DNA of 64,000 nt from Rhodobacter sp. SY28-1 (GTDB taxonomy: Bacteria > Pseudomonadota > Alphaproteobacteria > Rhodobacterales > Rhodobacteraceae), in contig NZ_STGH01000002.1 in assembly GCF_005222785.1 (NCBI RefSeq), positions 248,001-312,000 on the forward strand, written 5' to 3'. Position numbers and translations under genes: made by a program. Within the stretch, counting starts at the first letter, position 1; every line of letters starts with the position of its first letter. This document shows positions 1-64,000 of this stretch, piece by piece. The notes under the pieces were generated by a model, which saw nothing but the letters and a program-made list of their open reading frames with translations, did not search any database and was not told where the DNA came from.

Positions 1-393
1 CTGCATCACGACGGCATCCGCGCCGACCGGGATCGGGGCGCCGGTGAAGATGCGGCTGGCTTGCAGACCTGACAGCGGCGCGGCTGTCTGCCCGGCGGGA
101 ATACGCGCGGCGACGGGCACGTCCCACGGACCCTGACCGGTCAAGGCAGACGTTGCGACTGCATAACCATCCATCGCGGAATTGTCGAAAGGCGGTGTGG
201 GTAGAAGCGCTGTGACCGGGTCGGCAAGGATGCGGCCAAGGGCGTTATCGGTCGCAAGAAGCTCGGTTCCCGTGACCGCAGTCGTCCGGTCGCGGATCAG
301 TGCCAGGGCGTCATCGACGCTGAGGAGGGCTTTGGCCGTGTCGCGCCGGTCGCAGCCACAGCCTGACGTGCCGATGGGGTGCAGGATCGTCAT
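1..393 (-). CDS. moeA: Molybdopterin molybdenumtransferase MoeA (N-terminal part; runs off the window)
   Basis: The visible 131 codons give the N-terminus of MoeA, which inserts molybdate into adenylylated molybdopterin in the cytoplasm. The family hallmark DNSAMDGYAV lies near residue 70, and FTGAPIPVGADAVV follows just before the window edge. A short Cys/Asp-rich leader (GTSGCGCDRRD) comes first. The ATG overlaps the stop of the carbonic anhydrase gene as ATGA, so the two are probably translationally coupled. The position at the end of a nitrate reductase operon fits a role in supplying molybdenum cofactor to NarG. The C-terminal half is outside the window. Confidence 0.9.
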   Translation of the reverse strand, partial: MTILHPIGTSGCGCDRRDTAKALLSVDDALALIRDRTTAVTGTELLATDNALGRILADPVTALLPTPPFDNSAMDGYAVATSALTGQGPWDVPVAARIPAGQTAAPLSGLQASRIFTGAPIPVGADAVVMQ

Positions 394-1007
394 TCCGCTG
401 CCTCCTCTTTGAAATGGCCCGGCCCGATGGTGCAGTCCAGATCGCGCAGGCGGCCATCTTTCAGGCCGTAGATCAGACCGTGGACGCGAACATTCGCGCC
501 GCGCCGCCACGCCCGCTGCAGGATCGGCGTCTCGCAGACGCGGCGCACACCTTCGACCACGTTGAATTCGGCCAGACGGTCGCGCCGGCCTTCCATGTCC
601 GGTTCGCGACCCAGATCAACGGCATAGGCCCGCGCCAGACGTCGGATCGGTTCAAGCCAGTGGTCCACCAGACCATGCGGCAGGTCCTCGGTCGCGGCCT
701 TGATCCCGCCGCAGCCGTAATGGCCGCAGACGATGATTTCCCGCACCTTCAGCGCCTCGACCGCGAATTCCAGCGACGAAAGCAGGTTCATGTCGGACGA
801 GTGGATGATGTTTGCGACGTTGCGGTGGACGAAGACCTCGCCCGGATCCAGACCCGCGACCACGTTGGCGGGCACCCGGCTGTCGGAACAGCCGATCCAG
901 AAATATTCAGGCGCCTGCAGGGCGGCAAGCCGGGTGAAGTAGTCGGGCTCCTGGGCCTGCCGGTTTGCCGACCAGATTCGGTTGCGTGCCATCAGGTCAT
1001 TCAGCAT
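390..1007 (-). CDS. Beta-class carbonic anhydrase
   Basis: This gene encodes 205 residues of a zinc enzyme interconverting CO2 and bicarbonate. The first zinc-site signature is CSDSR with a preceding YFWIG strand, and the second is the HxxC pair in CGHYGCGG, both typical of beta carbonic anhydrases. An ATG five codons upstream (1022) is possible, but the ATG at 1007 has GGAG seven bases before it and is preferred. The gene overlaps the end of the hemerythrin gene and the start of moeA by a few bases, so it belongs to the nar transcription unit. Why nitrate respiration would need it is inference: perhaps bicarbonate or pH balance. Confidence 0.9.
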   Translation of the reverse strand: MLNDLMARNRIWSANRQAQEPDYFTRLAALQAPEYFWIGCSDSRVPANVVAGLDPGEVFVHRNVANIIHSSDMNLLSSLEFAVEALKVREIIVCGHYGCGGIKAATEDLPHGLVDHWLEPIRRLARAYAVDLGREPDMEGRRDRLAEFNVVEGVRRVCETPILQRAWRRGANVRVHGLIYGLKDGRLRDLDCTIGPGHFKEEAAE

Positions 1008-1581
1008 CAGGTGTCTCCGCATAGGGGGACAGGCCCCGGCGCGCCCGCATCTGGCGGGACAGTTTTTGCAGATCGCGTCGCGTCAGCCGGGCGCGGGCGA
1101 TGGGCAGCAGGATGGCGTTTTCGGCGGCAAGGTGACGGCGCACATGACCCGCAAACCGTGTCAGCAACTGGCGATCTTCGGGAGTCAGCCCGGACCCGGT
1201 ATCCAGGCAGCGGGCAAGGGCCGACCGAAGTCCGGGCAAGAGGCCTGTTGCTTCGTCCAGATCAGTGCGGATCCGGGAGATCGCGCGGGCGATGCCGTCT
1301 TCTGCGGGGCAGCGGCGGGCAAGCAGAGGAAAAAGGTCCTCGGCCTCATCCCGCATGTGGATGTTCAGCTCTTCGTTCACAAAGCGCAGGACGGTTCGCG
1401 CGGCAGAGGGATCAAAGGACGCGGACAGGGCCAGCCAGTCGATCACGGAACACACCTGACGCTCGCGCAGATGATCAGCGCAGAGAAAGTCCAAAGGGGT
1501 CGCAAGCAGCGAGAGGTCGGTCGGCGACAGTCCGTCGCCGCGCCGTGCGATCTGCGTCTGCGAGGAATTCTGGCCCTTCAT
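997..1581 (-). CDS. Hemerythrin-like (HHE) domain protein
   Basis: This 194-residue protein is rich in helices and contains the His/Glu pattern of HHE cation-binding proteins: CADHLRERQ near the start, NEELNIHMRDEAEDLFP in the middle and HVRRHLAAENAILLP near the C-terminus. Such proteins bind a di-iron centre and in denitrifiers are linked to NO or oxygen handling. It lies between a peptidyl-prolyl isomerase and the carbonic anhydrase in the nar operon, 18 bases after the isomerase stop. Its exact ligand is not known from sequence. Confidence 0.75.
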   Translation of the reverse strand: MKGQNSSQTQIARRGDGLSPTDLSLLATPLDFLCADHLRERQVCSVIDWLALSASFDPSAARTVLRFVNEELNIHMRDEAEDLFPLLARRCPAEDGIARAISRIRTDLDEATGLLPGLRSALARCLDTGSGLTPEDRQLLTRFAGHVRRHLAAENAILLPIARARLTRRDLQKLSRQMRARRGLSPYAETPDAE

Positions 1582-1599
1582 GCCTACCCCTCGTGCTTT

Positions 1600-2403
1600 T
1601 CAGATCGGTTCCAGGCTTGCGCCGGTGATCTGCGCGCCTTTGGCCAAACCTGCGATGTAGTCCCGCGACGCACGCGCCCAGGCCGCCTTTTCCAGCGCCT
1701 GAGCAATCTTCGGGCGCACCGTGTCAAAGGGCAGCACCTGACCCGGCGCAATCGCGTTCAGACGGATGATGTGCCAACCATGGCGCGACAGAACCGGCGC
1801 GGGCGTCATGGTGCCCTCGGCCAGGTTGCGCAGGGCGGCCTCGAACTCGGGCACGGTGTCGCCGGGGCCAAGCTGGCCCAGATGGCCGCCTTGCGCCTTT
1901 GACCCGCAATCGCTTTCGCGGGCGGCATTGGCAAAGCCTTTGGCATCGCCGTCCAGCCGGACCAGCACGGCCTTGGCGCGGGTCTCGGCCACGGCGGTTT
2001 CCGCATCGTCGCGCGGGTCGCAGGCGCACAGGATGTGCGACACGTCCCACAAGGGGGCTGACCGGAACCGTTCAGGGTCCTTGGCCCATTCGGCCTGCAC
2101 ATCGGCATCCGTCACCGGAGCGATGGACAGCGCGTCGTCCAGAAGCGCGCGGATCAATGCCTCATCTTCGGTCTCGACCCGGCCGGGGGACAGCTCTTCC
2201 GGGTCCGGCTGCAGTCCGCGCGCCCGAGCCTCTTGCAAGAGAAGGGTTCGGATCGCCAGTGCCTGCGCCGCCTTGCGCCAGGCAATGCCGGGCTTGTCCT
2301 TGGGCGCGCTGTGGTTCTGGGCCTCGGCAGCAATCGCCGCCGAGGGGATGGTTTCGCCGTTCACGACGACTTCGGGGAAAAGGGCCATGTTCATCGCGAT
2401 CAC
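1600..2403 (-). CDS. Parvulin-type peptidyl-prolyl cis-trans isomerase
   Basis: The 267-residue protein has an N-terminal helical chaperone-like part and a rotamase core from about residue 120: VSHILCACD, then GSKAQGGHLGQLGPGDTVPEFEAA and HGWHIIRLN, which are the PpiC/parvulin landmarks. No signal peptide is apparent, so it may act in the cytoplasm, as the NifM-like branch does on metalloenzymes. The start overlaps the narI stop as ATGA; alternative in-frame ATGs occur at codons 4 and 6. Location in the operon suggests help in folding or maturing the nitrate reductase (inference). Confidence 0.85.
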   Translation of the reverse strand: MIAMNMALFPEVVVNGETIPSAAIAAEAQNHSAPKDKPGIAWRKAAQALAIRTLLLQEARARGLQPDPEELSPGRVETEDEALIRALLDDALSIAPVTDADVQAEWAKDPERFRSAPLWDVSHILCACDPRDDAETAVAETRAKAVLVRLDGDAKGFANAARESDCGSKAQGGHLGQLGPGDTVPEFEAALRNLAEGTMTPAPVLSRHGWHIIRLNAIAPGQVLPFDTVRPKIAQALEKAAWARASRDYIAGLAKGAQITGASLEPI

Positions 2404-3185
2404 TCCGCCGGTGTGGTGGCTTTGGGGCCGGATTTGCCTTGCCGGGCGTCATAGTCGCGGCGGCGTTCATCCAGCGGGCGACGGCGGCGTGAGCGCACGA
2501 TCTGGTAGCCGGGCCGGGTCAGGAGATAGCGGAAGGGCGCGGCAAAGCCGGACCAGATGTGCACCAGCCGGGTGAAGGGGAACAGCATGGTGATGATCAG
2601 GCCAAGGAAGATGTGCAGCTTGAACAGCCAGTGCACATCCACCACGGTGACCCAGGCGTTCACGTTCCAGGTGACCACGCTTTGCGACCATTCCATGAAG
2701 CGGATCATTTCGGCCCCGTCCATGTGTTGCAGCGACTGGGTGATCGTCAGCAGGCCGATGGCAAGCTGCAGCCAGATCAGCAGCAGGATCAGGATGTCCA
2801 ACGTTGTCGAGGTGGCGCGGATGCGGGGGTCGGTCAGGCGGCGGTGGATCAGCATCGTGCCGCCGATCAGCGCGGCAAGGCCCGCCGGACCGCCGATCAG
2901 CACGGCCAGCCATTGCTTCAGCCCGTAGGGCACGCCAAGCGCATCCAGCACCCAGACCGGGGTGAAAAGGCCGACAAGGTGGCCAAAGAACACCGTCAGG
3001 ATGCCGACATGGAACAGGATTGATCCCCAGATCAGTTGCTTCTTGCGCAAAAGCTGGCTGGAGGAGCTTTTCCAGGTGAAGGGGTCGCGTTCATAGCGCG
3101 CGATGGAGCCGACAAGGAACACGGTCAGCGCGACATAGGGCATGACCCCGAAGATGACGAAGTTGATGTCGAAATCGCCGAACAT
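2400..3185 (-). CDS. narI: Respiratory nitrate reductase gamma subunit (cytochrome b)
   Basis: NarI is the membrane dihaem subunit that takes electrons from quinol and passes them to NarH. The 261-residue protein has five hydrophobic segments. The candidate haem-ligand histidines are in the second segment (LFHVGILTVFFGHLVG) and in the last one (VHWLFKLHIFLG and TRLVHIWSG). The C-terminus is basic and cytoplasmic. It starts one base after the narJ stop and overlaps the isomerase start, within a tight narKGHJI operon. Confidence 0.97.
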   Translation of the reverse strand: MFGDFDINFVIFGVMPYVALTVFLVGSIARYERDPFTWKSSSSQLLRKKQLIWGSILFHVGILTVFFGHLVGLFTPVWVLDALGVPYGLKQWLAVLIGGPAGLAALIGGTMLIHRRLTDPRIRATSTTLDILILLLIWLQLAIGLLTITQSLQHMDGAEMIRFMEWSQSVVTWNVNAWVTVVDVHWLFKLHIFLGLIITMLFPFTRLVHIWSGFAAPFRYLLTRPGYQIVRSRRRRPLDERRRDYDARQGKSGPKATTPAE

Positions 3186-3186
3186 G

Positions 3187-3888
3187 TCATGCGCTCCTGT
3201 TCAGGGGGTTGGGGGCTGGCTTGTCCATGGTGGCCAGCATGTCGCGGACCTGCGGGCAGCCAGCGTTTGGGTCGGGCCCGAAGGTCACTTCGGTTTCCTC
3301 CCACACCGCATCCAGCGCGGTGAGATCGGTCGGATCGTCGTCGGCCTGCGCCAGCATTCCCGCCACGGCTTCGACATCGGCCTGTCCGCCTGCCAGCTGG
3401 GAAAGAGCGGCGAACGCGGCGTCATATCCGCTTTCGCGCCGGACCAGACGGGTTGCGAGAGCGTCAAGGATATGCGCCGCGTCCGCCAAGGTTTCCTGCG
3501 CTTCGGCAAAGGGACGCGTCGACAGGAATTCCAGCAGCACCGGCAGGTGGTCGGGCAGTTCCGTGGTGGCAGGCTCAAAACCCGCCGCCCGGTAGGTTTC
3601 GATCAGGCTGACCATCGCACCGCCCCGGTCCCGGCTTTCGCCGTGGACATGTTCGAAGAGGTTCAATGACAGCGTGCGTGAGCGGTCGAACAGCATGACA
3701 TAGCTTTCCTGCACGTCGAACAGGTCACCCTGTCCGAGGTTGCTGGTCAGCCGTTGCAACGCCGCACGGGTTGCGGGCTTCAACCGGGGATCGGCGGCCA
3801 GTACAGACCCAATCTCGGGCATGGCCTCCTGCAGTTCCGCCGTCGGATAGCTGAGGATCAGTGACAGTGCCTTGAGTGTGCGGTCCAT
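3187..3888 (-). CDS. narJ: Nitrate reductase molybdenum cofactor assembly chaperone NarJ
   Basis: NarJ binds apo-NarG and holds it until the cofactor and Fe-S clusters are inserted; it is not part of the final enzyme. The 233-residue all-helical protein has the usual family landmarks, YPTAELQEA near the start, a long helical hairpin and LPDHLPVLLEFLS in the middle. Its ATG overlaps the narH stop (TGATG), indicating translational coupling. Confidence 0.96.
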   Translation of the reverse strand: MDRTLKALSLILSYPTAELQEAMPEIGSVLAADPRLKPATRAALQRLTSNLGQGDLFDVQESYVMLFDRSRTLSLNLFEHVHGESRDRGGAMVSLIETYRAAGFEPATTELPDHLPVLLEFLSTRPFAEAQETLADAAHILDALATRLVRRESGYDAAFAALSQLAGGQADVEAVAGMLAQADDDPTDLTALDAVWEETEVTFGPDPNAGCPQVRDMLATMDKPAPNPLNRSA

Positions 3889-5414
3889 CAGAATGACTCC
3901 AGCGGAAGGGCGAAGGACTTCTTCTTGCCGCCGAACAGGCTGGTCTTGCCAGTTTCGCCCGAGGAACAGCCGTTGCCGTCGGTGAACCCGCAGCCGCCCC
4001 GGATATCCGCGCCGGCTTCGTTCTGTTCGCGGTGCGCGGTGGGGATGGCGAAGCGGTCTTCGTAGTCGGCGATGGCCATGATCTTGTACATGTCCTCGAT
4101 CATCCGGCCCGACATGCCGACGCGGGCCGCGATGCCTTCGTCGCGGACGCCGTCAACGGTCAGCGCCCGCATGTAAAGGCGCATGGCGGACATGCGCTCC
4201 AACGCGTGGACGATGGGTTCTTCGTCGCCTGCCGTCAGCATGTTGGCGAGGTACTGCACCGGGATGCGCAAGCTGCGCACATCGGGCATCTGGTCGCTCA
4301 TCGCGATCTGACCGGCCTGGGCCGCGTTCTGGATCGGCGACAGCGGCGGGATGTACCAGACCATCGGCAGGGTGCGGTATTCGGGATGCAGCGGGAAGGC
4401 GACCTTCCATTCCATCGCCATTTTCCAGATCGGGCTGACCTTGGCGGATTCGATCCAGTCCTCCGGCACGCCATCACGGCGGGCGGCGGCGATCACTTCG
4501 GGGTCGTTAGGGTCAAGGAACACATCCAGCTGCGCGCCGTAGAGGTCGGTCTCGCGTTCCGCGCTGGCGGCGGCCTCGATCTTGTCGGCGTCGTAGAGGA
4601 TCACCCCCAGATAGCGGATGCGCCCGACGCAGGTTTCCGAACAGACGGTGGGCTGGCCGGACTCAATCCGCGGATAGCAGAAGGTGCATTTCTCGGATTT
4701 GCCGGATTCCCAGTTGTAATAGACCTTCTTGTACGGGCAGCCGGTGATGCACATCCGCCAGCCGCGGCACTTTTCCTGGTCGATCAGCACGATGCCGTCT
4801 TCCTCGCGCTTGTAGATCGCGCCCGAGGGGCAGGAGGCGGCGCAGGTCGGGTTCAGGCAGTGTTCGCACAGGCGCGGCAGATACATCATGAAGGTATTCT
4901 CATACTCTCCGTAGATCTGCTTCTGGATGTTCTCGAAGTTGTAGTCCTTGGACCGTTTCGAGAATTCGCCGCCCAGGATTTCCTCCCAGTTCGGGCCCTT
5001 TTCGATCTTCTCCATCCTTTCGCCCGTGATCTTGGAGCGGGGGCGCGCGGTGGGGAAGGCGTTCATGTCGGGCGCGGATTTCAGGTGGTCATAGTCGAAA
5101 TCGAACGGCTCATAGTAGTCGTCGATTTCCGGCATCGAGGGGTTGGCGAAGATGTTCGCCAGAATCCGCCATTTCGACCCCTGCTTGGGGTGCAGCTTGC
5201 CCGATTTCGATCGCGACCAGCCGCCATTCCAGCGCTTCTGGTTTTCCCAGTCGGTCGGATAGCCGGTACCGGGCTTAGTTTCGACGTTGTTGAACCAAGC
5301 GTACTCGACGCCTTCGCGGCTGGTCCAGACGTTCTTGCAGGTGACGGAACAGGTGTGACAGCCGATGCACTTGTCCAGGTTCAGAACTTTGCCGATTTGC
5401 GCGCGAACTTTCAT
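3888..5414 (-). CDS. narH: Respiratory nitrate reductase beta subunit (iron-sulfur)
   Basis: NarH carries electrons from NarI haem to NarG through four Fe-S clusters. The cysteine groups are visible in order: CIGCHTCSVTCK at residues 16-27, CEHCLNPTCAASCP, CRGWRMCITGCP and CTFCYPRI with CSETC. Trp replaces one Cys in the third group, as expected for the [3Fe-4S] cluster. Length 508 matches the family. The start overlaps the narG stop as ATGA. The Cys/Gly-rich C-terminal stretch (GGCGFTDGNGCSSGE) is common in alphaproteobacterial NarH. Confidence 0.97.
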   Translation of the reverse strand: MKVRAQIGKVLNLDKCIGCHTCSVTCKNVWTSREGVEYAWFNNVETKPGTGYPTDWENQKRWNGGWSRSKSGKLHPKQGSKWRILANIFANPSMPEIDDYYEPFDFDYDHLKSAPDMNAFPTARPRSKITGERMEKIEKGPNWEEILGGEFSKRSKDYNFENIQKQIYGEYENTFMMYLPRLCEHCLNPTCAASCPSGAIYKREEDGIVLIDQEKCRGWRMCITGCPYKKVYYNWESGKSEKCTFCYPRIESGQPTVCSETCVGRIRYLGVILYDADKIEAAASAERETDLYGAQLDVFLDPNDPEVIAAARRDGVPEDWIESAKVSPIWKMAMEWKVAFPLHPEYRTLPMVWYIPPLSPIQNAAQAGQIAMSDQMPDVRSLRIPVQYLANMLTAGDEEPIVHALERMSAMRLYMRALTVDGVRDEGIAARVGMSGRMIEDMYKIMAIADYEDRFAIPTAHREQNEAGADIRGGCGFTDGNGCSSGETGKTSLFGGKKKSFALPLESF

Positions 5415-8400
5415 TCCGCTGCCTCCACATTGCGGGTTGCGGGCGTATCCAGCCAGTCAACTTTCTTCATTTTCCGCACGATCACGAACTCGTCGCGGTT
5501 GCTGCCGACGGTGCCGTAGTAGTTGAACCCGTAGGACAATTGCGCATAGCCGCCGATCATGTGGGTGGGCTTCAGCGTTGTGCGGGTGACCGAGTTGTGG
5601 ATGCCGCCGCGATTGCCAGTCTTTTCCGATCCGGGCGTGTTCACGATCTTTTCCTGCGCGTGGTACATGAAGAGCGTGCCCTGCTTGATGCGCTGGGACA
5701 CCACCACCCGCGCGGTCAGCGCGCCGTTGCTGTTGTAGGCCTCGACCCAGTCGTTATCGACCAGCCCGGCCTTCTTGGCATCGACCTCGGACATCCAGAC
5801 CACCGGCCCGCCGCGGTTCAGCGTCAGCATCAGAAGGTTGTCTGTATAGGTGGAATGGATGCCCCATTTCTGGTGCGGCGTGATGAAGTTCAGCACGACA
5901 TGCGGGTTGCCCTCGGCTGCGTCGTTGTTGACGGCCTTGGTGATGGTCTTCAGGTCCACCGGCGGGCGATAGCTGACGAAACCTTCGCCGAAGGCCCGCA
6001 TCCAGAGGTGATCCTGATACAGCTGCTGGCGGCCGGTCAGGGTGCGCCACGGGATCAGCTCGTGCACGTTGGTATAGCCCGCGTTGTAGCAGACCGTTTC
6101 CGATTCAATCCCCGACCAGGTGGGACTGGAGATGATCTTGCGCGGTTGCGCCGCGATGTCGCGGAAGCGGATCTTGGTGTGATGCGCGCCTTCGGCAAGG
6201 TGGGCATGGTGGCGGCCGGTGGGTTTTTCCAGCTCTTCCCACGCCTTGACGGCCACTTCGCCGTTGGTTTCGGGGGCCAGCATCAGGATCATTTCCGCCG
6301 CCTGAATAGCGGTATCCAGCTTGGCGAGACCATGCGACACGCCCTCATCGTGCACCACGCCGTTCAGATCGCGCAGCAGGCCAACCTCGACCTTGGTATC
6401 CCAGTTGATCCCCTTGCCGCCGTTGCCGAGTTTTTCCAGCAGCGGGCCGACCGAGGTGAACTTCTTGTAGAGGTTCGGATAATCCCGCTCGACCGCGATA
6501 TAGTTCGGCGCGGTCTTGCCGGGGATCAGGTCACATTCGCCCTTCTTCCAGTCGCGGACATGCGCCTGCGCCAACTCGCCGGGGGTGTCGTGCAGCAGGG
6601 GAAGCTGGACGATGTCGGTCTCAACCCCCAGCACTTCCGGGGCGACTTCGCTGAACTTCTTCGCGATGGACTTGAAGATTTCCCAGTCGGATTTCGACTC
6701 GTAGGCCGGGTCCACCGCCGCCTGCAGCGGGTGGATGAAGGGGTGCATGTCGGACGTGTTCAGGTCGTCCTTTTCGTACCAGCTGGCCGTCGGCAGCACG
6801 ATGTCGGAATAGACGCAGGTGGTGGACATCCGGAAGTCGATGGTCACCAGCAGGTCAAGTTTTCCCTTCGGCGCCTCGTCATGCCAGACGGCCTCGACCG
6901 GCTTGGCGTGACCTTCCTCGCCCAGATCCTTGCCCATCACGCCGTGATCGGTGCCCAGCAGGTGCTTGAGGAAGTATTCATGCCCCTTGCCCGACGACCC
7001 CAGCAGGTTCGAGCGCCAGACAAACAGGTTGCGCGGCCAGTTCTCCGGGGCGTCCGGGTCTTCGCAGGACATCTGCAGACGGCCTGCCTTCAACTCCTCG
7101 GCCACATAGGCCGGAATGGCCTTGCCTGCGGCCTTGGCCGCTTTCGACACCTCCAGCGGGTTGGTCTTCAGCTGCGGGGCCGAAGGCAGCCAGCCCATCC
7201 GTTCGGCGCGGATGTTGTAGTCGATCAGGGAGATATCCCAGTCGCCCTTGGGTGCGGTCGGCGACAGGATCTCGCCCGCGCGGAGCGTCTCATAGCGCCA
7301 CTGGTCGGTATGGGCATACCAGGCAGAGGTTGAGTTCATGTGCCGCGGCGGGCGGTTCCAGTCCAGCGCGAAGGCCAGAGGTGCCCAGCCGGTCTGCGGG
7401 CGCAGCTTCTCCTGCCCCACATAATGCGACCAGCCGCCGCCTTCCTGACCGATGCAACCGCACATCACCAGCATGTTGATGATGCCGCGGTAGTTCATGT
7501 CCATGTGGTACCAGTGGTTCAAACCGGCCCCGAGGATGACCATGCTTTTGCCATGGGTTTTTTCGGCATTGCCCGCGAATTCCCGCGCGACGGCGATGAT
7601 CTTCTCGCGCGCGACGCCGGTGATCTTTTCGGCCCACGCCGGGGTATAGGGGCTGTCGTCGTTGAAGTCCTTGGACACCCATTTGCCGCCAAGACCCCGG
7701 TCAAGGCCATAGTTGGCGCAGAAGAGGTCGAACACCGTGGCGACCAGTGCCTGCGACCCGTCAGCGAGGGTCACGCGGCGGGCTGGGATATTGCGGGTCA
7801 ACACCTCGGGGTGGTCGCATTTCACGAAATCGCCGGTTGCGACGCCGCCGAAATAGGGGAAGTCGACGCCGACAACCTCGTCATGATGCTCGTCCAGGAT
7901 CTGGCTGAGCCGCAGGTTCGCCTCGGCCCCCTTGGCACGTTGTTCCAGGTTCCACTTGCCCTCTTCGCCCCAGCGGAAACCGATGGAGCCGTTGGGGGCG
8001 ACGATCTGGCCCGAAGCCTCGTCATAAGCGACCGTCTTCCAGTCGGGGTTGTTGGTTTCGCCCAACTGACCCGCGAAATCCTCGGCCCGCAGCATGCGGC
8101 CGGGGACAAGGTGGCCGTCGCGGTCTTCCAGCCGGACCAGCATCGGCATGTCGGTGTATTTGCGGGCGTAGTCCTCGAAATACTCGGCCTGCCGATCCAG
8201 GTGATATTCGCGCAGGATCACATGGCCCATCGCCATCGCCATCGCCGCATCGGTGCCCGCCTGCGGGTTCAGCCAGATGTCGCCGAACTTGGCCGCTTCG
8301 GAATAGTCAGGGCTGACCACGGCGGACTTGGTGCCGCGATAGCGGACCTCGGTGTAGAAGTGCGCGTCAGGCGTACGGGTCTGCGGGACGTTCGAGCCCC

Positions 8401-9157
8401 AGAGCATCAGGAACCCGGCGTTGTACCAGTCGGCCGATTCCGGCACGTCGGTCTGTTCGCCCCAGGTCTGCGGGCTGGCGGGCGGCAAGTCGCAATACCA
8501 GTCGTAGAACGACATGCAGGTGCCGCCGAGAAGTGACAGATACCGCGAACCGGCGGCATAGCTGACCATCGACATCGCGGGGATCGGCGAGAAGCCGAAC
8601 ACCCGATCCGGGCCATGGGTCTTGGCGGTATAGGCATTGGCTGCGGCGATGATCTCGGTCGCCTCGTCCCAGGTGGCGCGCACGAAGCCGCCCTTGCCGC
8701 GCGTCTTGGTATAGCTGGCGCGCAATTTGGGATCGTTCTGGATCGCGGCCCAGGCAGCCACCGGAGCCATGGTGGGCCGCATCTTGCGCCAAGCCCGCAT
8801 CAGCGCGCCCCGGATCAGCGGGTTCTTCACCCGGTTGGCGGAATAGAGATACCAGCTGTAGGACGCCCCCCGTGCACAGCCGCGCGGTTCATGGTTCGGC
8901 AGGCCCGCCCGGGTGCGGGGGTAATCCGTCTGCTGCGTCTCCCAGGTGACGATCCCCGACTTGACGTAGATCTTCCACGAACAGGACCCGGTGCAGTTCA
9001 CCCCGTGGGTTGACCGCACGATCTTGTCGTGCCGCCAGCGGTTTCTGTAGGTGTCTTCCCAGTCGCGGTTTTCCCGCGTGGTTTGACCCCAGCCATCCGA
9101 GAATTGTTCCAACTCCTTGCTCTGGAAGAAGTTCAGTCTGTCGAGAAGGTGGCTCAT
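5411..9157 (-). CDS. narG: Respiratory nitrate reductase alpha subunit (catalytic, bis-MGD)
   Basis: NarG reduces nitrate to nitrite on the cytoplasmic side of the membrane. The 1248-residue protein starts with the FS0 cluster motif HGVNCTGSCSWK, in which His replaces the first Cys, as in all NarG. The molybdenum-ligand Asp region follows as YDWYCDLPPASP. The N-terminus has no twin-arginine signal, so the active site faces inward. The gene sits 15 bases after narK and is coupled to narH. Length and order are standard. Confidence 0.98.
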   Translation of the reverse strand: MSHLLDRLNFFQSKELEQFSDGWGQTTRENRDWEDTYRNRWRHDKIVRSTHGVNCTGSCSWKIYVKSGIVTWETQQTDYPRTRAGLPNHEPRGCARGASYSWYLYSANRVKNPLIRGALMRAWRKMRPTMAPVAAWAAIQNDPKLRASYTKTRGKGGFVRATWDEATEIIAAANAYTAKTHGPDRVFGFSPIPAMSMVSYAAGSRYLSLLGGTCMSFYDWYCDLPPASPQTWGEQTDVPESADWYNAGFLMLWGSNVPQTRTPDAHFYTEVRYRGTKSAVVSPDYSEAAKFGDIWLNPQAGTDAAMAMAMGHVILREYHLDRQAEYFEDYARKYTDMPMLVRLEDRDGHLVPGRMLRAEDFAGQLGETNNPDWKTVAYDEASGQIVAPNGSIGFRWGEEGKWNLEQRAKGAEANLRLSQILDEHHDEVVGVDFPYFGGVATGDFVKCDHPEVLTRNIPARRVTLADGSQALVATVFDLFCANYGLDRGLGGKWVSKDFNDDSPYTPAWAEKITGVAREKIIAVAREFAGNAEKTHGKSMVILGAGLNHWYHMDMNYRGIINMLVMCGCIGQEGGGWSHYVGQEKLRPQTGWAPLAFALDWNRPPRHMNSTSAWYAHTDQWRYETLRAGEILSPTAPKGDWDISLIDYNIRAERMGWLPSAPQLKTNPLEVSKAAKAAGKAIPAYVAEELKAGRLQMSCEDPDAPENWPRNLFVWRSNLLGSSGKGHEYFLKHLLGTDHGVMGKDLGEEGHAKPVEAVWHDEAPKGKLDLLVTIDFRMSTTCVYSDIVLPTASWYEKDDLNTSDMHPFIHPLQAAVDPAYESKSDWEIFKSIAKKFSEVAPEVLGVETDIVQLPLLHDTPGELAQAHVRDWKKGECDLIPGKTAPNYIAVERDYPNLYKKFTSVGPLLEKLGNGGKGINWDTKVEVGLLRDLNGVVHDEGVSHGLAKLDTAIQAAEMILMLAPETNGEVAVKAWEELEKPTGRHHAHLAEGAHHTKIRFRDIAAQPRKIISSPTWSGIESETVCYNAGYTNVHELIPWRTLTGRQQLYQDHLWMRAFGEGFVSYRPPVDLKTITKAVNNDAAEGNPHVVLNFITPHQKWGIHSTYTDNLLMLTLNRGGPVVWMSEVDAKKAGLVDNDWVEAYNSNGALTARVVVSQRIKQGTLFMYHAQEKIVNTPGSEKTGNRGGIHNSVTRTTLKPTHMIGGYAQLSYGFNYYGTVGSNRDEFVIVRKMKKVDWLDTPATRNVEAAE

Positions 9158-9172
9158 CTTGGCGTCCTTTCG

Positions 9173-11896
9173 TTATTCTGCGGGATGGGCAGCGGCGCCC
9201 GAAGAGGCACGGCCGCGCTCGATATCGTGGAGAAGCCCGCCGGGGCGCGTGTAGACGACCCAGGTGATGGCAAGGCAGACGACGTAGAAGGCCAGGAACA
9301 GCCACAGCGCGCCGATCGGGCTGCCGGTCATGGCGATGGACGAGCCATAGGCCTTGGGGATGAAGAACCCGCCATAGGCCCCGATGGCGCTGGTGAAGGC
9401 GACGATGCCGCCCGATTCCATCGCGATCTGGCGGGCGCGGTCTGCCCCGGTCAGGTGCGGCATCAGGCGCGGCACTTCGCGGCCCATGATCACCGGGATC
9501 ATCTGGAAGGTCGACGCATTGCCGACCCCGGTGAAGAAGAACAGCGCCATGAACCCGGCGAAGAACCCGGCAAAGCTGCCTGCCTGCAGCGACAGGATCA
9601 CACCAAGGACCGAGGCGGTCATGCCGACGAAGACCCAGAAGGTGACCCGTCCGCCGCCGAACTTGTCAGACACCCAGCCCGTACCCGCGCGGGACAGCGC
9701 ACCGACCAGGGGACCGAGGAAGACGTATTGCAGGGCGTTGATGTCCGGAAAGGCGATCCGGCTCAGCAGCGGAAAGCCTGCTGAATAACCGATGAAGCTG
9801 CCGAAGGTGCCGATATAGAGGACGCACATCAGCCAGTTGTGGGTGCGGCCAAAGATTACCGATTGCTGGGCAAAGCTGGCCTTGGCATCGGCGATGTCGT
9901 TCATCCCGACCCATGCCGCGATGGTCGAAATCAGGATGAACGGAACCCAGATGAAGCCTGCATTCTGCATCCAGAGCTCGCCACCGTCGGTCAGGGCTTG
10001 CGGTGCCCCTCCCATCGCGCCGAAGACGCCCACGGTAATGACCAGCGGCACCAGGAACTGCATGACGCTGACGCCCAGGTTGCCAAGACCTGCATTCAGG
10101 GCCAAGGCGTTGCCCTTTTCGGCCTTGGGGAAGAAGTAGCCGATGTTGGCCATGGAGGAGGCAAAGTTGGCCCCGCCAAGCCCGCACAGCAGCGCCAGCA
10201 CCAGGAAGATGAAGTAGGGGGTCTCCGGGTTCTGCACCGCATAGCCGATCCCGATGGCAGGCAGCATCAGTGAGGCGGTGGACAGCGTCGTCCAAAGCCT
10301 GCCGCCAAAGATCGGCACCATGAAGCCGTAGAAGATCCGCAGGGTCGCGCCTGACAGGGCGGGCAGGGCCGCCAGCCAGAACAGTTGCTCGGGCGTGAAG
10401 GCAAAGCCGATCAGCGGCAGCTTGGCTACGACCATCGACCACACCATCCAGACCGAGAAGGCCAGCAGCAGCGCCGGGATCGAGATCCAGAGGTTGCGAC
10501 GGGCAATGCTGCGGCCCTTATCGGCCCAGAACGCGGGTTCCTCGGGACGCCAATCCTCCAGCACGCGGGGCATGGTGGTGCGGTCCGGGTGGTGGATGGC
10601 CTGCATTTCCGGCAGTTGCGGCAGGCTGTCCAAGGCCTCGCCATGGGCGGCACGTTCCATCGCGCGGACCGACAGGTGCATCCAGGTCAGGGCCAGGGCG
10701 ACCAGCACGAACAGCAGCGCAAAGCACGAGGTGTAGATGCCGGTCAGGTCCAGAAGCGCGCCGAAGGCGATGGGCAGAACAAAGCCGCCAAGCCCGCCGA
10801 TCATGCCGACAAGACCCCCGACTGCGCCGACATGGTTGGGGTAGTAGACCGGGATGTGCTTGAAGACCGCCGCCTTGCCGAGGCTCATGAAAAAGCCAAG
10901 CGCGAACAGGGTGGCGATGAAGGGCCACAGGCCCATGCTGGTCGAAAAGGCGATCGGGCCGTCCTTGCCCTGGATGATGTAATCCGTTGGCGGATAGGAG
11001 AGCATGAACAGGAACAGCATGGAAAAGCCGAAGGTCCAGTACATGACCGACCGCGCGCCGAACTTGTCCGAGAGGTGCCCGCCGTAGGCGCGGAACAGGC
11101 TGGCCGACAGGCTGAAGGACGCGGCCGCCATACCCGCCGTGCGCACGTCGACGCCGTAGACGTCGATCAGATAGTGCGGCAGCCACAACGCCAGCGCCAC
11201 GAAGGCACCGAAGACGAAGAAGTAGTACAGCGAGAAACGCCACACCTGCAGGTTCTTCAGCGGCGCGAACTGTTGGGCAAATCCAGGAGCCTTGGCGCCG
11301 GATTTGCGACGCTCCACCAGCGCGGGGTCGTCCTTGGCGAAGACGAAGAAAATCACGCCCATCAGGGCAAGGGCTGCGGCCCAGGTGTTGGCCACACCCT
11401 GCCAGCCATAGGCGACCATCACGAAGGGGGCGACGAACTTGGTTACCGCCGCGCCGATATTGCCCGCGCCGAAGATGCCCAGGGCCGTGCCCTGATGGCC
11501 CGCGTCATACCAGCGGCTGACATAGGCCACGCCGATGATGAAGGACCCGCCGGCAAGACCCACGCCCAGCGCTGCGACCAGATACATGACGTAGCTGTCG
11601 GCGAAGGTCAGCGCCCAGGTGGCCAAAGCCGCAAGGATCATCTGCGCCGAAAACACCAGCCGTCCGCCGTATTTCTCGGTCCAGACGCCAAGGAAGATCC
11701 GGGTCAGTGATCCCGTCAGGATCGGGGTGGCGACCAGAAGGCCGAACTGGGTATCGTTCAGACCCAGCTCGCCCTTGATGGCGACGCCGATGATGGAAAA
11801 GATCGTCCAGACCGCGAAACAGGCGGTGAAGGCGATGGTGCTAAGGCCAAGGGCGCGCGTCTGGTCCGCGCGTGAGGCGATGGCTTCGGTCTGCAT
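9173..11896 (-). CDS. narK: Fused NarK1-NarK2 nitrate/nitrite transporter
   Basis: The 907-residue product is two complete MFS transporters in one chain, joined by a hydrophilic linker near residues 420-460. The first half carries the motif GLAGGSFIIGVAYVSRWY and the second GLGGANFASSMANIGYFF, both nitrate/nitrite-porter signatures. In Paracoccus the NarK1 half is a nitrate/proton symporter and the NarK2 half a nitrate/nitrite exchanger, and the same division is expected here. The ATG at 11896 has GGAGG eight bases upstream and is preferred to the ATG at 11947. An FNR-type box lies 83 bases upstream of the start. Confidence 0.95.
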   Translation of the reverse strand: MQTEAIASRADQTRALGLSTIAFTACFAVWTIFSIIGVAIKGELGLNDTQFGLLVATPILTGSLTRIFLGVWTEKYGGRLVFSAQMILAALATWALTFADSYVMYLVAALGVGLAGGSFIIGVAYVSRWYDAGHQGTALGIFGAGNIGAAVTKFVAPFVMVAYGWQGVANTWAAALALMGVIFFVFAKDDPALVERRKSGAKAPGFAQQFAPLKNLQVWRFSLYYFFVFGAFVALALWLPHYLIDVYGVDVRTAGMAAASFSLSASLFRAYGGHLSDKFGARSVMYWTFGFSMLFLFMLSYPPTDYIIQGKDGPIAFSTSMGLWPFIATLFALGFFMSLGKAAVFKHIPVYYPNHVGAVGGLVGMIGGLGGFVLPIAFGALLDLTGIYTSCFALLFVLVALALTWMHLSVRAMERAAHGEALDSLPQLPEMQAIHHPDRTTMPRVLEDWRPEEPAFWADKGRSIARRNLWISIPALLLAFSVWMVWSMVVAKLPLIGFAFTPEQLFWLAALPALSGATLRIFYGFMVPIFGGRLWTTLSTASLMLPAIGIGYAVQNPETPYFIFLVLALLCGLGGANFASSMANIGYFFPKAEKGNALALNAGLGNLGVSVMQFLVPLVITVGVFGAMGGAPQALTDGGELWMQNAGFIWVPFILISTIAAWVGMNDIADAKASFAQQSVIFGRTHNWLMCVLYIGTFGSFIGYSAGFPLLSRIAFPDINALQYVFLGPLVGALSRAGTGWVSDKFGGGRVTFWVFVGMTASVLGVILSLQAGSFAGFFAGFMALFFFTGVGNASTFQMIPVIMGREVPRLMPHLTGADRARQIAMESGGIVAFTSAIGAYGGFFIPKAYGSSIAMTGSPIGALWLFLAFYVVCLAITWVVYTRPGGLLHDIERGRASSGAAAHPAE

Positions 11897-11978
11897 GGCA
11901 GGGGCCTCCGGCAAGAATGGCTTGGTCACCCGGGAAAGGGGTCGCAAGCAGACCTGCCGCCAGAATAGGCCGAAAGAC

Positions 11979-11992
11979 TTGATCTAGATCAC
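11979..11992 (-). promoter_or_regulatory. FNR/NarR-type box upstream of narK
   Basis: TTGATCTAGATCAC matches the FNR consensus TTGAT-N4-ATCAA at nine of ten fixed positions. It is centred about 90 bases before the narK start, a suitable place for activation of the nar operon by an FNR-family protein. The regulator encoded next door is the obvious candidate, but FnrL-like proteins read the same box. Confidence 0.7.
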
Positions 11993-12091
11993 GCCGAAAA
12001 ATTATCTGAACGAAATAAATGGCTTGGCGAAAAATGTTGCCTTGGGTGTGTCGCGATATCAAGCCCGTCGCGGCGGCAATCAAATGGCGGC

Positions 12092-12105
12092 TTGACAAAT
12101 ATCAA
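12092..12105 (+). promoter_or_regulatory. FNR-type box upstream of the Crp/FNR regulator
   Basis: TTGACAAATATCAA matches TTGAT-N4-ATCAA with one change and lies 43 bases before the regulator start. It could control the regulator itself (auto- or FnrL control). The two boxes in this 251-base divergent spacer are about 100 bases apart. Confidence 0.65.
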
Positions 12106-12147
12106 GCGATCCGGCGACCTTGTCGCATCTGATGCGGAGCGCATGGC

Positions 12148-12846
12148 ATGCCCGAGGCCCAGTACCCCGAGATTCGAGCGCTTGGTCTGTTTGCGGAAAT
12201 GGCAGAGGCGAATTTCCTGTCGCTGATGCGCGGCGCCTATGTGCAGAACTTTCCCCCGCATATCGAACTGATCAGCGAGGGCGAACCCAGCGACTTCCTG
12301 CACGTCGTTCTGTCCGGCTCGGTCGATCTGTTCTCGACCTGGAACGGCCGCGACACCAGTCTTGCGACGGTTCGGCCGATCTCGACCTTCATTCTTGCAG
12401 CGACAGTCAAGAATGCGCCTTACCTAATGTCTGCCAGAACACTGGAGAAAAGCCGGATCGTCCTGATCCCCAGCCAGGACGTGCGCGCGATCTTCGATGT
12501 CGACGGCAGTTTTGCCCGCGCGATCGTGACAGAGCTGGCGCAGTGCTATCGGTCGGTCATCAAGGCTCAGAAGGACTTGAAGCTTCGGACCTCGCTGGAA
12601 CGGCTGGCAAACTATTTGCTGCGCTATCAAAAGCGCGCTGGTGGGGCTGCCGCGTTCGATCTGGATTTCGAAAAGCGGCGGCTGGCTTCCGTGCTGGGCA
12701 TGACGCCCGAGAATCTGAGCCGCGCCTTCAAGGGGTTGCAACCGTACGGCGTCACGGTCGAGGGCACGCGCATTGCGATTGCCGATCAGGCCGATCTGGA
12801 GAGGTTCGCAAGACCCAATCCCTTGATCGACGACCATTCGACCTGA
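12148..12846 (+). CDS. narR: Crp/FNR-family transcriptional regulator, NarR-like
   Basis: The 232-residue protein has an N-terminal cNMP-type beta barrel (roughly residues 15-110), a dimer helix and a C-terminal helix-turn-helix around EKRRLASVLGMTPENLSRAF. The recognition-helix residues E and S-R fit FNR-type TTGAT boxes. The cluster cysteines of FNR are absent, so it does not carry an oxygen-labile [4Fe-4S] centre. This agrees with NarR of Paracoccus, which activates narK in response to nitrate or nitrite and is likewise divergent from narK. No NarXL pair is seen. The name rests on position and general resemblance; a DNR-type NO sensor is the alternative. Confidence 0.75.
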   Translation: MPEAQYPEIRALGLFAEMAEANFLSLMRGAYVQNFPPHIELISEGEPSDFLHVVLSGSVDLFSTWNGRDTSLATVRPISTFILAATVKNAPYLMSARTLEKSRIVLIPSQDVRAIFDVDGSFARAIVTELAQCYRSVIKAQKDLKLRTSLERLANYLLRYQKRAGGAAAFDLDFEKRRLASVLGMTPENLSRAFKGLQPYGVTVEGTRIAIADQADLERFARPNPLIDDHST

Positions 12847-12849
12847 TGG

Positions 12850-13499
12850 TCACGGCAAGGGGCTGACCCCGAAGAGCAACGGGTGCGCGGCGATCAGCAG
12901 CAGATAAAGGGCCAAACCCGTCACAAGGCGCAGCAGCGGCAACGGCAGGGGTGCCGCGCCTTTGACCTTTGCGGCCAAAGCGTCCCAATCCTTGCCCATC
13001 TCGCGCCGTTTCCGACGGTCGATCAGGCGTCGCCCAAGAAGTGCGAAACCGGTGAAAGTGCCGAACAGGATCACATGCGCAAGGTCACCGTTCGGCACGA
13101 CATGGGCCGTCCCCCCCCCCCCAGCGCGAGAAGCAGCGGATGGCGGTTCAGGCGCACGATCCCCGGACGGTCCGGATCGAACGTCTCGTTCCGGGCTCCG
13201 CCAAAGGAAAACGGATTGGGTCGCGCGATGGCCAGTGACAGGATCACGCAGACCGGCAGCATGATGACAAGGGGGACAAGATATTGCCAGGGGGCCCAGG
13301 TCCACAGCGGCACATAGGGCGCCCTGCCCGCGGCCGCGATCAACCAGCCTAGGACGGCAAGCGACAGTGCCGAATAGGCCAGCGTGAAACCGCGTCGGCC
13401 GAGAGCCCGCTGAAGGTGCGGGCGCATGGCCGGTCGCAGCGGTAGCGAGTGGGTCAGGAAGAACGCCGCAAACGCCGCCGTGAATTCCAGCCAGTCCAT
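12850..13499 (-). pseudogene. nnrU: NnrU family membrane protein, frameshifted at a poly-C run
   Basis: The reading frame from 13499 gives MDWLEFTAAFAAFFLTH and continues with NnrU-like membrane segments to RHPLLLAL. There the coding strand enters 12 G in a row (13111-13122), and the correct continuation, AHVVPNGDLAHVILFG, is in another frame. That frame runs to a stop at 12850 with FALLGRRLIDRRKRREMG and a final hydrophobic helix. Thirteen or ten G would restore a single protein of about 216 residues. NnrU is a membrane protein needed for nitrite/NO reduction in Rhodobacter; it follows nnrS. A homopolymer sequencing error is as likely as a real mutation. Confidence 0.8.
13111..13122. repeat. 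12-base C homopolymer inside nnrU
   Basis: An uninterrupted run of 12 C (G on the coding strand) falls exactly at the frame break of nnrU. Runs of this length are prone to slippage during replication and to base-calling error. Confidence 0.95.
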
Positions 13500-13507
13500 G
13501 GCGTTCC

Positions 13508-14713
13508 TCAGATGCGCTTTGCAGCAGGCAGGCGCAGCAGCAGACGGCCATAGAGCACCGCAAATCCCGCAAAGGACAGGATCCACGCCGTGCCAGCAAC
13601 CATGTGCAGGACCGACGCTTGGTTCGGCCAGATCCCTGCGGCAAACCGGGCCAGCACCGCCACGACCAGCGCCGCATAGACAAGGACCGTACCGGGCCCG
13701 GCGGTCAGGGTCTGTCCGGTGTGGCCAAGCGTGGCCCGGGTCATCACGGCCAGCGTCATCAGTCCAGCCGCACCGCCCATCCAAAGGTGCTGCGCTGCCG
13801 CCATGCCAATCAGGCCGGGGGCAAGGATCTCTGCACCCAGTGCCAGGGCACCAATCGGCAAGAAAGCATAGCCAAGGTGCAAGACCGCGACCAAGGGTTC
13901 GGCCAGCGTCCGGTCCCCAGCCCAGCGCGCCAACCGGACGGCGTGCAGCGTCCCCGCCGTCAGCAGCAGCGCGCCGGTCACCAGGTGATCTGGCAAGACG
14001 ACCCAGGCCAGAAGAGCGGTCAGCAGGGTCAGAAGTGCTGCCTTGTCGAACCGCTGCATCGGCGGCACGGGCAACCGCCCCGGCCCGCGCTTGACCAGCC
14101 AGTTGCGCGTGAAGGACGGAACGATCCGCCCCCCGATCACCGCAATCATCATGACCATCGCGCCAAGCCCGATCTTCAGACCGTAGCCTTGCGCGGCATA
14201 GTCTCCACGCGCGGCCTCGAGATGGAAGATGCCGTTGCCAAGGGTCAGCACGCCCAGCATTGCCAGCACGATCAGGTTGCGCCAGTTCCTGCCCGCCACG
14301 ATCTCGCGCCCGATCACGGCGGCAAGCGCGACCGGCATCGCAAGGTCGGCCAGCGCCACGGCAATGGGCGGCAGGTAAAGCGATGCCGCAACCGCCAACC
14401 GCCCGATCAGCCACAGCGCGAACAGGGCACCGAGCGGCCAGCCGACTATCGGCAACCTGCCGGTCCAGTTCGGAACCGCTGTCAGCAAGAACCCCGCGAT
14501 GACGGCAGCCACATAACCGAACAGAAATTCGTGCGCATGCCAGGACACCGGGTCAAAGGCGGTCGGCAGGGTCAGATGCCCCGACAGCATCGGCACCCAC
14601 AGGGTCATCGCCAGGGCGGCCCAGACGCCAGCGCCGAAAAAGAAGGGGCGAAACCCGTAGGTCAGGAGGGCCGGCCCACGCCAGGCGCGCATCTGTTCGG
14701 CAGAGCTGGTCAT
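13508..14713 (-). CDS. nnrS: NnrS family haem/copper membrane protein
   Basis: The 401-residue protein consists of about twelve hydrophobic helices, beginning with LTYGFRPFFFGAGVWAAL and containing WHAHEFLFGYVAAVIAGFLLT, both characteristic of NnrS. NnrS is an inner-membrane protein that protects against nitrosative stress and is induced by NO. The ATG overlaps the stop of the cyclo-ligase gene as ATGA and has GAGG four bases upstream. A longer reading frame to 14911 is an artefact. It is followed eight bases later by nnrU. Confidence 0.92.
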   Translation of the reverse strand: MTSSAEQMRAWRGPALLTYGFRPFFFGAGVWAALAMTLWVPMLSGHLTLPTAFDPVSWHAHEFLFGYVAAVIAGFLLTAVPNWTGRLPIVGWPLGALFALWLIGRLAVAASLYLPPIAVALADLAMPVALAAVIGREIVAGRNWRNLIVLAMLGVLTLGNGIFHLEAARGDYAAQGYGLKIGLGAMVMMIAVIGGRIVPSFTRNWLVKRGPGRLPVPPMQRFDKAALLTLLTALLAWVVLPDHLVTGALLLTAGTLHAVRLARWAGDRTLAEPLVAVLHLGYAFLPIGALALGAEILAPGLIGMAAAQHLWMGGAAGLMTLAVMTRATLGHTGQTLTAGPGTVLVYAALVVAVLARFAAGIWPNQASVLHMVAGTAWILSFAGFAVLYGRLLLRLPAAKRI

Positions 14714-15396
14714 GGGTCCTCGCGCTGAAACTGGACGCTCGCTTCGGTCAGGATGACATCCAGCGGAATGTCGTGAGGCTGGGGAAAGATGGTGGACAGC
14801 TGCGCCGCCTGCAATCCGATCCCGATGGTAAATGGTCGTGGCGCCAGCGTGGCCAGAGTGCGGTCGAAATACCCGCCGCCATAGCCCAGCCGGAACCCGG
14901 CGCTGTCCCACCCGACGACGGGTGCCAGCGCCACATCGGGTGCAAGTCGGTCAGCCTCGGGTGGGGGCACGGGTATGTTCCAGTCCCCCCGGATCATGTG
15001 CAACCCGGGATGCCAGCGACGAAAGACCAGCGGGCTGGCCCGCACTTCCACCACCGGCAGCGCGATGATGACGCCTGCCTCGTGCAGTTCGGCCATCAGT
15101 CCGCGCAGATCGGGTTCACCCTTGATCGGCCAGTAGGCAGACAGGACCATCCCCGCCGCGCCATCGAACCTTGACGCAAGAAACTGCCGCAGATGTCCGG
15201 CCAGCGTCGTGCCGATGTTCTGGCGGTCGGCCACCGAAAGCGCATCCCGCTCGGCCCGAAGGCGGATTCGTTCGGCCCGTCGCCAGCGCGCCACGTCGCG
15301 GGCCTGTTCGGGGTCTGTTGCCAGCGGGTCAAAGTAATCGGGCGCGATCTCGGCAGCCAGACAGGGTGGCGAGGCATAGCGGACCGGATCAGGCAT
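14710..15396 (-). CDS. 5-formyltetrahydrofolate cyclo-ligase family protein
   Basis: The 228-residue protein has the family core: basic ATP-binding helices (RRAERIRLRAERD), SAYWPIKGEPDL, and the hallmark GYGGGYFDRTLA near the C-terminus. The family converts 5-formyl-THF to 5,10-methenyl-THF using ATP. The ATG at 15396 is chosen; in-frame TTG and GTG lie four and two codons upstream. It overlaps the hemerythrin stop by eight bases and the nnrS start by four. Placement inside an NO-response operon is unusual and may mean a specialised role (inference). Confidence 0.85.
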   Translation of the reverse strand: MPDPVRYASPPCLAAEIAPDYFDPLATDPEQARDVARWRRAERIRLRAERDALSVADRQNIGTTLAGHLRQFLASRFDGAAGMVLSAYWPIKGEPDLRGLMAELHEAGVIIALPVVEVRASPLVFRRWHPGLHMIRGDWNIPVPPPEADRLAPDVALAPVVGWDSAGFRLGYGGGYFDRTLATLAPRPFTIGIGLQAAQLSTIFPQPHDIPLDVILTEASVQFQREDP

Positions 15397-15874
15397 CGGC
15401 ACGACCAACCGGCTCGAACTGCGGAAACAGCACCTCGTTTTCCAGCCGCATATGTTCGGTCAGATCCGCGACGAACTCAGTCAGACCTTCGTACATCCGG
15501 GTCCAGGTGCCGCAGGCCCCATCAGGCAGGGTCAGGTTGCCGGTCAGGCGCCTGATTTCGGCCAGATCGCGATCATGCCCGGCGTGATCCGCCCGCATCA
15601 CCGCAATCGGTGCCTCGATCCCTGGCATCCCGCCGCGGCGGATGGCTGGAAAGAGGATCAGCTCCTCTTTTTTCATGTGGACTTCCATCTCGCCGATCAT
15701 CTGGCGCAATAGGATGGACAAGCCGTCGGGCACCTTGTCACCGCCGAAATGCACGTCCTCGACCCGTTCGGCCAGGCTGGCGAGCATCGGCAACTGTTCA
15801 CGGTGGCGCGCGTGATAGCGCGTCTCGATATGATGGGTCAGGGCCGCGGGGTCATTGGTCGCAAGGGGTGTCAT
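15389..15874 (-). CDS. Hemerythrin HHE domain protein (YtfE/DnrN-like)
   Basis: The 161-residue protein carries the His/Glu spacing of di-iron HHE proteins: ALTHHIETRYHARHREQLP at the start, GEMEVHMKKEELILFPAI in the middle, RADHAGHDRD, and LTEHMRLENEVLFPQFEP at the end. YtfE and DnrN repair Fe-S centres damaged by NO. It is shorter than YtfE because the N-terminal ScdA domain is missing. AGGAGG lies seven bases before the ATG, so the longer frame to 15937 is rejected. NsrR control from the divergent region is likely. Confidence 0.85.
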   Translation of the reverse strand: MTPLATNDPAALTHHIETRYHARHREQLPMLASLAERVEDVHFGGDKVPDGLSILLRQMIGEMEVHMKKEELILFPAIRRGGMPGIEAPIAVMRADHAGHDRDLAEIRRLTGNLTLPDGACGTWTRMYEGLTEFVADLTEHMRLENEVLFPQFEPVGRADA

Positions 15875-15890
15875 CCTGGTCCTCCTGTCA

Positions 15891-16346
15891 TCAGAACAGC
15901 TTGGGGGGTGCGTCCGGGCGGGCCTGGGCCGAAACAACTGCGATGTGCAGGGAATGGGCGATCCGTTCGGCGCGTTCGATCACATGGGCCGCGCCTGCGG
16001 GTGTGCAGGTTTCCTCTGCCGTGGCGCGAAACAGGGCAAGCCAGCGGTCGAAATGTGCGGCGTCGATGGGCAGGGGAGTGTGCGCTGGCACCGGCCTGCC
16101 GTGATATTGCCCCGTCATCAGGGCGACCGATGACCAGAATGCGACCATACGTTCCAGATGCGGGGTCCAGTCGGTGATCCTTGTGGCAAAGATCGGTCCC
16201 AGCATCTGATCGGCGCGGACCTTGCTGTAAAAGCGGTGCACAAGTTTGCACAGCACCGCCTCATCCAGCCCGGTTTCCGCCATCAGCGCGGCCGTCATCC
16301 CCGGGCGTGCTGAAGTGGGATTTTCTAGTGGAGCGACCGTTTCCAT
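15891..16346 (-). CDS. Group III truncated haemoglobin
   Basis: The 151-residue globin has the features of group III truncated haemoglobins: LVHRFYSKVRADQMLGPIF, then HLERMVAFWSSVALMTGQYHG, and HFDRWLALFRATAEE with the probable proximal His. The likely function is NO or oxygen binding during nitrosative stress. GGAG six bases before the ATG at 16346 supports this start over the ATG at 16373. It is the first gene of the leftward NO-response set and is divergent from nsrR. Confidence 0.88.
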   Translation of the reverse strand: METVAPLENPTSARPGMTAALMAETGLDEAVLCKLVHRFYSKVRADQMLGPIFATRITDWTPHLERMVAFWSSVALMTGQYHGRPVPAHTPLPIDAAHFDRWLALFRATAEETCTPAGAAHVIERAERIAHSLHIAVVSAQARPDAPPKLF

Positions 16347-16386
16347 CTGAGTCTCCGTCTTGCGGTTTGGCATAGACCTGCTAATA

Positions 16387-16401
16387 GGTATTGTAAATAC
16401 C
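16387..16401. promoter_or_regulatory. Inverted repeat, probable NsrR operator
   Basis: GGTATT-GTA-AATACC is a perfect six-base inverted repeat with a three-base spacer in the 76-base gap between the globin gene and nsrR. It is 41 bases from the globin start and 22 from the nsrR start, placed to control both. The A/T-rich core resembles Rrf2-family NsrR sites, but the binding is inferred. Confidence 0.7.
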
Positions 16402-16422
16402 AATTCAAGGATACTCACCGGC

Positions 16423-16857
16423 ATGCGCCTGACTTCGTTCACCGACTTCGGCCTTCGGATGCTGATGCGCATGGCGGGCGATCCCGCACGGGCGTTTTCC
16501 ACCTCTGAGCTGGCCGAGGATCTGGGGCTGTCACGCAACCATCTGGCCAAGATCATGCAGCATATGTCTCGCGCCGGGTTCATCGACACCCGGCGTGGTG
16601 GCGGTGGTGGTGCCGTACTTGCGCGACCGGCGGCAGATATCCGTCTGGGCGACATCGTGCGCCTGCTTGAGGAAGGTCAGCCGCTAGTCGAGTGCTTTGG
16701 GGCCGGGACAGGAACCTGTTCGATCGACGGGCGATGCGGCCTGAAGGCCCGTCTCAGGTCGGCGGAAGTGGCATTTCTGAACGATCTGAACCGGTCGACC
16801 CTGGCCGATATCGCGCTGGCACCGCAAAGTCCCCTTGGCTTGGTGGGTCAGCCATGA
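16423..16857 (+). CDS. nsrR: Rrf2-family NO-sensing repressor NsrR
   Basis: The 144-residue protein has an N-terminal winged helix (LTSFTDFGLRMLMRMA, then LAEDLGLSRNHLAKIMQ) and three cysteines in the C-terminal loop, in ECFGAG, GTCSID and GRCGL, the pattern of the NsrR [2Fe-2S]/[4Fe-4S] cluster. NO destroys or modifies the cluster and releases repression. The ATG at 16423 gives the standard N-terminus MRLTSFTD; the longer frame from 16360 runs through the operator. Neighbouring NO-detoxification genes support the assignment. Confidence 0.92.
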   Translation: MRLTSFTDFGLRMLMRMAGDPARAFSTSELAEDLGLSRNHLAKIMQHMSRAGFIDTRRGGGGGAVLARPAADIRLGDIVRLLEEGQPLVECFGAGTGTCSIDGRCGLKARLRSAEVAFLNDLNRSTLADIALAPQSPLGLVGQP

Positions 16858-17126
16858 ACCGGATCGAACGCGATGGTGAGGGCTTCGTCATTCCGGCTGT
16901 CCTCCTGGCTGAAGCCTTCAGGATGACCGAGGACGATGTGCGCCTTGCCATGCGCGAGGGCACTCTCACCTCACTTTGCGAAGCGGGGGAGGGCGAAGAT
17001 GCGGGGCGCTGGCGGCTGACGTTTCGTCATGCTGGCCGGGCCTGCAGGTTCACCCTTGATGCGGCTGGCGCGATCCTTTCCACGTCGCGTTTTCCCGTGC
17101 GGTCAACCCCTCGCGCTTCGGCCTAA
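16854..17126 (+). CDS. DUF6522-like small protein
   Basis: This 90-residue acidic protein overlaps the nsrR stop as ATGA and is surely co-translated. It contains FVIPAVLLAEAFRMTEDDVRL, CEAGEGEDAGRWRLTF and a C-terminal strand pair. I recognise it as the small protein often found beside nsrR or nnr genes in Rhodobacteraceae (DUF6522), of unknown function. There are no membrane segments and two cysteines. Confidence 0.7.
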   Translation: MNRIERDGEGFVIPAVLLAEAFRMTEDDVRLAMREGTLTSLCEAGEGEDAGRWRLTFRHAGRACRFTLDAAGAILSTSRFPVRSTPRASA

Positions 17127-17166
17127 GTTTGGTCCGCGGATCTCTGCAAGCTTTGCCACAGTCGGA

Positions 17167-17195
17167 TTGACTCTTGCGCGCACTTTAGTTAGTAT
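17167..17195 (+). promoter_or_regulatory. Sigma-70-type promoter of the tetR-exporter operon
   Basis: TTGACT (17167-17172) and TAGTAT (17190-17195) are spaced by 17 bases and lie just before the tetR start. The -10 box overlaps the inverted repeat at 17185-17210, as expected for a repressed promoter. Confidence 0.6.
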
Positions 17196-17210
17196 TCACT
17201 CACTTACTAA
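17185..17210. promoter_or_regulatory. Probable TetR operator
   Basis: TTAGTTAGT and ACTTACTAA are nine-base arms with one mismatch, separated by eight bases, directly upstream of the TetR-family gene and overlapping its -10 element. Autoregulation is inferred. Confidence 0.6.
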
Positions 17211-17223
17211 TTCTGGAAACCCC

Positions 17224-17820
17224 ATGCGCAAATCGGCAGACCTTCGCAAGGCCCAGATCGTCGCGGTGATCCTTGATCTTGCCGACCGGATCGGACCGGA
17301 CCGGGTGACGACAGGTGCCGTCGCGGCAGAAGTCGGGGTAACACAGGCTGCCATCTTCCGGCATTTTCCGACCAAGGCCGAGATGTGGGTGGCTGTTGCC
17401 GATCATATTGCGGGCCTGCTCACGGCAGCCTGGGCCGAAGCACTGAAAGAAGCCAACCCGCCGGTCGACCGCTTGAAGGCGTTGGTTGGTGCGCAACTGG
17501 ACCAGATCACGGCACACCCCGCGTTGCCCATGCTCTTGTTCTCGCGCGAACTGAACGTCGAAAACGCCGCCTTGCGTGCAGCGTTCCGGGATCGTCTGGC
17601 TGCGCTGCACGGCCTGTTGATGCAAGAAGTCATCGCAGGCCAACGGGACAACGCTCTGCTCAAGGATGTTGCTGCCGGGGATGTGGCCGTACTTCTGACG
17701 TCCCTCATTCAGGGATTGGCGATCCGTTGGTCGCTGGGCGCGCGGGATTTCGTCCTGCGCGACGAAGGACTGCGGCTTCTGGCCGTCCAACTTCGGCTGC
17801 TAGGAGTGAGAGGGGGCTGA
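17224..17820 (+). CDS. TetR-family transcriptional regulator
   Basis: The 198-residue protein has a TetR N-terminal helix-turn-helix, VTTGAVAAEVGVTQAAIFRHFPTKAEMW split over residues 28-56, and a helical ligand-binding part. It is the first gene of a row with a HlyD-type adaptor, permease and ATPase, so it most likely represses that exporter and responds to its substrate. The ATG at 17224 follows the operator-like repeat; the longer upstream frame is rejected. Confidence 0.9.
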   Translation: MRKSADLRKAQIVAVILDLADRIGPDRVTTGAVAAEVGVTQAAIFRHFPTKAEMWVAVADHIAGLLTAAWAEALKEANPPVDRLKALVGAQLDQITAHPALPMLLFSRELNVENAALRAAFRDRLAALHGLLMQEVIAGQRDNALLKDVAAGDVAVLLTSLIQGLAIRWSLGARDFVLRDEGLRLLAVQLRLLGVRGG

Positions 17821-17823
17821 GTG

Positions 17824-18969
17824 ATGCAAAAAGCATGGTTCATCGGGGCTGTGGCAGTGTTGGCCATCGGGGCAGGCGTTCTGTTCATGACAGAGCGGCC
17901 GCTGACCGTGACGGTCGTGGAACCTGAACCTGACGTGGCCCTGCGCATCTACGGCCTTGGCACCGTTGAGGCGCGGGTGCTGACGCGGGTTGGCTTTGAA
18001 GTCAGCGCCACGCTTCTCTCCCTCTCGGCCGACGCGGGCGACCGCGTTGCGAAGGGGCAAGTCCTCGGCGCATTGCATCAGGGCGAACAGGAAGCGCGCG
18101 TTGCCCGCGCCCACGCCGCTGTTGCGGCCAGCCATGCCAACCAAGCCAAGGCAGAGGCTTCCGTTGTCCGCGCAAGGGCCATTCTGGCGCAGCGTGAGAC
18201 AGCAAATCTGCGTCTGCTGGAACTGAGCCGTCAGGAAGCCGCAAGTCTTCAGCGCGCCGAAGAGGCCCAGCGAGACGAGGATGTGGCCCGGGCCGACGTG
18301 GCCGTGGCCGAGGCCGAGCGCGACGTGATCCGCGCACAGGCAGCGGACGCCGCCGCCGCCCTTCAACTTGAAGAGACACTGCTGGCGCATCACCGGCTGT
18401 TTGCGCCTTTTGACGCAGTCATCGTTGCCCGCCACGCTGAAACGGGGGCCGTGGTCCGGGCGGGCGATCCGATCTTTACCCTCATCGATCCCGCCACCAT
18501 CTGGATACAGGCCTACATCGACGAAGAGCGCGCAGGTCAGCTTGCCCTGGGCCAGCCCGGCACCATTCGCCTGCGGTCGCAGCCCGCTGGCGAATTTCAC
18601 GGCACCATTGCCCGCATCGGTCTTGAAAGCGACCGGGTGAACGAAGAACGCCGGGTCTGGCTGACCTGCACCGATTGCCCGGCCGAAATGTTTCTGGGTG
18701 AACAGGCCGAGGTGCGCATTCTGACTGGCACACGGGCCAGCGCCTTGATGGTGCCCGAAGAGGCGATTTCCGGTTTTGATGGTTTTCAGGGCCAAGTCTG
18801 GACGGTGCAGGACGGGCGGCTGGTGCGCGCGCAGTTGACGTTCGGCGCACGCGATGACCGTGGCCGGATCGAGGTGACGGGCGGCCTGCCCGAAGGCGCG
18901 CAGATCGTGGCGAACCCGCCGCAGGGCGCGGACGAGGGACGGCTGGCCCGGATCGGGGATACGCCATGA
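17824..18969 (+). CDS. HlyD/RND-type periplasmic adaptor (membrane fusion protein)
   Basis: The 381-residue protein begins with a single membrane anchor (AWFIGAVAVLAIGAGVLFM). It has the lipoyl-like half LSADAGDRVAKGQVLG, a long alanine-rich coiled-coil hairpin (residues about 95-190) and the second lipoyl half LFAPFDAVIVARHAETGAVV. Such adaptors link an inner-membrane ABC exporter to an outer-membrane channel. It ends in a four-base overlap with the permease gene. No outer-membrane partner is encoded here. A GTG immediately before the chosen ATG is an alternative start. Confidence 0.9.
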   Translation: MQKAWFIGAVAVLAIGAGVLFMTERPLTVTVVEPEPDVALRIYGLGTVEARVLTRVGFEVSATLLSLSADAGDRVAKGQVLGALHQGEQEARVARAHAAVAASHANQAKAEASVVRARAILAQRETANLRLLELSRQEAASLQRAEEAQRDEDVARADVAVAEAERDVIRAQAADAAAALQLEETLLAHHRLFAPFDAVIVARHAETGAVVRAGDPIFTLIDPATIWIQAYIDEERAGQLALGQPGTIRLRSQPAGEFHGTIARIGLESDRVNEERRVWLTCTDCPAEMFLGEQAEVRILTGTRASALMVPEEAISGFDGFQGQVWTVQDGRLVRAQLTFGARDDRGRIEVTGGLPEGAQIVANPPQGADEGRLARIGDTP

Positions 18970-20099
18970 ACCTTGCCATCCGCGACATCCGGCACGGTCT
19001 GTTCCGCTTTGTCCTGACCTGCTTTGGTCTTGGGCTTCTGATGACGGTCGTGCTGGCGATGATCGGCATCTACAACGGGCTGGTGGCCGATGCGCTTGCC
19101 GTGGTGAAGGCCCCCGCGGCCGATGTCTGGGTCGTCGAGGCGGGCACGCAGGGCCCGTTTGCCGAGGCCTCAAGCATCCCTGCGGATACGCGGGACGCCG
19201 TCGCCCGCATGCCCGGCGTGGCCGAGGCGGGTGCCATCACCTTCCAGACCATCGAGGCCGCCCATGCGGGCCGGACCTTGCGGCTTTACGTCATCGGCTT
19301 TGAACCCGGCCGTCCCGGTGGACCGCAGCGCATTGCCGAAGGGCGCGGATTTGGTAGCAGCCATTTCGAATTGATCGCCGACCGCAAGACCGGGCTGGTG
19401 ATCGGTGACCGGATCCGCCTTGGCCGCGACCGGTTTACTGTCGTGGGTCTGGTGGAAAATGCGATGAACTCGGGCGGGGACCCGGCGGTCTATGTGACCC
19501 TTGCCGACGCCATTGCGTTGCAGACCGCACTGGACCCTGCCGCCGCGCGTGTGCAGGCCGCACGGGGCGCGGGTGGTGCCCGCCTGCCCACCGTGGCCGC
19601 CGTGATCGCGGTGCTGGAACCGGGCGCGGATGTCGCATTGCTGACCGCGACTGTGCGGCAATGGAAGCACCTTTCCGCCCTCAGCCAGGCCGAACAAGAG
19701 AATCTGCTGCTTGCTTCGGTCGTGGACAGGGCACGGCGCCAGATCGGCCTGTTCCTTGCGATCCTGCTGTCAGTCAGCGCGGTGGTGATCGCCCTCATCA
19801 TCTACACGATGACAATGGAGAAGCTGAAACAGATCGCCACGCTCAAGCTGATCGGCGCGCCGGACCGCACCATCATCGGGCTGATCGTGCAGCAGGCCCT
19901 GATCCTTGGCGCATCTGGCCTTGGCATCGGGCTGGCGCTGATCCTGCTGGTCAAGGACAACTTCCCCCGCCGCGTGGTGCTGGAGCCATTCAACGCGCTG
20001 GTGCTGACCGGAATCATCCTTGTGGTCTGCATCGTTGCATCGGGCCTTGGCGTGCGCGCGGCGATGAAGGTCGACCCTGCCACCGCTCTGGGAGGCTAA
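18966..20099 (+). CDS. ABC exporter permease, FtsX/MacB/DevC type
   Basis: The 377-residue protein has one N-terminal helix, a periplasmic domain of about 230 residues and three C-terminal helices, as in DevC and MacB-type permeases. The last part contains MEKLKQIATLKLIGAPDRTI, the family motif that contacts the ATPase, and ends AAMKVDPATALGG. It is coupled to the adaptor by an ATGA overlap and followed by the ATPase four bases later. Confidence 0.9.
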   Translation: MNLAIRDIRHGLFRFVLTCFGLGLLMTVVLAMIGIYNGLVADALAVVKAPAADVWVVEAGTQGPFAEASSIPADTRDAVARMPGVAEAGAITFQTIEAAHAGRTLRLYVIGFEPGRPGGPQRIAEGRGFGSSHFELIADRKTGLVIGDRIRLGRDRFTVVGLVENAMNSGGDPAVYVTLADAIALQTALDPAAARVQAARGAGGARLPTVAAVIAVLEPGADVALLTATVRQWKHLSALSQAEQENLLLASVVDRARRQIGLFLAILLSVSAVVIALIIYTMTMEKLKQIATLKLIGAPDRTIIGLIVQQALILGASGLGIGLALILLVKDNFPRRVVLEPFNALVLTGIILVVCIVASGLGVRAAMKVDPATALGG

Positions 20100-20103
20100 G
20101 GCC

Positions 20104-20796
20104 ATGACCCGGGGCGATGTTCTGGTAACGGTGCAGGGCGTGGCAAAGCACTACGGCTCGGGCGAAACCCGCGTCGACGCCCTGCGCGCCGTCGACCTGC
20201 AAGTCCGCGCGGGCGAGGTGATAGCACTTCTGGGCCCTTCCGGCTCGGGCAAAACCACGCTTCTCAACATCATCGGCTGCATCCTTGCCCCGTCAGCGGG
20301 CCGGGTGGAACTGGACGGTGACCCGGTGTTTGACGGCAAATGGCTGCGCAGCGACCTGCGGCGGCTGCGACTGGACAAGATCGGCTTCATCTTTCAGGCG
20401 CACAACCTCCTGCCCTTCCTGACCGCCGAAGAAAATGTCTCCGTCGTGCTCGACCTTGCGGGCTGGCCTGCCGCCAAGGGCCGCGCCCGTGCGCGTGAGT
20501 TGCTTGACTACCTCGAAGTCGGACATCGCGCATCGGTGAAGCCAGCACTTCTGTCGGGAGGAGAAGCGCAGCGTGTGGCCATAGCACGCGCCCTGGCCAA
20601 CCGACCACGGATCATCCTTGCAGATGAGCCGACCGCTGCCCTGGACAGCGGGCGCGCGCAGCTTGTTATGGACCTGTTGCGCAAGCTCGCGACCGAACAG
20701 GAAGCCTGCATTATCGCCGTCACCCATGACGAAAAGATCTTCGACCGCTTCGACCGCCTGATCCACCTGCGCGATGGTCGCCTCGTGGACAGCTGA
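20104..20796 (+). CDS. ABC exporter ATP-binding protein, DevA/LolD type
   Basis: The 230-residue ATPase shows Walker A GPSGSGKTTLLN, Q-loop FIFQAHNLLPF, signature LSGGEAQRVAIARAL, Walker B IILADEPTAALD and the switch His in AVTHDEKIF. It powers the permease encoded just upstream; the set resembles DevBCA exporters. The substrate is unknown. Confidence 0.93.
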   Translation: MTRGDVLVTVQGVAKHYGSGETRVDALRAVDLQVRAGEVIALLGPSGSGKTTLLNIIGCILAPSAGRVELDGDPVFDGKWLRSDLRRLRLDKIGFIFQAHNLLPFLTAEENVSVVLDLAGWPAAKGRARARELLDYLEVGHRASVKPALLSGGEAQRVAIARALANRPRIILADEPTAALDSGRAQLVMDLLRKLATEQEACIIAVTHDEKIFDRFDRLIHLRDGRLVDS

Positions 20797-20811
20797 ACAA
20801 AGGAGAAGGCC

Positions 20812-21189
20812 ATGTCACCCCGCACCCGTTCTGTCACTGCTGCCGCCATAGTTGCCGTCATTTTCGGGCTTTTGACGATCTTCTCCGGCGGGCGCGCCCT
20901 CTTTGCGGGGGCCGACATGGGTGCTGTTGTGCCCTTAGTGCTGTGGTTCAACTTCCTCGCCGGGTTCGCCTATGTCGTCGCGGGTCTTGGCCTTTGGTAT
21001 CGCACAAGCTGGGCGACCAGCCTTTCGATCGTCATCGCATTGGCAACCGCAGCCGTCTTCGCCACCTTCCTCTGGAAGGTCTGGAGCGGGACACCATACG
21101 AAGCGCGGACCATGGGTGCCATGGGGCTTCGCCTTGCCACTTGGGTGGCAATCTCGATCGTCGCTGTCAGAGGCGGTCAGGCGCGCTGA
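20812..21189 (+). CDS. Four-helix membrane protein of unknown function
   Basis: This 125-residue protein has about four hydrophobic helices (residues 8-30, 39-62, 67-88 and 104-120) and few polar residues. GGAG lies eight bases before the ATG. It is the last gene of the exporter row and may belong to it. I do not recognise a specific family. Confidence 0.75.
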   Translation: MSPRTRSVTAAAIVAVIFGLLTIFSGGRALFAGADMGAVVPLVLWFNFLAGFAYVVAGLGLWYRTSWATSLSIVIALATAAVFATFLWKVWSGTPYEARTMGAMGLRLATWVAISIVAVRGGQAR

Positions 21190-21409
21190 CGTTAAGCGAC
21201 TTTGTGTCCCGTTGACGAGTGGCGGAGCCAGAGGCGCATCGGACGCAAGCCACCGTGCTGTCAATCATCTTGGGCGTGGGAATCAGTTTGTATCGTTCAT
21301 CGCCTCCATGGTCGCTTCCGATAGCCCGGCTCTTGCACAGAATCGAAAGCAGCAGTGGCAGCGAAGGTCAGCTTTCCGCCCTGTGCGAAGGCGACCGCTG
21401 TCTCGACAT

Positions 21410-22447
21410 TTATTGTAAGTCGTGCCGTCGACGCGCCGCCGGCCCCAACGACTGTGACACGCCGAACGCCTTTCCAGTGAATAAGAACACAGGATGTTTT
21501 TCACGCTGGCTCGCTATGTAGGTCGCGACATTTAGCGCTCCCGCCTTTACCCAGCGTTGATCGACCACAGTGATCATCCAACCTCCACACTCGGACCGAG
21601 CAAGGCATCGACGGGTCCTGGTGGCAGTCGCATGAGCCCTTGGGCTGCCTGTCAGGCGCTCAACCAGGCGCAGAAACTGCTCAACGAAATAGGTCGGCCA
21701 ATATATCAAGATATGCATGTGGGATCCAAGCCGTTTGCCAACATCCCGTGCCCAGATTGCTGCAAACGGCAGTCCGATGGCCCGTAAACGTCGTGCCAAC
21801 TCAGTACGCACGTAAACTTCACGACGTCCAGGCGGGCGCCATAGGCAGTGACCCTCTTTGACGTCTGCGGCAACGATCAGGGCGTGCCACGTTATGGTGA
21901 GATGGCAGTTGAGCGGCCAGTCCATCCTGTAGGCGAACTCGACCGCGCTTACTGCTTGCTGGTACCGCCTCTTCGCATCCCGCCTCTCGTACCTTGGGGA
22001 GCGACCTTTTGCGACCGCGTCCATTCGTTGCTGCAGAGGTCCAGCCGATGCGGGCAATCGGGAAGCCGCAATGCCAGTGTGCTCTGCGACGCATTCTCTG
22101 CTTACTTCTCCACTTACTATAGGAAGGCTCGCAGCAGATTCCGCGCTATTGAGCGAACTACAGAGGTTTTCAGCGTTTCTGCTTGCATCGACCGTCGCCA
22201 GTTCTGTCACACTTGGGGGGACTATTCGCGCCCGCGGGTCGCCGACGATCTCCTCAAAATGGGCATTAGCGTCGACGTGACGAGGGATCTTGGTGTCTCG
22301 GGAGTTTGACCGCGACGGGGATAGACCCTCCTCGTCGCAAGTGTTGTGTAGGATTGACCGATCAACTGCTTGTGTTTCGGGATGTTTGTCCCCAGGGGAC
22401 TGGCGAGCCGGGCTACGCAACCGGTTGGAGTGGTGCGGCCGGATCAT
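21410..22447 (-). CDS. HUH-like replication protein of a small integrated element
   Basis: The 345-residue protein has a long, poorly ordered basic N-terminal half and a conserved C-terminal half. That half contains LTITWHALIVAADVKEGHC, LPFAAIWARDV and GSHMHILIYWP, whose HxH matches the HUH motif of rolling-circle replication and relaxase proteins. TYIASQREKH downstream could supply the catalytic Tyr. The ATG at 22447 overlaps the alpA stop as ATGA; an upstream start at 22504 lies inside alpA and is rejected. Similar proteins accompany AlpA and integrase genes in alphaproteobacterial islands. Nicking activity is inferred. Confidence 0.55.
   Translation of the reverse strand: MIRPHHSNRLRSPARQSPGDKHPETQAVDRSILHNTCDEEGLSPSRSNSRDTKIPRHVDANAHFEEIVGDPRARIVPPSVTELATVDASRNAENLCSSLNSAESAASLPIVSGEVSRECVAEHTGIAASRLPASAGPLQQRMDAVAKGRSPRYERRDAKRRYQQAVSAVEFAYRMDWPLNCHLTITWHALIVAADVKEGHCLWRPPGRREVYVRTELARRLRAIGLPFAAIWARDVGKRLGSHMHILIYWPTYFVEQFLRLVERLTGSPRAHATATRTRRCLARSECGGWMITVVDQRWVKAGALNVATYIASQREKHPVFLFTGKAFGVSQSLGPAARRRHDLQ
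22347..22363. repeat. 17-base direct repeat, copy 1
   Basis: TGTAGGATTGACCGATC recurs at 24078-24094 with one mismatch (T for C) in the same orientation. This copy lies in the 5' part of the replication-like gene; the other is just upstream of the integrase. Confidence 0.75.
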
Positions 22448-22635
22448 TTGATCCTTGCCGCCTTGGCCTGTTCGATCACAGCCAAGATTTCCGATTCTGG
22501 CCACCTAGAGAGACCGCCGAGCTTCACCGGTTTGGGGACAGTCCCGTCTGCGACGCGACGCCAGAAGGTCGGTACGCTGATCTGAAGAATTCGCGCGCTT
22601 TCACGCACTGTCAGGAGTGGATCTACAATTCCCAT
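22444..22635 (-). CDS. AlpA-family helix-turn-helix protein (excisionase/regulator)
   Basis: The 63-residue protein is a MerR/AlpA-type DNA-binding domain: LLTVRESARILQISVPTFWRRVADG, then PKPVKLGGLSRWPESEILAVIEQ. AlpA proteins control the neighbouring integrase and act as excision factors. It is coupled by ATGA to the downstream replication-like gene and follows the integrase on the same strand. Confidence 0.85.
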   Translation of the reverse strand: MGIVDPLLTVRESARILQISVPTFWRRVADGTVPKPVKLGGLSRWPESEILAVIEQAKAARIK

Positions 22636-22849
22636 AGGTTTGCCTCAAGTCGCGTTGCCATGAGGTGAGTCTAGTTGCGCGTCATTGAGCTAAGGAAGTC
22701 CACCAGACGGCCAAACGCATGGCCAAGCTGTGGCGAACGCTAACAGTACTTTCCTTAAACTATTGATTTTAGGAATACATTTTCCATGCACTTTGCATCT
22801 TGCCGAAGGCATCGATGATCATCGTGTAGTCCCTGGCCCCGGAACGGCA

Positions 22850-24046
22850 TCATTTAGAAGCCATAGCCATTTTCACTACCGCGCCGTTGTGACCGGTGAC
22901 ATGTAATGCCCATCGCTCCATAATGATGCGCCGTTGCTCCAGAAAGTCAGTTCGCCGGTAAGCGCGCTCTACGGCACTGCCGACCGTATGTCCCAGACAG
23001 GTTTCTGCGATGTCGCGCGGAACGTCCGTCGCTTCTGCAAGCCAAGTCCGAAGACTCGAACGGAACCCATGCGGCCGGGCTTTCATTCCCCGCCGCTCCA
23101 TCAAGCGAGCCATCGTTGCATCGGATAGTACTCCGTTGCGGACGCTGGGAAACATCACGCCATCTCGGGCTAGTCGTTTGGCTTGATCTATGACCGACAA
23201 AGCTTCAGTCGATAGCGGCACACGAAAATCCGGGGTCGAATCCCGACGTCCTTTCATGCCCTCTCCGGCTACCGTCCACACATCATCCTCAATCTGAGCT
23301 AGGTGCATATTACGTACGGGGCCAGGCCGCATGCCTGTCAGGATTACCAAGCGCAATGCAAGGTGCGCAGGAGTGCCATCTGAAAGAGTTCCATAGAACT
23401 CCGGAACCTCTCGCCAATGCAGAGCAGGGATGTTCTCCGGTTTGTGACGCTGCCTGCCCAACAAAGCTACTGCTTTTGCTATCGCTTGAAGGTCGACGTC
23501 CAAGCCTAAGGCCGCGCCGTGCTTCAGGCAAATGCCAAGCCGATTAATCGCTTTGCGGGCGGTTTCCGCCTTGGTGTGCCAAATTGGCGCCAGCACGTCG
23601 CGGATGTCATTCTGGTCGATCTCCGCGACCGGGATCTTGCCCAGCTTTGGAAGCACGTGCAGTTCGAGGGGGCTGAACCACCTGCCGTTCGCACCGTCAC
23701 CCTTAAGTTCGGCCTTTCGGCTTTCAAAGGCGTCGACGGCGATGTCCTTAAGCAAATGCATATTGCGAGCCGCTTCTCGGCGCAAACGTTCTCGCTCTTT
23801 TATCGGGTCTTTGTTTTCCCGTACCGTTGCCCGCCACTTGTCTGCAGCTTCGCGGGCCTCTTTAAGCGAGACGTCAGTCAAGGCTCCCAGTCCCATCTCG
23901 CGCCGTCGCCCGTGGATCGTTACGCGGAGAACCCATTGCGCTCCGCCGTCCTCTCGCTTGTACAGCCAGAGCCCGCCGCCGTCTGCATACTTGCCTGTCT
24001 GGCAGGAACGAACCTTTGCTGCACTGAGCCTGTTCAGAAGGCGCAT
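22850..24046 (-). CDS. P4-type tyrosine recombinase (integrase)
   Basis: The 398-residue protein has the P4-integrase N-terminal domain (KYADGGGLWLYKREDGGAQW), a core-binding part and a catalytic domain with TGMRPGPVRN (Arg), HGFRSSLRTW (HxxR), LGHTVGSAVERAY (His and the nucleophile Tyr). All catalytic residues are present, so it may be active. The ATG at 24046 with AGGGGG upstream is preferred to 24130. It drives integration of the small element at about 21.2-24.3 kb. No tRNA target was found beside it. Confidence 0.9.
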   Translation of the reverse strand: MRLLNRLSAAKVRSCQTGKYADGGGLWLYKREDGGAQWVLRVTIHGRRREMGLGALTDVSLKEAREAADKWRATVRENKDPIKERERLRREAARNMHLLKDIAVDAFESRKAELKGDGANGRWFSPLELHVLPKLGKIPVAEIDQNDIRDVLAPIWHTKAETARKAINRLGICLKHGAALGLDVDLQAIAKAVALLGRQRHKPENIPALHWREVPEFYGTLSDGTPAHLALRLVILTGMRPGPVRNMHLAQIEDDVWTVAGEGMKGRRDSTPDFRVPLSTEALSVIDQAKRLARDGVMFPSVRNGVLSDATMARLMERRGMKARPHGFRSSLRTWLAEATDVPRDIAETCLGHTVGSAVERAYRRTDFLEQRRIIMERWALHVTGHNGAVVKMAMASK

Positions 24047-24077
24047 TATTCTATCCCCCTTTGTATCCCCCCCTAGA

Positions 24078-24094
24078 TGTAGGATTGACTGATC
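24078..24094. repeat. 17-base direct repeat, copy 2
   Basis: TGTAGGATTGACTGATC, 32 bases upstream of the integrase start, matches 22347-22363 at 16 of 17 positions. It could be a recombinase arm site or an AlpA site. Confidence 0.75.
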
Positions 24095-24253
24095 CGAAAA
24101 GATAGGCGGGGAGATAGCTTGAACCAACAAAATCAGGCACTCTGACGATCACTAGGTATCAATAAGACCGCCTGATGATCGACGAGCTCTGCATATAGAC
24201 GTATTCAATGCTGGCTCTGGGCACCACCTCTCCCCCAAACCGCACCAACTCCG

Positions 24254-24271
24254 CGCATGACGCGTCATGCG
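24254..24271. repeat. Perfect 18-base palindrome
   Basis: CGCATGACG followed directly by its complement CGTCATGCG, with no spacer, lies in the gap upstream of the dynamin cluster. A dimeric regulator site or part of a recombination site are both possible. Confidence 0.6.
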
Positions 24272-24395
24272 GGCGTCTCATTTCGGTCAGGGCGGCGTCC
24301 GAAGCAGGGCCGACCCGGCCAACCGATGCGACGGTCGCAGGGCAGGGTTCGGGTCGCCGAGTATAATATGACTATTTCATAGATTCATCCAAACT

Positions 24396-25274
24396 TTGCC
24401 TCAATCGACTTTTACCTCCGCCGAGGGAACAACGCTGCCTGGGGGGCGGATCGACGTGCACGCGGTAGAAATACCGTCGGTGGAATATGCTGCCTTTAGA
24501 GGCACATACCGGCTGGAAGACGCAGGCCCGAACGCAGCGGCCGGAACTGGCGGCATCGAGGCCGAGGTCGCCCGGATCTGGGGTTTGGTCCGGCGGATCG
24601 ACGCCGCGCGCATCATGGTCCTGCACCATCTCGACCGCTGCTGTGTCGCGGCCGGAAGCCTGCTGATCGACGGACAGAAGGGGTTGAACATCGGCTTTCT
24701 GATGCCGACCCTGAGGGGCGAGATTGCCGAAGTTGAGGCAGGGCCCTTGCCGGATTTTCTGCCCGCCGGTGACCTCTACCAGGTGCTCTGGGCCCTGGCG
24801 AGCCGCATGTCCCTGGTCGAGGCCGAGCGGGTCTATCTTCTCGACGCAGGTGACCGCCTGCCGATCCTCGTCCGCCGCGACGGCTTTGCCCTGCCCCCGG
24901 AGATGACGCCCGACACAGTCAGATCGGCCGTCTCGGCGGCCGCGAAGAAGGGACGCGCCATCCGCTACAGCCTGGCCGAGGCGCCGGACACCGGCTGGGG
25001 ACCGACCCAGCCCGTCGCGGCGCTGCTGGCGGATGACCTTTCGGGCACCGATATCCGCATTGGAGGCGATTGCTGGCCAACCGCCCTGCCGGGGTCGGCC
25101 AGCCTTGCCGAGGTGCGGCTGGCCATGACACTGGTCGAGGCCCTGGGCCCGCTTGATCCTGGCCCTGACTGCCGGTTGCAGGTGCTGGGCGCCGGGTCGC
25201 GCATGATTGCAAGCGTAACGAATGATGCAGGCAGTTGGGCAGTTCGCCTCACGCCGCCGGGAGTTGTGAAATGA
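24396..25274 (+). CDS. Unrecognised protein heading the dynamin/roadblock cluster
   Basis: A 292-codon frame with good coding character follows a TTG at 24396; no ATG is in frame before residue 73, and an in-frame TGA lies at 24369. The 5' end is therefore either non-standard or damaged, perhaps by the neighbouring element. The product has no membrane segment. It contains RIDAARIMVLHHLDRCCVA and LYQVLWALASRMSLVEAERV and appears mixed alpha/beta. The stop overlaps the start of the first dynamin-like gene (AATGATGG), so the two were one operon. I do not recognise a family. Confidence 0.55.
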   Translation: MPQSTFTSAEGTTLPGGRIDVHAVEIPSVEYAAFRGTYRLEDAGPNAAAGTGGIEAEVARIWGLVRRIDAARIMVLHHLDRCCVAAGSLLIDGQKGLNIGFLMPTLRGEIAEVEAGPLPDFLPAGDLYQVLWALASRMSLVEAERVYLLDAGDRLPILVRRDGFALPPEMTPDTVRSAVSAAAKKGRAIRYSLAEAPDTGWGPTQPVAALLADDLSGTDIRIGGDCWPTALPGSASLAEVRLAMTLVEALGPLDPGPDCRLQVLGAGSRMIASVTNDAGSWAVRLTPPGVVK

Positions 25275-27333
25275 TGGAAACGCGCATGAAGATCACTCTG
25301 TCGCCGCCCACCGCCTGTCGGCGCATCTTGCCTCGATCAGGTCGCTGCTTGACCGGCTGGAAGATCTTGTCGTGCCCGAACGCCTAGGCGTGGCTTCAAG
25401 ACTGGTCCGGGACATGGGTGCCTTCAGCGCCAAGGTCTCGTTGATCGGGCAGGTCAAGGCCGGCAAGACCAAGCTGACCAATGCCCTGACCGGCATGCCG
25501 GAAATGCTGCCCTCGGACGTCAACCCCTGGACCTCGGTCGTGACCTCGATCCATGTCAACACGCCCAAGCCGCGCGGGTCGGATGCGGTCTTCACCTTCT
25601 ACACGGAAAAGGACTGGGCCGAGCTGACCGAAGACGGCGACCATCTTGGCAAGTTGGCGCAGCGCGCGAACTTCGAGGCCGAACAGGACGAGATGCGTGC
25701 GCAGATCAGCGCGATGCGGGCCAAGACCGAAGCGCGGCTGGGCGCGAACTTCAGCTTCCTCCTGGGATAGCAGCACCAGTTCCGCGGCTTCGGGCCGGAC
25801 CTGCTGGAAAAATACGTCTGTCTGGGGGAAGACGGCGAGGTAACTCAGGCCAGCGGCCGCTATGCCGACGTGACCAAGGCGGCGGACCTGTACATCGATT
25901 CGGCCGACTACATCCTGCCGACCACGATCAGCGGCACACCCGGGGTGAATGATCCATTCCTTGCCCGCGAACGGGCCACGCTGGGCAAGACCGACGTCTG
26001 CGTCATCGTCCTGTCCGCGAACCAGGCCTTCAGCACCGTCGACCTTGCACTGATGCGCGTCCTGATGGCGATGAAGGCCGAGCAGATCATCCTGTTCGTC
26101 AACCGGGTGGACGAGCTGGAAAACCCCGATGTGCAGATCCCCGAGATCGACGCCTTCATCCGCGGGGTCCTGCAGTCGAAGGGGATCCGAACGCGGGTTC
26201 CGATCATCTACGGCAGCGCGGTCTGGGCCGAACTGGCCATGCGCGGCGAACAGTCCACGATCCCCCGCGCCGCACTGCAGCGGCTGATGCTTCTGGCCGA
26301 CGCCCGCGTGGTTCGCGCCGGAAAGACCGGGACGGGTGACAAGTTGCACCTGGGACAGCCGCCCTACAGCACCGACAAGATCCGCGACCTGTCGGGCATC
26401 AGCGAGCTGAAGAACCTCATTACCCACAAGTCGGTGATGAATGTCGGCGCGCCCTTCGCCGCTGATGTCCTGGTGCGGGCAACCGACGTGGCGCAGCAGT
26501 CGATCATCCTGTTGTCGGACACTCTCGACGGCGAACTGAAGATCAGGCCGAACCTCGACATGAACGCGATGATCGCGCGGATGCAGCGGCTTCTGCACGG
26601 GCTGGAGGTCGACTTTCCGCAACTGGCCACCACGATCACCGAACGCATGCTGATCAAGATGTCGACCGCCTTCCGCGAGTTCATCGACCACGAAAGCGCG
26701 CGGCTGCGCGACATGGCGCTTGACGGGAACCGGATGACCACTTGGTCGCCCGACACCGACCATCTGCGCACCGAGCTGAACAACGCCTACCACGCCTTCG
26801 CGACCGAGATGAGCGAAGACATCGGCGCGATCTATGAACGGACCGCCAATTCCATCAGCGCGATCTATGCTGAAATCCTTGACGGCCAAAGCCAGCTGTT
26901 TTCGGTGCAGGCCCCGCAATTGTCCGAGCCGAAGACACCGCCGACCCTGATGCGGACGATGAGCTTCGACGTCAAGACATCCTGGATCGGCAGCTGGCTG
27001 GCAAAAGCCACCGGACCAGCCACGATGATAAAACGGCTGAATGATCTTGTTACCTCCGAGATGGTGAATTTTCTCGACGAACTGCGCAATGAACATGTCT
27101 CGGACTTTGTTCACGCTGCCCGCCAGACCCTGCATGCGTTTCTTGTCGAACATCTGGAAACCTTGCAAAAGCTGGCGTCTGTCGATGGGGCCGCCCGTGG
27201 CAATCAGGCGCGGCAAAAACTGGGAACTGAAATTGAGGTACGGAAGCGGCTTGTTTCACTGAAAGGTCTCCTGTCGGAATTGCAGGCCCAGACCGAAGCT
27301 GTCGTTGCGGACTTTCGGTTGAAGCGCAAATGA
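25271..27333 (+). pseudogene. Dynamin-like GTPase A, interrupted by an in-frame TAG
   Basis: About 687 codons encode a dynamin-family GTPase: P-loop GQVKAGKTKLTN, a Thr-bearing loop PSDVNPWTSVV, G4 FVNRVDELEN, then long helices for the stalk and the C-terminal stretch VNFLDELRNEHVSDFVH. The reading is broken by TAG at 25768-25770, where the same frame continues at once with QHQFRGFGPDLLEKYVC; CAG would restore it. The coupled ATG at 25271 is in a different frame from the GTPase, which points to a one-base deletion near 25285. The G3 loop reads SGTPG where DTPG is expected. Without the ATG start, a GTG at 25372 is the next candidate. Confidence 0.75.
25768..25770 (+). other. In-frame amber codon in dynamin-like gene A
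   Basis: TAG separates FSFLLG from QHQFRGFGPD in one continuous frame with conserved sequence on both sides. A single C-to-T change from CAG explains it. Confidence 0.85.
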
Positions 27334-28484
27334 CGGACATCATATCGCAGCGGGCGCGGGCCTATCTTGCGGCCTGGCACTCGCGACGGCCGACGCTTGC
27401 CTTGATGGGGGAATTCAGCTCGGGCAAGTCGGCCCTCTTGAACTGCCTCCTCGACCGCCGGCTGCTGCCCACCCGGGTAACTGCAACCGACATGCCGGCG
27501 ATCTGGATCAGCCATGGCGCGACGGAGCGGGTGACCGGGCTTGGCTTCGACGGCCACCTCGTCGAACTGACGATGGCCGAACTGACCGAAGGCCAGGCGA
27601 TGCGGTTTCTCTGCATCCGGATCGAGATCGATGCGAAGATCCTGGAACGTGTCGATATCATTGATACTCCAGGCATTTCCGACCCGCGCATGACGACGGA
27701 CATCGTCGAGGAAGTGGCGCGGAACGTCGATTTCGTGGTCTGGTGTTCGCCGATGACGCAAGCCTGGCGGCAGACGGAGCGAGCGTTCTGGAAGGCCCTG
27801 CCCGACAGGATCAAACTCGCCAGTATCCTGGCGCTGACCCGGGCCGACCTGATCGCCAGCACTAGGGACACCGACAAGGTGATCCGGCGCTGCACGGCGG
27901 AATCCGACGGCAGTTTTTCGGCCGTTCTGCCCGTTGCCGCCCCCTTGGCAGCCAAGGCCAAGGCCGCTTCCAGCGATTAGGACCGAGCAGACCTGATGCG
28001 GGCAAGCGGGATTGCAGAGTTTTGCCTGAAGCTTGACCAATCGGTCGCCGAAGCCGAAAGACTTTGCGCTGCCCACACACTGGTTGATGAGCCGGTTGCG
28101 CTAAAAATCCTGCCGCTGACCGCTGATATGCGGGAGCGGTCAGAAAGCGTGATTTCGAAGAAAAAGACGCCCTCCGCCAAGGCCGCGCCGAAGGCTTCTC
28201 AGAAGCGGATCTGGGGAATTGATTCACTACTGGAAGTTGTCAAAAACTTCCCACCAAATGAGCAAGGATTGGACATAATCCGCCATCTTCTTAACCAAAA
28301 GTTAACCGAAAAACCAGTCACTGTCGAGCATCGGGACGTTCTTGTCCGGGCTTTGACCGGAAGTGCGATTGGTGCAATGAGCGTTGAGAAGTTCTTGAAG
28401 CAGGTAGAGCATGAAGTTCAAGACTTTGCTGACGGCCCTTGGTGTGACCTCCGTCCGCAAGCCAACCAAAGAGAGCGCGGTTGA
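27330..28484 (+). pseudogene. Dynamin-like GTPase B, interrupted by an in-frame TAG
   Basis: The frame starts four bases before the end of gene A (ATGA overlap). It shows P-loop GEFSSGKSALLN, G3 IIDTPGISDP and G4 LALTRADLI, all intact. TAG at 27978-27980 interrupts it after AKAASSD; the same frame then runs 168 more codons beginning DRADLMRASGIAEF. The full product would be about 383 residues, short for a dynamin, with a compact helical tail. The end overlaps the roadblock gene by 74 bases. Paired dynamins with shared operons usually work as hetero-oligomers on membranes; that role is inferred here. Confidence 0.75.
27978..27980 (+). other. In-frame amber codon in dynamin-like gene B
   Basis: TAG lies between ASSD and DRADLMRASG in one frame, at the boundary between the GTPase domain and the tail. 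It is the second TAG of this kind in the cluster. Confidence 0.85.
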
Positions 28485-28893
28485 AGCAACCGCCGCTGGA
28501 ACCGAAACCGAGGGGCTGGCCCTCAAGAAGGAAAAAGAAATGGCAATTGATCTCAAGGGACTGAACGAGATTTCGGGCTTCATCGCGGGCTGCCTGGTGG
28601 ACAGCGACACCGGCCTGATGATGGCTGCCGAGGGCAGCGGCTCGTTCGACATCGAGGGTGCAGCCGCAGCGAACACCGAAGTGGTGAAAGCCAAGCGCGC
28701 CGCGATGAAGATGCTGAAGCTGAGCGATCACATCGAAGACATCCTGATCTCGCTGGGCAAGCAGTATCACCTGATCCGCCCGATGGAAAAGAACCCGGCA
28801 GTCTTCATGTACGTCGCCCTGGACCGCAAGGCCGCGAACCTGGGCATGGCCCGCGTTCAGGTCAAGAACATCGAGCAGGCTCAGTCGTTCTGA
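28411..28893 (+). CDS. Roadblock/LC7-domain protein
   Basis: The 160-residue product has a basic/acidic leader of about 42 residues and then a roadblock/LC7 domain: LNEISGFIAGCLVDSDTGLMMAAEG, split at the usual strand turn, and a C-terminal half ending in ALDRKAANLGMARVQVKNI. These domains regulate small GTPases, as MglB does for MglA. Codon use favours this frame in the overlap with dynamin gene B; a start at 28537 with AAGGA upstream would give just the domain. It is the only undamaged gene of the cluster, and a strong hairpin follows it. Confidence 0.8.
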   Translation: MKFKTLLTALGVTSVRKPTKESAVEATAAGTETEGLALKKEKEMAIDLKGLNEISGFIAGCLVDSDTGLMMAAEGSGSFDIEGAAAANTEVVKAKRAAMKMLKLSDHIEDILISLGKQYHLIRPMEKNPAVFMYVALDRKAANLGMARVQVKNIEQAQSF

Positions 28894-28908
28894 TACCGGA
28901 CCGCGCGT

Positions 28909-28935
28909 CCGGCAGGGGGAACCGTCCCCTGCCGG
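28909..28935 (+). terminator. Hairpin after the roadblock gene
   Basis: CCGGCAGGGG and CCCCTGCCGG form a perfect ten-base stem with a seven-base loop, 16 bases after the stop. There is no T-run, but it separates this operon from the convergent AraC gene. Confidence 0.75.
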
Positions 28936-28967
28936 ATGCGCTCATCTGCGTCCGTCGCGGCGCAACC

Positions 28968-29894
28968 CTAGCGCAGATCCATCTGGATGTAGTGCTGACG
29001 CAGCGCTGCAGGCGAGATGCCATATCCCGCGCGAAACTGGGCGTAGAACTGGGTGATCGAGCTGAACCCGCTCTGCTCGGCCACCGCCGAGATCGCCGTC
29101 GAACTTTCCACCAACAGCGCCCGCGCCCGCATCAGCCGCATCCGGTTGATGAACTGTTTCAACGGCACCTGCATGGTCTTTGAAAACAGCGACAGAGCAT
29201 AGTTTTCATGCAGCCCGGTGACCGCCGTCACCTGCGCGTTCAGCAGCGGTTTGTCCAGATTTTCAAGCACATAGCGCACCATCGCGATGATGTGGCGCAC
29301 ATGGGCGGAGCTGAGCGAACGGTCCGTCCCGATCTCGTGCTGGGGCGGGCGCAGGAAATCGACCCCGGTGATCGCCGCGCGGCGGAACAGCGCGTTCAGC
29401 TCCATCTTGACGATCTCGGCCCGTTCGAAATCGCCCGACCGGTAGTCCATATACCAGCGCTGCACGAGGTCGCTGTCGCAGAGCGAGGGGGGCAGCACCG
29501 CCATGCCGCGTCCGATCAGTGCGGCCTGCAGCGGCATGATGTGACGCATCTGCAGGAAACTGTCCAAGGGCAGGTAGATGTTGGCCAGCCGCTGTGCCCC
29601 CTCGCCGACCGGGTCGATTCCGGTCAGCTGATGCGGCACCCCGGCCCAGAACAGCACCAGCCGCCCCTCGGGCACCGTCAGGCTGGTGCCGTCAAAGTCG
29701 TAGTCCATCCGGAAGTTCATCGCGAAGTTCAGCTCGACATGGCCGTGCCAGTGCGGCAGCGCCATCAGTTCGGGTTCAAAGATGCGGATGCCGAAGCGGC
29801 CGAAGGCGCGGTTGCGCGAATAGAAATGCCGGTCGTGGTTCGGCACCGGCATCGGGTTGCGCCGCCTTTGCGCCGTGCTGCGACCGCCGTCCAT
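28968..29894 (-). CDS. AraC-family regulator of the glycoside uptake operon
   Basis: The 308-residue protein has an N-terminal cupin sensing domain (PHWHGHVELNF near residue 50) and two helix-turn-helix motifs in the last 100 residues, including SAVAEQSGFSSITQFYAQFRA. This layout resembles MelR-type regulators of galactosides. It is divergent from the substrate-binding protein gene and so probably activates it. Starts at 29894 (GGAAGG upstream) or 29852 are both possible. The stop is TAG. Confidence 0.88.
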   Translation of the reverse strand: MDGGRSTAQRRRNPMPVPNHDRHFYSRNRAFGRFGIRIFEPELMALPHWHGHVELNFAMNFRMDYDFDGTSLTVPEGRLVLFWAGVPHQLTGIDPVGEGAQRLANIYLPLDSFLQMRHIMPLQAALIGRGMAVLPPSLCDSDLVQRWYMDYRSGDFERAEIVKMELNALFRRAAITGVDFLRPPQHEIGTDRSLSSAHVRHIIAMVRYVLENLDKPLLNAQVTAVTGLHENYALSLFSKTMQVPLKQFINRMRLMRARALLVESSTAISAVAEQSGFSSITQFYAQFRAGYGISPAALRQHYIQMDLR

Positions 29895-30069
29895 CCCCAC
29901 CCTTCCCCGCCGATCTTAGAAAACCGGAAAACTATCTGACAAAGTGATATTGTTGGAAGCGCCCGACTTCCGCAAGCTTTGACTGTCGGACGGGGGAGGA
30001 GGAATTCTTCGACCGGCGGCCCAGTCAACGTCGAACGACCTGGAACAACCACAGGTCAAGGGAGGTACT

Positions 30070-32142
30070 ATGACGATCCGTATCCAGCGCGTCGCTTTGG
30101 CGACGTTGCTTCTGGGGGTGTCTACCGGGGCGGTGATGGCCGAGATGGCCGCGCCGACTGCCCCGCCAGAGGCCCCCAAGTTCGAGGCGCAGACCGAACC
30201 GGTCTATGTCAACCGCTCGGACATCTTCGAGTTCAAGGCCCTGCCCGCCTATTCCGAACCGGCCTGGGTCACGGCCTTCGTGGATGCGGGCAAGCTGCCG
30301 CCGGTGGCCGAACGCCTGCCGAAGGAACCGCTGGTGTACAAGGCCGCGAACATGCCCGACGGCCCCGGCGTCTATGGCGACGTGATGCGCCATGTGATCG
30401 GCGGCCGGCCCGAGGGGTGGAACTTCTGGGCCGGGCAATCCTACGGCTGGGGCGGGATCGACATCGGCCTGGTCGAATGTCTGACGCGGACAGGCCCGCT
30501 GTTCACCGTGAACTCCGAAGACCTGCAGCCGATGCCGAACCTGGCGAAAAGCTGGGAATGGTCCGAGGACGGCAAGGTCCTGACCATCAAGCTGATCGAG
30601 GGCGCCAAGTGGTCGGACGGCGACCCCTTCGACGTCGAGGACATCGAGTTCTACTGGAACGATGTCATCATGGACGAGCAGGTCACCCCGCTGATGGGCG
30701 CAAGCCCCGCCACCTACAACAACGCGACCTTCGCCAAGGTGGACGACTACACCTTCACCCTGACCTTCCAGGAAGCTTTCCCGGAACAGGTCCTCTACGC
30801 GATGGCCTACGGCAATTTCTGCCCCGGCCCGGCGCATGTCCTGAAGCCGAAGCATCCGAAATACGGCGGCGAAAGCTATGAGGCCTTCCTGAACGCCTTC
30901 CCGTCGGACTACATGAACTTCCCGACGATGGGCGCCTGGGTCGTGGTCGAACACCGCCCCGATGACATCGTGGTGAAACGCCGCAACCCCTATTACTGGA
31001 AGGTCGACGAGACCGGCCAGCAGCTGCCCTATCTGGACGAGATGCACTTCCGTCTGTCCACCTGGGGTGACCGCGACGTGCAGGCCGTGGCCGGGACGGG
31101 CGACTTCTCGAACCTGGAACAGCCGGAAAACTATGTGGAAAGCCTGAAGAAGGCCGCCGATCCGGCCAGCCCGGCGCGTCTGGCCTTTGGTCCGCGGTCC
31201 ATCGGCTACCAGATGTTCTTCAACACCTCGGCCAACGGCTGGGGCGAGCCCGATGCCCGGGCGCAGGGCGTGCGCGAGCTGAACCGGAACCTCGATTTCC
31301 GCAAGGCCGTGACCTACGCGATGGACCGGCAGCGGCTGGGCGACAGTCTGGTGAAAGGCCCGTTCACTGCGCCTTATGCCGGGGGTCTCCTGACCTCGAC
31401 CTCGTTCTACGATGCGGGTTCGACGGTGTTCTATCCGTTCGACCAGGCCTCGGCGAAAGAGGCGCTGGCGGCGGCCGGGCTGACCGATGGCGACGGCAAC
31501 GGCTTTGTCGACGCACCCGGCGGCGGTGACCTGACGGTCACGCTTCTGGCCAATGCCGACTATGCCACCGACAAGAACCTCGCCGAAGGCGTGATCGCGA
31601 TGATGGCGGATGTGGGCGTCAAGGTCACGCTGAACAGCCTGACCGGCAAGGACTATGACAACGCCCGCGATTCTGGCGCCTGGGACTGGCTGGTACGTCG
31701 CAACGACCAGGAGTTCGTCTCGGTCGTCCAGGGCACCGACCGGCTTGCTCCGATCGGTCCGATGACGGCGGTCTGGCACCGTGCGAACGGGGCAGGCGAG
31801 ATGGACCTTCTGCCCTATGAAGAGCAGCTGGTCGAGGCGATCAAGGCCTTCACCGGCACGCGCGACGCCGCCGCCAAGATCGAGGCGATGAAGACCTACC
31901 AGAAGGTGTTCACCGAAAACGTGACGGCCGTCGGCCTGACCTCCTATCCCGGTGCGCTGATCATCAACAAGCGTTTCGCCAACATCCCGGCGGGGGCTCC
32001 GATCTTCATGTACAACTGGGCAGAGGACAACATCATCCGTGAACGTGTCTTCGTACCGGCCGACAAGCAGCTTGGCGCCGAACTGCATCCGCAGACCCTG
32101 CCCGGTGCTCCGGGCTCGGCCGGGCCGGTGAGCGCGAATTAA
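30070..32142 (+). CDS. ABC transporter substrate-binding protein, family 5 (Opp/Agp type)
   Basis: The 690-residue precursor starts with a signal peptide (LATLLLGVSTGAVMAEM) and contains the family 5 landmarks LAKSWEWSEDGKVLTIKL, GAKWSDGDPFDVEDIEFYW and NPYYWKVDETGQQLPYLDE. It is large for OppA and resembles the galactoside-binding AgpA of rhizobia. AGGGAGG lies eight bases before the ATG. Four transporter genes and two glycosidases follow, so the ligand is likely an alpha-galactoside or related oligosaccharide. Confidence 0.9.
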   Translation: MTIRIQRVALATLLLGVSTGAVMAEMAAPTAPPEAPKFEAQTEPVYVNRSDIFEFKALPAYSEPAWVTAFVDAGKLPPVAERLPKEPLVYKAANMPDGPGVYGDVMRHVIGGRPEGWNFWAGQSYGWGGIDIGLVECLTRTGPLFTVNSEDLQPMPNLAKSWEWSEDGKVLTIKLIEGAKWSDGDPFDVEDIEFYWNDVIMDEQVTPLMGASPATYNNATFAKVDDYTFTLTFQEAFPEQVLYAMAYGNFCPGPAHVLKPKHPKYGGESYEAFLNAFPSDYMNFPTMGAWVVVEHRPDDIVVKRRNPYYWKVDETGQQLPYLDEMHFRLSTWGDRDVQAVAGTGDFSNLEQPENYVESLKKAADPASPARLAFGPRSIGYQMFFNTSANGWGEPDARAQGVRELNRNLDFRKAVTYAMDRQRLGDSLVKGPFTAPYAGGLLTSTSFYDAGSTVFYPFDQASAKEALAAAGLTDGDGNGFVDAPGGGDLTVTLLANADYATDKNLAEGVIAMMADVGVKVTLNSLTGKDYDNARDSGAWDWLVRRNDQEFVSVVQGTDRLAPIGPMTAVWHRANGAGEMDLLPYEEQLVEAIKAFTGTRDAAAKIEAMKTYQKVFTENVTAVGLTSYPGALIINKRFANIPAGAPIFMYNWAEDNIIRERVFVPADKQLGAELHPQTLPGAPGSAGPVSAN

Positions 32143-32160
32143 GGGTTTCCTCCCGAAGTT

Positions 32161-32188
32161 CGGGGGCGGCAGACGACCGTCGCCCCCG
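32161..32188 (+). terminator. Hairpin between the binding protein and permease genes
   Basis: CGGGGGCG and CGCCCCCG form an eight-base stem 19 bases after the binding-protein stop, with no T-run. It may stabilise the upstream mRNA or partly terminate, giving more binding protein than permease. Confidence 0.6.
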
Positions 32189-32241
32189 GACACCCAAGGC
32201 TTCACCCCGTCCTTTCCCCTTTTCCTAGGCAGGTAACCGCG

Positions 32242-33267
32242 ATGCTGGGCTTTCTTGGCGTCCGCCTGATGCAATCGGTGCCGGTCCTGATCGTGATGAG
32301 CTTCATCACCTTCATGATCATCCAGGCCCCTCCAGGCGACTACGGCGACTTCATCCGGACCAACATGATCGTGCAGGGCGGGGCCTCGCCCGAGGCGGCA
32401 ACCGCAGCCGCCAACCAGTATCGCGAAACGCACGGCCTGAACGATCCGCTGATCCTGCAGTATTTCTACTGGATCTGGGGCATCGTCAGCGAAGGCGACT
32501 TCGGCCAGTCCTACGCCTACAACAAGCCGGTATCCGAGATCCTTGCCCAGCGCCTGCCGCCCACCATCGCCATCGCGCTGACCTGCCACCTTCTGGCGAC
32601 CGTGATCGGCATCGGCTTCGGCATCCTTGCCGCCACCCGGCAATACACCTGGGTCGATACCGTCCTTAGCTTCGTCAGCTTCATGGGCATGACGATCCCG
32701 CGCTTCCTCCTCGCGCTCATCATCCTCTACATCCTGGTGTTCAAGCTGAACGTGCAGGAGATCGGGTCGTTCTACTCCAGCCGCTATGGTGGGCAGCCCT
32801 ATTGGGAGGGCTTCCTCGACTTCAACTGGGGCAAGTTCTGGAACCTGATCCAGCATGTCTGGCCCGTCATCGCCGTCGCGGCCTTCGGGGGGCTGGCCTA
32901 CAACATGCGGGTGATGCGGGCGAACCTGCTGGACACGCTGAACGCCCAGTACATTGAGACTGCGCGGGCCAAGGGCCTTGGCGAAGGCGCGGTCATCATG
33001 CGCCACGCGGTCCCCAACGCGCTGCACCCCCTGGTCGCCTATCAGGGCGTCGTGCTGCCCTACATGCTGACGGGTGAGATCGAGGTGGCCATCGTCTTCG
33101 GCCTGGCCACCATCGGCCCGGCCATCGTCGGCTCCATGGCCATCGGCGATGTCTATGTCACCGCGACGCTGCTCCTCGTCCTTGGCGCAACCCTCATCAT
33201 CGGCAACATCATTGCCGACCTCCTCTTGGCCGTGCTTGACCCGCGCATCCGGGTGGGGGGCAACTGA
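32242..33267 (+). CDS. ABC transporter permease, DppB/OppB type
   Basis: The 341-residue protein has six membrane helices, starting FLGVRLMQSVPVLIVMSFI. The EAA-type loop ETARAKGLGEGAVIMRHAVPNAL contacts the ATPase. It forms the channel with the next permease, whose ATG overlaps this stop. The N-terminal periplasmic part includes YGDFIRTNMIVQGGA, slightly longer than peptide permeases. Confidence 0.95.
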   Translation: MLGFLGVRLMQSVPVLIVMSFITFMIIQAPPGDYGDFIRTNMIVQGGASPEAATAAANQYRETHGLNDPLILQYFYWIWGIVSEGDFGQSYAYNKPVSEILAQRLPPTIAIALTCHLLATVIGIGFGILAATRQYTWVDTVLSFVSFMGMTIPRFLLALIILYILVFKLNVQEIGSFYSSRYGGQPYWEGFLDFNWGKFWNLIQHVWPVIAVAAFGGLAYNMRVMRANLLDTLNAQYIETARAKGLGEGAVIMRHAVPNALHPLVAYQGVVLPYMLTGEIEVAIVFGLATIGPAIVGSMAIGDVYVTATLLLVLGATLIIGNIIADLLLAVLDPRIRVGGN

Positions 33268-34391
33268 TGGCCACGATCCACGAAGGCGAAGCCGCCGATG
33301 CCCGCGTCTCGACCGTCTCGACCACATCGCAAAGCTATCTGGCGCTGGTCTGGCGGCGGTTTCGCAAGTCCATCCCCGGGATGCTGGGCCTGATCCTCGT
33401 CTCGCTTCTGTTCCTGATCGCGATCTTCGCCGAGTTCTTCGCACCGCAGAACCCCAACGCCAACGGCGCCTCCTTCGCGCCGCCGGATCAGATCAGCTTC
33501 ACCACCAAGGAGGGCTTCACCCTCTGGCCCGTGGTCTATGCCATCACGGAAAGCGAGGAGCTGGACCCGATCACCTTCCAGCCGCTCATGGGCCCCGACC
33601 TCGACAACCCGCGCCCGCTCGCCTTCTTTGTCGAGGGGTGGAGCTACAATCTCTTCGGCCTGATCCCGATGGACACCCATTTCATCGGCCTTGCGGACGG
33701 GACGCCCCTGCGGCTTCTTGGCACCGACAAGCTGGGCCGTGATGTCCTGAGCCGCGGGATCATGGGCAGCCGGATCAGCCTGACCATCGCGCTGACCTCG
33801 ATCACCCTCATCACCATCGCGGGCACGCTTCTGGGCATCACCTCGGGCTATATCGGGGGCCGCTTCGACCTGTGGTTCCAGCGGTTCGTGGAAATCGTGC
33901 TCGCCTTCCCGCAGCTGCCCTTGTACCTGACGCTGACTACCCTGATCCCGGTCACCGCGCCCTCGCCCGTCTTCATCGCCTTCGTGATCCTCGTCATCGC
34001 GGGCCTCGGCTGGGCGCAGCTTTCCCGCGAGGTCCGGTCAAAGACCATGGCCATGGCCAAGGTCGACTATGTCCGCGCCGCACAGGCCGTGGGCGCAAGT
34101 GACGGGCGCATCATCACCCGTCACATCCTGCCCAACGTGATGAGCCATGTGATCGTCTCGATCACCCTTGGCATCCCGGCCATCGTGCTTCTGGAGTCGT
34201 TCCTCGGCTATCTCGGCTTTGCCGTGAAACCGCCCTTGATCTCCTGGGGCCTGATGCTGCAGGACGCCTCAACTTTCTCGGTCATCGGCTCCTACCCCTG
34301 GATCCTGTCGCCGGTGGGCTTCATCCTTCTCGCCGTCTTCGCCTTCAACGCCCTTGGGGATGGCCTCCGCGATGCCATCGACCCATATTGA
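33267..34391 (+). CDS. ABC transporter permease, DppC/OppC type
   Basis: The 374-residue protein has a cytoplasmic N-terminus, a first helix near residues 36-55, and a periplasmic insert of about 90 residues before LLGTDKLGRDVLSRGIMGS, the DppC landmark. The EAA loop is DYVRAAQAVGASDGRIITRH. It pairs with the preceding permease. The next gene starts nine bases after its stop. Confidence 0.95.
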   Translation: MATIHEGEAADARVSTVSTTSQSYLALVWRRFRKSIPGMLGLILVSLLFLIAIFAEFFAPQNPNANGASFAPPDQISFTTKEGFTLWPVVYAITESEELDPITFQPLMGPDLDNPRPLAFFVEGWSYNLFGLIPMDTHFIGLADGTPLRLLGTDKLGRDVLSRGIMGSRISLTIALTSITLITIAGTLLGITSGYIGGRFDLWFQRFVEIVLAFPQLPLYLTLTTLIPVTAPSPVFIAFVILVIAGLGWAQLSREVRSKTMAMAKVDYVRAAQAVGASDGRIITRHILPNVMSHVIVSITLGIPAIVLLESFLGYLGFAVKPPLISWGLMLQDASTFSVIGSYPWILSPVGFILLAVFAFNALGDGLRDAIDPY

Positions 34392-34399
34392 GGCCGCCC

Positions 34400-36010
34400 A
34401 TGACCAACACCGTCATCGAAGCCCGCAAGATCGGCGTCACCTTCAAGGTCGACGGCGGCACCATCGAGGCCGTGAAGGACGTCTCCTTCACGCTTGCCAA
34501 GGGCCAGACCATCGCCCTTGTCGGAGAGTCGGGCAGCGGCAAATCCGTCACCGCCCGCGCGATCATGCGGCTTCTGTCCAAGCGCGCCACCGTCAGCCCG
34601 CAGACCGAAATCCTCTATGCTGGGCGCAACATGGCGCAGCTTTCCCCAAGGGAAATGCGGGGCCTGCGTGGCAACCGGCTGTCGATGATCTTTCAGGAAC
34701 CGATGTCCTCGCTGAACCCGGTCTACACCATCGGCAACCAGATCGCCGAGGTGCTGCGTATCCACAACCGGATGTCGAAGGCCGAGGCAAAGGCCAAGGC
34801 GCTGGCGCTCCTGAAAGACGTGCAGATCCCCGAACCCGAGGCCCGGCTGAACCAGTATCCCCACCAGCTCTCCGGCGGCCAGCGCCAGCGGGTGATGATC
34901 GCGATGGCCTTGGCCAACAACCCCGACGTGCTAATCGCTGATGAGCCGACGACGGCACTTGATGTGACGGTGCAGGCGGAAATCCTGAACCTCATCAAAG
35001 CGTTGAAGGAAAGGACCGGCCTTGCCGTGATCCTCATCACCCACGACCTGACCGTCGTCCGCCAGTTCGCCGACCACGTCTATGTCATGCAGCACGGCGA
35101 GGTGCGCGAGGAAGGGCCAACCGAAACTGTCTTCACCGCGCCGAAGCACCCCTATACCAAACGCCTCCTCGGCTCCGAACCCAAGGGCCGCGCCGACCCC
35201 GCGCAGGTGGGGACGGAAACCGTGCTGGAAGGCCGCAACATCCGCGTGACCTACAACCTGCGCAAGGGCGGAGCCTTCCGTGGCACCTGGTCCAAGCTGC
35301 AGGCCGTCGACGGGCTGACCCTGTCCCTGAAGCGCGGCGAGACGCTAGGCCTTGTGGGCGAGTCAGGCTCGGGCAAGACCACTTTCGGCCAGGCGCTCCT
35401 CCGCCTCAACAACCTCACCGAAGGCGAGGTGGATTTCCTCGGCCACCGCATCGACGGGCTGGACCGCAAGGGCATGAACCCCTACCGCCAGCGGATGCAG
35501 ATCGTCTTTCAGGATCCGTTCTCCAGCCTGAACCCCCGGATGTCGGTGCGCCAGCTGATCGAGGAAGGCCTGATCGTCAACCGCCTTGGCCGCACCCGCG
35601 CCGACCGCGAAATCCGCGTCAAACAGGCCCTCCGCGATGCCGGTCTGCCCGACACCATCCTCTCCCGCTTCCCGCACGAATTCTCCGGTGGCCAGCGCCA
35701 GCGCCTTGCCATCGCCCGCGCCATCGCGCTGGAACCCGAGTTCATCCTCTTGGACGAACCCACGTCTGCCTTAGACCTCTCCGTTCAGGCGCAAATCATC
35801 GAACTCTTGCGCGGCTTGCAGCGCGAAAAGGGCCTGAGCTATCTCTTCATCAGCCACGACCTGAAGGTCGTCCGCGCGCTCTGTCACCGCGTCATCGTCA
35901 TGCAGAACGGGCGGATCGTCGAACAGGGTCCTGTCGACGCCGTCCTGGAACGCCCCGAAACCGACTACACCCGCCGCCTTGTCAAAGCGGCCTTCGAAAT
36001 CGCAGCCTAG
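34400..36010 (+). CDS. Fused DppD-DppF type ABC transporter ATPase
   Basis: The 536-residue protein is two ATPase domains in one chain. The first has GESGSGKSVTAR, signature LSGGQRQRV and LIADEPTTALD; the second has GESGSGKTTFGQ, signature FSGGQRQRL and LLDEPTSALD. Both switch histidines are present (ITHDL and ISHDL). It energises the two permeases upstream. The ATG at 34400 is preferred to an upstream TTG. Its stop is TAG, showing that TAG terminates normally in this genome. Confidence 0.95.
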   Translation: MTNTVIEARKIGVTFKVDGGTIEAVKDVSFTLAKGQTIALVGESGSGKSVTARAIMRLLSKRATVSPQTEILYAGRNMAQLSPREMRGLRGNRLSMIFQEPMSSLNPVYTIGNQIAEVLRIHNRMSKAEAKAKALALLKDVQIPEPEARLNQYPHQLSGGQRQRVMIAMALANNPDVLIADEPTTALDVTVQAEILNLIKALKERTGLAVILITHDLTVVRQFADHVYVMQHGEVREEGPTETVFTAPKHPYTKRLLGSEPKGRADPAQVGTETVLEGRNIRVTYNLRKGGAFRGTWSKLQAVDGLTLSLKRGETLGLVGESGSGKTTFGQALLRLNNLTEGEVDFLGHRIDGLDRKGMNPYRQRMQIVFQDPFSSLNPRMSVRQLIEEGLIVNRLGRTRADREIRVKQALRDAGLPDTILSRFPHEFSGGQRQRLAIARAIALEPEFILLDEPTSALDLSVQAQIIELLRGLQREKGLSYLFISHDLKVVRALCHRVIVMQNGRIVEQGPVDAVLERPETDYTRRLVKAAFEIAA

Positions 36011-36019
36011 AGGAACATC

Positions 36020-37387
36020 ATGCCTACCCCCGTCATCACTTTCATCGGCGCCGGATCGACCGTGTTCACCAAGAACATCGCCGGCGACATCCTGTCCCGC
36101 CCGGCACTTGCCGCAGCCGAAATCCGGCTGATGGACATCAACCCCGAGCGGCTGGCCGAATCCGAAATCATCGTCGGCAAAATGGCGCAGACCCTGGGCG
36201 GCAAGGCCAGCGTCAAGACCTACACCGACCAGAAGCGCGCCCTGACCGGCGCGGATTTCGTCGTCGTCTGCTTCCAGATCGGCGGCTATGACCCCTGCAC
36301 GATCACCGACTTCGAGGTCCCCAAGGCCTTCGGCCTCCGCCAGACCATCGCCGACACCCTCGGCATCGGCGGCATCATGCGCGGTCTGCGCACTGTACCG
36401 CACCTCTGGTCGATCTGCGACGACCTGCTGCAGGTCGCGCCGAACGCCATCATGCTGCAATACGTCAACCCGATGGCGATCAACACCTGGGCCATCGCGG
36501 CGAAATACCCGACGATCCGCCAAGTCGGCCTTTGCCATTCGGTCCAAGGAACGGCCTGGGAACTGGCCCGCGACCTCGACCTGCCCGTCGAGGAGATCCG
36601 CTACCGCGCAGGCGGCATCAACCACATGGCCTTCTACCTGACCTTCGAACACCGGCAGGCGGACGGGACCTACAAGAATCTCTACCCCGACCTCCTGAAA
36701 GGCTACCACGAGGGCCGCTTCCCCAAGCCCTCCCACTGGAACCCGCGCTGCCCGAACAAGGTCCGCTACGAAATGCTGACCCGGCTGGGCTACTTCGTCA
36801 CCGAAAGCAGCGAACACTTCGCGGAATACACCCCCTGGTTCATCAAGCGCGACCGCCCGGACCTGATCGAGAAATTCGGCATCCCCTTGGACGAATACCC
36901 CAAGCGCTGCGTCGAACAGATCGCCCGCTGGAAGCGCGAGGCCGAGGCGCTGAAGTCCGCCAACACCGTCGAGGTGAAGGAAAGCCACGAATACGCGTCG
37001 CAGATCGTGAACTCGGTCGTGACGGGTGAGCCTTCAGTGATCTACGGCAACATCGGCAACCGCGGCTACATCCCGCAACTGCCCGATGGCTGCGCCGTCG
37101 AGGTGCCGGTTCTGGTCGACGCAAGCGGCCTGCAGCCCACCATCGTCCACGACATCCCGCCGCAGCTGATCGCGCTGATGCGCACTAACATCAACGTGCA
37201 GGACCTGACGGTGCAGGCGCTCCTGACCGAAAACCCGGACCACATCTACCACGCCGCCATGCTGGACCCGCATACGGGGGCCGAGCTTGACCTCGACCAG
37301 ATCTGGGCGATGACCCATGACCTTCTGGCCGCGCACGGCGACTGGCTGCCGGAATGGGCGCGGGTTCCCGTGCGCAAGGCGGGCTAA
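36020..37387 (+). CDS. melA: GH4 alpha-galactosidase (MelA type)
   Basis: The 455-residue enzyme belongs to NAD- and Mn-dependent glycoside hydrolase family 4. The dinucleotide site is FIGAGSTVFTKNI at the N-terminus. The metal-binding motifs are LCHSVQG near residue 170 and GGINHMAF near 200. The CHSV signature is the one associated with alpha-galactosidases in this family. It lies ten bases after the transporter ATPase, so imported galactosides are cleaved in the cytoplasm. The halogenase-like gene follows four bases after the stop. Confidence 0.88.
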   Translation: MPTPVITFIGAGSTVFTKNIAGDILSRPALAAAEIRLMDINPERLAESEIIVGKMAQTLGGKASVKTYTDQKRALTGADFVVVCFQIGGYDPCTITDFEVPKAFGLRQTIADTLGIGGIMRGLRTVPHLWSICDDLLQVAPNAIMLQYVNPMAINTWAIAAKYPTIRQVGLCHSVQGTAWELARDLDLPVEEIRYRAGGINHMAFYLTFEHRQADGTYKNLYPDLLKGYHEGRFPKPSHWNPRCPNKVRYEMLTRLGYFVTESSEHFAEYTPWFIKRDRPDLIEKFGIPLDEYPKRCVEQIARWKREAEALKSANTVEVKESHEYASQIVNSVVTGEPSVIYGNIGNRGYIPQLPDGCAVEVPVLVDASGLQPTIVHDIPPQLIALMRTNINVQDLTVQALLTENPDHIYHAAMLDPHTGAELDLDQIWAMTHDLLAAHGDWLPEWARVPVRKAG

Positions 37388-37391
37388 GGCG

Positions 37392-38897
37392 ATGTGGCCC
37401 CGGCGCATCTGTGTGGTGGGGGGCGGAACTGCAGGCTGGCTTGCCGCGATGATGCTGGGTGACTCGGCGCGTCGCGGCGGCCATGCTTGCGAGGTCACGG
37501 TTATCGAGAGCTCGAAGATCGGGACCATCGGCGTCGGCGAAGGCACCACCGCCGTCTTCCGCCAGATGCTCCAGCACTTCGGCCTTGATGAGGCCGAATT
37601 CCTCGCCGCCACCGGGGCCACGATCAAATTCGGCATCCGCCACCGCGACTGGCGGCGGGTGGGCCACTCCTACGACGGCCCCATCGACGACCCGCACCGG
37701 GTGGCCGGGTTCGACGTAAACGCGCTGGACGTCTACCAGGTGGCGCAGGGCGAAAGCGTGGGCCAGACGCACCTTTTCCAGCACCTCCTGAACGCCAACC
37801 GCAGCCCCTTTGCGATGGTTCAAGGCCGCCGCGTCCCCGTCGGCCCCTATCACCATGCCTACCACTTCGATCAGGCGCTGGCGGGCAAGTGGTTGCGATC
37901 AAAGGCAAAAGCCATCACCACCATCGACGATCAGGTCCAATCCGTCGAGTGCCACCCGGAGACCGGCGACATCACCGCCCTGCAGCTTGAAGGCGGCACA
38001 AGGGTCGAGGCCGACCTCTACATCGACTGCACCGGCTTCCGCCGCGCGCTGATCGGCCCGATGGGGGGCGAGTGGGTCAGCTACCGGGGGACCCTGCCGG
38101 TGAACCGGGCGATCCCCTTCTGGCTGGACATCCCGGACGGCGAAGAGATCGAACCCTGCACGCTGGCGTGGGCGCAAGGGTCCGGCTGGATGTGGAAGAT
38201 CCCGACCCAGGGCCGCTACGGCTGCGGCTATGTCTTCTCCGACGCCCACGTCACCCCGGACCAAGCGAAGGCGGAAATCGAAGCCACCCTCGGCCACCCC
38301 ATCGAGGTCCGCAACGACATCAAGATCGACGCCGGACGCCTTGACCAGCAGTGGTCCCACAACTGCATCGCCCTCGGCCTCTCCTCCAGTTTCCTTGAAC
38401 CGCTGGAGGCGACCTCGATCCACGGCACGGTGGTGCAGTTGATGCTCCTGTCCTCGGTCCTGCCCAACCCCGACGACCGCGCTCGCGCCGCCTTCAACGC
38501 CGCCGCCGCGCGTCAGGTGGACGACTTCCGCGACTTCATCCGCCTGCACTATGTCTCCGAACGCCGCGATACGCCGTTCTGGCAGGACGTCGCGGGGTCG
38601 CTCCCCGACCGACTGGCTGACCGCCTCGCCCTCTGGCAGACCAAGGTCCCGGGGCCGGAGGACTTCCAGCCCTTCCCGATGTCCCTGCCCCACACCGACC
38701 ACCACCTGCATGTCCCGGTGCTGGACGGGTTGGGCCTTCTGAACCCCAAGGCCGCGAAGGGCTGGCTGGCGGCTCGTCCAGAACTTCGCGCAAGAGCCCG
38801 GCAGTCAGCCCAATCACTGACCCGCGAGTATCGCATGGCGGCCAGCAAAGCCCTACCCCACCGCGCCTTCCTGCGAGGCTTGCACGAACCCGCCTGA
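37392..38897 (+). CDS. Flavin-dependent tryptophan halogenase-like protein
   Basis: The 501-residue protein has the FAD fold motif VVGGGTAGWLAAMML, the halogenase WxWxIP motif in SGWMWKIPTQGR near residue 260, and a candidate catalytic Lys in ATGATIKFGIRHRDW near residue 78. Enzymes of this family oxidise chloride or bromide through FADH2 and need a separate flavin reductase, not seen here. Coupling to a GH4 gene in a sugar-uptake operon suggests a glycoside or glycoside-derived substrate rather than free tryptophan (inference). The long upstream extension to 37317 overlaps melA and is rejected. Confidence 0.85.
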   Translation: MWPRRICVVGGGTAGWLAAMMLGDSARRGGHACEVTVIESSKIGTIGVGEGTTAVFRQMLQHFGLDEAEFLAATGATIKFGIRHRDWRRVGHSYDGPIDDPHRVAGFDVNALDVYQVAQGESVGQTHLFQHLLNANRSPFAMVQGRRVPVGPYHHAYHFDQALAGKWLRSKAKAITTIDDQVQSVECHPETGDITALQLEGGTRVEADLYIDCTGFRRALIGPMGGEWVSYRGTLPVNRAIPFWLDIPDGEEIEPCTLAWAQGSGWMWKIPTQGRYGCGYVFSDAHVTPDQAKAEIEATLGHPIEVRNDIKIDAGRLDQQWSHNCIALGLSSSFLEPLEATSIHGTVVQLMLLSSVLPNPDDRARAAFNAAAARQVDDFRDFIRLHYVSERRDTPFWQDVAGSLPDRLADRLALWQTKVPGPEDFQPFPMSLPHTDHHLHVPVLDGLGLLNPKAAKGWLAARPELRARARQSAQSLTREYRMAASKALPHRAFLRGLHEPA

Positions 38898-38902
38898 CCC
38901 GC

Positions 38903-38957
38903 TCGTCGTGCACTTCGTTTCTCCTCGCTGACCGACGAGAAGCCGAAGGCGCACGAG
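38903..38957. terminator. Imperfect hairpin between convergent genes
   Basis: CTCGTCGTGC and TTCTCCTCG pair with CGACGAGAA and GCACGAGGAG in a long imperfect stem between the halogenase-like gene and the AraC gene. It probably stops transcription from both sides. The CTCGTCG motif recurs at 43808-43874 and in the repeat at 60407-60564. Confidence 0.55.
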
Positions 38958-38967
38958 GAGGCGTCAG

Positions 38968-39828
38968 TCACAAAGCCTCATCCCGCATCGCCCGGAACTC
39001 CATCGGCGACAGGCCCCGATGGCGACGAAACGCCTTGGCGAGGTAGTTCCCATCCGCAAATCCCGTCGCCCGGGCAATGTCGCCGATCTTCATCTCCGAC
39101 GCGGTGAGCAGCCGCTCCACCCGATCCATCCGGCTTGCAAAGACAAGATCGGACGGCGGCACCCCGACCTCCTCGGCAAAGCGCCGCACGAAATGCGCCC
39201 GACTGAGGCCCGCGACCTGCGCCAGCGTATCGACCCGCAGATCGCCGCCAAGGTTTGCCTCGATATGAGACAAAACCCGCGCCATCTCGGGCGCCAAAGC
39301 CACGGGCGGCTTCGCCCCAGCAAAGGCCGCATCGTGGAGCACGGCCAGTGCCTCATACCCCAGGACCGAAGCCTGAGCGGGCGTCAGCGCGCGGGTCAGC
39401 AGCCCATGACACGCTCCCGCCAGCCGCATTTCCCCTTCGGCCCCCGGCTGCAACACTGGCCCCGCCACGGCCAAGACCTCGCGCGCCAGACGCAAGGCCT
39501 CGCGGCCCGACAGGATGAACCAGAAGTATTCCCAATGCCCCCCACGCTCCAGCCAATAGCGGTGCGCGTGCGGCATCGTCACCAGCATGGTTTGACCCGC
39601 CCCCAGCCGATAGCGCGCTCCGCCGAAGTCCAGCCGCCCTTCGCCCAGGATGGTATGCTGGATCACCAGGAACGGCTCGCTCCCCCGTTTCATCCCGTCC
39701 CAGCTATACAGCTCATTCCGGCGCTGCTCATAGCCCACCGCCTCGGCCAGGACCCCCAGCGACGGCACCGCCCCCCGAGGGGAAAGGACGCGGATGTCGT
39801 GGCCGTGGGATAGAAGCGCGGACAGCAT
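38968..39828 (-). CDS. AraC-family regulator next to the second GH4 gene
   Basis: The 286-residue protein has an N-terminal cupin part with MPHAHRYWLERGGHWEYFW and a C-terminal double helix-turn-helix (LAQVAGLSRAHFVRRFAEE and IARATGFADGNYLAKAF). It is divergent from the second GH4 gene with 83 bases between them and probably activates it in response to a sugar. Its sensing domain differs from that of the other AraC protein, suggesting a different inducer. Confidence 0.88.
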   Translation of the reverse strand: MLSALLSHGHDIRVLSPRGAVPSLGVLAEAVGYEQRRNELYSWDGMKRGSEPFLVIQHTILGEGRLDFGGARYRLGAGQTMLVTMPHAHRYWLERGGHWEYFWFILSGREALRLAREVLAVAGPVLQPGAEGEMRLAGACHGLLTRALTPAQASVLGYEALAVLHDAAFAGAKPPVALAPEMARVLSHIEANLGGDLRVDTLAQVAGLSRAHFVRRFAEEVGVPPSDLVFASRMDRVERLLTASEMKIGDIARATGFADGNYLAKAFRRHRGLSPMEFRAMRDEAL

Positions 39829-39911
39829 GAAATTACCCTAATTGGCACAAGATTTCTCTACACGCCCGACTTGGTGAAGCCTAGCCTTTTCCCCAAAGGG
39901 AGGGCTCAACC

Positions 39912-41270
39912 ATGCCGTTCAAACTCTGCATCATCGGCGCGGGCAGCGTCGGTTTCACCCGCAAGCTCTGCTCGGACATCCTGTCGGTGCCCGAGTTCGA
40001 GGGAATCGAGATCGCGCTGACCGACATCAGTCAGCAGAACCTCGACATGATCGCCCAGATCCTGCGCAAGATGATCGAGGTCTCGGGCCTCAAGACGAAA
40101 GTCACCGCCACCACCGACCGCCGCAAGGCTCTTGAGGGCGCGAAATACGTGATGAACACGGTGCGGATCGGAGGTGTCGAAGCCTTCGCCACCGACATCT
40201 CGATCCCGCTGAAATACGGCGTCGACCAATGCGTCGGCGACACGATCTGCGCGGGCGGCATCCTTTACGGTCAGCGCGGCATCGCCGCGATGCTTGACTT
40301 CTGCAAGGACATCCGTGAGGTCTGCCCGTCCGACCACCTCCTCCTCAACTACGCGAACCCGATGGCGATGATGACCTGGGCTGCGATCGACCACGGCGGG
40401 GTCAACACCGTCGGCCTCTGCCACGGCGTCCAGAACGGCCACCGCCAGATCGCCGCCGCCCTTGGCGTGCCGATGGGCGAGGTCGACATCATCTGCTCGG
40501 GCATCAACCACCAGACCTGGTACCTCGACATCCGCCACAAGGGCCGGAAGATCGAGAAGGACGAACTCATCGCCGCCTTCGAGGCGCATCCCGTTTTCAG
40601 CCGCCAGGAAAAGGTGCGGATCGACGTTCTTAAACGCTTCGGCTTCTACTCGACCGAATCCAACGGCCACCTCTCGGAATACCTGCCCTGGTACCGGAAA
40701 CGCCGCGAGGACATCCCGAACTGGATCAGCACCGACGACTGGATCCACGGCGAAACCGGCGGCTATCTGCGCCACACGCGCGAGACGCGGAACTGGTTCG
40801 AGACCGAATATCCGACGATGCTGAAAGACGCCGAAAAGCCCCTGTCGCAGTGGAAGCGCACCGACGAACACGCCTCCCACATCATCGAGGCGCTGGAGAC
40901 GGGGCGCCCCTACCGCGGACATTTCAACGTGAAGAACCGCGGTGTGATCACCAACCTGCCCGACGACTGCATCATCGAAAGCCCCGGCTGGGTGGACCGC
41001 TTTGGCATCAACATGGTGGAAGGCGTCACCCTCCCGCTCGCTTGCGCCGCGACCTGCCAGGCTTCGGTCAACGTGCAGCGGATGTCCGTGCAGGCGGCCA
41101 TAACCGGCGACGTGGATCTTCTGAAACTCGCCGTCCTGCACGACCCGCTGGTCGGCGCGGTCTGCACGCCCGCCGAGGTCTGGTCGATGGTCGACGAGAT
41201 GCTGGAGGCGCAGGCCCAATGGCTGCCGCAGTATCCGGCCCCCGCCAGCCGCGCCCGGGCGGCGTCCTGA
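39912..41270 (+). CDS. GH4 glycosidase, probable alpha-glucuronidase type
   Basis: The 452-residue enzyme has the NAD site IIGAGSVGFTRKLC and the metal motifs LCHGVQN near residue 175 and SGINHQTWY near 200. The CHGx signature is linked in family 4 to alpha-glucuronidases, unlike the CHSV of the other copy. TESNGHLSEYLPWYRKR is typical of the MelA branch, so an alpha-galactosidase with different preference remains possible. AAGGGAGG precedes the ATG. Confidence 0.8.
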   Translation: MPFKLCIIGAGSVGFTRKLCSDILSVPEFEGIEIALTDISQQNLDMIAQILRKMIEVSGLKTKVTATTDRRKALEGAKYVMNTVRIGGVEAFATDISIPLKYGVDQCVGDTICAGGILYGQRGIAAMLDFCKDIREVCPSDHLLLNYANPMAMMTWAAIDHGGVNTVGLCHGVQNGHRQIAAALGVPMGEVDIICSGINHQTWYLDIRHKGRKIEKDELIAAFEAHPVFSRQEKVRIDVLKRFGFYSTESNGHLSEYLPWYRKRREDIPNWISTDDWIHGETGGYLRHTRETRNWFETEYPTMLKDAEKPLSQWKRTDEHASHIIEALETGRPYRGHFNVKNRGVITNLPDDCIIESPGWVDRFGINMVEGVTLPLACAATCQASVNVQRMSVQAAITGDVDLLKLAVLHDPLVGAVCTPAEVWSMVDEMLEAQAQWLPQYPAPASRARAAS

Positions 41271-41294
41271 TCTCGGCCGCCGGGGCCTACGGGA

Positions 41295-42779
41295 TCAGCC
41301 GTAAGCCCCGGCCCACCGGCTGATCAGCTGCCCCTGCAGCCGCCGCGCCCGCTTGGTCCAGGCACTGGCCCCTTCGGCATCCTCACGCAGGGCAACCGGC
41401 ACGGCATCGCGCCGTTCGGGATCGCCCGAGAAGATGGCGAACACCAGCTCCCGCCCCGGCGCGGGCGGCAACACATGACCGGCCAGGCCCGAGACGAAGT
41501 TCAGCGTCCCCGACTTGGCCAGAACCTTCACCGGGTGGCCCTTGATCTCTTTCCCGGCGTCGTCCTTCATGCCCACATCGCGCAGGATCGCCCGAAGCCC
41601 GCGCCCGCCGGCCTCGGCGCGCTGCAGGACCGTCGCCATCCCCCGCGCGGTCACCCGCGACTGCCCGCCGAGGCCGGAATGGTCATGCAGGTCCAGCCGC
41701 ACCCCGAAGGCCGCCGCCACCCAGTCCGACATGGCCCGCCCCGAAGCCTCAAGCGTCGTCAGCCGCGAGGCCGTCAGCCCGCAACATTCCGCCGTCAGGT
41801 TGGTCGAGAACCTCAGCATGTCGCGCAGGACTTCGGTCAGGGGTTCGCTTTCCACCCGGCCCAGCTCCGTGCCCGAGGGCACAGCGCCGACCCGTTCGCC
41901 CGGCTCCAGCCGGATTCCCTGCGCACGGGCCAACGTGCGGAACACCTCGGCCACATAGGCGCCCGGGTCGCGGACCGGCAACCAGCGGCTGCCCCCCTTG
42001 CCCAGCGCGGCCGAGGCAACGGTCCATTCCTCGACCCGTCCCGGCGCGTAGGTGAACAAGGGCGCCTCGCGCTGCGCCACATCGACCCGCACCATGCTGA
42101 CCGCGGGCAGGAAACGTTCGCCCCGCGCGTCAACCGAAGTGCGCCAGCTGCCATCGACCTTCTTCCACTCGAAATAGGCGCGGTTGAAGTTCAGGTTCAG
42201 CCCCGACACGGCAGCGTTGTAGCCGACATGGTCGGGCTGGTCCCCGGCAATGCCGCGCAGGACGGGCAGCGCGCCGTCCCAATACAGGAACCGGCCCGTC
42301 GCGCCCTTCAACCCGGCCTGCGCCAGCCGCCCCACCAGATCGCCCAACTGGTCGGTCTGCAGCGTCGGATCGCCCCCGCCCGCGAGCACCAGATCGCCCT
42401 GCACCATCCCGCCCTGCACCGGCCCCGTCGCCAGAACCCGGGTCGCATAGCGGTAGCCCGGCCCAAGCCGGTCCAGCGCGTAAAGCGAGGTCACCGCCTT
42501 CGCCACGCTCGCAGGGGGCAGCATCAGGTCCGGCTCGCGGCTTTCCAGGACCTCGCCGGTCTTCGCGTCCATCAGCACGAAACCGACCGCCCCGCCCAGC
42601 TTGGCCTGCGCAATCAGCGCCTCGGCATCGACGGGACCGCGCGACGCAACCGGGGCAGGTGCGGCCGCCTTGCCGCCGCGCGCCACCGGACGGGGAGAGC
42701 TGTCCATCGCCTCGCCCAGCGCAGAACTGGCAACCCCGGCCAGAAGCCCGGCCAGCATCATCCGCCGCGAAATCACCAT
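41295..42779 (-). CDS. dacB: D-alanyl-D-alanine carboxypeptidase/endopeptidase (PBP4)
   Basis: The 494-residue protein has a signal sequence (SRRMMLAGLLAGVASSALG) and the three penicillin-binding motifs: SVAK near residue 90, STN in RFSTNLTAEC and KSG in LAKSGTLNFVSG. PBP4 trims peptidoglycan peptides in the periplasm. The insertion between the first two motifs has the usual DacB size. It is convergent with the second GH4 gene and divergent from the MarR-GNAT gene. Confidence 0.92.
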   Translation of the reverse strand: MVISRRMMLAGLLAGVASSALGEAMDSSPRPVARGGKAAAPAPVASRGPVDAEALIAQAKLGGAVGFVLMDAKTGEVLESREPDLMLPPASVAKAVTSLYALDRLGPGYRYATRVLATGPVQGGMVQGDLVLAGGGDPTLQTDQLGDLVGRLAQAGLKGATGRFLYWDGALPVLRGIAGDQPDHVGYNAAVSGLNLNFNRAYFEWKKVDGSWRTSVDARGERFLPAVSMVRVDVAQREAPLFTYAPGRVEEWTVASAALGKGGSRWLPVRDPGAYVAEVFRTLARAQGIRLEPGERVGAVPSGTELGRVESEPLTEVLRDMLRFSTNLTAECCGLTASRLTTLEASGRAMSDWVAAAFGVRLDLHDHSGLGGQSRVTARGMATVLQRAEAGGRGLRAILRDVGMKDDAGKEIKGHPVKVLAKSGTLNFVSGLAGHVLPPAPGRELVFAIFSGDPERRDAVPVALREDAEGASAWTKRARRLQGQLISRWAGAYG

Positions 42780-42884
42780 GCCACCTCCACGCCCACACCA
42801 GCGTCACCCCGTCATAACCGCAACCCCGCCGATTCCGCCAGCCTGCGTTGCCGTCCCGCATTCGCGCTTGCGTGAGCCATATAT

Positions 42885-42898
42885 CTGACTATAGTCAG
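42885..42898. promoter_or_regulatory. Perfect palindrome, probable MarR-type operator
   Basis: CTGACTATAGTCAG is a perfect 14-base palindrome 28 bases before the MarR-GNAT start; a second half-site, CTGACT, lies at 42908. A/T-rich flanks suggest it overlaps the promoter. Autoregulation by the MarR domain is inferred. Confidence 0.6.
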
Positions 42899-42926
42899 GA
42901 AAAACACCTGACTGGGGTCCGCCATC

Positions 42927-43802
42927 ATGCTTGACGCCGTCGCCCGCCTCCGCCGCTTCAACCGTGCCGTTACCCGCGAAGCGGGGGCGCTCGACACCTC
43001 GTTCCTCGGTCGCGGGCGACCCCTCGGCGCGGTTCGCGTGCTGGTCATGGTGCGACCCGAGGGGACCGATGTCGCGCTGATCCGGGATCGGCTGGGGCTG
43101 GACTCGGGCTTGATGAGCCGCTTCCTGCGCAGCCTGGAACGCGAAGGCCTGATCGAAACCGCGACCGACCCCGCCGACCGACGCCGCCGGATCGCGCGCC
43201 TGACCCCGGCGGGCGAGGCAGAGGTTGCAGCCTATGATGCCATCGGCCATGCCCGGGCGGCACGACTGATCGCCCGGGCCGGGACTCGGGCCAACGAACT
43301 CGTAGCCGCAATGGACTTGATCGCCACACTTCTCAACCGCGACCAGTTGGAGATCCGCCCTGCCGATCCCGACAGCCTGGAGGTCACGGCCTGCTGGCAG
43401 GCCTATTTCGACGAGCTTGTCGCCCGCGTCCCCGCCGCCAGGCCCGACATGTTTGCGCTGCCCGACCCCGGCGCAGCCAGCTACCGCGCACCCCGTGGCG
43501 CCTGCCTCGTCGCCTGGTCCGACGATCTGCCGGTGGCCTGCGTCGCGCTCCGCCCGCTCGACGGCCCGACAGCCGAGGTGAAACGCCTCTGGGTCGATGC
43601 CTCCGCCCGCGGCCAGGGCCTTGCCCGCCGCATGATGTCAGCGATCGAGAACGAGGCGCGCCAGCTTGGCTACCAGTGGCTCAGGCTCGACACGAATTCC
43701 GCCCTGTCCGAGGCGATTGCGCTCTACCGTGCGACAGGCTGGACCGACATCGCGCCCTACACCGGGGCACCGGCCGATGTCTGGATGGAAAAGCCGCTCT
43801 GA
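42927..43802 (+). CDS. MarR-GNAT fusion protein
   Basis: The 291-residue protein joins a MarR winged helix (residues 1-140, with LGLDSGLMSRFLRSLEREGLI) to a GNAT acetyltransferase (residues 145-291). The latter has the acetyl-CoA loop VDASARGQGLARRMM and LDTNSALSEAIALYRATGW. Such fusions are common and may acetylate a toxic small molecule whose presence they sense. Substrate unknown. Confidence 0.88.
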   Translation: MLDAVARLRRFNRAVTREAGALDTSFLGRGRPLGAVRVLVMVRPEGTDVALIRDRLGLDSGLMSRFLRSLEREGLIETATDPADRRRRIARLTPAGEAEVAAYDAIGHARAARLIARAGTRANELVAAMDLIATLLNRDQLEIRPADPDSLEVTACWQAYFDELVARVPAARPDMFALPDPGAASYRAPRGACLVAWSDDLPVACVALRPLDGPTAEVKRLWVDASARGQGLARRMMSAIENEARQLGYQWLRLDTNSALSEAIALYRATGWTDIAPYTGAPADVWMEKPL

Positions 43803-43807
43803 CCGAC

Positions 43808-43874
43808 GCCTCCTCGTTCGACTGCGTCTCCTCGTCAGAGCGCCGCCGCGACGAGTGACCAAGTCGTCGAGGAG
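43808..43874. terminator. Imperfect hairpin between convergent genes
   Basis: GCCTCCTCG and GTCTCCTCGTC pair with GCGACGAG and CGTCGAGGAGC across a short loop between the MarR-GNAT gene and nadD, which converge. A bidirectional terminator is likely. Confidence 0.55.
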
Positions 43875-43880
43875 CTTTCC

Positions 43881-44483
43881 CTACCGCCCCGACTTCCACC
43901 CGCCCCTGGCCCGGATCTCGGTCGACGACGCATCGTTCATCGGCAAATTCACGAAGGCCCAGACCGGAGCCTTTCGTCCGCGCAAATTCTCGCCCCGGTC
44001 GACCTGATGCACCCGGAACGCCCGCGCCGCGACCGACAACCGCGCTTGCACGCCCGCCCCCGGCCGCGCGAGCACCCCCACGGCCACGCTGCGCAGGATG
44101 TCGCGCCAGCGGCCCCACCGGTGGAACTGCACCAGGTTGTCCGCCCCCATCAGCCAGACGAAGGTCACGCCGGGATAGATCGCCTTCAGCCGGTCAATCG
44201 TATCCGCCGTCGCCCGCGTCCCCAGCCGCTCTTCCAGCGCCGTGATCTTCACCCGCGGGTCCCGCATCACCGCCTTCGCCCGCGCGATCCGATCCGCCAA
44301 AGGCGCCGGTTGCCGCGCCTTGAGCGGGTTCGCGGGCGTCACCAGCCACCAGACCTGGTCCAGCCCCATCCGCTTCAGCGCCTCACGCGTGATGTGCACA
44401 TGGCCGTCGTGGGCCGGGTCGAAGGACCCGCCCAGAAGGCCAATGACCATTCCCCTGGTCGCAATCGGAAACCCCTGCCGCAT
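43881..44483 (-). CDS. nadD: Nicotinate-nucleotide adenylyltransferase
   Basis: The 200-residue enzyme makes deamido-NAD from nicotinate mononucleotide and ATP. The nucleotidyltransferase motif [14 protein letters not shown] is at residues 18-31, LVTPANPLK follows, and the C-terminal signature appears as [11 protein letters not shown]. An ATG at codon 12 is an alternative start that would begin just before the motif. Confidence 0.93.
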
Positions 44484-44579
44484 GGCCCCCCGCTGCCAGT
44501 CCCTGCGATCAATTGACCGCAGGAGGCGCGTCTTTACAATGGCCTGCCGGTTCAGAGACGCATCTTCACGCGTTGCTTT

Positions 44580-45143
44580 TCATCCGCAGGCCACATCCTC
44601 CTGCATGACCTGTTCCCACAGAACGGTCGGATCGGCGCCCGGAACCAGTCCGTCGCCCTGCTGACCCGTGAAGGCGGCCATCCCGTGCTGGATCATCCAG
44701 GACGGATCATGCTGCGGCACACCCGAGGTCCTGAGCGCGTTACACAGGATGTCGCGCTGGGTCATGCCAGGGTCGGCGTAACGTTGGATGGCCTCGCCAA
44801 GGCTGGCCCTTTCCGCCTCGGACTGGGCGTCGTTCAGCTGCATCGTCAGCACCTCGCCAGCCTGATGCGCGGTGGGATCGGCGACCCGCCTGACGTCGAA
44901 AGACGATCGCATCAGCATCAGGACATAGAGCTCCGCAGCAGCATCCCAGTTGCCGTCACGGCCACAGGCCAGCACGCCCAATGCCAGATCCGGGGGCGAC
45001 AGACGTGGATCGGCCGTGGTCATCGTCACGCAGCCCGGATCGACAGTCGGTGCAAGGTTTCCCGGCGCCTCGTTATTCGTCACCTGGGCCGCGGCTCCGC
45101 CTGCCGTCAATAGCGTCAACGCCAAAGACAATCTTGCCTGCAT
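44580..45143 (-). CDS. Secreted protein of unknown function
   Basis: The 187-residue precursor starts with a clean signal peptide (ARLSLALTLLTAGGAAAQ) and has four cysteines in the mature part (CVTM, ACGRDG, LCNA, VACG). Helical stretches dominate. It lies divergent from ettA with 140 bases between them. I do not recognise a family. Confidence 0.7.
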   Translation of the reverse strand: MQARLSLALTLLTAGGAAAQVTNNEAPGNLAPTVDPGCVTMTTADPRLSPPDLALGVLACGRDGNWDAAAELYVLMLMRSSFDVRRVADPTAHQAGEVLTMQLNDAQSEAERASLGEAIQRYADPGMTQRDILCNALRTSGVPQHDPSWMIQHGMAAFTGQQGDGLVPGADPTVLWEQVMQEDVACG

Positions 45144-45283
45144 CCTGCACCTCCAGTTTCACTGCAGCCCAAAGGCCGTTTCCGCAGGCGAATGCCAAGT
45201 CTGGATCCCCGCACCCTTCCCGTTGCAGCGCCGCCCCTTCATCGCTACATACGCGCCAACCCCAAGGATCCCCGGAGCACGTC

Positions 45284-46939
45284 ATGGCCAGCTATCAATA
45301 TGTCTACCACATGGAGAACGTCTCAAAGACCTACCCGGGCGGCAAGACCTGCTTTGAGAACATCCACCTGAACTTCCTGCCCGGGGTGAAGATCGGCGTC
45401 GTCGGCGTCAACGGCGCGGGCAAGTCGACCCTTCTGAAGATCATGGCCGGGATGGACAAGGACTTCAAAGGCGAGGCCTGGGCCGCCAAGGGCGCCAAGG
45501 TCGGCTACCTCGCGCAGGAGCCCTACCTCGACCCCGCGCTCACCGCGAAGGAAAACGTCATGCTCGGCGTCGCGGCCCAGCAGGCGATCCTCGACCGCTA
45601 CAATGAACTCGCCATGAACTACTCGGACGAAACCGCGGACGAGATGGCCGCCCTCCAGGACCAGATCGACGCCCAGAACCTGTGGGAGCTGGAGGCGACC
45701 GTCGGCGTCGCGATGGACGCGCTCCGCTGCCCGCCGGACGATGCCGATGTCACCACGCTTTCCGGCGGGGAACGCCGCCGCGTCGCGCTCTGCAAGCTTT
45801 TGCTCGAAAAGCCCGACATGCTCCTCTTGGACGAACCAACCAACCACCTCGACGCCGAATCCATCGCCTGGCTGCAAAAACACCTGATCGACTACAAGGG
45901 CACGATCCTGATCGTCACCCACGACCGCTACTTCCTCGACGACATCACCGGCTGGATCCTGGAACTCGACCGCGGCCGGGGCATCCCCTACGAAGGCAAC
46001 TACTCCGCCTGGCTGGACCAGAAGGCCAAGCGGATGGCGCAAGAGGCCCGTGAGGACAAGACCAAGCAGAAGGCCCTGGAAAAGGAACTGGAGTGGATCC
46101 GCTCCGGCGCCAAGGCGCGGCAGGCCAAGGGCAAGGCTCGCCTCAACCGCTATAACGAGATGGCAAGCCAGACCGTCACCGAACGCGCCACCACCGCGCA
46201 GATCATCATCCCGAACGGCGAACGCCTGGGGAACAAGGTGATCGAGGTCGAGGGCCTGAAGAAAGCGATGGGCGACAAGCTTCTGATCGAGGACCTGTCC
46301 TTCACCGTCCCCCCCGGCGCCATCGTCGGCGTCATCGGCCCGAACGGCGCGGGCAAGTCGACCCTGTTCCGCATGATCACCGGTCAGGAAAAGCCCGACG
46401 CCGGCACGATCAAGCTGGGTGACACGGTGAAACTGGCTTATGTCGACCAGTCGCGCGACGCGCTCGACCCGAACAAAAACGTGTGGGAGGAAATTTCCGG
46501 CGGGGCCGAGGTTATCCACCTGGGCGACATGGCGATGAACTCCCGCGTCTATACGGGGGCCTTCAACTTCAAGGGCACCGACCAGCAGAAGAAGGTCGGC
46601 CTCCTGTCGGGCGGGGAGCGGAACCGCGTCCACATGGCCAAGCTGTTGAAGTCGGGCGGCAACGTGCTGCTGCTTGACGAACCGACCAACGACCTTGACG
46701 TCGAAACCTTGCAGGCCCTCGAAGCCGCCATCGAAGACTTCGCCGGCTGCGCGATCATCATCAGCCACGACCGCTTCTTCCTCGACCGTCTCTGCACCCA
46801 CATCCTCGCCTTCGAAGGCGACGCCCATGTGGAATGGTTCGAGGGCAACTTCCAGGCCTACGAGGAAGACAAGGTCCGCCGGTTGGGACCGGATGCGCTG
46901 GAGCCGAAGCGGGTGAAGTACAAGCGGTTTGCCCGGTGA
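45284..46939 (+). CDS. ettA: Energy-dependent translational throttle protein EttA
   Basis: The 551-residue ABC-F protein has two ATPase domains: GVNGAGKSTLLK with LSGGERRRVALC, and GPNGAGKSTLFR with LSGGERNRVHMA. The EttA arm is present in the first domain (AMNYSDETADEMAAL) and the linker contains the basic stretch RSGAKARQAKGKARLN. EttA binds the ribosomal E site and gates early elongation by ATP level. The ATG at 45284 is chosen; upstream frame is non-coding. Confidence 0.95.
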   Translation: MASYQYVYHMENVSKTYPGGKTCFENIHLNFLPGVKIGVVGVNGAGKSTLLKIMAGMDKDFKGEAWAAKGAKVGYLAQEPYLDPALTAKENVMLGVAAQQAILDRYNELAMNYSDETADEMAALQDQIDAQNLWELEATVGVAMDALRCPPDDADVTTLSGGERRRVALCKLLLEKPDMLLLDEPTNHLDAESIAWLQKHLIDYKGTILIVTHDRYFLDDITGWILELDRGRGIPYEGNYSAWLDQKAKRMAQEAREDKTKQKALEKELEWIRSGAKARQAKGKARLNRYNEMASQTVTERATTAQIIIPNGERLGNKVIEVEGLKKAMGDKLLIEDLSFTVPPGAIVGVIGPNGAGKSTLFRMITGQEKPDAGTIKLGDTVKLAYVDQSRDALDPNKNVWEEISGGAEVIHLGDMAMNSRVYTGAFNFKGTDQQKKVGLLSGGERNRVHMAKLLKSGGNVLLLDEPTNDLDVETLQALEAAIEDFAGCAIIISHDRFFLDRLCTHILAFEGDAHVEWFEGNFQAYEEDKVRRLGPDALEPKRVKYKRFAR

Positions 46940-47829
46940 GATGGGGCTGGCTGGCACTGGTGGTAGGCCTCGCGCTTACCGCCTGCGCCAAGCCGCCCGT
47001 GGCTGCAAAGCCGCCGCTCTACACCACCAACACCGCCGCCAGCCCTGAACAGATCACCTTCCTTTTGCCCGGCGCGCTGACCACTACGCGCATCTTCGGC
47101 CCCGCGAACGGCTGGGACAGCCCCCGCCACCGCGTCGTGGAATACCGGCTTCCCGGCATGCGGGGCGAGCCGCTGAACCCGCCCCTCGACCTTGACCGGT
47201 CCGCCCGCTGGATCGCCGACTACGCCAACCGCTACCCTGACGCGCGGATCAACCTCCTCGGCTATTCGACCGGCGCCGCCATCGCCATCGAGGCCACAGG
47301 CCGGATCGACCGGGCCGAGAGGGTGCAGGTCATCGCCATCTCCAGCCCCACCCCCTTCCCCGGCGCGGCTTTGGCCTTTGTCCGGGGCGGGCTTGGCGTG
47401 GCCGGTTCGGCGCTTGCCACCGGCAGCTTCTCCGCCAAGACCGTCTGGGACGAGTATTTCATCACCCTCTACCTCGGCTCCGGCTGGCGCGTGTCCCCCG
47501 AAAAGCGCGCGATGGCCGACCGCCTGCGTGAGGCCTTCAAGGACCAGATCAACACGCCCGGCGAGGGCCGGGGCCGCTCGCAATCCGCCAGCCTCCTCCT
47601 CTGGTCTCTCTCGCCCGAGGCGCAGGCGTCGAAGGCCCGGATCACCTTCTTCCACGGCGAGAACGACCCGATCTTCCCGCTCCCCGGAGTGCGCCGCCTT
47701 GGCGAGCGCCTGAACGCGCCGGTCTGCGTCCTGCCCCAGGACGGCCACATGCCGCTCCTCTCCCGCGCCGACCTGATGGACCGAGTGGAGCGCATCCTGC
47801 AGGGCACGAACACCACGCCTTGCGGGTAG
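46936..47829 (+). CDS. Alpha/beta-hydrolase lipoprotein
   Basis: The GTG at 46936 overlaps the ettA stop (GTGA). The 297-residue precursor has a lipoprotein signal, WLALVVGLALTAC, with the lipid-carrying Cys at residue 17. The hydrolase core includes INLLGYSTGAAIAIEA, an unusual nucleophile elbow with Ser flanked by Tyr and Thr, and FFHGENDPIFPL with GHMPLL supplying Asp and His. A lipase or esterase anchored in the envelope is likely. Confidence 0.7.
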   Translation: MRWGWLALVVGLALTACAKPPVAAKPPLYTTNTAASPEQITFLLPGALTTTRIFGPANGWDSPRHRVVEYRLPGMRGEPLNPPLDLDRSARWIADYANRYPDARINLLGYSTGAAIAIEATGRIDRAERVQVIAISSPTPFPGAALAFVRGGLGVAGSALATGSFSAKTVWDEYFITLYLGSGWRVSPEKRAMADRLREAFKDQINTPGEGRGRSQSASLLLWSLSPEAQASKARITFFHGENDPIFPLPGVRRLGERLNAPVCVLPQDGHMPLLSRADLMDRVERILQGTNTTPCG

Positions 47830-47889
47830 GTGGCGGACGACGGCCTGCCTGGCAGGTCGATGCCTGCGTCGACCCTTTGCGCGCAACCC

Positions 47890-47911
47890 GTAGGTCGGGC
47901 TTCAGCCCGAC
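47890..47911 (+). repeat. REP-like element 1 (GTAG palindrome)
   Basis: GTAG is followed by GTCGGGC-TTCA-GCCCGAC, a perfect seven-base stem. The 5' GTAG head is the mark of RAYT-mobilised REP elements. Confidence 0.7.
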
Positions 47912-47999
47912 TCCTTTTCCCACCTTTCATCCCCGCGAAAGCAGGGAGCCGCAGCCGCCCAACCAACCACCCAGCTCCGAGGGGCTGAGACACCCACCC

Positions 48000-48021
48000 G
48001 TAGGGTGCGTTACAGCGCACC
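48000..48021 (+). repeat. REP-like element 2 (GTAG palindrome)
   Basis: GTAG is followed by GGTGCGT-TACA-GCGCACC, a seven-base stem with one G-U pair. It shares the first ten bases with element 4. Confidence 0.7.
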
Positions 48022-48129
48022 ACCCTGCGAAACGCCCACCACCGGACCTCCCTCCCCCTCGTGGGGAGGGGTAGGGGTGGGGGGCACAACCCCAACCATC
48101 CAAACCCACCGTCTCCGCCTGCACCGAGA

Positions 48130-48152
48130 GTAGGGTGGGCACCCTGCCCACC
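48130..48152 (+). repeat. REP-like element 3 (GTAG palindrome)
   Basis: GTAG is followed by GGTGGGC-ACCCT-GCCCACC, a perfect seven-base stem. Confidence 0.7.
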
Positions 48153-48626
48153 ACCCCGCCCAACAAAGGGCGGCGCCCTCCCTCGGGCGGGCACCCCAAC
48201 GGCAGATCGAAGCACTTTATCCCTCAACCCCTCCCACCGCAGTTCAAGTGACCGCCGCCTCAAAGCGCCCTCCCGGGGGGATGATGGGCGATCAGAAATC
48301 CTCCAGTGTAGGATTTCCGCGAAGAACGCCCGGCCCGTGGCCAGGCAGTGGGGAGGGCGCGTCCCGGCGGGCTTACGACCTTGATTCCAAGCCGGGCGGG
48401 GGGTATCTAGTCCCGCTTTGCTGAACCCAAGCCAGCTATCCTCACAACCTTGCATGCGCTAATATTCACGCAACTCAGTGATTGTACGATATCACCTGCC
48501 GATCCGGAATGTTAGTTCAGGCGGGATTTTTGAAAAGAGATCCGGCGCCAGTTCATCTTGCCTTTTGCCACGAGATTGACTACTATATTTCAAATTCTCC
48601 AGCGTCATAAATTGAGGTAATCACTA

Positions 48627-49417
48627 ATGAGGGTAAGTGCAAAAATTGTTGTTATTGCAGGTCTTTTTCTCGCTTTTCTTTATGGTCTTAATTTCATTTA
48701 TGCGGTGTCGAAGGGCAAAGAAGGTGGCACGTTTGGAGATACCTTCGGCGCAGTGAACGCACTATTCTCTGGATCAGCTTTGTATTTTCTTGTGCTTGCC
48801 TTTTTTCTCAGCGCGAGGAGTTAAGCATCATGCGAGAAGAGCGCAACGAGAACCGCAAATTAGTGTCTGAGCAACAGAAACTGTTCGGCGCACAGAAGAA
48901 CGCGCTCGACAAACAAGTGTTCGAACAATCATTTTACTCACTGCTTTCTTTGATAAATCAGGAAAAGGCTCGCCTTCTGAAAGACAATCCGCGCGCAAGA
49001 ATCCAGCTACCTGAAATTCAAAGGATCAGTGGTGCCGTCAATGATCTCTTGCTTAACTTTGCTATTGAATCGCAGTTTGATCCAGCGAAGAAATTGGAAC
49101 TTGATCTGTTGGCGGATCAGTCCTTCAACTTAGTAAATTTGCTTTCATCTTTGGTAGATTTAGTTGAGAATTTTCACGGCAACGATGCTGAGAAGTCTCG
49201 GTACTTTTCCATGGTACAGGGGTTGATTGACTATCATATCGCAGTTTGCTTTTCTTGGTTTCATGGCTGTAGCGGGGGACAGAACAAAGAAATTGCGCGC
49301 GCGTACTCGAAACTATCAATTCCTTTTTCGACCTCCCCGGCAATTCGAGACGCAATGGATATAATTTTGGCTCGTTTTGAAGGTAAGCGCCCCGCAGCGA
49401 CTGGTGTCGAATACTAG
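48627..49417 (+). pseudogene. Putative phage abortive-infection (putAbiC-like) protein, frameshifted
   Basis: The first frame gives 65 residues: a membrane helix (VVIAGLFLAFLYGLNFIYA), the motif GGTFGDTFGAVNALFSGSAL and a second helix, then a stop. A -1 shift at a run of six T (about 48801-48806) would continue directly with QREELSIMREERNENRKLV and the frame ending at 49417, including VFEQSFYSLLSLIN and the later helical part. Two N-terminal helices with GTFGD, a coiled region and FxxxFYxLL are the layout of the putative AbiC family. Lower GC than its neighbours and surrounding REP elements mark it as acquired. Programmed slippage rather than decay is possible. Confidence 0.6.
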
Positions 49418-49439
49418 AATTCTAGTAGTTTAGCGAGCC

Positions 49440-49461
49440 GTAGGGTGCGTGATTTCACGCA
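49440..49461 (+). repeat. REP-like element 4 (GTAG palindrome)
   Basis: GTAG is followed by G and TGCGTGA-TT-TCACGCA, a perfect seven-base stem, 23 bases after the abortive-infection-like gene. Confidence 0.7.
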
Positions 49462-50524
49462 ACATCCGCCTTCGCCACCCAGATTCCATACTAATCTTTC
49501 TCTGCTACAGCGTCACTCCCCGACCCCTATCCTTAACACCCCCCTAACGCCCACACCCAACTCCTTGATATCCCTGCCTCCCCCACCCCCGTCCTGCGTG
49601 GACAAGCCCCCCTTGCGGCCCCTACACTCCCCGCTGAACGGAGGCCCGCCATGACCGACTACCAGACCCTCATCGACGCCCCCACCTGGGCCTTCATCCA
49701 GAAGACCAACGACTCCTACCCCGAGAACACCGCGACCCTCTCCATCGCTGACCAGCGGGCGATCTACGACCGGATGTGCGCGGCCTTCGACAGCCCCTAC
49801 CCGGCCGGAGTGACCTCCCACGACCAACCCATCGCCGGCGTCCCCTGCCGCATCTATCCGGGCGCGCAACCCACTGTCCTCTACCTCCACGGCGGCGGCT
49901 TCGTGGTCGGCGGCCTCCATTCCCACGACGGGGTCTGCGCCGACATCCGGGGGGCGACCGGCTTGACCGTCGTCTCCGCCGACTATCGCCTCTCCCCCGA
50001 ACACAAACACCCCGCCGCCTTCGACGACGCCTGCGCCGTGGCCCGCGCCCTCGCCGCCAAAGGCCCCCTGATCCTGGTCGGCGACAGCGCCGGGGCCAAC
50101 CTCGCCGCTGCCGCCTGCCACGCCCTCCGGGGAAACCCGCAGATCAAGGGCCAGATCCTGATCTACCCCGGCCTCGGCGGAGACCTCACCCAAGGCAGCT
50201 ACCTCACCTACGCCCATGCCCCCATGCTTACCCGCGACGACGTCCTTTTCTACAAGGACATCCGCCACGATGGCCCCGCGCCGGACGCAGACCCCACCGT
50301 CAGCCCATTGCAGGACACCGACTTCACCGGCCTGCCCCCGACCCTTGCCATTGCCGCCGAATGCGACCCCCTCGCAGATGACGCCCCCGCCTATGCCGGG
50401 GAAATCCGGAAAGCCGGAGGCCGCGCCCAGTCAATCACCGAACCTGGCCTCGTCCACGGCTACCTGCGCGCCCGACACTCAGTCCCCCGCGCCACCGCAA
50501 GCTTTCAGCGGATCACCGACACTA

Positions 50525-52015
<1,491 letters not shown>

Positions 52016-52155
52016 GGGCAAAGGCCGACCGCCCCGTGCAAACAGGGTGTCATGCGCGTCCGGTCTGGGTTTCAGAGGGTCATGCGGCCTGACTGCCGCA
52101 ATGGCCCCGATTTACGCCTGTTTTTTCGGCAGGGCCAATGCCAAGTTATGCAGAC

Positions 52156-53049
52156 CTATTCCGTTTCTGCATAATCCTGCGCCAGTGCCTCGGCGGCAGC
52201 CCAGACGCGGGACGACAGGGCGCGGCCCCGTGCGGCGTTGCGATAAAGGCGTATCTCCATCGGCAGCTCCGGCGCCACGACCTCCAGCCGGGAAGAGGCC
52301 AGGTCCTCGGCCACCAACCGACGCGGCAGCCACACGACGCCATGGCCTTGCAGCGCCATCGACTTCATCGCCTCGGCCATCGAGGCCTCATTCACATGCG
52401 CGACATAGGCCTTGGGCGCGCCCTCCTGAGTCTGGGCGATCTGCGCCAGCTTGCCCAGAAAGGACCCGCGCGAATATTGCACCAGAGGCATCCCCTCGGT
52501 CGCCCAGGCACGGGGCCAGCCGGGGCGCGCGACGGCGGCAAGGCTGTCCTTTCCCACGACGACGAAGGGGAAGCCCCGCCCCAGCGGCACCTCGACGCCC
52601 GGATGGTGATAGGTCAGGAAGAAGTCATAGCCGCCCTCGGTCAGCGCGGTGATGCAGCGGTCAAAGTTGTCGGGCATGACCCGGCTGGCGACCGGGCCGA
52701 TGCGGTCCTGCACCTGCATCAGCCAGACCGGAAGAAACGTCACCGCCAGCGAATGCAGCGAGGTCAGCGCGATCTGCGGCACGCCGACATGGGCGCGGTG
52801 GCGGAAGGCATCGCGGCTGGCGGTCAGCATCCGCAGCACCTCCTCCGCCGTCTCGCGGAACTGGCGGCCCTCGTCGGTGAGGGCGACCGGATGGCTGTCG
52901 CGGCTGACCAGGCCCACGCCCAGCCAATCCTCCAGCGCGCGGATCCGACGGCTGAAGGCGCTTTGCGTGACGCCCCGCGCCTCGGCCGCACGCGAAAAGC
53001 TGCGGGCCTCGGCCAGTGCCAGGAAATCCTCCAGCCAGTTCAGGTCCAA
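52156..53049 (-). CDS. LysR-family transcriptional regulator
   Basis: The 297-residue protein begins LDLNWLEDFLALAEARSF with a LysR helix-turn-helix (FSRAAEARGVTQSAFSRRI), followed by a two-lobed effector domain. The start is TTG at 53049, with GGAGG five bases before it. It lies directly upstream of aspA on the same strand and may control it. The extended frame to 53163 is non-coding. Confidence 0.88.
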   Translation of the reverse strand: MDLNWLEDFLALAEARSFSRAAEARGVTQSAFSRRIRALEDWLGVGLVSRDSHPVALTDEGRQFRETAEEVLRMLTASRDAFRHRAHVGVPQIALTSLHSLAVTFLPVWLMQVQDRIGPVASRVMPDNFDRCITALTEGGYDFFLTYHHPGVEVPLGRGFPFVVVGKDSLAAVARPGWPRAWATEGMPLVQYSRGSFLGKLAQIAQTQEGAPKAYVAHVNEASMAEAMKSMALQGHGVVWLPRRLVAEDLASSRLEVVAPELPMEIRLYRNAARGRALSSRVWAAAEALAQDYAETE

Positions 53050-53222
53050 GGCCGCCCTCCGCTTTGGTCGATCATTGCCGCCGCGAGGTCGGCACTGCAA
53101 GCACCCGACGTGGGCCGCCGGGGCAATCGGCGTCGCGCGGAGCGGGATTGGGAAGGCCAGCAATGGGAACCCAAGGCCAACCGGACGCGTTACCGGCTCA
53201 GCGAACCAAACGGAGTTTACCC

Positions 53223-53300
53223 ATGAAAGGCGTCCTGGCCTGGCTGATCGGCATCCCGATCCCCATCATCATCATTCTCTACCTGGTCGATGTATTCTGA
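53223..53300 (+). CDS. 25-residue hydrophobic peptide
   Basis: The short frame encodes MKGVLAWLIGIPIPIIIIL plus six more residues: one membrane helix with two prolines. I recall closely similar short proteins in other Rhodobacteraceae, which suggests a genuine conserved membrane peptide of unknown function. It stands alone between lysR and aroA. Confidence 0.55.
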   Translation: MKGVLAWLIGIPIPIIIILYLVDVF

Positions 53301-53440
53301 CGACCAGGCCCCCCGGGCCGTCAACCCTTGCGGCCTGGGGGGACAAACCTTGACAGAAGCCTAACAGAAAAACCCAAGCCCTTGAAACCTCGCGGTTTCC
53401 CTGGTTTGTCCACCGTGGACACTTTGGGCGATGTCAGGCC

Positions 53441-54805
53441 TCAGCCCCGCTCGATTTCCGCCCCCAGGCCCCGCATCAGCCCCTCGAAAACCGGGAACGA
53501 GGTCTGGATCGGTGACCCGTCATCCACCGCGACCGGCGCCTTCGAGGCCAGCCCGCAGACCAAGAACGACATCGCGATCCGATGGTCGATATGGGTCGCA
53601 CAGGTGGCCCCGCCCGGCACCCCGCCCGGCCCCATGCCGTGGACGATCAGGGTATCCTCGTCTTCCTCGATCTTCACCCCGCAAGCCTCCAGGCCCCGCG
53701 CCATCGCGTCGATCCGGTCGCTCTCCTTGACCCGCAGCTCCTTGACGCCGCGCATCACCGTCTTGCCGGTGGAGAAGGCCGCAACGACCGACAGGACCGG
53801 GTACTCGTCGATCATCGACGGCGCCCGTTCCGGCGGGACGTCGATCCCCTTCATGTTGCCCGAGAACCGCACGCGCAGGTCGGCCACCGGCTCGCCGCCC
53901 TCTTCGCGGGGGTTCTGGAACTCGATCTCCGCCCCCATCTCGACCAGGGTCAGATAAAGCCCGTTGCGGGTCAGGTTCTGGGAAACTCCCGGCACCAGAA
54001 TGTCCGACCCCTCGACGATCAACGCGGCACAGACCGGGAAAGCGGCGGAGGACGGGTCACGCGGCACAGCGACCGTCTGCGGGCGCAGTTCGGGCTGGCC
54101 TGTCAGGGTGATGACATGGCCCTCGCCGGTCTTTTCGACCGACAGCTGAGCGCCGAAACCCACCAGCATCCGCTCGGAATGGTCCCGCGTCGGCTCCTTC
54201 TCGATCACCACCGTCTCACCCGGAGCATTCAGCCCCGCCAGCAGGACCGCCGACTTCACCTGCGCCGAAGCGACGGGCAGCGCATAGCGGATGGGCACCG
54301 GGTTCGCCGCGCCGACGATGGTCATCGGCAGGCGGCCACCCTTGCGGCCGTAGGCCCTCGCCCCGAACAGGGACAACGGGTCGGTGACCCGCCCCATCGG
54401 GCGCTTGCGCAAGCTGGCATCGCCAGTGAAGGTCGCGGTGATCGGCGTCGTCGCCATGGTCCCCATGATCAGCCGCGCGCCGGTGCCGGAGTTGCCGACG
54501 TCCAGCACATCCGCCGGCTCCTGGAACCCTCCGACCCCCACGCCGTTCACGGTCCAGGCCCCCTCACCATGCCGCGTGACGGTCGCGCCGAATGCCCGCA
54601 TCGCCTTGGCGGTGTCCAGCACGTCCTGGCCCTCCAGCAACCCGGAGATCTTGGTCTCCCCCACCGCCATCGCGCCGAAGATCAGCGACCGGTGCGAGAT
54701 CGACTTGTCGCCCGGCACCGCTGCCACGCCCTTCAACGGCCCGGACTTCCGGGATTTCATCGGTTGCGCGTCGCCATGGCCGGACATCATCGTCTCCCCT
54801 GTCAT
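53441..54805 (-). CDS. aroA: 3-phosphoshikimate 1-carboxyvinyltransferase (EPSP synthase), class II
   Basis: The 454-residue shikimate-pathway enzyme joins phosphoenolpyruvate to shikimate-3-phosphate. It has [19 protein letters not shown] near the N-terminus, [12 protein letters not shown] near residue 100, and [11 protein letters not shown], all in class II form. The PEP-site position that is Ala in the glyphosate-insensitive CP4 enzyme is Gly here. The chosen ATG is the first; another lies five codons on. Confidence 0.95.
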
Positions 54806-54896
54806 TCCGGAAAGCCTGATAGCGCAAGCGGATGCCGGGGTCCACGGCCCGCTTTTCGTGGCGGGGTGGGCGGGTGGGAGCCGTGGAAAGCGGGCC

Positions 54897-55586
54897 TTAG
54901 CGCCGCCGGAAGGTCAGGTAGTGCGGGCTACGGCCCTCGCGCAGGGCCTTCTGTTCGTAGCGGGTAGACAGCCAGTCGTCCCAGGCCCCGCCCTGCCCCG
55001 CCTCATGAACCAGATCGAACCCGGCCGGCGGCACCTCTTCCAGCGTCTGGCGGACATAATCCGGGATGTCAGTCGCCACCCGGAACTCGGTCCCCGGGGC
55101 CGTCACCCGCGCCAGGGCGTTCAGGTATTCCGGCGTCACAAAGCGGCGGCGGTGATGACGGGCCTTGGGCCAGGGGTCGGGGTAGTTCAGGAAGACCTTT
55201 GACAGGCAGGCATCCGGAAGGACGTCGAACAGATCGCGCACATCGCCCGGATGCAGCCAGAGGTTCGTGACCCCCGCCCCCCGGATCTTGCCCAGAAGCA
55301 TCGCGATGCCGTTCACGAAGGGCTCGGCCCCGATGATCGTCACGCCCGGGTTGCGGGCGGCCATGTGGACGAGGTGCTCACCCCCGCCGAAGCCGACTTC
55401 CAGCCAAAGCGGCCCGCGCACGAAGCCCAGATCCAGCACCTTGCGATCAGGGTTGTCGTCCCGCGTGACGCCGCGCAGGGTCAGTGGACCGAGGTCCTCG
55501 GCCAGATAGTCCTTCTGGCTGGCTCGCAGGGTCTTGCCCTTGATGCGGCCATAGAAGTTGCGGCGGGGGGCGGGTGCGTCGGACAT
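54897..55586 (-). CDS. trmB: tRNA (guanine-N7)-methyltransferase
   Basis: The 229-residue enzyme methylates G46 of tRNAs using SAM. The SAM site is [16 protein letters not shown] near residue 65, and [16 protein letters not shown] is the catalytic landmark. The N-terminus [14 protein letters not shown] is typical for alphaproteobacteria. It lies downstream of metK on the same strand, separated by the opposing GYD gene. Confidence 0.95.
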
Positions 55587-55814
55587 GGCGCGCTTTAGAA
55601 CCGGGTGCCAGGATGGTCAAGCCAGACCCGCGCCCGCAAGCCGTCAGCCACAGGAGACGACTGGGTCAAAGTGCCGCCACATCGGACGCAGGACCGTCCC
55701 GACCCCCACGCATTCAGATCCAACAATACTTTCAGCCCCAAGCGTGCTACTGTCCCGGCTTGGCACTTGACCCGCGGGCAATGGGCCGACGGGCGGTGCC
55801 TGGGGAGACAGAGG

Positions 55815-56144
55815 ATGGCACGCTATATCATCACTGGAAGCTATACTGCCGCCGCAATGAAAGGTCTTCTGGCCAAGCCATCGGACAGGGAAGCAGCGAC
55901 TTCGGCGCTTGTCGCAGCGTCGGGCGGAAAGCTGCAGTCCTTCTACATGACCACCGGGGACAATGATTTTCTGATGGTCACTGAAACCGACAATCTGCAG
56001 GACATGCTTGCCGCGCTGATCGTGGCCGGGGCCTCGGGCGCGGTGTCGGGGTTGAAGACCGTGCAGGCCTTCAGCTCAGCCGAATTCACGGCCGCGCAGA
56101 AGCGGGCTGGAGAGATCGCGCAGAAATATTCCGCGCCCGCCTGA
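55815..56144 (+). CDS. GYD-domain protein
   Basis: The 109-residue protein starts MARYIITGSYTAAAMKGLL and has the GYD fold with TTGDNDFLMVTETDNLQDM. The family forms small ferredoxin-like dimers of unknown function. GGGAG precedes the ATG. It lies between trmB and metK on the opposite strand. Confidence 0.85.
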   Translation: MARYIITGSYTAAAMKGLLAKPSDREAATSALVAASGGKLQSFYMTTGDNDFLMVTETDNLQDMLAALIVAGASGAVSGLKTVQAFSSAEFTAAQKRAGEIAQKYSAPA

Positions 56145-56184
56145 AAGACTTGCGCCGCCCGGGTGAGGGCGGCGCAGCTTTGGA

Positions 56185-57351
56185 TCAAACCGCCTTCTTC
56201 AGCGCCTCGACCAGATCGGTGCGTTCCCAGCTGAACCCACCGTCGGCTTCCGGCGCGCGGCCGAAATGGCCGTAGGCGCTGGTGCGGGCATAGATTGCGC
56301 GGTTCAGGTCCAGATGGGTGCGGATGCCACGCGGGGTCAGGTCCATAACTTCGGCCACGGCCTTTTCAATGCGCGACGCTTCGACCTGTCCGGTGCCGTG
56401 GGTGTCGACATAGATCGACAGCGGCTTCGCCACACCGATGGCGTAGCTCACCTGCAGCGTGCAGCGTTCGGCGAGGCCCGCCGCCACGACGTTCTTCGCC
56501 AGATAGCGCGCGGCATAGGCGGCCGAGCGGTCAACCTTGGTCGGGTCCTTGCCGGAAAACGCGCCGCCGCCATGCGGGGCAGCACCGCCATAGGTGTCAA
56601 CGATGATCTTGCGGCCCGTGAGGCCAGCGTCGCCATCCGGCCCGCCGATGACGAAGGTCCCGGTGGGGTTGACGTGCCATTCGGTTTTCCGGGTGATCCA
56701 GCCCTCTGGCAGGACTTCGCGGATATAGGGCTCCACGATCTTGCGGATAACCTTGGAGGTCTGGCGCTTGGAGGTGTGCTGGGTGGACAGCACGATCGAG
56801 GTCACCTCGACAGGCTTGCCGTTGGCATAGCGCAACGTCAGCTGGCTTTTCGCGTCCGGGCCCAGCGTCGGCTCGGCGCCCGATTTCCGCACTTCGGCCA
56901 GACGGCGCAGGATCGCGTGGGCGTACTGGATGGGGGCCGGCATGTATTCCGGCGTCTCCAGCGTGGCATAGCCGAACATTATCCCCTGGTCGCCCGCGCC
57001 ATCCTTGTCGACGCCCTGCGCGATATGGGCGGACTGTTCGTGGATGTAGTTGTGGACCTTGATCTTGTCCCAGTGGAACTTCTTCTGCTCATAGCCGATG
57101 TCGCGGACGCAATCGCGGACGATGCCGTCGATCCGACCCATCATCGCCTTGGTTGCCTCTTTCGAGGACAGGCCGACCTCGCCTCCGACCACGACGCGGT
57201 TGGTGGTGGCAAAGGTCTCGCAGGCGACGCGGGCGTTCGGTTCTTCCTTCAGGAAGGCATCGAGGACGGCATCCGAGATGCGGTCGCAGACCTTGTCGGG
57301 GTGACCCTCGGAAACGGATTCCGAGGTGAAAACGTAGTCTTGGCGGCTCAT
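56185..57351 (-). CDS. metK: S-adenosylmethionine synthetase
   Basis: The 388-residue enzyme makes SAM from methionine and ATP. Landmarks are [31 protein letters not shown] and [19 protein letters not shown]. The ATG at 57351 lies directly behind a SAM/SAH-type riboswitch; the longer frame to 57411 would translate through the riboswitch and is rejected. Confidence 0.97.
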
Positions 57352-57357
57352 GGGAAG

Positions 57358-57402
57358 TGCTCCGTTGGGTTCACCCCGCCACGCCAGGAAGCCGTTGTGG
57401 AG
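57358..57402 (-). ncRNA. SAM/SAH riboswitch in the metK leader
   Basis: On the coding strand the metK leader contains CCACAACGGCTTCCTGG, then CGTGG closing the first stem and CGGAGCA near the start codon. ACGGCTTCCTGGCGTGG and the GGAGCA end are the conserved parts of the SAM/SAH aptamer found before metK in Rhodobacterales. GGAG is part of the 3' pseudoknot strand and is also the ribosome binding site, so ligand binding would block translation. Confidence 0.88.
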
Positions 57403-57444
57403 GGGGTTCAAGATGCGCCTGACTAGACGGGCGGGGCCAGCCCG

Positions 57445-58920
57445 TCAATGGGCCGCGATCCGCCGCCGCGCCATTGCGCCAAGGGCGAGGCCCGCCAGCA
57501 ACAACAGGACCGGAAGATCGCCCCAGCGGCTGTAGGGCGTGGGCGGCAGGGCGCCCGGGATCGTGGTGTCGAGGGCGGCCATGCTGCCGAAGGGCAGCTG
57601 GTCCACCAGCCGCCCATGCGCGTCGACGACCGCCGTAACCCCGGTATTCGCCACCCGGATCAGCGGCAGCCCCTGTTCCACCGCGCGCAGACGGGCCTGA
57701 GCGAAATGCTGGAAGGGTCCGGTCAGCGTCCCGAACCAGGCGTCGTTGGTGATCTGCAGCATCCAGTCGGCCCGTTCGGGGGCCGCATTCACGTCGCCCG
57801 GAAAGATCGCCTCGTAGCAGATCAGCGGCAGCACCTTGCCAAAGCGGCCGAGGTCCAGAACCTGCGGTCCCGGCCCGGCCGAATAGGTGTTGCCCGCCTG
57901 CGCCGCAAAGGCCCGCAGGCCGAACCATCGGTAGGCCAGGTCGCCGAAGGGGATGTATTCGCCGAACGGCACCAGATGCGCCTTGTCATAGCGCGCGGTC
58001 TCCTCGCCCTCGCCCTCCAGCACGCGAAGCGAGTTGTAGAACCGCTCGCCCTCCTCACGCTGGATGCCCAGGGCGACGGGCTTCCCCTCCGAGGCCGCAA
58101 CAACCATCCCGGCCACTTCCGGGGCATACTCCAGCATGTAGGGTACGGCGGTTTCCGGCCAGATCGTCAGATCCGCCGGGGTGTCCTTGGCGGTGAGCGC
58201 CAGCAGCCGGTCCAGAAACTCCCGCGCCCGGGCGGCCTCCCATTTCGCCGACTGTTCGGCGTTGGGCTGCACCAGGCGGAGGGTCAGCGCGCCCGGTTCG
58301 GGCAAGGGTTGCGCCAGCCGCCAGAGGCCGAAGCCCAGCGCGGCGGCAAGGAAGGCAAGCGACCCCGCCGCCCCTGTCCAGCGCCAGAGAACCGGCAAGG
58401 CGGCGGCCAGCAGCGTCACTAACGTCAACAGCGAGGCCCCGCCCAGGGCGGCCAGCTGGTCCAGCGGCGTGCCGATCCAGACATGGCCCAGCATGGCCCA
58501 GGGAAAGCCGGTGAAGATCACCCCGCGCAAGGCCTCAAGCGCCGTGAGGGACGCCACAAAGCCCAACACCGGGTTGGCAAACAACCGCGCGGCAACCGCC
58601 GCCCCGGCCCAGAAGAGGCCAAGGCCGAAGGACAGTAGCAGCACCGCAAAGGGCGCCATCCAGCCGTGGCGGGCGATATCGATCAGGAAAGGCTCGACGA
58701 TCCAGTTCAGCGCCAGGCCGAAATGCCCGGCACCGGCAAAGAGGCCGACGAGAAACGCCCCCCGTCCATCGGTCACCGGGCGCAAAAGCCAGATCAGTCC
58801 GGCCAGCGCCAGAAGCGTCGCCCACCAGAACCCGAGCGGCGCCTGTCCCAGGGCCGCAAGCGCGCCCAGGGCGAAGGCCAGCGCAAGGCGGCGCCTTCCG
58901 GCCAGCCAGGCGTCAGTCAC
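57445..58920 (-). CDS. lnt: Apolipoprotein N-acyltransferase
   Basis: The 491-residue inner-membrane enzyme adds the third acyl chain to lipoproteins. About six N-terminal helices and one C-terminal helix flank a nitrilase domain with the catalytic Glu in TIWPETAVPYML, Lys in YDKAHLVPFGEYIPFG and Cys in LICYEAIFPG. It starts four bases after the corC stop in the phoH-ybeY-corC-lnt row. Confidence 0.96.
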   Translation of the reverse strand: MTDAWLAGRRRLALAFALGALAALGQAPLGFWWATLLALAGLIWLLRPVTDGRGAFLVGLFAGAGHFGLALNWIVEPFLIDIARHGWMAPFAVLLLSFGLGLFWAGAAVAARLFANPVLGFVASLTALEALRGVIFTGFPWAMLGHVWIGTPLDQLAALGGASLLTLVTLLAAALPVLWRWTGAAGSLAFLAAALGFGLWRLAQPLPEPGALTLRLVQPNAEQSAKWEAARAREFLDRLLALTAKDTPADLTIWPETAVPYMLEYAPEVAGMVVAASEGKPVALGIQREEGERFYNSLRVLEGEGEETARYDKAHLVPFGEYIPFGDLAYRWFGLRAFAAQAGNTYSAGPGPQVLDLGRFGKVLPLICYEAIFPGDVNAAPERADWMLQITNDAWFGTLTGPFQHFAQARLRAVEQGLPLIRVANTGVTAVVDAHGRLVDQLPFGSMAALDTTIPGALPPTPYSRWGDLPVLLLLAGLALGAMARRRIAAH

Positions 58921-58923
58921 CCG

Positions 58924-59817
58924 TCACTCCGCGGCTGTCGCAGGCATCCGCACCCGCAGACGCTTGATGCGGCGCGGATCGGCATCGACGATCTCGAACT
59001 GGACGCCGCTTTCATGCTCGATCACCTCGCCCCGCGCGGGCACGCGGCCGGAGCGCAGGAACACCAGCCCCCCCAGCGTGTCGATCTCCTCGTCGTCCTC
59101 GCCCGTCCGCAGGGCCAGGCCAAGCGCCCCTTCGATCTCTTCCAGAGGCGCCGTGGACTGCGCCAGAATCACGCCGGGCTTTTCTTCCTTCCACAGCGCG
59201 CCTTCGTCCTCGTCATGCTCGTCCTCGATCTCGCCGATCACCGTCTCGATCAGGTCCTCGATCGTTACCAGCCCGTCGACCCCGCCGTATTCGTCGATGA
59301 CCAGCGCCATGTGGACGCGGTCCTTCTGCATCTTCTGCAACAGGACCCCGGTCGGCATCGACGGTGGAGCATAAAGGATCGGGCGCAGCAGCCGCTTGAG
59401 GCTGAACCGCCCCGAGGCGCCAAAGCCGTGCTGCAGGGCCAGGTCCTTCAACAGGACGAGTCCCTGAGGGTGGTCCAGCGTGCCCTTGTAGACCGGCAAC
59501 CGGCTGAAGCCATGTTCGCGGAAGGCCTCGACCAGCTCGTCCTTGCCGATGTCCAGGGGCACGGCCACGATCTCGGCCTTCGGGATTGCCACGTCGTCGA
59601 CCCGCATGCGGCGAAGCGCGTGGAGGCCCTGCGACATGGCCGTCACACCGGGCGCGGCCTCGGGGGCTGCTGGTTCGGCAGAAGGGCTGAAGGCGGAAAA
59701 AAGTCGACCCAGAAAGCCGCGCTGGCCTTGGTCTGAGGCGGGATCATCGGTCTCGGTCAGCGCGCCCTGCGCTGCGGGAGACCCGTCGGTGCTACTGCCC
59801 ATCGGTCCTTTGTCCAA
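58924..59817 (-). CDS. CorC/HlyC-family CBS-domain protein
   Basis: The 297-residue protein has two CBS domains (about residues 65-190; RLPVYKGTLDHPQGLVLLKDL and MALVIDEYGGVDGLVTIEDL) and the C-terminal transporter-associated domain (GVILAQSTAPLEEIEGAL onward). It lacks membrane helices, as in CorC. The role may be in cation efflux. It lies between ybeY and lnt. Confidence 0.92.
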   Translation of the reverse strand: MDKGPMGSSTDGSPAAQGALTETDDPASDQGQRGFLGRLFSAFSPSAEPAAPEAAPGVTAMSQGLHALRRMRVDDVAIPKAEIVAVPLDIGKDELVEAFREHGFSRLPVYKGTLDHPQGLVLLKDLALQHGFGASGRFSLKRLLRPILYAPPSMPTGVLLQKMQKDRVHMALVIDEYGGVDGLVTIEDLIETVIGEIEDEHDEDEGALWKEEKPGVILAQSTAPLEEIEGALGLALRTGEDDEEIDTLGGLVFLRSGRVPARGEVIEHESGVQFEIVDADPRRIKRLRVRMPATAAE

Positions 59818-59844
59818 ATGACACCTGTCCTGCGGGTGCGACGC

Positions 59845-60345
59845 TCAATATGGGTCAGAAACCCCAAGCGTTGCAAGTATCCGCACTTCCAGCGCCTCCA
59901 TCAACGCCGCATCTTCGTCCTCGACATGGTCGTAGCCCAGAAGATGCAGCACGCCGTGCACCAGAAGATGGGTCACATGGTCCCCCATCGGCTTGCCCTG
60001 CTCCTCGGCCTCGCGGGCGCAGGTCTCCCAGGCGATGGCGATGTCCCCCAGCGACTCAGGGTCCTCGGGATCGCCCGGTTCGGGCAAGTCCGGCGCATCG
60101 CCCACTAACTCAGCCCCTCGCTCCTCCGACGGCCAGCTCAGGACGTTGGTCGGCTGCGGTTTACCACGGAAATCGGCGTTCAAGGCCGCGATCCGGGCAT
60201 CGTCACAGCCCATGACAGAGACCGAGAAGCCCTCCGCCGCAAGATCGACCCCGGCCAGCGCGGCGGTTGCCGCGCGCTCGGCGAGGGACGATAGCCCGAA
60301 CGCCTCCCACCGCGCATCCTCGATCACTGTGTCAACCAGATCCAT
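59845..60345 (-). CDS. ybeY: Endoribonuclease YbeY
   Basis: The 166-residue metalloenzyme matures 16S rRNA 3' ends and takes part in ribosome quality control. The zinc motif HLLVHGVLHLLGYDH near residue 130 and LNADFRGKPQPTNVLSWP near 60 are diagnostic. It stands between phoH and corC, the usual order. Confidence 0.95.
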   Translation of the reverse strand: MDLVDTVIEDARWEAFGLSSLAERAATAALAGVDLAAEGFSVSVMGCDDARIAALNADFRGKPQPTNVLSWPSEERGAELVGDAPDLPEPGDPEDPESLGDIAIAWETCAREAEEQGKPMGDHVTHLLVHGVLHLLGYDHVEDEDAALMEALEVRILATLGVSDPY

Positions 60346-60406
60346 GCCAGCGCCCTAGCGTGAAGACGCCCGCTCGTCAAATTGAGCGCTGACGCGCGAA
60401 GACCTT

Positions 60407-60564
60407 TTGTCTCGTCGTCGGCCTTCGCCTCCTCCTCGGGTTGCCTCCGGCGGGAGTATTTCGGACATGGGCAAATGCCATTTGCTCACGTCATCAAGTA
60501 CTCTCGGGGGTTTGGGGGTGAACCCCCATCACCGAGGAGGAGGCGAAGGCCGACGACGAGACAA
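60407..60564. repeat. Long perfect inverted repeat (33-base arms)
   Basis: The arms at 60407-60439 and 60532-60564 are perfect complements, beginning TTGTCTCGTCG and ending CTCCTCGG on the left. The 92-base interior holds smaller palindromes (GCAAATG-C-CATTTGC; GGGGGTT with AACCCCC) and the segment GCCTCCGGCGGGAGTATTT, which I recall as frequent after Rhodobacteraceae genes. It sits in the 257-base gap between phoH and ybeY, both read leftward. Confidence 0.85.
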
Positions 60565-60602
60565 GAAACTCGCGCGCCAGCGCTCCTTTTGAAAGTCGCC
60601 CC

Positions 60603-61619
60603 TCACCCCTGGGCTTCGTCGGCCTCGTAGGCCTCGATGATCCGGCCGACCAGCGGGTGACGCACCACGTCCTTCGAGGTGAAGTAGTTGAAGCTGACCC
60701 CGCGAACGCCCTTGAGGATCCGCTCCGCCTCGGCCAGCCCCGAGGCCGTGCCGCGCGGCAGGTCGACCTGGGTGCGGTCGCCGGTAATCACCATCCGGCT
60801 GCCTTCGCCAAGGCGGGTCAGGAACATCTTCATCTGCATCGAGGTGGCGTTCTGCGCCTCGTCCAGGACGATGAAGGCGTTCGACAGCGTCCGGCCACGC
60901 ATGAAGGCCAGGGGCGCGATCTCGATCCGCTTTTCCTGCATCAGCTTTTCCACCTGCTTTGCGGGCAGGAAGTCGTTCAGCGCGTCATAAAGCGGCTGCA
61001 TGTAGGGGTCGACCTTTTCCTTGGCATCCCCCGGCAGAAAGCCCAGCCGCTCGCCCGCTTCCACCGCCGGGCGCGACAGGATGATCTTCTCTACTGCGCC
61101 CGAGATGAACATGGTCACCCCGACGGCGACCGCGAGATAGGTCTTGCCTGTCCCCGCCGGCCCGATGCCGAAGCCAAGCTCGTGCTGGAACAGGTTCGCG
61201 ACATAGGCCTTCTGCGCCTCGGTCCGGGGTTCGATCGGCTTCTTCCGGGTTCGCAACTCCATGCCGGTCGAAAAGAGCTCGATCTGTTCCGCGCTCTCCG
61301 CGTCGGCAGGGCGACCCATCCGCATGGCACCGTCGATGTCACCCGCCGCCACGCTGCGTCCCGCTTCCAGACGCGCATAAAGCGAGCGAAGGACTGCCGC
61401 CGCCTGTTCCCGCGCCCCCTTGTCGCCCACCACCGCCAGCCGGTTGCCGCGCCGCAGGATGTGGACCCCCATCTGGTGCTCGATCTGCGCGAGGTTGCGG
61501 TCGAATTCGCCGCAAAGGTCGATCAGCAATCGGTTGTCAGGGAATTCGAGGACAGTTTCCACGATATCCTCGGCGGACGGGGGGGTCAGCGCGCTGATGC
61601 CCAACGGGGTCTCCTTCAT
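60603..61619 (-). CDS. PhoH-family ATPase
   Basis: The 338-residue protein has a KH-like N-terminal region and an ATPase core with Walker A GPAGTGKTYLA near residue 145 and Walker B AFIVLDEAQN. PhoH-like proteins are linked to RNA metabolism together with YbeY. The ATG at 61619 gives the usual N-terminus; the frame to 61739 is non-coding. Confidence 0.93.
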   Translation of the reverse strand: MKETPLGISALTPPSAEDIVETVLEFPDNRLLIDLCGEFDRNLAQIEHQMGVHILRRGNRLAVVGDKGAREQAAAVLRSLYARLEAGRSVAAGDIDGAMRMGRPADAESAEQIELFSTGMELRTRKKPIEPRTEAQKAYVANLFQHELGFGIGPAGTGKTYLAVAVGVTMFISGAVEKIILSRPAVEAGERLGFLPGDAKEKVDPYMQPLYDALNDFLPAKQVEKLMQEKRIEIAPLAFMRGRTLSNAFIVLDEAQNATSMQMKMFLTRLGEGSRMVITGDRTQVDLPRGTASGLAEAERILKGVRGVSFNYFTSKDVVRHPLVGRIIEAYEADEAQG

Positions 61620-61743
61620 GTGGGGCCACAAGGAAAGTCTGCTACCGGACACGGCATCTGGCAAGTGAAACTCGATGCCGACACAAACTGTTGTGGGAAA
61701 ACATGCCGAATTCATGACAACGGTTCCCTTGCGGCCCAAGAAA

Positions 61744-61768
61744 AAGGCCCCGGCAGTGCCGGGGCCTT
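61744..61768 (-). terminator. Rho-independent terminator of the lipoprotein/OmpA unit
   Basis: On the minus strand AAGGCCCCGGCA pairs with TGCCGGGGCCTT, followed by TTTTTC. It lies 25 bases after the stop of the leftward lipoprotein gene. Confidence 0.9.
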
Positions 61769-61792
61769 GTGAAACGGTCTCTTTGCGGCCGG

Positions 61793-62209
61793 TTACTGGC
61801 GGATATGGCCGCTGGCCGGACCCGACACACGGTCGGGGATGCCCGCATCGCTTGTCTCGTAGACGCCGATCACGGTGCCCGGCGGATACTTGCCGTCGCA
61901 GATCGGCAGGCCGGTCTTCGGGTCGAAGCGCGGGCTGGAATAGCCCTCGACGCCGTCGTCGATGATCCAGACCTGACAGCCGTCCGGGTCATAGGCAATC
62001 GCCGCCTCGCCGTCCTTCAGCGCCACCGCATCGCGGCCGTAGTCTTCCGCCGTGGCGATCACCGAATCCGGCCCCGAGTAGGGCTGGGTCCCTTCGACCC
62101 CTTCGAAGAACCCGCCGCAGCCCGACAGCAGAGTCCCCAGACCAAGCACAAGGCCCGCCCGTGTCACCGCGCCGAAACGCACCAATTCCAGCTTTCCTGC
62201 AAGCGTCAT
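61793..62209 (-). CDS. Lipoprotein with a short DGCQ-W-PKTG motif
   Basis: The 138-residue precursor has a lipoprotein signal ending LGTLLSGC (Cys31). Residues 76-104 contain DGCQVWIIDDGVEGY and SPRFDPKTGLPIC. The same pattern occurs in the OmpA-like protein encoded six bases upstream, so the two arose from a shared module. The function is unknown; a periplasmic or outer-membrane location is expected. Confidence 0.75.
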   Translation of the reverse strand: MTLAGKLELVRFGAVTRAGLVLGLGTLLSGCGGFFEGVEGTQPYSGPDSVIATAEDYGRDAVALKDGEAAIAYDPDGCQVWIIDDGVEGYSSPRFDPKTGLPICDGKYPPGTVIGVYETSDAGIPDRVSGPASGHIRQ

Positions 62210-62214
62210 GATCT

Positions 62215-62778
62215 TCAGCCCTTCTTGCAGAGAATTTCGACACGGCGGTTCTTTGCCATGCCCTTGGCCGTCGCGTTGGACGCGGCTGGCTGGCTTTCAC
62301 CATAGCCCGTCACGCTGTCAACCACGGCGCCCACCGACTGCGCCACGGCGGCCACCGAAGCTGCCCGCGCCTCGGAGAGGCCCTGGTTGTATTCGTCCGA
62401 CCCGCGGCTGTCGGTATGTCCGCCGATCGAGTACGAAAAGGCACCGGTCTGGCGGAAATAGGTCTCAAGCTTCGACCGCCCTGCCGCCGTCAGCGTGGCG
62501 CTGGCCGTGGCGAAATAGGCATCCGTGCTTTCGGTCAGGCAGCTGACCTGCTTCAGGCACACCGGCTTGCCGGTCTTGGGGTCGCGCCGGGGCACCATGT
62601 AGCCTTCGGTCCCGCCATCGGCCCACCAGTGCTGGCAGCCATCCCGGTCGATCCAGACGCCCCATTCGATCTTGCCAGTCACGGCCTCGTCCTGAGCCAT
62701 GGCCATGGGTGCGGACATCAGGCACAGGCCCGCGACCGCAACCGAAAGCGCCTGCCGAAGCATGCTTTCCCGTTTCAT
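62215..62778 (-). CDS. OmpA-like outer-membrane protein
   Basis: The 187-residue precursor has a signal peptide (LSVAVAGLCLMSAPMAMAQ), a short Cys motif DRDGCQHWWADGGTEGY with PRRDPKTGKPVC at residues 46-74, and an OmpA C-terminal domain (SIGGHTDSRGSDEYNQGLSE) that binds peptidoglycan. GAGGAG lies about ten bases before the ATG at 62778. It forms a pair with the lipoprotein gene. Confidence 0.85.
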   Translation of the reverse strand: MKRESMLRQALSVAVAGLCLMSAPMAMAQDEAVTGKIEWGVWIDRDGCQHWWADGGTEGYMVPRRDPKTGKPVCLKQVSCLTESTDAYFATASATLTAAGRSKLETYFRQTGAFSYSIGGHTDSRGSDEYNQGLSEARAASVAAVAQSVGAVVDSVTGYGESQPAASNATAKGMAKNRRVEILCKKG

Positions 62779-62947
62779 AACTGCCCCACTCCTCGTAACT
62801 GACCCGGCCGAGTCATTTTGCGCGTTCCGGGCGATATTGCCGCCTAAACCTGTCATAGAGAAGGAAATCGTCGGGCAGAACCGGAAAATCGCCGTCCAAT
62901 GGCTCTGAACTGCGGCTTTATTGCCATCGCAGTTGCGTCCGATAAGG

Positions 62948-64000
62948 TCAAGCACTGCGGGAAATCAGGTCTGCCGCCAATGAGTTGGTCGACGAAGCTG
63001 AAACGCGGGCGCGAACCATTTCACCGATTCGGCCGACAGGGTCCGCGATATGCACAGCGTGCAGATGGCCGGACTTTCCCACCATCTGACCGGGCAAGCG
63101 GCCGGGTTTTTCGTACAGGACCTCGACCTCGCGGCCGACCATGGCCTTCTGCGCCGACTGTTGCTGCGCAGTGACCAATGCCTGCAACTCCTGCAGCCGC
63201 GCATCGGCGACCTCTGCGGCCACCGGCGGCTTTTCGGCGGCCGGGGTGCCGGGACGAGCAGAATACTTGAAGCTGAACGCGGCCCCGAAGCCCACCGCGC
63301 GGATCAGGTCCATTGTCGCCTGGAAGTCCGCATCCGTCTCGCCGGGGAAGCCCACGATGAAATCCGAGGACAACAGGATATCGGGCCGCGCCGCCCGGAT
63401 CCTCTCGACCAGCCGCAGATAGGCGTCCGCCGTGTGCTTGCGGTTCATCGCCTTCAGGATCCGGTCCGAGCCCGACTGCACCGGCAGATGCAGGTAGGGC
63501 ATCAGCTCGGGCAAATCACCATGCGCGGCGATCAGGTCGTCGTCCATGTCGTTGGGGTGGCTGGTGGTGTAGCGCAGCCGCTCCAGCCCCTCGATCCCCG
63601 CCAGGGCACGCAGAAGCCGCGCCAGACCCCAGACGCCCTCCGGCCCCGCGCCGTGATAAGCGTTGACGTTCTGGCCCAGCAGCGTGATCTCGCGCACCCC
63701 TTGCGGCACCAGCCCACGCGCTTCGTCCATCAGGCGCGCGACCGGACGGCTGACCTCGGCGCCACGGGTGTAGGGCACCACGCAGAAGGCGCAGAACTTG
63801 TCGCAACCTTCCTGCACCGTCAGGAACGCCGTCGGGCCGCGCAGGGACTTGCGTTCGGGCAGAAGCGAAAACTTGTCTTCGACCGGGAAATCCGTGTCCA
63901 CGACGCGCCCTTCGGCCTCGACCATCTCGGGCAGCCGGTGGTAGGCCTGTGGGCCGACAACCAGATCTACGACCGGTGACCGGCGCAGGATCTCCTCGCC
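62948..64000 (-). CDS. miaB: tRNA-2-methylthio-N6-dimethylallyladenosine synthase MiaB (5' end outside window)
   Basis: The open frame enters from the window edge and covers 350 residues. It has the radical-SAM motif [30 protein letters not shown] and [12 protein letters not shown], all MiaB landmarks, and a C-terminal TRAM domain ([16 protein letters not shown]). MiaB adds the methylthio group to position 37 of tRNAs that read UNN codons. The N-terminal cluster domain is missing from the window. Confidence 0.95.

Follow-up and report, generated by a model that had tools for sequence, protein, structure and literature searches.

Roadblock proteins are regulators of Ras-like GTPases and also serve as dynein subunits, and regulators of the roadblock/longin type are generally regarded as small-GTPase partners. 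Bacterial dynamins include the LeoA/LeoBC defence dynamins, also called Eleos. To our knowledge, little is known about the on-off switching of bacterial dynamins. The roadblock protein MglB is a known GAP (PMC9481161, PMC11016934). Among the open-access PMC papers found on roadblock/LC7/MglB or FHA/PP2C proteins together with dynamin, none describes a bacterial roadblock-dynamin link, as judged by titles and the starts of abstracts. The main text of PMC6104087, on the paired dynamins Cj-DLP1/DLP2, does not contain the word “roadblock,” that of PMC7159879 contains neither “roadblock” nor “dynamin,” and “dynamin” is also absent from that of PMC4316618. In PMC6785124 and PMC9481161, “dynamin” occurs once each, as the title of a cited assay.

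A damaged four-gene operon beside a mobile element

The window is the whole 64,000-nt stretch of DNA that we analysed. At 24396-28893, it carries a single operon of four collinear plus-strand genes, termed G1, D1, D2, and RB (Table 1). An earlier note had proposed a four-gene operon with overlapping ends at this place, and our analysis bears this out: D1 and D2 overlap in an ATGA, and the last 74 nt of D2 are shared with the RB frame. The G1 frame is open. An alignment of homologues suggests that its start lies near the GTG at 24456.

The gene damage that had been noted is also real. G1 and RB are both open, whereas D1 and D2 are both broken, each by an in-frame TAG. The D1 frame that ends at 27333 has no plausible in-frame start at the G1 stop. 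As both ATGs there (25271 and 25274) are out of frame, a frameshift is likely. D1 has also lost its G3 aspartate. We considered recoding of TAG and rejected it because TAG also terminates other genes in the window (7 of 46 by crude gene calls, with broken D2 among the 7) and because D1 has the lost start frame and altered G3 in addition. With both dynamins broken, the module is probably dead in this strain. Compared with the L066 homologues, dN/dS was 0.34 for D1, 0.37 for D2 (before the TAG), 0.22 for RB, and 0.51 for G1, and the closest kin of the window D1 in the D1 tree was that of L073. The other copy in the genus of the window (G017) is likewise damaged in its dynamins, possibly through assembly error. 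The adjoining mobile element that had been noted is also present as integrase and excisionase-like genes, both on the minus strand. We found no tRNA in the 64,000-nt window and no convincing att repeats within 20700-25000.

Table 1. Coordinates of the features discussed; locations refer to the window unless prefixed by L067
Feature	Location	Strand	Description
Excisionase/regulator-like protein	22444..22635	-	Same element as integrase; phrog_66, E 7.5e-8
Integrase of adjoining mobile element	22850..24130	-	phrog_1, E 5.7e-42
G1, unrecognised protein	24396..25274	+	Open frame of 292 codons, TTG start
D1, broken large dynamin-like GTPase	25271..27333	+	P-loop kept, start frame lost, G3 = GTPG
In-frame TAG in D1	25768..25770	+	
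D2, broken short dynamin-like GTPase	27330..28484	+	Dynamin_N 54.3 bits
In-frame TAG in D2	27978..27980	+	
RB, open roadblock protein	28411..28893	+	Domain 28537-28890 plus N-terminal extension
RBx	L067:9986-10357		After D2 of FHA/PP2C locus
gX	from L067:10392		

Identity of the dynamins and of RB

Both D1 and D2 exceeded the Dynamin_N cut-off of 27 bits, D1 with 28.4 bits when read over its TAG. The profiles of D1 and D2 had their best matches in the two chains of 5owv, the DLP pair of C. jejuni.

The window RB scored 14 to 15 bits against Pfam Robl_LC7 (15.1 in one search), below the cut-off of 23, and 10 of 42 family members matched this profile at an E value of at most 1, the best at 0.0012. 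Against PDB sequences, the RB profile reached the roadblock 7yh1 at an E value of 0.26, ranked under ribosomal L7/L12 at 0.17, and the RB alignment had no meaningful match in NCBIfam. The AF2 model of RB as a single chain had a pLDDT of 93 and the topology H-EE-H-EEE-H, which is that of the roadblock fold (alpha-beta-beta-alpha-beta-beta-beta-alpha). Its top PDB matches were MglB, LAMTOR, and archaeal roadblocks, with MglB 6izw_C the best (E 5.8e-7, TMq 0.76). The predicted fold of RB is that of the roadblock/LC7 superfamily. An N-terminal extension is also present in some homologues and precedes RB in kinase-RB proteins.

Recurrence of the roadblock-dynamin neighbourhood

We found 419 RB loci in the genome collection and analysed the best 80. 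In 43 of these 80, a D1-D2 pair adjoins RB on the same strand, in the order D1-D2-RB (27 loci) or RB-D1-D2 (16 loci). In 42 of the 43, D1 is a single open frame of at least 644 codons that carries a P-loop and DxPG. The first D2 has a P-loop in all 43 and, by a pattern of our own, DxPG in 35, with 8 loci giving no match to this pattern. The dynamin-dynamin-roadblock neighbourhood singled out by the earlier note recurs elsewhere, mostly with intact genes, and there are RB loci that lack a link to another GTPase, so that neither of the findings by which the note would have been refuted was obtained. RB adjoins several deeply diverged D1 lineages in the tree.

The remaining loci among the best 80 comprised 5 partial cases and 32 without a dynamin nearby, and for 9 of these the contig extends less than 6 kb to one side. 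A sample of about one genome per genus had RB in 15 of 248 genomes, and in 11 of these (13 of 22 RB matches) the distance to D1-D2 was at most 6 kb, where simple arithmetic gives a chance expectation of about 1%. Lone RB genes also occur in family members (e.g., L094, L098, and L127), and D1-D2 pairs without an adjoining RB are found in G034 (both pairs) and at a second locus of the window's own genome. Because of the 32 loci without a dynamin, the lone RB genes, and the kinase-RB fusions described below, RB is not dedicated to dynamins.

Fusions point to a GTPase partner

RB is fused to the C terminus of D2 in five genomes. Four of the five fusion frames exceed the Dynamin_N cut-off, and the fifth scores 18.5 bits against 27. 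A methionine directly ahead of RB is kept in four of the five, so RB might be produced separately as well.

Ser/Thr kinase frames with RB at their C-terminal end also occur in the genus, and all four that we checked had Pkinase over the cut-off. RB further sits with kinase, PP2C, and FHA genes in L077 and L097; the latter has the single run RB-FHA-PP2C-465 aa-132 aa-258 aa-kinase-D1-D2. The earlier note had missed these kinase/PP2C/FHA links. They fit an explanation in which RB, acting generically as a dimeric scaffold or phospho-signalling sensor, recruits dynamins to a site and leaves their GTP cycle untouched. The D2-RB fusions and the contrast with operons that encode a Ras-like GTPase point instead to a GTPase as the partner of RB, as does the GAP function known for MglB (PMC9481161 and PMC11016934). 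We regard the scaffold or sensor explanation as unlikely, although it is the best of the alternatives.

A role in defence

The earlier note had suggested an accessory or defence role, and the patchy distribution of RB (see above) and the adjoining integrase are in keeping with this idea, for which the case is weak. They would also suit an anti-phage system built on paired dynamins like LeoA/LeoBC, with the roadblock as an accessory. PADLOC returned only LeoA/LeoBC dynamin-type matches and one marginal mad8 match. Its LeoA model matched two intact D1 proteins with E values of 9e-10 and 4e-12, with weaker matches on D2 and with LeoBC. However, these may reflect merely the common dynamin fold, and PADLOC had no match for G1 or RB. 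Moreover, the FHA/PP2C locus that holds a paralogous dynamin pair lies upstream of motB and looks like a housekeeping locus. A defence role was thus unsupported, and we consider a defence system improbable.

Search for a Ras-like partner

Outside Rhodobacteraceae, a Ras-like GTPase was encoded in 11 of 14 flanks examined around the same RB type (8 of 11 after dropping the three flanks that supplied profile rows). D2 was searched for there with the D2 profile, with which other dynamins could go undetected. In contrast, none of the 43 dynamin-linked RB loci had a convincing Ras-like GTPase. Our profile for this GTPase (A9) had no match in the window's own genome, and 16 other RB-bearing family genomes yielded either no match or just marginal ones, in frames of 610 to 881 codons. 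A PF00025 search of RB-bearing family genomes matched only frames of at least 362 codons and was insensitive, since it recovered the small GTPase known to be present from just 2 of 4 control genomes. The 17 genomes thus gave no support for RB being an ordinary MglB whose MglA is encoded elsewhere in the genome. That RB is an orphan regulating a distant Ras-like GTPase, with the dynamins as incidental neighbours, agrees with its usual company outside the family but is highly improbable given the lack of a convincing Ras-like GTPase in those 17 genomes (with which PF00025, though insensitive, agrees), the adjacency to diverged D1 lineages, and the D2-RB fusions.

The proposal that RB regulates the dynamins of the operon is strengthened by the five D2-RB fusions and by the finding of no Ras-like partner; such regulation is inferred.

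G1 and RBx

The G1 model has hints of roadblock/longin-like folds at both ends, and G1 itself is possibly roadblock-like, which had been overlooked before. RBx has, as judged by eye, a roadblock-like order of elements. A relationship of RBx to RB was set aside: none of 20 RBx members matched Robl_LC7, and the hhalign comparison of RBx with RB was insignificant (E 0.089, probability 0.65%). Neither RBx nor RB nor gX gave a significant hhalign match to G1.

Proposed module and comparison with known systems

Taken together, the sequences and models show a recurring gene order, a roadblock fold, D2-RB fusions, the lack of the Ras-like GTPase found with this RB type in many other bacteria, and an occasional Ser/Thr kinase/PP2C/FHA neighbourhood. 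In the best reading, RB is an MglB-like roadblock that has come to partner a dynamin pair instead of a Ras-like GTPase. We think it rather probable that the window locus represents a degraded copy of a module conserved in Rhodobacteraceae, in which a heterotypic pair of dynamin-like GTPases has an MglB-type roadblock as its partner. In such a module, a roadblock dimer would bind D2, its fusion partner, and may control GTP hydrolysis by D1-D2 or their assembly on membranes, in the way that MglB controls MglA. The kinase, phosphatase, and FHA proteins would supply input, and G1 could be a second roadblock-like regulator or a scaffold.

More broadly, we see about an even chance that roadblocks also control dynamin-family membrane GTPases, the MglB-like roadblock of Rhodobacteraceae having swapped its Ras-like partner for the dynamin pair and forming a phospho-controlled bacterial membrane-remodelling switch together with G1 and the Ser/Thr kinase, PP2C, and FHA proteins. 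If so, this recurrent, sometimes fused module would offer a candidate regulator for bacterial dynamins and an example of a roadblock switching its class of GTPase.

Of the described systems, MglA-MglB of Myxococcus and Thermus (a Ras-like GTPase with a roadblock GAP) likewise has a small roadblock encoded beside a GTPase, and the RB model is closest to MglB. However, the GTPases next to RB are a dynamin pair rather than Ras-like, RB can be fused to one of them, and RB falls under the Robl_LC7 cut-off. The same RB type occurs in proteobacterial operons of a roadblock with a small GTPase. Unlike these operons and the actinobacterial conservons (cvnA-D), the RB-dynamin modules of the family had no Ras-like GTPase that we could find and contain dynamins, joined at some loci by genes for Ser/Thr kinase, PP2C, and FHA proteins. 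LeoA/LeoBC have the dynamin fold in common with D1 and D2, and the LeoA model matched D1, but no counterpart of RB or G1 was found in PADLOC. Cj-DLP1/DLP2 (PMC6104087) are, like D1 and D2, two dynamins side by side, to which the family module adds a roadblock gene and G1.

Dynamin pairs recur beside the roadblock gene

The window sequence holds, in place, the four genes of an earlier note: an unrecognised protein (G1), two dynamin-like GTPases (D1 and D2) and a roadblock protein (RB). The note read RB as a possible GTPase regulator and considered an accessory or defence role for the system. We scanned the collection using an RB alignment, with no dynamin sequence in the query, and analysed the best 80 of 419 related loci. 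D1 and D2 lay on the same strand beside RB in 43 of these best 80, 27 in the window order (D1-D2-RB) and 16 with RB first; two dynamin pairs follow RB in 13 of the latter. The remaining loci were partial (5) or without dynamins (32, of which 9 have less than 6 kb of contig on one side). Of the 43 dynamin-linked loci, 42 have a single open D1 frame with P-loop and DxPG, under ORF calling that lets a few frames run long. The exception, L073, lies on the same contig as the same-genus copy (L066) and has a split D1. The gene order recurs elsewhere, with D1 mostly intact. At the G1 position, 14 of the 27 window-order loci hold an ORF of 263 to 320 codons, seven of which match the window G1 (tblastn, 1e-5).

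A second sample took roughly one genome per genus of Rhodobacteraceae (248 genomes, some species being common to both samples). RB was present in 15 genomes; in 11 of them, the window's genome included, it was no more than 6 kb away from D1-D2 (coordinates from D2 and D1 searches). The other four were G001, G074, G208 and G265. Counted as matches, 13 of 22 in the same 15 genomes were this close, where chance would give about 1%, given that a 4 Mb genome has two or three pairs. In a D1 tree made by a quick method, with long branches and rows mostly chosen from RB-linked loci, RB-linked D1 proteins were spread over several deep branches. The window copy fell in a branch with 100% support, whose 19 rows include 16 from the D1-D2-RB group.

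In the RB-D1-D2-D1-D2 clusters, the second D2 had a P-loop without a DxPG match in 13/13 loci (L080, L092, L093, L107, L111, L114, L115, L121, L123, L132, L134, L136 and L145). The site reads EVP, EIP or ELP in the four inspected, which suggests a GTPase-dead partner.

D2 and RB also share one frame in five genomes (see table). The D2 profile includes one fused protein and hence overlaps RB at its end. A separate Pfam scan placed an N-terminal Dynamin_N domain above the cut-off (34 to 51 bits) in four; the HTM 045 fusion scored 18.5 bits, below the cut-off of 27. A Met is kept just before RB in all fusions except that of HTM 045.

Features of the window operon and of related loci
Feature	Locus	Position	Strand	Remarks
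Integrase and excisionase-like regulator	window	upstream of operon	opposite to operon	
G1	window	24396-25274	+	open frame
D1	window	frame end at 27333	+	TAG at 25768-25770; no plausible own-frame start beside G1 stop
D2	window	27330-28484	+	TAG at 27978-27980
RB	window	28411-28893	+	open frame
RB N-terminal extension	window	28411-28536	+	
Low-GC3 ORF	window	48830-49417		
D2-RB fusion	L087			Rubricella aquisinus; 420 aa
D2-RB fusion	L095			Litoreibacter MAG; 502 aa
D2-RB fusion	L082			Loktanella sp. D2R18, second pair; 426 aa
D2-RB fusion	L185			G129; 467 aa
D2-RB fusion	L065/L096			record titled Oceanobacillus HTM 045 (Rhodobacteraceae by genome search, so probably mistitled); 473 aa
Kinase-like frames, side by side	L070	4845-6326 and 6674-7741		one kinase-RB, other second kinase-like
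PAS-domain protein	L181	6739-7338		directly after RB

The window copy is broken

The operon of the window is broken, since it carries two in-frame stops and has lost a start. D1 also has GTPG in place of the DTPG of aligned homologues. An ATGA overlap joins D1 to D2, and the end of D2 overlaps the RB frame by 74 nt. The break is probably recent because, apart from these defects, the frames are long and open and because of the pairwise dN/dS values against L066: 0.34 for D1 after its TAG, 0.37 and 0.21 for D2 before and after its TAG (the latter with a saturated dS of 3.8), 0.22 for RB and 0.51 for G1. Elsewhere in the window, one ORF within a low-GC patch has a GC3 of 0.48 (most window genes exceed 0.7) and was probably acquired recently.

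RB is a roadblock protein by predicted structure

By sequence, RB is only just recognisable as a roadblock, with 14 to 15 bits against Robl_LC7 (cut-off 23); 10 of 42 aligned relatives matched at E up to 1 (best E 0.0012). A structure model built on 58 of about 80 available sequences (pLDDT 93) has the element order H-EE-H-EEE-H and identifies RB as a roadblock. Its top PDB match was Myxococcus MglB (6izw_C, E 5.8e-7, TMq 0.76), and the other best matches were LAMTOR proteins and roadblocks from Streptomyces and archaea.

At the start of the N-terminal extension of RB lies a KFKTLLTALG-like stretch, short and amphipathic-looking. By eye it also precedes RB in several dynamin loci and in the linkers of kinase-RB proteins (L068, L070), and it is possibly a membrane or docking helix.

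Outside the family, RB mostly neighbours a Ras-like GTPase

RB-type matches occurred in at least 45 of 299 genomes of a phylum sample and at least 4 of 385 of a class sample, own genome included. A D2 search over 26 RB-bearing genomes gave one full D2-type match, in G527, a Rhodobacteraceae member; two others had matches of only 48 to 55 residues. Of 15 RB flanks fetched, one is from G527; the other 14 come from 12 non-family genomes. We built a small-GTPase profile from four RB-neighbour proteins (Ras/Arf-type by Pfam). Of the 14 outside flanks, 11 held a match, at most about 1.1 kb from RB (8 of 11 without the three flanks that supplied profile rows); L177, L179 and L182 gave none. Several operons in these flanks also contain another gene of roadblock type, with Robl_LC7 scores of 36.2 bits in L178, 23.7 in L180, 22.5 in L176 and 20.7 in L173 (cut-off 23). 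Run on whole genomes, the same profile found the GTPase near RB in all seven outside genomes given, three being profile sources.

In contrast, the profile matched none of the 43 dynamin-linked loci; within the best 80 of 419 RB loci it matched only L138 and L148, neither from the family by title. Across 17 RB-bearing family genomes it gave no more than five matches, all marginal (E 7e-5 to 9e-4) and in frames of 610 to 881 codons. PF00025 found in the same genomes only frames of at least 362 codons, a search that also missed the known GTPase in two of four control genomes. Neither search gave a convincing Ras-like partner for RB in Rhodobacteraceae, where RB often stands beside a dynamin and is sometimes fused to one.

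Eight Ruegeria loci (L105, L106, L110, L117, L133, L140, L144 and L146) have RB with an N-terminal extension and no dynamin match nearby; in L105, genes for a response regulator and a HATPase_c (histidine-kinase-type) protein come after RB.

Kinase, phosphatase and FHA neighbours

A second dynamin locus of the own genome (L067) reads FHA protein, PP2C phosphatase (both above Pfam cut-offs), P-loop protein D0, a D1-D2 pair, RBx, gX, motB and flagellar-looking genes. L097 holds in one gene run RB, FHA, PP2C, a 465-aa protein with weak D2 similarity, 132-aa and 258-aa proteins, a Ser/Thr kinase, D1 and D2, and in L077 D1-D2-RB adjoins matches for kinase, FHA, PP2C, D0, D1 and D2. In the window's genus, each of the four RB relatives examined forms the C-terminal part of a frame whose Pkinase domain is above cut-off; the match in L070 is partial and degenerate (44.6 bits), perhaps marking a pseudokinase-RB. 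These genes beside dynamins, together with the kinase-RB frames, suggest that phosphorylation serves as an input, at least in some of the loci. The PAS-domain protein (PAS_9, 42.6 bits) of L181, a G1-D1-D2-RB locus, may be a sensory input.

Proposed mechanism and known systems

We propose that RB works as a dimer on the D1-D2 pair via D2, in parallel to the action of MglB, a GAP, on the Ras-like MglA. The gene order, the fold, the fusions and the contrast in GTPase neighbours are observed; on the proposed reading, RB would also bind the dynamins and change their GTPase rate, with kinase, PP2C and FHA proteins as input and a presumed role at the membrane. In PDB sequence searches, D1 and D2 best matched the two chains of the C. 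jejuni DLP pair, which is described as tethering membranes, bacterial DLP genes being mostly paired within operons (PMC6104087). Searches of an open-access library turned up, by title and abstract start, no report of a roadblock partner for bacterial dynamins. Of 749 MglB homologues, 328 are noted to lack a coupled MglA (PMC4316618), and dynamin is absent from that paper's main text. On the proposed reading, the locus is a roadblock-GTPase module of a known kind in which the GTPase is of a new class, the dynamins.
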